A stretch of 20,298 nucleotides of DNA from a virus: positions 1 through 20,298 of the IMG/VR virus record IMGVR_UViG_3300025156_000029. One strand, given 5' to 3'. The notes below the pieces were generated by a model. It searched no databases, was not told the DNA's origin, and saw only the letters and a list, made by a program, of their open reading frames with translations. Position numbers and translations under genes: made by a program. Below are positions 1 to 20,298 of this stretch, piece by piece; within the stretch, counting starts at the first letter, position 1, and the number at the start of each line of letters is the position of its first letter.

Positions 1-12
1 ACATCACACCAG

Positions 13-87
13 AACGTCAAACACCCCCATCATCCACAAAACCACCGGCCCAAAACGTCATCCACCCCGTCATCCATCAAGCCACCT
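13..87. repeat. Imperfect two-copy tandem repeat at the left edge
   Basis: Two units of about 41 bp begin with AACGTCA at 13 and at 54. By eye they share about 27 of 34 aligned bases, including CACCCC, TCATCCA and CCACC blocks. The second unit overlaps the stop codon and last codons of the AP2-like gene. The gene-free stretch 1-69 holds nothing else that I recognise. The array may continue beyond the left edge, so copy number is unknown. A terminal repeat, a protein-binding array or simple low-complexity drift are all possible. Confidence 0.4.
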
Positions 88-255
88 CACAGACCTCATC
101 AGAGCTTCTGCTTCAGCATCCCTTCGGGCCTGGTTGGCCGCAGAGACCGTTTTGAACCAACCCAGGTGGCGGCCACGGAACCTAGCTCGCCACTTCCTTT
201 TCTTCTTATGGTAGGTTACGCCTTTGATCGGTTGTTCTGGAAGCAGTCTGTTCAT
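70..255 (-). CDS. Small AP2-like DNA-binding domain protein
   Basis: This 61-aa protein is almost only an AP2/ERF-type fold. Residues 11-51 show the pattern G-V-x-Y at 12-15, K-W-R-A at 21-24, L-G-W-F at 31-34, then an Ala-rich helix (T36 to A51). In phages such domains usually sit beside HNH or homing endonucleases and bind DNA; here no nuclease is attached. The ATG at 255 is preferred over longer reading because AGGAG lies 9 bases upstream and because extension would run through the preceding gene. The start overlaps the end of that gene by 50 bases. The protein is very basic, which agrees with DNA binding. Its target and role are unknown. Confidence 0.75.
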   Translation of the reverse strand: MNRLLPEQPIKGVTYHKKKRKWRARFRGRHLGWFKTVSAANQARRDAEAEALMRSVRWLDG

Positions 256-406
256 GGGTTTGGTCTCCTGAGAAGGGCACAAACGTTTTAGCGAAGTGAA
301 CTGCCATCTCGCCTGTGTCGAGCTCTGCGTTCTCGGTTGAGACAATTTCGTTGTTGATGAGGGTACAGTCTGTTGAAATGAAGAAGGATGTTAGTTTAGC
401 TTTCAT
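206..406 (-). CDS. Hypothetical protein, 66 aa
   Basis: I do not recognise this protein. The first 45 residues look like ordinary coding sequence, with a beta-rich start (residues 3-12) and an acidic middle. The last 17 residues overlap the start of the AP2-like gene and are its out-of-frame shadow. The ATG at 406 lacks a strong Shine-Dalgarno; a purine stretch (AAAGGGAC) lies rather far upstream. It fills a stretch with no better reading frame and lies 48 bases after the preceding small gene. It may be a real small phage gene or a decayed one. Confidence 0.5.
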   Translation of the reverse strand: MKAKLTSFFISTDCTLINNEIVSTENAELDTGEMAVHFAKTFVPFSGDQTHEQTASRTTDQRRNLP

Positions 407-454
407 AGTCTGCAGGCAGGTTCACTTGTCCCTTTCAAAGATTTATCTCGCCCC

Positions 455-577
455 TCAGCCTGAATACGTAAAGAACACTGGCTCAGACTTCCTCCTTCTA
501 AGTATTACGTGTTCCCCTTCAGGGAAGACGGGTGTTTTTACCTCCACCACGAGGGAGGGGCGAGTGTTTGGTTTCAT
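455..577 (-). CDS. Small hypothetical protein, 40 aa
   Basis: Reading the minus strand gives an open frame from the ATG at 577 to the TGA at 455. It starts MKPNTRPSLVVEVKTP and ends VFFTYSG. The ATG overlaps the stop of the ASCH-domain gene in an ATGA arrangement, so translation is probably coupled; AAGAGG lies just upstream, rather close. Alternating hydrophobic residues at 9-13 and 33-38 suggest short beta strands separated by a basic RRRK turn at 27-30. No function can be given. It fills most of the gap between the genes on either side. Confidence 0.55.
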   Translation of the reverse strand: MKPNTRPSLVVEVKTPVFPEGEHVILRRRKSEPVFFTYSG

Positions 578-1176
578 GTCCTCTTGAACTTAATCACCCA
601 TACCCAGCAATTTGTATCCCACTCGAAGCCTTTCTTAGCGTAGGTGGAATCCCATAATTTCTGGAATTCATTTCGCAACCATGTTTTATACTCAGTGTCA
701 AACTGAATTTCATCGACAATGTGTCCAATTCCTTCTGCTAAAATATCTTTTATGGAAATATCCTGTACCCTCTCAACCCTCACATCTGTTATTTTCAGCT
801 TGATCCTTGAGGCCCACCGGGGCATGAAAACGGGGGAACGCCACCCGTTTGTATCAACAGCATTAATAGGGATATCAGCCTTATAATCAATATGAGTTAT
901 CTTACCATTTTCATCCCAAGCTGCAGGCGCCCAAGTTTCTTTTACCCAGAGAATGTCCCCAGGCTGGCCGTAAGGACATCTTATATCTATTCCAGTTTGC
1001 CAATCTTCCGTAGGAGAAAAAGACCAATAGTCTTTTTCATGCAGTTGGGTTATCTTTCTGTTTCCTTCTGGCTGTGGCTTTATCGGCCTCCTAGTTTGCG
1101 TTTTCCTGCCTTCCAAGATAGCTCGAACCATTTCGGTGCTAGGAAAAATTATTGGGCGTTCTTTTCGTGTTTCCAT
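574..1176 (-). CDS. ASCH-domain (PUA-like) phage protein
   Basis: The 200-aa product begins with a typical ASCH/PUA-like signature: residues 8-32 read PIIFPSTEMVRAILEGRKTQ followed by TRRPIKPQ, where the TxTRRP loop is the family hallmark. A second conserved part, CPYGQPGDILWVKETWA, follows near residue 67, and W-V-W-V-I-K-F lies at the C-terminus. The fold is thought to bind RNA or modified nucleosides; phage copies are often labelled morphogenetic protein without proof. I chose the ATG at 1176 because GAGGG lies 5 bases upstream; a TTG at 1188 is possible. It starts 8 bases after the upstream stop and is coupled to the 40-aa gene downstream. Confidence 0.85.
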   Translation of the reverse strand: METRKERPIIFPSTEMVRAILEGRKTQTRRPIKPQPEGNRKITQLHEKDYWSFSPTEDWQTGIDIRCPYGQPGDILWVKETWAPAAWDENGKITHIDYKADIPINAVDTNGWRSPVFMPRWASRIKLKITDVRVERVQDISIKDILAEGIGHIVDEIQFDTEYKTWLRNEFQKLWDSTYAKKGFEWDTNCWVWVIKFKRT

Positions 1177-1184
1177 GCTATCCC

Positions 1185-1463
1185 TCAAGATGATAGTTCA
1201 TCATTAAGTTTGACAGTTGTGCAGTGGATAGCTTTTCTGATCTTTTCAAAGGTTTCATCTAGAGTTTCTCCAAGAGAGATTTTGATGCCTAACGTTGAGA
1301 GGATGCGAAAGACCTCTGCGGGTGTCATCGTCAAGGAGAGGTCGAGCAGGTTGTAGAGGTCTTCGCCTATAGCTTCTTTCAGATTGTTTCTCATGTGAGC
1401 AGAGAGCTCCTCCTCGGTGAAGATTGGTTGAGGGTCAGGTTGTTGAAGGATGTAAGGGCTCAT
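1185..1463 (-). CDS. Hypothetical protein, 92 aa
   Basis: I do not recognise this family. The product is mostly alpha-helical and acidic, with a Pro/Gln-rich N-terminus (residues 3-15) followed by amphipathic helices from about 18 to 75. It has one cysteine near the C-terminus and no membrane segment. The ATG at 1463 overlaps the stop of the secreted-protein gene as ATGA; a GTG at 1481 would add six residues. It is cytoplasmic by appearance. Confidence 0.65.
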   Translation of the reverse strand: MSPYILQQPDPQPIFTEEELSAHMRNNLKEAIGEDLYNLLDLSLTMTPAEVFRILSTLGIKISLGETLDETFEKIRKAIHCTTVKLNDELSS

Positions 1464-1768
1464 CTTGGTGAAACCGCCCACTTCCAGACCCAGAAGTCTC
1501 CTTCAACCGTGCGCACTTTGACACACGGCCCAGACTGTTTGAGGACGACTACGTTGTCCCACCTTGGAAGCACCGTGCATTCTGATCTGTAGATCTTTTC
1601 CTTCATGTAGTCGCTGAGGCCGTTGATGTCATCAGAGGAGATATAGGAAGCGACCTTGGTCAAATCTCGCTGCTTTTTGCATGCAAAGCAGTCAGTGTTG
1701 ATGATCTCTCCAAGCGCTGAAGTGGCAACGGTGAAGAGGAGTAAAGCTGCTAAGACTAGAGTTTTCAT
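1460..1768 (-). CDS. Exported SH3-like small protein
   Basis: Residues 1-20 form a clear signal peptide: K2, a Leu/Ala-rich core at 4-15, and likely cleavage after Ala18 or Gly20. The mature part of about 82 residues carries Cys27, Cys30, Cys64 and Cys82, enough for two disulfides if exported. A helical stretch (35-60) precedes a beta-rich part ending KVR and FWVWKWAV, which resembles the small SH3-like secreted proteins found beside phage lysis genes. No lipobox is visible. The start has GGAGG a few bases upstream and overlaps the preceding gene as ATGA. A periplasmic role, such as inhibition of superinfection, is possible but unproven. Confidence 0.7.
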   Translation of the reverse strand: MKTLVLAALLLFTVATSALGEIINTDCFACKKQRDLTKVASYISSDDINGLSDYMKEKIYRSECTVLPRWDNVVVLKQSGPCVKVRTVEGDFWVWKWAVSPR

Positions 1769-1971
1769 TTTTCCCTCCTGTCAGTTTTGGCTACAAACCA
1801 GTTGCCATTGAAGTTGACGACTCTGCTCGATCCTGCAGTAATTGAGGTTGTCACGTCAATGTAGCGATGGATTCTTAAGCTGCAACCGTAAGAGATGATA
1901 GCAAAGTCATCTACTATAACTCCTTCATTGATGAGCCTATCCGTTCCTATTGTTGACAGAGCTATCTTCAC
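1765..1971 (-). CDS. Hypothetical protein, 68 aa (GTG start)
   Basis: Unrecognised small protein with a beta-rich pattern: residues 17-26, 33-40 and 50-60 alternate hydrophobic and polar residues. It ends in a basic KTDRREK tail. The start codon is GTG at 1971 and overlaps the upstream stop as GTGA; its own Shine-Dalgarno is weak, so translation probably depends on coupling. It belongs to a run of 60-90 aa unknown genes between 1.2 and 2.9 kb that are all joined by short overlaps. Confidence 0.6.
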   Translation of the reverse strand: MKIALSTIGTDRLINEGVIVDDFAIISYGCSLRIHRYIDVTTSITAGSSRVVNFNGNWFVAKTDRREK

Positions 1972-2177
1972 CTTTTAACCGATTCGCTGAGATTCACTTT
2001 CCAACCACATATCTTCTTGGTTTTGTAAAAGACCGCGGACGTATTATCCCCATCCATAGTCTCAACTGTTACGTCATCACCAGAAGACACATAGGTTACA
2101 TCCCCAGAGATGATTAGAGTCGGAGAGACCATAGTGGCTCCGCAGACTATCCCTCTGGTACACCTCATCAAGATCAT
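1968..2177 (-). CDS. Hypothetical protein, 69 aa
   Basis: No family recognised. The N-terminus holds Cys6 and Cys12, followed by a beta-rich part (LIISGDVTYVS, DDVTVETMDG) that resembles a small barrel. The ATG at 2177 overlaps the upstream stop as ATGA with GAGGAA directly before it; an ATG three codons later would have better spacing. No membrane segment or signal peptide is convincing. Confidence 0.6.
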   Translation of the reverse strand: MILMRCTRGIVCGATMVSPTLIISGDVTYVSSGDDVTVETMDGDNTSAVFYKTKKICGWKVNLSESVKR

Positions 2178-2398
2178 TTCCTCATATCCTTGAAGCCCTT
2201 CTTAGTGAAGCTGAGAGTCTTCATACATAGGTTTAAAGTGATCTTGCCTCCTTCTTGTTGTGGATCAGAAAACAGCGGGCATTCGTCACCACAGAAAGCT
2301 ATCCGCGATGATGTGAAGGAGAATGGGCACCTCATCCTTTTAACTCTGGTCTTCCTCTTAATCCAGAGGCCGCCGTCTTGATCTATATAGCCCTCCAT
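2174..2398 (-). CDS. Hypothetical Cys-containing protein, 74 aa
   Basis: The protein has four cysteines (a CPF near residue 24, then FCGDEC and LC), a basic patch KRKTRVKRMR at 14-23 and a basic C-terminus. This could be a small zinc-binding or disulfide domain, but the spacing fits no motif that I can name. The ATG at 2398 is chosen because AAAGGAG lies 5 bases upstream; the longer reading to 2443 would overlap the preceding gene much further. The remaining overlap is 41 bases. Confidence 0.6.
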   Translation of the reverse strand: MEGYIDQDGGLWIKRKTRVKRMRCPFSFTSSRIAFCGDECPLFSDPQQEGGKITLNLCMKTLSFTKKGFKDMRK

Positions 2399-2567
2399 TA
2401 TAGCTCCTTTCCAATAATAGTATGTTGTTGTTCTCGGACTCAATTATGTCACCAACCCTAGCATCAACGATAACCGTCTGTTGTGGGGTGATGGCCTTAA
2501 CCCCAGATGCGTCCATCATACAGTCGTAGCCACAGACGATAATGAGTCCGACACGTTTAATCTTCAT
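2358..2567 (-). CDS. Hypothetical protein, 69 aa
   Basis: Unrecognised. The sequence is beta-rich (VGLIIVCGY, QTVIVDARVGDII, NILLLERSY) and ends in a basic RSRRRPLD tail, suggesting a small barrel fold. The ATG at 2567 lies inside the end of the 56-aa gene upstream, so it is likely translated by coupling; no strong Shine-Dalgarno is present. A TTG at 2579 is an alternative start. It resembles the neighbouring short beta-rich proteins in size and style. Confidence 0.55.
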   Translation of the reverse strand: MKIKRVGLIIVCGYDCMMDASGVKAITPQQTVIVDARVGDIIESENNNILLLERSYNGGLYRSRRRPLD

Positions 2568-2727
2568 CAGTGATAACAACCTTGTCAGCTAGGATTTTCA
2601 AGGTAACTGTAGGCTTCTGCGGAACAGAGGTTGACACATCGAAATCAACGACGCCTGGAATGTCAACTTCATTCACCAGAACCCTCATCAATTTGTCGTT
2701 TGGGATTAAGATCTTTACGTCCGTCAT
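2557..2727 (-). CDS. Small hypothetical protein, 56 aa
   Basis: The minus strand is open from the ATG at 2727 to the TAA at 2557. The product starts MTDVKILIPNDKLMRVLVNE and continues with VDIPGVVDFDVS and TVTLKILADKVVITDED. AGGTGA lies 6 bases before the ATG, a good Shine-Dalgarno. The pattern is a compact beta-sandwich-like protein with an acidic tail. It fills the gap between the one-helix membrane protein and the next small gene, overlapping both. I cannot assign a function. Confidence 0.65.
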   Translation of the reverse strand: MTDVKILIPNDKLMRVLVNEVDIPGVVDFDVSTSVPQKPTVTLKILADKVVITDED

Positions 2728-2911
2728 AGATAATCACCTCACCTTTCTCAACATTTATATATGGATACTTCCCTGTGACCGTCACTCTTGGAACTTCGCG
2801 GTCTCTCACTGCCTCAACAATGGTCTGCAGAGAAGAGACCTCTTGATGCAGCGTCCAAATCCAGCAAAAGAGAGCTATGATGATGGCCGCGATTGTTGCT
2901 TTTGACGCCAT
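2669..2911 (-). CDS. Small single-pass membrane protein, 80 aa
   Basis: After a short MASK start, residues 6-20 (TIAAIIIALFCWIW) form one membrane helix, followed by a short amphipathic helix (HQEVSSLQTIVEAVRD) and a polar C-terminal part. It could be a type II anchored protein with its C-terminus outside the cytoplasm, as in small spanin-like or exclusion proteins. The ATG at 2911 is selected because GGAG lies 8 bases upstream. The start overlaps the upstream zinc-ribbon gene by 37 bases. Confidence 0.65.
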   Translation of the reverse strand: MASKATIAAIIIALFCWIWTLHQEVSSLQTIVEAVRDREVPRVTVTGKYPYINVEKGEVIIYDGRKDLNPKRQIDEGSGE

Positions 2912-3243
2912 GCAACGATCTCCTTTGTCGTGAACAAGGTTGAGCAAGAGTTACACCTTCGTTTGCGAACCTGGCCATCAGATTTTGGGTACGATGTTAT
3001 GACTTTTGAACCAGCATGACCGCAGTTTGGACAAGGTGGCCCTGATTTAACGTTGTTCGCCCCTCCACGTTCGCGTACTGGAAGCCCAAGAGAGGCCATT
3101 TTAGCTCGCAAGGTCATCCAATTTACAGCTAGGTAGTCTCCCATATCCCTCAAGGAGAGGCCCTTCATGTAATAAAGGTCCACCAACATCTCCTTCGGGG
3201 TAGAGTACCCTGAGCTCATCGCTATTTTTGCCCAATTTATCAT
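2875..3243 (-). CDS. HTH protein with NrdR-like zinc ribbon
   Basis: The 122-aa product has two parts. Residues 15-57 look like a helix-turn-helix (KEMLVDLYYMKGLSLRDMGD, then LAVNWMTLRAKMASLGLP). Residues 71-110 form a zinc ribbon with Cys71-x2-Cys74 and Cys97-x2-Cys100; between and after them lie SYPKSDGQVRKRRC and LFTTKE. This closely follows the N-terminal zinc ribbon of the ribonucleotide reductase repressor NrdR (CPxC, V-x-S-R, RRRxC-x2-C, RFTTxE), but the ATP-cone of NrdR is absent. A DNA-binding regulator is likely. ATGA overlap couples it to the gene upstream. Whether it controls reductase genes is inference. Confidence 0.7.
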   Translation of the reverse strand: MINWAKIAMSSGYSTPKEMLVDLYYMKGLSLRDMGDYLAVNWMTLRAKMASLGLPVRERGGANNVKSGPPCPNCGHAGSKVITSYPKSDGQVRKRRCNSCSTLFTTKEIVAWRQKQQSRPSS

Positions 3244-3449
3244 CTTCCCTCCAAACGATCAAGGGCGGCCTTTGCATATGCTATGACCTTATGGCCCTCT
3301 ACTTGGCCGAATGTGCCCCATAAGGTTCTTCTGCGCGCCCCTTTGATATAGTTCCTGAGAATCTGCTCAACGGGGACCTTGCCTGAGGTAAACTCCTCTC
3401 GGACCAGAGAGTCTATGTACCTCATCTCATTGTCAGTCGTCCATCCCAT
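3240..3449 (-). CDS. Hypothetical protein, 69 aa
   Basis: A small helical protein of a type common in phage accessory regions: W3, YIDSLVREE at 11-19, ILRNYIKGARRRTLWG at 30-45 and a helical basic C-terminus (VIAYAKAALDRLEGR). I cannot give a function. AAGGTG lies 7 bases before the ATG at 3449. The start lies within the in-frame continuation of the DUF4406-like gene, overlapping its distal stop by 17 bases, as expected if that gene was intact when the operon took shape. Confidence 0.65.
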   Translation of the reverse strand: MGWTTDNEMRYIDSLVREEFTSGKVPVEQILRNYIKGARRRTLWGTFGQVEGHKVIAYAKAALDRLEGR

Positions 3450-3543
3450 GTTTAATCACCTTCAAATGTCTTCGTGCTGCTTCAACCTCAGCTCTAGCTC
3501 CTTCGCTCTCCTCCCACCCTGGGAGGGTGTAGATGATGTCGGC
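3433..3543 (-). pseudogene. In-frame 3' remainder of the DUF4406-like gene
   Basis: Directly after the TGA at 3544-3546 the same frame stays open for 36 codons to a TGA at 3433. It reads ADIIYTLPGWEESEGARAEV, then EAARRHLKVIKHGMDD. This is the expected C-terminal half of the DUF4406/deoxyribosyltransferase-like fold: the D-x-I-x-x-L-P-G-W-x-x-S-x-G-A-x-x-E-x-x-x-A motif holds the conserved Trp, Ser and Glu. It has no start codon or ribosome binding site of its own. It is either a dead remnant cut off by a nonsense change or sequencing error, or is reached by UGA readthrough. Confidence 0.75.
3510..3526 (-). other. Hairpin 17 nt downstream of the in-frame TGA
   Basis: On the coding strand CCTCCCA, GGG and TGGGAGG form a perfect 7-bp stem with a 3-nt loop. 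It starts 17 nt after the TGA that interrupts the DUF4406-like gene. No T-run follows, so it is not a terminator. The bases also encode the conserved L-P-G-W motif, so the structure may be a by-product of coding. Confidence 0.4.
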
Positions 3544-3750
3544 TCACCTTACTAAGAGTTCAATGTCTCCATCAAGAAAGGTTCGATCTGGAGCAACTCC
3601 GTCGAAAAACGCTGTGTTTTTGTGTGGGCATATGGTTGGAAACCCGCGAGCCCACCATTTTGCAGCAGCCCTTCCTGCGCGGTTGATGTTCTCCATGACT
3701 TCGTAGGCCGTTCTCGCCCTATACGGCCCTGCTATGTAGATGATCGTCAC
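3544..3750 (-). CDS. DUF4406/deoxyribosyltransferase-like protein, cut at an in-frame TGA
   Basis: The 68-aa reading frame holds the N-terminal half of a DUF4406-type nucleoside 2-deoxyribosyltransferase-like fold: YIAGPYRA at residues 5-12, NINRAGRAAAKWWARGF in the middle, ICPHKNTAFFDG at about 40-51 and LDGDIELLVR at the end. Relatives use this fold to act on nucleosides or nucleotides. The frame stops at a TGA where homologues usually continue with a residue such as Cys, Ser or Ala before the D-x-x-x-L-P-G-W motif, which is present in frame just downstream. The GTG at 3750 is preferred: GGAGG lies 5 bases upstream and it overlaps the upstream stop as GTGA. ATG 3762 is possible. Confidence 0.75.
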   Translation of the reverse strand: MTIIYIAGPYRARTAYEVMENINRAGRAAAKWWARGFPTICPHKNTAFFDGVAPDRTFLDGDIELLVR

Positions 3751-3947
3751 GGTTTCCTCCATTGAAGGCTTTCATTTCTCCTAAGGTTGTCCATCTCTTG
3801 CCCAAGGATGAGACCTACTTCAAGCCAAACTCCATGAATCGCTGCAACGAGGTCGCTGCTAGCTTGACTTGGGCTCTCTTGCCTAGTCCTCGCCAGGCTC
3901 ATTATCTGGGTCGCTATCGCCTCTGGCGTCAATTTTGATGACTCCAT
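3747..3947 (-). CDS. Hypothetical protein, 66 aa
   Basis: Unrecognised, mainly helical: residues 7-21 (TPEAIATQIMSLART) and 31-56 (SDLVAAIHGVWLEVGLILGQ and on) are likely helices, with a polar Ser/Gln linker between them. The ATG at 3947 has GAGG 9 bases upstream, but the first 64 bases overlap the preceding gene, so an internal start near 3902 cannot be excluded. Its stop overlaps the GTG of the DUF4406-like gene. Confidence 0.55.
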   Translation of the reverse strand: MESSKLTPEAIATQIMSLARTRQESPSQASSDLVAAIHGVWLEVGLILGQEMDNLRRNESLQWRKP

Positions 3948-4128
3948 CTTTTATATCCTCGATGGCGTGCTTGTAGAAGTGAATCCCTATAGCTTTGTAC
4001 CACTCACCCCAATAGGCCTTTGCCTGCCTGTATTTCACAGGATCTTTGTCGAGAAAGATTGGGATGAGAATGTCGTGGTAGCTCCAGTGAGCCTCAACCA
4101 GTTCCTTTGCCCTCTCCTGCCATTCCAT
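3883..4128 (-). CDS. Hypothetical protein, 81 aa
   Basis: No family recognised. The product is rich in aromatic residues and charged helices (EWQERAKELVEAHWSYHDIL, AKAYWGEWYKAIGIHFYKHA) and ends with a strongly acidic tail (DARGDSDPDNEPGED). The ATG at 4128 has GGAG 6 bases upstream; an ATG at 4140 would add MEKK. Its start overlaps the end of the TSCPD gene by 35 bases. Confidence 0.6.
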   Translation of the reverse strand: MEWQERAKELVEAHWSYHDILIPIFLDKDPVKYRQAKAYWGEWYKAIGIHFYKHAIEDIKDGVIKIDARGDSDPDNEPGED

Positions 4129-4453
4129 CTTTTTCTCCATAAAGTTTCTCAAGGACCTTCCCAACGGCGTCAGGGATTGAGAGGACCAGGCCAAATGGAG
4201 TTGAAATGGGGTCCCCTCCTCCGATGCCTTTGAGCTGGTCTATAACGTCGGTGACAGGAATCCCATGACGTAGGGCTAAGGAAGCAAGGCGGCCTGTGAC
4301 CTCAGCCTTTGCCATGATCGACTGGCCTGATTTGCCTATGACCGCAAAGACCTCGAAGGGCTTCCCATCTTTTTCTGTCACCGTCACATACATGTTACCG
4401 TAGCCTGTACGGATTTTTGTGGTGCGGCTTGTAAGCGTTTCTGGTCTCTCCAA
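4094..4453 (-). CDS. Free-standing TSCPD domain (NrdJ C-terminal-like)
   Basis: The 119-aa product matches the TSCPD module found near the C-terminus of adenosylcobalamin-dependent ribonucleotide reductases. Visible hallmarks are RPETLTSRTTKIRTGYGNMY with VTVTE (residues 3-27), FEVFAVIGKSG, a helix with GRLASLALRHG, then DVIDQLKGIGGG and FGLVLSIPDAVGKVLEKL. The catalytic barrel, the B12-binding part and the usual Cys-rich tail are absent, so this protein cannot reduce ribonucleotides alone. It may assist or regulate a reductase encoded elsewhere, or have another role. The start is a TTG at 4453 with AAGGAT 10 bases upstream; no other start lies between it and an upstream stop. Confidence 0.8.
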   Translation of the reverse strand: MERPETLTSRTTKIRTGYGNMYVTVTEKDGKPFEVFAVIGKSGQSIMAKAEVTGRLASLALRHGIPVTDVIDQLKGIGGGDPISTPFGLVLSIPDAVGKVLEKLYGEKDGMAGEGKGTG

Positions 4454-4601
4454 GGCGAATCCATCCTTTCCAGTTGTTTCGGGCTGCGAAGGACAGGCAG
4501 ACCCTATATCTGTCGTAGTTCGTCATCGAGCAGATCGTGCAAGTTAGTGGTCTGTGGAGAAATGGTGTTGGAGCTATCGTACATCCTTCATTTGAGAACA
4601 T
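4395..4601 (-). CDS. Small putative zinc-binding protein, 68 aa
   Basis: Unrecognised. Residues 20-35 include CTICSMTNYDRYRVC, a C-x2-C-x10-C pattern, and another Cys lies at residue 7; two adjacent histidines lie near the basic C-terminus. A small zinc site is plausible. The ATG at 4601 has GAGGGTGA upstream with good spacing; a longer reading to 4706 would run through the palindrome and has no ribosome binding site. It overlaps the TSCPD start by 59 bases, which is unusually long here and lowers confidence. Confidence 0.5.
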   Translation of the reverse strand: MFSNEGCTIAPTPFLHRPLTCTICSMTNYDRYRVCLSFAARNNWKGWIRLGETRNAYKPHHKNPYRLR

Positions 4602-4674
4602 CGTCACCCTCTTATTTTTATGTGTGTACGCTGAGATGGTATTGGGTTTTAAACTATTTCGGTCGGGGCGGTTC

Positions 4675-4707
4675 GATGAGTAAGTTTCATCATGAAACTT
4701 ATTCATC
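4675..4707. promoter_or_regulatory. Near-perfect palindrome, possible operator
   Basis: The arms GATGAGTAAGTTTCAT (4675-4690) and ATGAAACTTATTCATC (4692-4707) are reverse complements at 15 of 16 positions, separated by a single C. The one-base centre makes a protein-binding DNA palindrome more likely than an RNA hairpin, and no T-run follows. It overlaps the stop codon of one gene and heads the only clear intergenic gap of the left region (4602-4698). I see no convincing -35/-10 pair beside it. Confidence 0.5.
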
Positions 4708-4950
4708 TTCGGTTCCTGTTGAGATGATTATGGACTCGCTGAGGTCTGATCTTATCCACAACTCCTCGATAATGTCCCACAGGAGCTCTTTGACAGCCTT
4801 ACCTCCCTCATTTTCTATGTCATAGACGTATTGGTCCACTTCCCACCCTCCCTCAATGTCGATGAACCTTGTAATGACGATACCATCTCTTGTTCTTGCG
4901 AGGACTAAGGTCCCCGCTGGGTTCAGAACTGGAAAATCTATCCTATCCAT
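4699..4950 (-). CDS. Hypothetical protein, 83 aa
   Basis: An acidic protein without a recognisable family. The N-terminal half is beta-rich (FPVLNPAGTLVLARTRDGIV and ITRFIDIEGG) and the C-terminal half helical (GGKAVKELLWDIIEELWIRS). It ends in an acidic GTEDE tail whose codons overlap the palindrome at 4675-4707. The ATG at 4950 overlaps the end of the HEXXH gene by 8 bases. Confidence 0.65.
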   Translation of the reverse strand: MDRIDFPVLNPAGTLVLARTRDGIVITRFIDIEGGWEVDQYVYDIENEGGKAVKELLWDIIEELWIRSDLSESIIISTGTEDE

Positions 4951-5266
4951 GACCTATCTTCTCCACTATTCTCCTAAGAAGGTTTGTGAGCTGCCTGTCT
5001 GATAGAGCTGCGAACAGCTTAGGCTCGGTCTCCGCAACCCATTTTTCGTTATCGTAGTCAATGAGATGAAGAGCCTCGTGAACAAGGGTGAGGAAGAACT
5101 CTTCATTCTCCCTCGGATTGATCTCAATGACGACCTTATCTCCACTCGTCGCGTCGCATATCCCGCAAAGTCCTTTTAGCTTGCTGTTGAGTCCAAAGTG
5201 AATGGTCTCGTTCTTGAGAGCCCTGTAGATCTTGTGGAGGAGGGTTGTAGCTTCTTTCTTTGTCAT
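4943..5266 (-). CDS. Small HEXXH zinc metallopeptidase-like protein
   Basis: The 107-aa protein has a zincin motif, His63-Glu64-Ala65-Leu66-His67, in a hydrophobic helix (LTLVHEALHLIDYD). A likely third metal ligand follows in WVAETEPKLFAAL (Glu79 or Glu81). An extra CGIC pair lies at 34-37 and VVIEINP at 45-51 is probably a core strand. Size and layout recall the short SprT/IrrE-like metallopeptidases of phages, but the family cannot be fixed. Glu64 would be the catalytic base. AAGG lies 6 bases before the ATG; it follows the phosphoesterase by one base. The substrate is unknown. Confidence 0.7.
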   Translation of the reverse strand: MTKKEATTLLHKIYRALKNETIHFGLNSKLKGLCGICDATSGDKVVIEINPRENEEFFLTLVHEALHLIDYDNEKWVAETEPKLFAALSDRQLTNLLRRIVEKIGHG

Positions 5267-5267
5267 C

Positions 5268-6128
5268 CTAAACCTTCGGTCTGATCTTATCTACCCTGAT
5301 GATCTTCCTATCCCTCACAACGACGACTGCCCATCCGAGTTCGATTGGGTCCATCTCAGCTCGTTCTGCATACCCAGAGATCCCAAGGCGCGACATCTTC
5401 TGAAAGGCTCCTGTATTCACGTACCATCGGAGGTTCTCCGGAATGTATTCGGCGGTTTGGTCAACCTGGGTAAACGCTTGCTTGATGTCATAGCCATCGT
5501 CTTTAAGGTAGAGCCTCGCTTTTGGCTCGCACACCAAAAGCTTGTGTGTATGCCCCTTGCTCATTAGAAGTGCGTCCCCTTGCTTCATCTTAAGGTGGCG
5601 TTTGAGAATGAGCTTCATGTTGCTTTCTCTTCGCTCAGGGTCGTCTGCGGTGGAGTTAATCATTTTCCTTCCATGAGTTGCGTAATGTTTGTATATGAGC
5701 CCTCCATGCTTATCCTTGTAGATCAGTTTGCACGAGTAAGTGCCAAATGGGACCTTGAGCATAGACGCCATTTCCGCTGATATGTCCCCAAACCTCCAGA
5801 GCTTCCATTCATGATTCCCTTCGAGAAGGGCTATCAGCTTTGATCTGATTGGCTTGAGCATGTCGACAGCATCTTTCATTTGCTTGAGTGGAAACGGTTC
5901 CTTCGTTGTCCTAATGTCGTATCGAGGGTCATCAACTGCAATAGCCTCGATCAAGTCCCCATGACAGACTGCGTAGTTATGCTTAGCCGCAAGTCCTTCA
6001 TAAGGTGACTCTATCATATCCATAAATGCGTTGAAGGCTTTCTGTGAAAAAAGGACCGATCCAATGTGAAGGTCTCCAAAAAGAAAAAGGTTATGACTGA
6101 CTGGTAAAGTCTTTGTTATTAGCTGCAA
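5268..6128 (-). CDS. Calcineurin-like metallophosphoesterase
   Basis: All core motifs of the family are present: GDLHIG (Asp19, His21), HGDLIEA (Asp58), EGNHE (Asn105, His106), THG (His152) and GHTH (His193, His195). These bind two metal ions and cleave phosphoester bonds, in nucleotides or nucleic acids; the substrate here is unknown. I chose TTG at 6128 (286 aa): GGGAGG lies 8 bases upstream, it places the first strand just before GDLH, and it leaves a 10-base overlap with the preceding gene. An ATG at 6203 would add 25 residues but overlap that gene by 85 bases. Phage copies are common in replication or accessory regions. Confidence 0.88.
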   Translation of the reverse strand: MQLITKTLPVSHNLFLFGDLHIGSVLFSQKAFNAFMDMIESPYEGLAAKHNYAVCHGDLIEAIAVDDPRYDIRTTKEPFPLKQMKDAVDMLKPIRSKLIALLEGNHEWKLWRFGDISAEMASMLKVPFGTYSCKLIYKDKHGGLIYKHYATHGRKMINSTADDPERRESNMKLILKRHLKMKQGDALLMSKGHTHKLLVCEPKARLYLKDDGYDIKQAFTQVDQTAEYIPENLRWYVNTGAFQKMSRLGISGYAERAEMDPIELGWAVVVVRDRKIIRVDKIRPKV

Positions 6129-6406
6129 AACGTTATCCTCCCTGCACAGTTGACGCATGACTTCATAGTGGGGTCTCTGAGAGGAGCTCCACAGATGGTG
6201 CATCTCCCTTCTGCTCTGCGTCTAGCTCGTACAGCTGCATGATACTTAAGGCGAACTGACCTCGTTTCTGCGTACCGCCTCCGGACCTGGTAAGCGTGCG
6301 TTACTGAATGGATCGCACATCTTGTCCTCCCCGGAAGGGCTGGCCTTGAGCAGTCTACACATAGCCCAGCGGCTTTATGTCTAGCCTTGTAAGAGCTATC
6401 TCCCAC
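6119..6406 (-). CDS. Double zinc-finger protein
   Basis: The 95-aa basic protein has two similar metal-binding modules. The first is Cys16-x2-Cys19, Cys30-x2-His33 (LCVDCSRPALPGRTRCAIH); the second is Cys69-x2-Cys72, Cys84-x2-Cys87 (RCTICGAPLRDPTMKSCVNC). Between them lies a very Arg-rich helix (about 40-66). This suggests nucleic-acid binding, as in the zinc-finger part of HNH-associated phage proteins, but no nuclease motif is present. The GTG at 6406 has AGAGGA at good spacing and overlaps the upstream stop as TAGTG; a GTG at 6412 is an alternative. Confidence 0.7.
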   Translation of the reverse strand: MGDSSYKARHKAAGLCVDCSRPALPGRTRCAIHSVTHAYQVRRRYAETRSVRLKYHAAVRARRRAEGRCTICGAPLRDPTMKSCVNCAGRITFCS

Positions 6407-6564
6407 TACCACTTCCTCTTGATACTGTCTATCATTTTGTAGAGGCGCATGAGCTCAGCGCGTTTAGCTTTGAGGAGCTCTTCTAAATGCCTGACGTTGT
6501 TACGGTAGATCAAAGCTCCAATGATGAACCCTATTGCTAGGCCTCCGATGAAGCCGAGGATCAT
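6406..6564 (-). CDS. Single-pass membrane/coiled-coil protein, 52 aa
   Basis: Residues 2-19 (ILGFIGGLAIGFIIGALI) form one Gly-rich membrane helix, and residues 24-50 a charged helix (VRHLEELLKAKRAELMRLYK and on) suited to a coiled coil. This layout resembles small phage spanin-like or membrane accessory proteins, although the class cannot be proven from 52 residues. The ATG at 6564 overlaps the protease stop as ATGA and has GGGGGTGA upstream; a longer start at 6624 would lie deep inside the protease gene. Its place right after the holin and protease genes suggests a role at the inner membrane. Confidence 0.65.
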   Translation of the reverse strand: MILGFIGGLAIGFIIGALIYRNNVRHLEELLKAKRAELMRLYKMIDSIKRKW

Positions 6565-7352
6565 TCTTTCACCCCCAAAAGATGGTCGACGAATCCGTAC
6601 TCCAAGGCTTGCCTCCCGTTGCACCAGAACTCTTTCTTCTTGATCTTCTCGTCTAGCTCTTCCTTGGTAAGTTTACTTCGGGATGCAAGCCACTCGTTGG
6701 CTGTATCCTGAAGGTGTCTAAGAACCTTCATTTCTTCCTCTGATGAGGATGGTGTAGCTATCGAGAACATTTTGAATGACATAAGCTCATGCCACATGAG
6801 TTCTGCGGTTGGACTCGCGAATCTGTATCCTATTGTTCCTGACACTGCTATCAGGAAACCTGCACTAGCTGCGAAACCATAAACTCTTGTCTCTACGATG
6901 CGGCCTGGTTTAGCTGCCTCCCACTCATTCATCAGTCCAGCAACTCGCCACGCTTCGAAAAGAGAACCCCCTGGGCTATGGAGCTCAAGAACTGCATGGC
7001 TGATGGCATACCTGTCGAGGTAGTCGAAGAACTTGAGCAGGTCATCTGATAGGCTCTCTCCAACATCTCTTATCACATAGTACCCATAACCTTCTCTAAC
7101 GAACATGCCATAGCAAGGGTAAGCTCTGTTTTCATCAGGGTCTATTTCCTTTATGCCAAACTCGGCTCCCTTCTTGTGACAAATTAAACAGTCTGAGACC
7201 TTCCCGACTATGTTCGTGTGCGGACAGAATCCGTGCTTCTCTTCCTCCTGAGCTATTGGCTGTGAATCCTGGTGGGGTGGGTCGGCAAAGAGAAGAGAGC
7301 ATACGACCACTACGGCTACTAACGAAACAATTAAGTGTGATAGTGCTTTCAT
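6561..7352 (-). CDS. Exported ClpP-like serine protease with CXXCH segment
   Basis: Residues 1-23 are a signal peptide (MKALSHLIVSL, then VAVVVVCSLLFA). Residues 43-59 carry Cys43-Pro-His45 and Cys55-x2-Cys58-His59, a possible zinc site or heme-c motif. From about 90 onward the protein follows ClpP/S14 and related crotonase-fold proteases: VLELHSPGGSLFEAW (121-135), the nucleophile region GFAASAG with Ser163, and MWHEL with His188. The end KEFWCNGRQALEYGFVDHLL aligns with the ClpP Asp region, but the Asp position appears to be Glu241. Export of a ClpP-like enzyme is unusual. The start has AAGGAG 6 bases upstream and overlaps the holin-like gene as ATGA. The target is unknown; head protease function is unlikely given the signal peptide. 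Confidence 0.8.
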   Translation of the reverse strand: MKALSHLIVSLVAVVVVCSLLFADPPHQDSQPIAQEEEKHGFCPHTNIVGKVSDCLICHKKGAEFGIKEIDPDENRAYPCYGMFVREGYGYYVIRDVGESLSDDLLKFFDYLDRYAISHAVLELHSPGGSLFEAWRVAGLMNEWEAAKPGRIVETRVYGFAASAGFLIAVSGTIGYRFASPTAELMWHELMSFKMFSIATPSSSEEEMKVLRHLQDTANEWLASRSKLTKEELDEKIKKKEFWCNGRQALEYGFVDHLLGVKE

Positions 7353-7906
7353 TTCTTACTCCTTAAAAACGGCAAGGTGAGCCCTGCCTTGTCAAAAATT
7401 GATCTTGTTGCTGTATACCCGACGAAGCCAGCTCCGAACAGCATCACAATATAGTACCCTAACTCCCTGATAAAGTTCAGCACTTCAGTTGTCGGGTTGA
7501 GACAGAGGGCGGCTGCAGCTGATCCGATGTAGTATGATGCTGTCAAGTAGAACAGTCTGCGCAAGATCATTGGTCTAGTCCGCCTGACATATGGATCTTC
7601 TGATTGGGCCTCAACCTTCTGGAGATCTTTCTGGTCGGACATCTCTCCATATTCTAGCCGTGACTGTTCAAGGGCTATCTGAGCGAGCCTGATCTCTTTG
7701 TCAGCAAAGATCTGTTCGAGCTTAACTCTAGTTTCCGGTGGGACTTCATCTTTAGCTAGTGATGATGTGATGTCGTCTGCAAGCTTCTTAGCTTCCTCGA
7801 TGGCCTTTGGAGGCTCCTTGCCGAACAGTGTAGCTATGTCTGACCATATCTCAGGGATCTTGGGCAAAACTGAGAGTCCTAAAGCAAGTAGAGCTGGAAG
7901 TGCCAT
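7349..7906 (-). CDS. GTA-type 3TM holin-like protein
   Basis: The 185-aa product fits the holin family described for gene-transfer-agent release. It has a hydrophobic N-terminus (2-20), a long charged helical middle (31-100), the motif DPYVRRTRPM at 104-113, and two membrane helices at about 118-136 and 150-168. The RP-M motif just before the membrane pair is typical. Such proteins are thought to make lesions in the inner membrane so that endolysin can leave. The ATG at 7906 is chosen because AAGGAGG lies just upstream and it follows the upstream stop by two bases; an ATG at 7954 has no such site. It is coupled to the exported protease. Confidence 0.7.
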   Translation of the reverse strand: MALPALLALGLSVLPKIPEIWSDIATLFGKEPPKAIEEAKKLADDITSSLAKDEVPPETRVKLEQIFADKEIRLAQIALEQSRLEYGEMSDQKDLQKVEAQSEDPYVRRTRPMILRRLFYLTASYYIGSAAAALCLNPTTEVLNFIRELGYYIVMLFGAGFVGYTATRSIFDKAGLTLPFLRSKK

Positions 7907-7908
7907 GG

Positions 7909-8403
7909 TTACCTCCTTTTGAGTGAGATGCTGAAGCATCCTCTTCTCTTCCATCCTATTGAGAGGTTGAGTCGTCCTAAGTGGAGTATGTACCTGGGGA
8001 AGATGGTGTTCTTAAGGGATACTTCAATGTATTCGTTGTCAATTATAACTTCGTTAGTGTTGACTTTGATGGCAAGATAAACTGAGCCTAGGTCTGGAAG
8101 TGGATTCCTCATATGCCACCTGACGTATCTGTAAAGCTCAGACTTTCCTCTCCACAAGTAACTCTTTCTTCCAGTTGGAATTGATGAGAACCTATTTGTC
8201 CAGAAGGCTAAAATAGGGTGAACCCATCGTGGAGCTGTCTTGAGGATGTCTGAGTCGTAGGTGGCCCATCTGACTTTTTTGATGATCCCTCTTGTGACTA
8301 GAATTGTGCCTACTGCAGCTGCAACAGGGAGGCCAATTCCGTAGTATACTAGGCCAAATCCTAGTGTCAGCGGGAACACAGCTAGCGCGTAGGTAACTTT
8401 CAT
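7909..8403 (-). CDS. Phage membrane protein with two N-terminal helices
   Basis: Residues 4-22 (TYALAVFPLTLGFGLVYYG) and 23-39 (IGLPVAAAVGTILVTRG) are two adjacent membrane helices. The rest is a soluble, basic domain with the striking segments WVHPILAFWTNRFSSIPTGR and YRYVRWHMRNPLPDLGSVYL, then a beta-rich C-terminus. I recall similar layouts among phage proteins of unknown function next to lysis genes, but can name no activity. The ATG at 8403 has AAGGAGCT directly upstream. The gene ends two bases before the holin-like start, which places it in the lysis cluster. Confidence 0.65.
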   Translation of the reverse strand: MKVTYALAVFPLTLGFGLVYYGIGLPVAAAVGTILVTRGIIKKVRWATYDSDILKTAPRWVHPILAFWTNRFSSIPTGRKSYLWRGKSELYRYVRWHMRNPLPDLGSVYLAIKVNTNEVIIDNEYIEVSLKNTIFPRYILHLGRLNLSIGWKRRGCFSISLKRR

Positions 8404-8415
8404 GGGAGCTCCTTT

Positions 8416-8580
8416 TCATCTTGTTCTCTTGATGAGCTCTTCGAGCTGCTCGATCTCTGACTCTTTTTCTTTGACGAGGGACTTAAGGACATAAAGTTGA
8501 AACCTAGCTCTTGCCAGGTCTTCTCTAATAGACTTCCTAAGCCTATCCCTCTCAGAATTGGTTGCTCCCCCATTAAGCAT
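8416..8580 (-). CDS. Small coiled-coil protein, 54 aa
   Basis: The minus strand is open from the ATG at 8580 to the TGA at 8416. The product starts MLNGGATNSERDRLRKSIRE and is then one long charged helix (SLVKEKESEIEQLEELIKRT) with leucines at heptad spacing. It has no membrane segment. The ATG overlaps the upstream stop as TGATG and AGAGAGGTG stands just before it, so expression is well supported. Small coiled-coil proteins at this place in lysis clusters may modulate holin or spanin timing, but that is a guess. Confidence 0.65.
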   Translation of the reverse strand: MLNGGATNSERDRLRKSIREDLARARFQLYVLKSLVKEKESEIEQLEELIKRTR

Positions 8581-8774
8581 CACCTCTCTTCTCGCTGTGT
8601 TTTCCGTGCTTTAGGGCAGTTTTTCTTTGTTGTGCATAGCGTTCGTGTTATTTTACATTTGAATCCGTTTACGGTCCAACCAAGACCATCCCTGACCCAA
8701 TTTTTACACCTGTATGGGCATCTGTCATTTGTGGTCGTTATTACGATCGCCCATTGTTGTTCATTTTGGATCAT
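8580..8774 (-). CDS. Small Cys-rich protein, 64 aa
   Basis: The protein has five cysteines (19, 23, 40, 47, 53) in a basic background: RCPYRCKNWV, FKCK, TLC and KKNCPK. This may be a small metal-binding or disulfide fold. No family is recognised. The start is uncertain: ATG at 8774 gives a 14-base overlap with the peptidase gene, ATG at 8783 adds three residues and ATG at 8813 adds thirteen; none has a strong ribosome site. The stop forms TGATG with the coiled-coil gene downstream. Confidence 0.5.
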   Translation of the reverse strand: MIQNEQQWAIVITTTNDRCPYRCKNWVRDGLGWTVNGFKCKITRTLCTTKKNCPKARKTQREER

Positions 8775-9075
8775 ATTCGACATGGATATGCGTTTGTTCA
8801 AGTACGATGTCATAATCTGGTCCTAGTTCTTTTCTCAAGGCTGACACCACATCTACAGAGCTAGCTTTAGAGGTCATACCATGAGATCCTGGCAAAGCCA
8901 CGTCTACTGCTTGCCCTGCGTAATGCAGAGATCCCGGGGAATGATTTCCTTCGTCACAGGAAGTCAATACCGCCTCATGCCCTGCCACAGCCTTGTAAAC
9001 CCTGTCAATTGGCCCCAGGGCCCGCCTAATTTCCCTTTTGAGCCTCCTGGGATACACTCCCATCTTCACCAGCAT
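8761..9075 (-). CDS. Minimal M15-type peptidase, probable endolysin
   Basis: The 104-aa protein shows the D-Ala-D-Ala carboxypeptidase (M15/VanY-like) pattern: residues 45-58 read HSPGSLHYAGQAVD, giving metal ligands His51 and Asp58, and residues 95-100 THIHVE give His98. Such enzymes cut peptide bonds in peptidoglycan cross-links. It consists of the catalytic domain only, with no wall-binding domain and no signal peptide, so a holin would be needed for release. It is shorter than most M15 endolysins. GAGG lies 10 bases before the ATG at 9075; an ATG at 9063 is possible. It overlaps the upstream coiled-coil gene by 50 bases and sits in the lysis cluster. Confidence 0.75.
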   Translation of the reverse strand: MLVKMGVYPRRLKREIRRALGPIDRVYKAVAGHEAVLTSCDEGNHSPGSLHYAGQAVDVALPGSHGMTSKASSVDVVSALRKELGPDYDIVLEQTHIHVEYDPK

Positions 9076-9217
9076 TTTCTTCTAACCTCTCATTGTGATT
9101 TTGGATTGCCCTCTTCATTCTGATGAGTTCTTTCTCAATAATCCTGAGAGCCTCAATAATATTTTGCCCACCATTGCGAAGGTGGTGGCGAAGATCTTCT
9201 AAGTCTTTGTCTTTCAT
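9026..9217 (-). CDS. Small coiled-coil protein, 63 aa
   Basis: This is a single charged helix with heptad hydrophobics from about residue 6 to 46 (LEDLRHHLRN, IIEALRIIEKELIRMKRAIQ), followed by a polar, acidic tail. There is no membrane segment. It starts two bases after the stop of the upstream gene (TAGCGATG). It may associate with the neighbouring membrane protein, in the way of XhlA-like accessory proteins, but the sequence alone does not show this. Confidence 0.6.
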   Translation of the reverse strand: MKDKDLEDLRHHLRNGGQNIIEALRIIEKELIRMKRAIQNHNERLEENAGEDGSVSQEAQKGN

Positions 9218-9219
9218 CG

Positions 9220-9468
9220 CTATCTTCCAAAAAAGCTAAGAATGCTTTTGCCAAGGCCAGCAAGAAAGCCCCCTATCCCACCAGACATTACAGCATATGC
9301 AAGATTCTTCTGTTTTTGCCTGTCAAGACATTTATGCCTGGTGTTACAGGTTTCTAAGTGCTCTCCAAGCATGTCATAGATCCCTTTTAAGAGATCAAAC
9401 GTCATTGCTTTCCTTGTGTCCTCATCAGCATTGACAAAAGTTTCTTTTTTAACGTTGAGCCCGTCCAT
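9220..9468 (-). CDS. Small protein with hydrophobic C-terminus, holin/XhlA-like
   Basis: The first 55 residues are charged and helical (DEDTRKAMTFDLLKGIYDML), with Cys41 and Cys47. Residues 57-78 (LAYAVMSGGIGGFLAGLGKS, then ILSFF) form a Gly-rich membrane-active segment. Tail-anchored small proteins of this sort, such as XhlA-like ones, occur at the start of phage lysis cassettes. The layout suits such a role but the similarity is only in architecture. AAGGAG lies just before the ATG at 9468. Confidence 0.6.
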   Translation of the reverse strand: MDGLNVKKETFVNADEDTRKAMTFDLLKGIYDMLGEHLETCNTRHKCLDRQKQKNLAYAVMSGGIGGFLAGLGKSILSFFGR

Positions 9469-9471
9469 TCT

Positions 9472-9786
9472 CTACTCCTTGACAACTAATACAAACTCTC
9501 CCCACACGATACCGTCTGTGTGAGTCGGGTCATAGACTATCAATCTTGCATTGTATGTGTCAGCATCTATTGACCCGCTGTATTCATTCAGGTCTATTAT
9601 GACCTTCCCTGTTGTCCCTGTGCCAGTCCATGTGAACACGCCTGTTTCAACGGATGAGTCAATAGTAGTGTCTCCTATTTCTAACACCATCTTAGTGACT
9701 GACGAGAGGTCTTGAGCCGTTCCGTCGGCCTTTAGAAGCAGGTCAATAGTGTTATCATGCCCTATGTAAAAGATCTCGGTGATCAT
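9472..9786 (-). CDS. Beta-rich tail-associated protein, 104 aa
   Basis: The product is beta-rich throughout: NTIDLLLKADGTAQDLSSVT, KMVLEIGDTTIDSS, FTWTGTGTTGKVIIDLNE and DADTYNARLIVYDP. It ends WGEFVLVVKE. This resembles small Ig-like or BppU N-terminal-like domains of phage baseplates and fibres, where it would act in assembly or receptor contact. AGGTAA stands before the ATG at 9786. It follows the Gp80-like gene by 11 bases and is the last tail-type gene before the lysis cluster. Confidence 0.65.
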   Translation of the reverse strand: MITEIFYIGHDNTIDLLLKADGTAQDLSSVTKMVLEIGDTTIDSSVETGVFTWTGTGTTGKVIIDLNEYSGSIDADTYNARLIVYDPTHTDGIVWGEFVLVVKE

Positions 9787-9797
9787 GATTTACCTCA

Positions 9798-10604
9798 TTA
9801 GCTTAGGCTTACATCAAAATCCCCTGCTGAGAACCTGTAGGTGTCACCGTCGCCAACCTCCTGATCTGTAACCCCATTATCATAAAAGAGCAAATTGCCC
9901 GCAGTTGAAGCATCAACTAAGGCGGTAGCGACAATAGTTCCCCAGGAGCCTCCTGATGCTGGCCCTATGTCGATGTTATCGTCATTGTCAGTCGTACCGC
10001 CCGAAACCGTGCCCCAAGTAGGTGCAGAGCCTCCATTAGGGTTGACCAGTTTACGTCCGTAACCATTTCCTGATGGTTCTGTTATGGTCGAGCCTGTGTC
10101 GCTGTCACTGATGGTTGCTGTAGTCAAAGCCACGTATGTGGAGGGAGCAGTATAAGACTGATTGCGAAATGCGAAATCAAGTAGAACATTAGCTAGATAG
10201 TTAGATATATACCCGCTGCTAAACTCGACATACACCTCTCCAGATGCAACCGACGGTGTGTTACCTGAAACTACATTCTTCGATGAAGCAAGAGAGCCAT
10301 GGGCTAGCATGTTTCCACCTGTTGCAGCATCAAACAGTGCCCAGTGTGTGATCGTGCCCCAATCGGCTGTAGCTTGAGGGAAAGTTACATCTGCATTTTG
10401 CGTAACCCTCCGTGATGATGCAGCCCCAAAGGTGATAGCTTGCCTAGCGTAACCACCTCCAGATGGCTCGCTCAAGCCAGATCCATCATCTAACGGATCT
10501 GCTGTAGAAAGTCCAAGGTAAACTGTCGATGGCGGCGAGTATGTGTTCTGATTCAACACATGATCTAACAGTTCATTTTCCAAGTAATTAGATATTGATC
10601 CCAT
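9798..10604 (-). CDS. Gp80-like tail fibre protein with internal duplication
   Basis: The 268-aa protein contains two copies of one domain. Residues 2-131 start ISNYLENELLDHVLNQNTYS with PPSTVYLGLST; residues 132-268 start ISNYLANVLLDFAFRNQSYT with APSTYVALTT. Each goes on with EPSGxGYxR, a W-G-T-I strand pair and a G-N-x-L segment. This pattern is that of the Gp80-like phage tail fibre or head decoration family, which normally has one copy per protein. The second copy has drifted and contains a Gly/Asp-rich insert. GGAGG lies upstream of the ATG. It probably adds to the virion surface; the exact position is unknown. Confidence 0.7.
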   Translation of the reverse strand: MGSISNYLENELLDHVLNQNTYSPPSTVYLGLSTADPLDDGSGLSEPSGGGYARQAITFGAASSRRVTQNADVTFPQATADWGTITHWALFDAATGGNMLAHGSLASSKNVVSGNTPSVASGEVYVEFSSGYISNYLANVLLDFAFRNQSYTAPSTYVALTTATISDSDTGSTITEPSGNGYGRKLVNPNGGSAPTWGTVSGGTTDNDDNIDIGPASGGSWGTIVATALVDASTAGNLLFYDNGVTDQEVGDGDTYRFSAGDFDVSLS

Positions 10605-10608
10605 TTCT

Positions 10609-12513
10609 TTATACCTCCTCGATTGTTCGCTCTGGTGTGAGCGATGTAAAGGTCCGCTCAGGAGTAAGCGAGGTCAAAGTACGCCCTACCGTGAGCGATT
10701 CAATAGTTGTATCCACAATTAATCCTAAACCTGCTGTTATCAAGTTGATTGCGCTGGTGAGTGTTGTAGCGTCTACCTGTGCTGTTGCTTCACGCAGAAC
10801 TGCAAGCAGAGCATCTGATGTAGTCGTTCCCACTGAAATAGCTGCTGAAAGTGATCGTAGAATATTGAGCGCTGCCTGGGCGGTTTGTGTTGAGACTGTG
10901 ATTTGAGCCTGACCAATCTTGATTAAAACCAGATCAATATCGTCTGGCGTAGCTGTAGCTGCCTGGATGGAGGCTGTGAGCGAATAGATTAGGCCAAGAG
11001 TGACCGCACTGGTGACTGATTGTGCCTGAATGTCTGCTGTGACTGGCCTCAACACTGCCAGGGCTACATCAGACGTAGATGTCTGGGTGGCGATGTTAGC
11101 TATGGCCTGGATCAAGCCAGCTATGGAAAGCTCTACTGAGTCTGAGGCAAAGCTCTGAGCGTTTATGGCCGCTGATAAGGCACGAAGTACAGCTAGATCT
11201 ATAGTACTGGTATTAGTCGCTGCAAGTATGTTTGCAATAGCGGTGATCAAACCTACTACTGTGAGGTCAACATCATCCGCTGTATAGCTTTGAGCCTGGA
11301 TGTCTGCTGAAACTGACCTCAGTACGTTAAGCAATGCTGTTGAGGTGTTTGTTTGCCCTGTGATATTGGCAAGTGCGGTTTTGAGCAGTGCAAGAGTTAT
11401 GGCGCTTGTGTTCGTGACTGCTTGAATGTCTGCAATGGCTGTTAATAGTAAGTTAAGTTGAGGTGTAGCTGTATTAGTCTGGGCCTGGATTGAGGCCGAC
11501 AATGCTCTGAGCACAGCCAGGGTAGCAGAACTCGTGGAGCTGGCGGATTGGATATTGGCTGAACCAGTGATGGTCCCCCCTGCCGCCACATACTCATCTG
11601 CCCCAATGTCCCAGGGAGCAGAGCGGGTCTCGCCGTCAATGTCGTCGGTAAAGGATAGATATGGGTCGGATGAAAGGTCTGTGCCATAATCTTTTGCACC
11701 TGTGTCTGATGAATCAAGGTGGTAATTATCATTAACTTCGTCAACAAAAGTAAAGGTTTGATTAGCTCTGCCATAGCTACCCCAATCATCACCTGTATCA
11801 TCGTCAGAAGCATTGTAATCAGATCCAGAAGCTAGACCATAAAAACAAGCAGATGAATATCCTTTACAAAGACAATTTTTGGCTAAGCATCTTAAAATCC
11901 CGTGGTTGTCAGAACCAACTGCGGTAATGTTATACGCGTATTGTGAGGACGATGTATCATCATCATTATCGATTGCTCTCCAACAATTAATAATAATGCT
12001 ATTCCACATATACACAATACGACTAGAAAGAAATGGTTTAATGCCCCGTTCTGCATTTCGAATAATGCTGTACCCAATATATGTATAGTTACTATAAATA
12101 TGTATTCCTGATGAACCAGAAGGCTTACTAGTACAGTCAATTTGCAATCCAAAAATCTTTGTATATTCTTCTCTAATAGCTAATGCGTCTCCAGATGTAA
12201 CAACAATGCGGTAAGCGCTCGTATTCCACTTCCCATCATGCCTGTAGTTCTCGTTTGGGTCAGTCCAAATCTTGATGTATCTAGTATTATCAGTTGTCCA
12301 ACCGTCAATGGTCACAGCAGTAGTGTCAGCAGCTCCTGTTGAGCACCTACAATCAGCAACAGCAATGAGGTCTGCCCCTACGAGGTCACCGTCACCAGAC
12401 ATAGAGGGATAATTCGATTGGGTACAGCTTCCGAAGTCCGCTTCCCAAGCAGCCAGAGACGAGTAATCCCCTCCGCCTCCTGTATCAACTATTTTTACAA
12501 CTTCAGTTGCCAT
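10609..12513 (-). CDS. Beta-helix-like tail fibre/spike with repeat stalk
   Basis: The 634-aa protein has three parts. Residues 1-309 look like a right-handed parallel beta-helix of the pectate-lyase type: short strands with Ile/Val and Asn/Asp turns, as in TKIFGLQIDCTS, GIHIYSNYTYIGYSIIRNAE and MWNSIIINCWRAID, ending near DIGADEYV. Such domains bind or cut surface sugars; no catalytic residues can be assigned. Residues 315-594 are 13 repeats of about 21 aa with consensus A-x-I-x-A-x-T-x-T-S then L-A-V-L-R. The last 30 residues hold SLTPERT repeats. It lies among fibre genes and probably faces the host. It starts one base after the upstream stop. Confidence 0.75.
   Translation of the reverse strand: MATEVVKIVDTGGGGDYSSLAAWEADFGSCTQSNYPSMSGDGDLVGADLIAVADCRCSTGAADTTAVTIDGWTTDNTRYIKIWTDPNENYRHDGKWNTSAYRIVVTSGDALAIREEYTKIFGLQIDCTSKPSGSSGIHIYSNYTYIGYSIIRNAERGIKPFLSSRIVYMWNSIIINCWRAIDNDDDTSSSQYAYNITAVGSDNHGILRCLAKNCLCKGYSSACFYGLASGSDYNASDDDTGDDWGSYGRANQTFTFVDEVNDNYHLDSSDTGAKDYGTDLSSDPYLSFTDDIDGETRSAPWDIGADEYVAAGGTITGSANIQSASSTSSATLAVLRALSASIQAQTNTATPQLNLLLTAIADIQAVTNTSAITLALLKTALANITGQTNTSTALLNVLRSVSADIQAQSYTADDVDLTVVGLITAIANILAATNTSTIDLAVLRALSAAINAQSFASDSVELSIAGLIQAIANIATQTSTSDVALAVLRPVTADIQAQSVTSAVTLGLIYSLTASIQAATATPDDIDLVLIKIGQAQITVSTQTAQAALNILRSLSAAISVGTTTSDALLAVLREATAQVDATTLTSAINLITAGLGLIVDTTIESLTVGRTLTSLTPERTFTSLTPERTIEEV
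10612..10703 (-). repeat. Short SLTPERT coding repeats
   Basis: The C-terminal codons of the beta-helix protein encode SLTVGRTLT, SLTPERTFT and SLTPERTIE in tandem, with clear similarity at DNA level (27-bp units, each with a GAGCG-like block on the plus strand). This may be a short attachment or trimerisation tail. It lies after and differs from the 21-aa repeats. Confidence 0.7.
10733..11571 (-). repeat. Thirteen coding repeats of about 21 aa
   Basis: This stretch encodes residues 315-594 of the beta-helix protein as about 13 diverged units, for example AIADIQAVTNTSAITLALLK, ALANITGQTNTSTALLNVLR and LSASIQAQTNTATPQLNLLL. Two units carry a 3-aa insertion (VDLTVVGLI, VELSIAGLI). DNA identity between units is moderate, so the array is old or under selection rather than freshly expanded. 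It probably forms a beta-structured stalk. Confidence 0.8.
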
Positions 12514-12514
12514 T

Positions 12515-13057
12515 TTAGCTCTTGGTCAACTCCGTTAAGGTTGCTGTTGTTCCTTGAGGTTTGTCGGTGATGCTGATCTTGTCGCTCGTAAGCTCAACAG
12601 TATCCTTTTGCAAAGCATCTTCAATTTCTTCAATATTGATTCTAAGTCTTCGTCTAGCTACAACATGCCTGATAGGTTCTGCTCTTGTCACAATTTGATA
12701 GCCAGGCGTCAAGCCGTAGTTCTGCAATCTTTCTACGACCGCATCGGCCAAAGATTGGCAAGCCTTAGTCGCCGTTGTCTCATCAGGGGCCTCAGCCATT
12801 ACCCCTAGTCCTTGTGCTTCTGCAACATAACGAGTACCTATTTCAATCTCATCTTCTTTTACTATCTGTTCTAGCTCTTCAGGCTTTTTATCTGGAATAC
12901 GTAAGATGTAAAACTTCTCCTTTTTCAGCTCTTCCTTACCCCACTTCCAGCCGTCAGGCTTGATAACTACAACGTCACCCTTCTTATAGCATCCTCGTAA
13001 ATCCTTGACTGGATCAGGATTTGTTGTATCTGAGGATTTAATTAGCAATTCAGCCAT
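12515..13057 (-). CDS. Hypothetical tail-region protein, 180 aa
   Basis: I do not recognise this family. Residues 15-60 hold a beta-rich part with LRGCYKKGDVVVIKPDGWKW and FYILRIPD, followed by charged helices and a second domain (about 95-145) rich in Arg (HVVARRRLRINIEEIEDAL). It ends in a TTATLTELTKS tail. No membrane segment or signal peptide is present. The ATG at 13057 has GGAGG upstream and overlaps the preceding gene by 8 bases. Its place between fibre genes suggests a virion or assembly role. Confidence 0.65.
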   Translation of the reverse strand: MAELLIKSSDTTNPDPVKDLRGCYKKGDVVVIKPDGWKWGKEELKKEKFYILRIPDKKPEELEQIVKEDEIEIGTRYVAEAQGLGVMAEAPDETTATKACQSLADAVVERLQNYGLTPGYQIVTRAEPIRHVVARRRLRINIEEIEDALQKDTVELTSDKISITDKPQGTTATLTELTKS

Positions 13058-13508
13058 TATTTACCTCCAAACGTTTAGCTATTGACTGCAATTTCTCTGT
13101 TGGTATTGACACTGTTGTCGATATTGCATTTGTCGCCTTAAGCAAATGGACTAAGGCTGCTCTGATGTCATCAAGCGACAGCCTTGAGAGCTTGGCTTTC
13201 AGCTCTTCTTCTTTTGCTTCAGCTTCGATTTCTTCGGCTGTTTTGAGCCTGATTTTGTTTCCATCTTTAACTAGCTTCCTGCGATCTGCGTACCTCATTC
13301 TTACCAATTGACTTCCCGGTACTTCGATCGCATGTAGGATAAAAACTCCGTTTTTCTCTTCAACCCAGATCTCGTCTAACGTAGCTAGGTCGATGATCTT
13401 CTTACCGTCAAACCTTAACCGCTCAAGACCTACTCCTTTAGGAAGCCGCCCTATCTCTGTAGGTCCGCCAATCTTGACAATTATGTCTTTGTCCAGTGTC
13501 GCTCTCAT
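13050..13508 (-). CDS. Hypothetical tail-region protein, 152 aa
   Basis: Unrecognised. The N-terminal 85 residues are beta-rich (DIIVKIGGPTEIGRLPKG, LDEIWVEEKNGVFILHAIEV), and residues 88-150 are helical and highly charged (AEEIEAEAKEEELKAKLSRL), ending with a predicted short coil. It could be a fibre-associated or chaperone-like protein. The start at 13508 has a weak ribosome site and lies 3 bases after the upstream stop, so coupling is likely. Confidence 0.65.
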   Translation of the reverse strand: MRATLDKDIIVKIGGPTEIGRLPKGVGLERLRFDGKKIIDLATLDEIWVEEKNGVFILHAIEVPGSQLVRMRYADRRKLVKDGNKIRLKTAEEIEAEAKEEELKAKLSRLSLDDIRAALVHLLKATNAISTTVSIPTEKLQSIAKRLEVNNG

Positions 13509-13511
13509 CAG

Positions 13512-14291
13512 CTAAGCCCAACCATAAATTGAAAATCCTTGTAAATAACCCGTGCCGCTAGTTGCACGTCCATGTATAGATATAGTATATGGGCCCGCAC
13601 TCAATGTTGATACGTTTAGTGAGCCTGTGCTCGCCCATAATGGCCCAAACCCAGATATGTGTGCTTCAGATGATGTCAGTGATGATATTTTAAAATGTAC
13701 ATAAGTCTCAGCGGAGCCACCATCACCAGCTAAAGCTGCATACATTTGGAGATAATTAATGTTACCGGATAGATAGATGCGACAGTCAGTTAGCTTCACC
13801 TCAAGGCTGCTGGTCATACTCCATTCATTCCCATTGTGACGACAAGAGAACAATAGATGTCGCATTTTTGTCTCTTTGTCATTTATGTTAACTTGCAACG
13901 TGCTGAGCTGGGAGTCTATTCCTTTTAGATGTGCGGCCAAGTCATCAACATCATCAGCTTCAGGGACGGAAGCATCAGGAGAATACTGTGCTGGTGTAAA
14001 ATCTATGTCTATCTTATCCCCATCAAGGTAGCTACCGTCAGTGAAATCCTGTCCGTACGGTTTATCATTAGACAGATCCCATATATTGAGCCAGGCAGTA
14101 TTCGCTTCGTTTCGCAGCTTTAGGATATGATTGGTAGTGTCATACCAAAACATGCCTGCTATAGGGTTGCTAGGGGCAGACGCGCCGCTGAAGGTTGACT
14201 TCAGGGTTGCAAACATTGCCTTCATTGTACTGAGGTCTGAATCCCAGTCATTACTTGCCTGCGGGACATTGTCTGACCATGTTTGGCTCAT
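13512..14291 (-). CDS. Tail fibre-like protein, 259 aa
   Basis: Residues 38-72 hold a motif often seen near the N-terminus of phage fibre proteins: SAPSNPIAGMFWYDTTNHIL, then KLRNEANTAWLNIWDLS. Further on comes a short coil (DVDDLAAHLKGIDSQLSTLQ) and a beta-rich C-terminal domain of about 110 residues with strands that end in FSIYGWA. This is the layout of a short fibre: attachment part, trimer coil and distal head domain. AGGAGA lies before the ATG at 14291. It follows the tip protein directly, as fibre genes commonly do. Confidence 0.7.
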   Translation of the reverse strand: MSQTWSDNVPQASNDWDSDLSTMKAMFATLKSTFSGASAPSNPIAGMFWYDTTNHILKLRNEANTAWLNIWDLSNDKPYGQDFTDGSYLDGDKIDIDFTPAQYSPDASVPEADDVDDLAAHLKGIDSQLSTLQVNINDKETKMRHLLFSCRHNGNEWSMTSSLEVKLTDCRIYLSGNINYLQMYAALAGDGGSAETYVHFKISSLTSSEAHISGFGPLWASTGSLNVSTLSAGPYTISIHGRATSGTGYLQGFSIYGWA

Positions 14292-14300
14292 GGCTCTCTC

Positions 14301-16754
14301 CTATTGACAAAATTTAAGTGTGTAATGCTCTACTAAAGCATACATCTCCCCAGTAGGGTCCGTAATTTCTATTTCAATCTGGAAATAACGTCCTGTCACT
14401 ATGGCGGACAAGATTTCCATCTTCTCCACTTCATTAGTCGGAGGGTTAGTGTCACCGTATTTTAGCTTGATCTTCACCTGTGGCCCTGTTTCTAACTCGA
14501 AGTTATCTGACCATGACGTTCCTGGCGTCATCTGTGAGGACCAGCTCTCTCCAGCCGTGAGGTTATCTTCCCAGGCTGTTCCTGATCCTGTCACTACGAT
14601 ATCAGCCAAGACATAAACCATGTAGCGGTCTGAGCTGCCAAGATCATAAACTGGGGAAGTATAGCTCCCGCTCAAACTCCCTCCACTGTGTGAACACTTG
14701 AGATAATACTCGCTATTATAAGTCGTTTGCTCTGTGTTATCAAAAGTCCCACTGCTGTAATCGTTGGTCTCAGTATGCTGTACTGTCCATCCATCTGGGG
14801 GGTCTTTGAGACTGGCTGATGCGGACCTTGGCGTTTCTCCATAAAGGCCGTTGTTCGCAAGAGTGTTCGCGTAAAAGGTATAGCTCCCAGGCTTGACACC
14901 ATATAGCGACAGGTTTGGGGCGCGATAAGCCCCAAGAAAAATCCCACCAGTCCAGGATGGGCCGAGGCGAAACTCGTAAAGCTCTACATCTGGATCGTCA
15001 ACTCGATCGGCGTACAAGTTGACAGTATTTGCATTGACTATGGCATAGAGAGCGGCAAGGGATTCTGGTGTATCAGTCTTACCTTGAATTGTCTTGCTTA
15101 TCTTATAGGCGTCTGACAAAGGCTGCTTAGTACCCCAGATAGAGACAGTCCTCAGCTTCAGATAATACGTGGTGTCTTCTTCCACTGGATCAATAACAAA
15201 ATCATTGGTAGTATCAAAGATATGCCTGTATGTACTGTCGTCAAAGCTCTGCCACACCTCCACATGGCTAAACCAAGCATAGTCGACTGGGGGATCGAAA
15301 CTAACCTTCCATCTAGTAAATGTCCTGAGCCTATAATAGTAAGTCTCTTCTTCATGAGAAACGTTGCTTACCGATGGAGGCGGATCGCTTGGATCGGGCA
15401 AAGTGGTTTCATAGACATCTTCGGTATTGATGTTGTAACTATCATCATAAAGTGTGTCAGACTCGTATTGTAGCCTAAGATCTATAAAACCGTCTGGCCT
15501 TACATCTGCTTCAACTACTCTCATAAGCTGATCTGACACGGAGATTGCGGAAGACGTAAGGGTAACTAAGTCATGTGGCTCTAGCTTTACTGCGTCGTCT
15601 CTTGCAGTTAATGAGATAGTGCGGTCGAGCTGCCATCGCTCAAGCCAATACGTAGCAAGTTGCCCCGCTGTTTCTCTATCTGTGAAGCCTGTCAGCCGTA
15701 AATCCTTGATATTCCCAGTTTCCTCACCGACAAAGAAAGAATCCTCTACATATTCGTTGTTGTCGGCTTTGATATAATATACTCTGAGCCCGTCTGGCCG
15801 GTCCCACATGGAATCTTGATCAACTGAGATCATTGCCTTGCCGTCTGGCCCCTGAACAATATGCTCATCGGTAATATCCATGACTGTGGACTCGCTAGTT
15901 GTGTCAGCATAATAGAGATAATACTTGCCATCATATTGAGTAATAGTGTGTCGAGCATGAAGCAGGATGGTCTTGAGGATGTCCCAGCCGGAAGATTGAG
16001 GGTTTGATACGGCCAGGTTGAGCTTCCATCCCTTTGTATCGCAATAGTTCGCTGCTGCTGTCCAGGAGGTAATGTCTATTTGTGATGCGCTTTTTCCCAT
16101 TCCGTATCTTGTATTTGTTAGCCAATCGTAGGCAATTAGGACTGGATTTTGTGACCAACTGGTAGAACTATCACGGAAATCATAGAGTTTGCGGCCCTTC
16201 AATATGACTGTACGTTGGGGTAAGCTTTGAAAGTAATCTTGATCATATGTAAGGTGCCACACTATGTAACAAGTATTCCGCATATTGTCAGTCCACTTGG
16301 TATGGACAGCGTGAAGATTCGTATCGTAGGTCTGTGTCGCCGAACCTGAGTAGAACCAATATTCAGCGTTGCCGCCATATTCACTATAGAGCTTGTCGCC
16401 CAGGTAAGCAGCAGTAATAGAGTCGCATTCGCCTTCGCTGAGAGTCTGGACTATCCAGAGGTCCTTGAGGTCATCGCCAGCAGAATGGATATATACGTCA
16501 TTACCGCCCACTCGCAATTGCCCATAAACTACCTTCAAGGGTTCGCTAGTAGAGCGAGTATTTAGCTTGAGCCCAGCAGATCCGCGGGTGAGTAAGTCGC
16601 TAGCATCCAGCTTAGGGGACTCTATGTCGGATCTAGAGACATAACCGCCAATGAGGCCACTGGCAAGGGCTATACCAGCACCCAGCCAGCCACCAACAAT
16701 GGTTCCAGCGATCCCTCCAGCTATGCCTATGAGTTGTCCTACTTCTTTGCCCAT
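14301..16754 (-). CDS. Tail tip / host specificity protein (J-like)
   Basis: At 817 aa this is the largest complete protein here and stands where lambda J or the GTA hub/tip gene stands, after the NlpC/P60 gene. Residues 7-40 are a Gly/Ala/Ile-rich hydrophobic stretch common at the start of such proteins. Residues 60-450 read like the Phage-tail_3 type hub (KVVYGQLRVGGNDVYIH, NPVLIAYDWLTNTRYGMG, DGKYYLYYAD, RVVEADVRPDGFIDLRLQYE). After a Pro-rich linker near 475 come fibronectin-III-like repeats (YYRLRTFTRWKVSFDPPVDY) and a beta-rich end. It closes the tail tip and probably takes part in receptor contact. AGAAGG lies 7 bases before the ATG. Confidence 0.85.
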   Translation of the reverse strand: MGKEVGQLIGIAGGIAGTIVGGWLGAGIALASGLIGGYVSRSDIESPKLDASDLLTRGSAGLKLNTRSTSEPLKVVYGQLRVGGNDVYIHSAGDDLKDLWIVQTLSEGECDSITAAYLGDKLYSEYGGNAEYWFYSGSATQTYDTNLHAVHTKWTDNMRNTCYIVWHLTYDQDYFQSLPQRTVILKGRKLYDFRDSSTSWSQNPVLIAYDWLTNTRYGMGKSASQIDITSWTAAANYCDTKGWKLNLAVSNPQSSGWDILKTILLHARHTITQYDGKYYLYYADTTSESTVMDITDEHIVQGPDGKAMISVDQDSMWDRPDGLRVYYIKADNNEYVEDSFFVGEETGNIKDLRLTGFTDRETAGQLATYWLERWQLDRTISLTARDDAVKLEPHDLVTLTSSAISVSDQLMRVVEADVRPDGFIDLRLQYESDTLYDDSYNINTEDVYETTLPDPSDPPPSVSNVSHEEETYYYRLRTFTRWKVSFDPPVDYAWFSHVEVWQSFDDSTYRHIFDTTNDFVIDPVEEDTTYYLKLRTVSIWGTKQPLSDAYKISKTIQGKTDTPESLAALYAIVNANTVNLYADRVDDPDVELYEFRLGPSWTGGIFLGAYRAPNLSLYGVKPGSYTFYANTLANNGLYGETPRSASASLKDPPDGWTVQHTETNDYSSGTFDNTEQTTYNSEYYLKCSHSGGSLSGSYTSPVYDLGSSDRYMVYVLADIVVTGSGTAWEDNLTAGESWSSQMTPGTSWSDNFELETGPQVKIKLKYGDTNPPTNEVEKMEILSAIVTGRYFQIEIEITDPTGEMYALVEHYTLKFCQ

Positions 16755-17164
16755 CTATAGGCCTTCTCTATCTCGAAAAGTCTCAAGTTGACTAGCTCAA
16801 CACCCTTGTCTTCAAGTGCTGTTAATACAAGCGTTTGTCCTGCATGAATACCGAAAACTTTTTCCCCACTTGCCTTCGCCCTAAGTTCTAGAATGTCTCC
16901 TGCCGAAGCCCTTTCCGGCGGTATTTCATCACCTAATTGCCCCAAAAGCTCTGAAAAGATAGCTTCAGCTTTTGTCTGATCCTCAATCCATAACTGAGGA
17001 TAGCTTTCTTTTGTGATACTTCTAAATGCTGTTGGTGGGTTAACGCCGACATGCTCAGCAGCACACATAATCAGGCTTAGGCAGTCAAAGCCTTCTTTTC
17101 TGCTCCACCCTCCAAGCTTGTAAGGAGCCCCTCTGAATTTATCTGTCAAAAGCCTGATATTCAT
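16739..17164 (-). CDS. NlpC/P60 family tail peptidase
   Basis: The 141-aa protein shows the NlpC/P60 cysteine peptidase pattern: GWSRKEGFDCLSLIMCAAEH with catalytic Cys28, the PPERASAGDILELR strand region (82-95) and His107 in FGIHAGQTLVL. In lambda-like and GTA tails this enzyme is part of the tip and locally opens peptidoglycan during entry. The third polar residue cannot be fixed. The ATG at 17164 overlaps the DUF2163 stop as ATGA; a longer reading to 17218 lies inside that gene and is rejected. It overlaps the tip protein gene by 16 bases. Confidence 0.85.
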   Translation of the reverse strand: MNIRLLTDKFRGAPYKLGGWSRKEGFDCLSLIMCAAEHVGVNPPTAFRSITKESYPQLWIEDQTKAEAIFSELLGQLGDEIPPERASAGDILELRAKASGEKVFGIHAGQTLVLTALEDKGVELVNLRLFEIEKAYRWAKK

Positions 17165-18405
17165 GACTTCGGCTGTCTCCCCCACCAGATTTCCTTGTCC
17201 ATTATGGACGGTAGCCACCGGAAGCCACCAAAATTAGCGGTATTGCCCAGGGCTGAACACCGCGCATAACTGCGATCACACCAAGTTTCAGAACCTGTAT
17301 ACCCACATTCTGGCCCTTTAAACACGCGCCATCTACATGACGCAGGATGACGAGAGAGTGGCTTACGAGCCCACTGCACATTCATATCCGCAATTGTCAT
17401 CACCAATTGGGACTCGTCTAATGACCACTTGTCAATCTGCCCGTTAAACAGTATTATAGCCCCTGCAGACATATCTTGGCCTGGGTTGTTGTAGAGATAT
17501 GAGATCTCGGCGTCTGAAAGTGCTCTATCATATATTCTGACCTCATCAATCCAATATTCTGACGGGGGGTCTGGCCTACCTATCCTAAGCTGATAACCCG
17601 TATCAAGAGTTGCCCCCACTAGGTCTTTTGTGGCGACAAGTTCTGCGTTAACATAAAGTTTGACCTGAGAGCCGTCATAAACGCCTGCCAAAAACACCCA
17701 ATCGGTATTATTGTTGTGATTATATCTAGCTAGATACGATGTACCACCTTGCGCTATCCCAAAATTCCAATAATTAACACTGCTATAAAGCAGCCATCCT
17801 GAGTTAACCCAATTGTTTCTTACGAAATTGTGGTAATCCCCATGGCTAGCAACCTTCGCCCAAGCACAGGCAGTTACATAGCTAGATGATAGCGGGATAG
17901 ATGATGGTAAATTTACATAATCACCGGATGCGTCAAAATCTAAGCAATGTCCGCTAACACCAGATGCCCAAGTGGGATCACCATATATAGTCCCATCATT
18001 CCCATTCCCACTTCTATCGTGCAGGGTTGTCCCCGATCCTTCATCAAAATCATAAGCCGCCACCAAACCCCAAGGCTGGCCAAGAATATGCCAATCATTG
18101 TCCATTAACACCTGCCTCAATATGACTGGCGACCCCTGCGGTGTACCACCGACAAAGATTGACGTAAGAACTGAATTGAGGTTGTCCAGGGTAATGTCAA
18201 ATCCATCCACCATACCAGTGGAATTATACCTAATAGAGCCAACCTGCATACCTATGGGCTCATAGGTGTTGCCGTTATAGTTGATCGGAACGTCGCAGTT
18301 TGTGTATCTGTAGGTCGTGCCGTCGATAGTCATCTCTAAGAGAAGAAACGGCCTCAACTCTTCAGCAGCTAACGCACTCAAGACATCTGTATTTATGCTA
18401 CGCAT
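17161..18405 (-). CDS. DUF2163-like tail hub protein with inserted LamG domain
   Basis: The 414-aa protein has three parts. Residues 1-110 are the DUF2163-like N-terminal domain (FLLLEMTIDGTTYRYTNCDV, YEPIGMQVGSIRYNSTG, FDITLDN). Residues 112-309 form a complete LamG/concanavalin-type domain: LVAAYDFDEGSGTTLHDRSG, CLDFDASGDYVNLP, WVFLAGVYDGSQVKLYVN and YWIDEVRIYDRALSDAEI. Residues 312-414 return to the tail fold with Cys357, Cys367, Cys376 and Cys383, plus NFGGFRWLPSIMD and WWG. The N- and C-terminal parts belong to GTA-like tail hubs; the lectin-like part is an insertion that may bind glycans at the cell surface. It overlaps DUF2460 by 8 bases. Confidence 0.82.
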   Translation of the reverse strand: MRSINTDVLSALAAEELRPFLLLEMTIDGTTYRYTNCDVPINYNGNTYEPIGMQVGSIRYNSTGMVDGFDITLDNLNSVLTSIFVGGTPQGSPVILRQVLMDNDWHILGQPWGLVAAYDFDEGSGTTLHDRSGNGNDGTIYGDPTWASGVSGHCLDFDASGDYVNLPSSIPLSSSYVTACAWAKVASHGDYHNFVRNNWVNSGWLLYSSVNYWNFGIAQGGTSYLARYNHNNNTDWVFLAGVYDGSQVKLYVNAELVATKDLVGATLDTGYQLRIGRPDPPSEYWIDEVRIYDRALSDAEISYLYNNPGQDMSAGAIILFNGQIDKWSLDESQLVMTIADMNVQWARKPLSRHPASCRWRVFKGPECGYTGSETWCDRSYARCSALGNTANFGGFRWLPSIMDKEIWWGRQPKS

Positions 18406-18976
18406 TTAATAACCCCTGAAGTTTCAAGCCTGTTCTGTAAAGCGTAGTTACGAAATTCTCAAAGCTCATTATATCTTCAGCAAATCTGCACCTGACCTTT
18501 AGGTATCCTGAGAAATCAAAGGTTATCCTTTGACCGGAACTAGGGGCTGTGGTGAACTCGCACTTGTCGGCCCCATCTGCTCCGCCCCCTGAGGTAAATG
18601 TCCAGTTAGTACCCTCTGTCTGCGACACCCCATCTATGTAAAGCGTCCTAGAAGTTGCACTCTTTGAGGGCAGATTAAAAACCGTGGTGGAACCATCTCC
18701 TGTCCCTACATACTCGCCTTCATATGTATTCGAATAAGGGTGAAACCAATTGAAAGCTTCATACGAACCGCTTCGATCCAAGTAAAATTGCCATAGAGTA
18801 CGAATGTCAGACTGACTAAGTCCGTTGAACCTGAGCGTAATTATCCTTCTAGGGTACAGCCACTTGCGCTTGCGCTGTTCTTCACCCAGGTTGTCAAAAT
18901 TGCTTATCAGCGTCTTGAACGCTATCTCTTCTATCAGAGGATAAACAGCGCTGACTGTATCAGGGAACTTAGCCAT
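18398..18976 (-). CDS. DUF2460-like distal tail protein
   Basis: The 192-aa product matches the GTA-like distal tail family: LYPRRIITLRFNGLSQSDIR with TLWQFYLDRSGSYEAFNW in the first half, then the typical YVGTGDGSTTVFNLPSKSAT, RTLYIDGVSQTEG, GGADGADKCEFTTAPSSGQR and ITFDFSGYLKVR. In such phages it forms the ring that joins tail tube and tip. The start at 18976 follows the tape measure stop directly, and the end overlaps the next gene by 8 bases. Length is close to what I would expect of the family. Confidence 0.85.
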   Translation of the reverse strand: MAKFPDTVSAVYPLIEEIAFKTLISNFDNLGEEQRKRKWLYPRRIITLRFNGLSQSDIRTLWQFYLDRSGSYEAFNWFHPYSNTYEGEYVGTGDGSTTVFNLPSKSATSRTLYIDGVSQTEGTNWTFTSGGGADGADKCEFTTAPSSGQRITFDFSGYLKVRCRFAEDIMSFENFVTTLYRTGLKLQGLLNA

Positions 18977-20298
18977 TTACAGCACCCCTCTTAAAGTCTG
19001 TAGAAGCTGGCCGTTCGAGCGCACGTCTTCAATAGATGCGCCCACCACAACGGCTCTATTCCTTCTTATGGCATCAGCAAAACTTTGAGAGTCAACTGCG
19101 TATATCGTAATATTGGTAGTTTGAGCTGGTGCTACTCCTTTCGGAAGCACTGTTTCACCTCTCTGAAGGATTGCCGGAAATTCATCAGCACCGAGACCTG
19201 AATGCAGCTTAGGGGCATGAGCAAATAGTGTAGCGGGCACTGAACGCATCGGGGCTGGGGTTTCGCCTACAATCCCACCTCGATGAAAGAAAAGCCCGCC
19301 ACCCATTAGCTGTCCGCCTAGCCATTCACCAGCCGCAGGTATTACCTGGCGCACAAACATTTGCCCCAGTACATCTGCAATGGCCCGCTGTATTGAAGTC
19401 AAGAACCCGCTTATATAATCGCCAAAATCCTTAAAATTTCCGCGCATAACGTCAAAGAAGAAATCACTGAAAGCATCTTGCATTCGTTCTGCCGTATGTT
19501 GAGCCAGGTCAACCAGTGTGTTGAATCTGTCACTTGATGTCTCAGTAACTTCTTCTACTGATTTTAGATACTGTCTAGTAAAGTACGTGTCTATAGCATC
19601 CTGTGCGTCTTTCATGCTAGCTGTCTCTTTTTCCCAAAACTGAAGACGCTTAGAATAGTCTTCCTCTCGTGCGCTTACTGCTTCTTTTATCAGTCCAATG
19701 ACGCGCTTCATGTGATCCTCGTACTCTTTTTCTTCGTCACTTAACTGTTGCACCGTAGAGACAATCTGAGCTAACTTATCTTTGGCTTCTTTTGACTCAT
19801 CTTGCTTGACCTTTCTCCTGATCGCTTCTATCCGCTCTAGCAGGTATTTCTCAGACCGCAGGTCTTCGAGTGTTTGTTTGAGGAGTGCTAGTTGTCTACT
19901 GTACACCTCTACATTATGCTTAGCTTCATAGTATGCACTTCCGTATTTTGCTCCTCCTTTTGGGTGTACTGATGTCTCGAATTCTTCGACTATCCTTTTT
20001 GCTGTGTTTAGCTTCGCTTGCAGAGCTGTTATTCTAGTAGTTAGATTAGCCTCTACAGATGATGTAGTCTTCATGAACGTGTTGACCTTGTCCATCATGT
20101 AGAGTCCAAGCCCTAATACCTTCATCGGAGCTCCACCGAATAGCAGTGCACCTACTAGTCCAGCTCCTTTCACAGCCTCGGCATGCTGCTTAGTGAAATC
20201 AATTATCTTAGCTATTCCCTTGGTTATCTTTTCAATGGCTTCTGGTGCTCTTTTTAGACCAGCCGTGAGGAACTCCGCCCATGTTGAAGCTACCCTTC
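18977..20298 (-). CDS. Tail tape measure protein, C-terminal part
   Basis: The frame is open from the right edge to the TAA at 18977, giving 439 visible residues with the N-terminus missing; a GTG at 20173 is only an internal codon. Residues about 15-75 are amphipathic and hydrophobic (AGLVGALLFGGAPMKVLGLG), about 75-265 long charged coiled coil, and the end is the conserved tape measure tail: FSDFFFDVMRGNFKDFGDYI, ADVLGQMFVRQVIPAAGEW, FFHRGGIVGE, HSGLGADEFPAILQRGETVL. The protein sets tail length and fills the tube; it is released on infection. Position before DUF2460 agrees. Full length cannot be told. Confidence 0.88.
   Translation of the reverse strand, partial: RVASTWAEFLTAGLKRAPEAIEKITKGIAKIIDFTKQHAEAVKGAGLVGALLFGGAPMKVLGLGLYMMDKVNTFMKTTSSVEANLTTRITALQAKLNTAKRIVEEFETSVHPKGGAKYGSAYYEAKHNVEVYSRQLALLKQTLEDLRSEKYLLERIEAIRRKVKQDESKEAKDKLAQIVSTVQQLSDEEKEYEDHMKRVIGLIKEAVSAREEDYSKRLQFWEKETASMKDAQDAIDTYFTRQYLKSVEEVTETSSDRFNTLVDLAQHTAERMQDAFSDFFFDVMRGNFKDFGDYISGFLTSIQRAIADVLGQMFVRQVIPAAGEWLGGQLMGGGLFFHRGGIVGETPAPMRSVPATLFAHAPKLHSGLGADEFPAILQRGETVLPKGVAPAQTTNITIYAVDSQSFADAIRRNRAVVVGASIEDVRSNGQLLQTLRGVL

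Follow-up and report, generated by a model that had tools for sequence, protein, structure and literature searches.

A family of predicted exported ClpP-like serine peptidases with an N-terminal CxxCH module in uncultivated viruses

Sequence comparisons across uncultivated viruses indicate that exported-type phage ClpP-like proteins carrying a CxxCH motif form a real, previously unrecorded family. The member from which we started is encoded in a 20,298-base IMG/VR virus fragment (hereafter the window; G+C ~47%), in which a tail module of lambda/GTA-like type is accompanied by a lysis region and by small genes of early type, almost all of them minus-strand. We favour, with a probability of about 0.5, the reading that this protein is a Sec-exported, periplasmic serine peptidase of ClpP fold with a haem- or metal-binding N-terminal cap, which would degrade envelope proteins late in infection or at lysis.

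The predicted peptidase and its signal peptide

The open reading frame is intact and begins with ATG, with AAGGAG six bases upstream. The frame itself, the SPGGS segment (residues 126-130), the serine and histidine of the active site, and the two Cys/His segments (C43-P44-H45 and C55-L-I-C-H59) were all located where the initial annotation had put them. The gene and its parts are as follows.

6561..7352, minus strand: predicted gene for an exported-type ClpP-like serine peptidase, 263 amino acids (Pfam, phrog_94, AlphaFold2 and Foldseek)
7359..7364, minus strand: Shine-Dalgarno sequence AAGGAG of this gene (from the sequence)
7284..7352, minus strand: predicted signal peptide, residues 1-23, with likely cleavage at LLFA/DPP, a type I site by eye (hydrophobicity)
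7176..7226, minus strand: N-terminal CP-x10-CxxCH module, residues 43-59 (family alignments and AlphaFold2)
6864..6866, minus strand: catalytic Ser163 (FAASAGF), assigned by alignment and invariant in 19/19 rows
6789..6791, minus strand: catalytic His188 (LMWHEL), assigned by alignment and invariant in 19/19 rows
6630..6632, minus strand: Glu241, aligned with ClpP Asp171 (phmmer alignment to 6cfd)

The ClpP fold that had been proposed for this protein is borne out by profile and model alike. PF00574 (CLP_protease) is its only Pfam match (residues 92-259, 4.8e-17; 62.8 bits, where the cut-off is 20.2), and the best profile family in a PHROG search is phrog_94, head maturation protease (9.9e-24). 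An AlphaFold2 model built from 19 family rows averages a pLDDT of 85.5; the value is 90 or higher over the greater part of the ClpP core and about 70-76 in the N-terminal module. Foldseek matched a first, 8-row model to ClpP structures (1.7e-11, probability 1.00) and the better AlphaFold2 model to viral ClpPs (4.6e-15). Judged by the model together with the profile match, the product is a ClpP-fold protein.

Alignment likewise supports the assignment of Ser163, His188 and Glu241 as the triad: the serine, the histidine and the SxGG motif do not vary among the 19 rows, and Glu241 falls opposite the aspartate equivalent to Asp171 of E. coli ClpP. The glutamate had been noted for this protein. It is present, and it is typical of the family and not unique to the window, with Glu in 16 of the rows, Asn in two (L099/L100) and Asp in one (L127). 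That Ser163, His188 and SxGG are kept between members that share as little as 39% identity is what a working serine peptidase would show, and activity is probable on this strong sequence evidence.

The signal peptide described in the initial annotation is supported by hydropathy, a crude measure, which gives the window protein a 12-residue hydrophobic core with a mean Kyte-Doolittle value of 3.4. Such a core is present in all 18 family members, with values of 2.5-3.7 over 12 residues; by the same measure none of 13 ordinary phage ClpP proteins exceeds 1.3. Hydropathy and charge together give each of the 18 the n-h-c layout of a signal peptide when set against these controls, and a Shine-Dalgarno-like sequence stands ahead of most of the start codons from which the signal peptides are read. 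The window protein is very probably an exported enzyme. Lipoprotein export, considered on account of Cys18 in its hydrophobic stretch, was rejected by eye, as there is no good lipobox and most members have type I sites.

An N-terminal CP...CxxCH module

Every member with a complete N-terminus contains CP-x(7-12)-CxxCH, at the same aligned place in 17 of the 17 distinct members. C43, P44, C55, C58 and H59 are invariant and the XX residues vary; CxxCH arises in 0.3% of shuffles of the mature window protein. Part of the Cys/His cluster noted at the outset is therefore conserved and part is not: His45 is found in the window alone, the family reading CP[K/I/V/G/Y/H], so that the conserved ligand-type residues are C43, C55, C58 and H59. 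In the AlphaFold2 model the module forms a hairpin and then a helix that bears CLIC. When fusions of the module to other proteins were sought with one exact DNA pattern, the five matches were all known family members.

An exported protein with CxxCH would normally be taken to attach c-type haem covalently, and predicted export and CxxCH occur together in each of the 17 distinct members whose N-terminus is complete. From the sequences, the module may hold either a haem with Cys or no distal ligand, or zinc on the four conserved residues, or a disulphide, and we regard haem as having an even chance of being the true answer. The proposal that the module is a structural zinc finger or a disulphide clip, which would leave the enzyme reading intact, falls a little short of even odds. 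Arguing for it are the presence of exactly four conserved ligand-type residues within about 20 residues, the modelled hairpin and CxxC helix, which resemble small zinc folds, and the lack of any conserved distal His or Met in the family alignment, where Cys43 is the only invariant candidate nearby. Counter to this are the c-type haem rule for exported proteins, the strict C..CH pattern around variable XX residues, and a spacing that resembles the magnetochrome P-H-X5-9-CX2CH (PMC3971196).

The magnetochrome (PH-X5-9-CX2CH) is described as the smallest mono-haem cytochrome known (PMC3971196), and in the magnetosome protein MamE it is joined to a putative serine protease (PMC3905215). The window protein, alone in its family, fits the spacing exactly (PH-X9-CLICH). 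We nonetheless rejected a magnetochrome assignment under the published pattern (PMC3971196), because His45 is not conserved, other members having CPK, CPI, CPV, CPG or CPY; the family position before the proline is an invariant Cys and not the conserved His of the magnetochrome type. MamE, which is HtrA-type, resembles the window family in being extracytoplasmic and in combining a serine protease with a CxxCH mono-haem module in one protein (PMC3905215, PMC3971196). Its trypsin-like fold, PDZ domains, tandem modules and PH distal ligand are absent here, where a ClpP fold carries one module with CP in place of PH, and the two are not homologous.

Extent of the family and its genomic setting

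Members were recovered from IMG/VR contigs by a scan for the core motif GFAASAGF and two alignment-based scans. These yielded 19 further loci, which make up 16 independent lineages when near-copies are merged and the window is included; a third scan gave no new members. The member contigs are up to 119 kb long, with G+C of 33-60%, and their proteins are 38-64% identical to that of the window. In a tree drawn from ClpP-core columns only, the family forms one clade against the head and cytoplasmic phage ClpPs (support 100/99). Values of dN/dS in three close pairs are 0.13, 0.09 and 0.03 (0.027 at the lowest), with the synonymous distance near saturation in one pair and ~1 in another, and these sequence comparisons indicate that the family is under purifying selection. 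A tblastn search of 50,697 phage and 72,556 plasmid records returned only ordinary ClpPs, at ~33% identity or less, and no family members, and a scan of ~85,000 species genomes with two exact peptide patterns found no cellular or prophage member. The family is thus known so far only from uncultivated viruses. Our literature search found no report of exported phage ClpPs.

Other phages (L129, L130, L131, L132) encode cytoplasmic ClpP-like proteins that form a sister set; these have AMSAGF motifs and neither signal peptide nor CxxCH. The 97-kb phage of L097 carries a second exported-type ClpP-like gene (L111, 1495-2217, minus strand), the product of which is a lipoprotein with the lipobox LCSC. 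It is like the window family in being an exported-type ClpP-like phage protein, and unlike it in lacking CxxCH and belonging to another sequence family. Given this lipoprotein, exported ClpP-like proteins may be a wider theme in phages.

The neighbours of the gene in the window are the following.

7349..7954, minus strand: GTA-type holin-like gene, 3TM (PF11351, 3e-5; phrog_3427, holin, 3.4e-9; phrog_1544, 5.9e-13)
6406..6564, minus strand: small transmembrane and cationic-helix ORF, with a possible internal ATG start at 6564 (from the sequence)
7909..8403, minus strand: membrane protein of the lysis cluster (DUF7338 at 0.046 only)
8761..9075, minus strand: putative M15-like endolysin gene in the lysis cluster, assigned by eye (HH_signal at 0.003 only; this fold is related to M15 peptidases)

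The reported position between a holin-like gene and a membrane gene is confirmed. The ClpP-like gene shares an ATGA overlap with the holin-like gene upstream, and its stop does so with the possible internal start of the downstream ORF, so the three genes look translationally coupled. As listed, the downstream ORF runs from 6406 to 6624 (minus strand), overlaps the ClpP-like stop and encodes one transmembrane segment with a cationic helical tail (phrog_3879, 2.1e-5); an antiholin or pinholin-like partner is a possible role for its product.

Across the family the association with lysis is enriched and not universal. The suggestion that relatives always sit beside GTA-type holins fails: PF11351 occurs in four of 18 records and adjoins the family gene in two of them (the window and L125), or in three if one counts the gene that follows it in L128, which belongs to the same PHROG as the window holin (phrog_1544). 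A GH24 lysozyme gene adjoins it in L105, L108 and L128, and an M15 peptidase gene lies 0.85 kb upstream in L102. Nor is the gene always beside some holin or endolysin, since a lysis gene was detected at a distance of 1 kb or less in 6 of the 16 lineages, against 1.3-1.8 expected (P 0.0001-0.004, a rough value, as the contigs are fragments, several of them short, and one parameter was assumed). Lysis genes are 2-3.3 kb away on the opposite strand in L097/L064 and L104. Elsewhere the family gene follows a tail sheath gene (L099/L100), lies near a ribonucleotide reductase gene (L097), stands beside unassigned genes (L101/L103 and L109) or is followed by a phrog_22312 moron/membrane protein gene (L107), and no lysis gene was detected nearby in L098, L101/L103, L106, L109 or L127. 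Since in roughly half of the lineages no lysis gene was detected close by, lysis cannot be the sole role. The genomic association in some lineages suggests, tentatively, a part in lysis or in late events at the envelope.

Three other genes of the window, all on the minus strand, deserve mention. At 17161-18405, a tail protein of the baseplate-hub/gpL type carries an inserted laminin-G/concanavalin-like domain (PF13385, 6.4e-22, residues 159-302); homologues of the protein in L005, L006 and L008 are 211 amino acids long and seemingly without this domain. The ORF at 4094-4453 is a stand-alone TSCPD domain (PF12637, 9.9e-22), a domain usually found at the end of ribonucleotide reductase, and it groups together with the L097 ribonucleotide reductase ORF. 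A small protein encoded at 2875-3243 has an NrdR-like zinc ribbon (PF22811, 7.8e-9).

A possible role in the envelope and its alternatives

Under the favoured reading, Sec would export the protein to the cell envelope, that is, the periplasm, where the CP...CxxCH module would sit at the place of the axial, ATPase-docking face of ClpP. The module would most likely hold a metal or one c-type haem, and it may stabilise or gate the chamber. To our knowledge neither a Clp ATPase nor ATP is to be expected beyond the cytoplasm, and cleavage of small or unfolded envelope proteins should therefore proceed without ATP. In late infection the substrates would be proteins of the envelope or exported proteins that have misfolded; both oligomer and substrate we infer. 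Apparent translational coupling to the holin and predicted production with the lysis genes make degradation of envelope proteins in late infection and lysis the most likely function. Processing of envelope proteins, removal of exported immunity factors and exclusion of superinfecting phages, the roles first suggested for the protein, would each be possible. A more detailed scheme, which we think has a small chance of being right, is that in this phage-only family a minimal mono-haem c-type module, possibly His/Cys ligated, caps a self-compartmentalised ClpP barrel in the periplasm, and that the redox state, or the membrane potential being lost when the holin triggers, switches on envelope proteolysis during lysis.

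With ClpP and the phage ClpP head proteases (PF00574, PHROG 94, NF045542) the family shares the fold, SxGG, xASAG, the His, an acidic third position and the Ax..YGFVD tail. It differs in its signal peptide, its CP...CxxCH, its Glu for Asp and its place outside the head module, and it would have no Clp ATPase where it acts. SppA, NfeD-1510 and COG3904-type proteins are ClpP-fold serine peptidases that work free of ATP at the membrane or outside. Likeness to these is seen in weak NfeD1b_N matches in 8 members and SppA_dom at 0.009, whereas the window family shows no visible S49 Ser-Lys dyad, is nearest to S14/ClpP, carries the CxxCH module and is phage-restricted.

Could the gene nevertheless be a head maturation protease misplaced near lysis genes? 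We reject this reading as very improbable, in line with the initial annotation. The assignment of the best profile family, phrog_94, speaks for it; the NCBIfam head-protease model NF045542 falls well short of its cut-off (48.8 bits against 120). Against it, the L105 phage carries both forms. Genes for the portal (1143-2360), a head protease of canonical ClpP type (2971-3915) and the major capsid protein (4750-5985) stand in one module, and the exported form is separate, at 9992-10732, directly after the GH24 lysozyme gene. A relative of the window, G006 (one tail protein 98% identical, another 83%), encodes, in an ORF of 676 aa, an apparent HK97-type fusion of an S78-type protease to the capsid protein (PF04586, 6.7e-5, below the curated cut-off), and no ClpP was found in this relative. 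No family member was located between portal and capsid genes, the family forms a separate clade, and all members with a complete N-terminus have a signal peptide. In L105, two HNH-type ORFs (2357-3088 and 3919-4635) flank the head protease gene and interrupt the portal-protease-capsid order.

The main rival is a non-lysis accessory role, in which an envelope-acting 'moron' protease would trim receptors, secretion proteins or stress-sensor proteins and so block superinfection or take over the envelope. Its sporadic occurrence in unrelated phages fits such a role, as do its absence from G006 and G003, despite tail proteins 83-98% identical to those of the window, the location of several members outside lysis clusters, and the moron/membrane gene next to it in L107. 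G006 also has a homologous holin, and no ClpP; closely related phages have therefore gained or lost the exported gene, which is an accessory. The proximity to lysis genes in 6 of 16 lineages and the ATGA coupling to the holin in the window tell against a role apart from lysis, which we consider rather unlikely. Still less probable is a non-proteolytic protein, such as a redox carrier or haem carrier that is exported, or a scaffold with the ClpP fold. Folds of the crotonase superfamily can lose protease function, and here the third catalytic residue varies among E, N and D while CxxCH is invariant; counter to this, Ser163, His188 and SxGG persist unchanged even between the most distant members.

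The routine annotation of ClpP-like genes in phages is head maturation protease or ATP-dependent protease. The family described here is a well-defined subset of them, apparently built for the cell envelope and marked by an invariant CxxCH, for which automatic annotation should change, and with its haem/metal motif it can be put to a clean biochemical test. If these proteins act in the envelope, phages would own an extracytoplasmic, ATPase-independent ClpP, which may represent a step in lysis beyond holin, endolysin and spanin, or an enzyme of envelope takeover.
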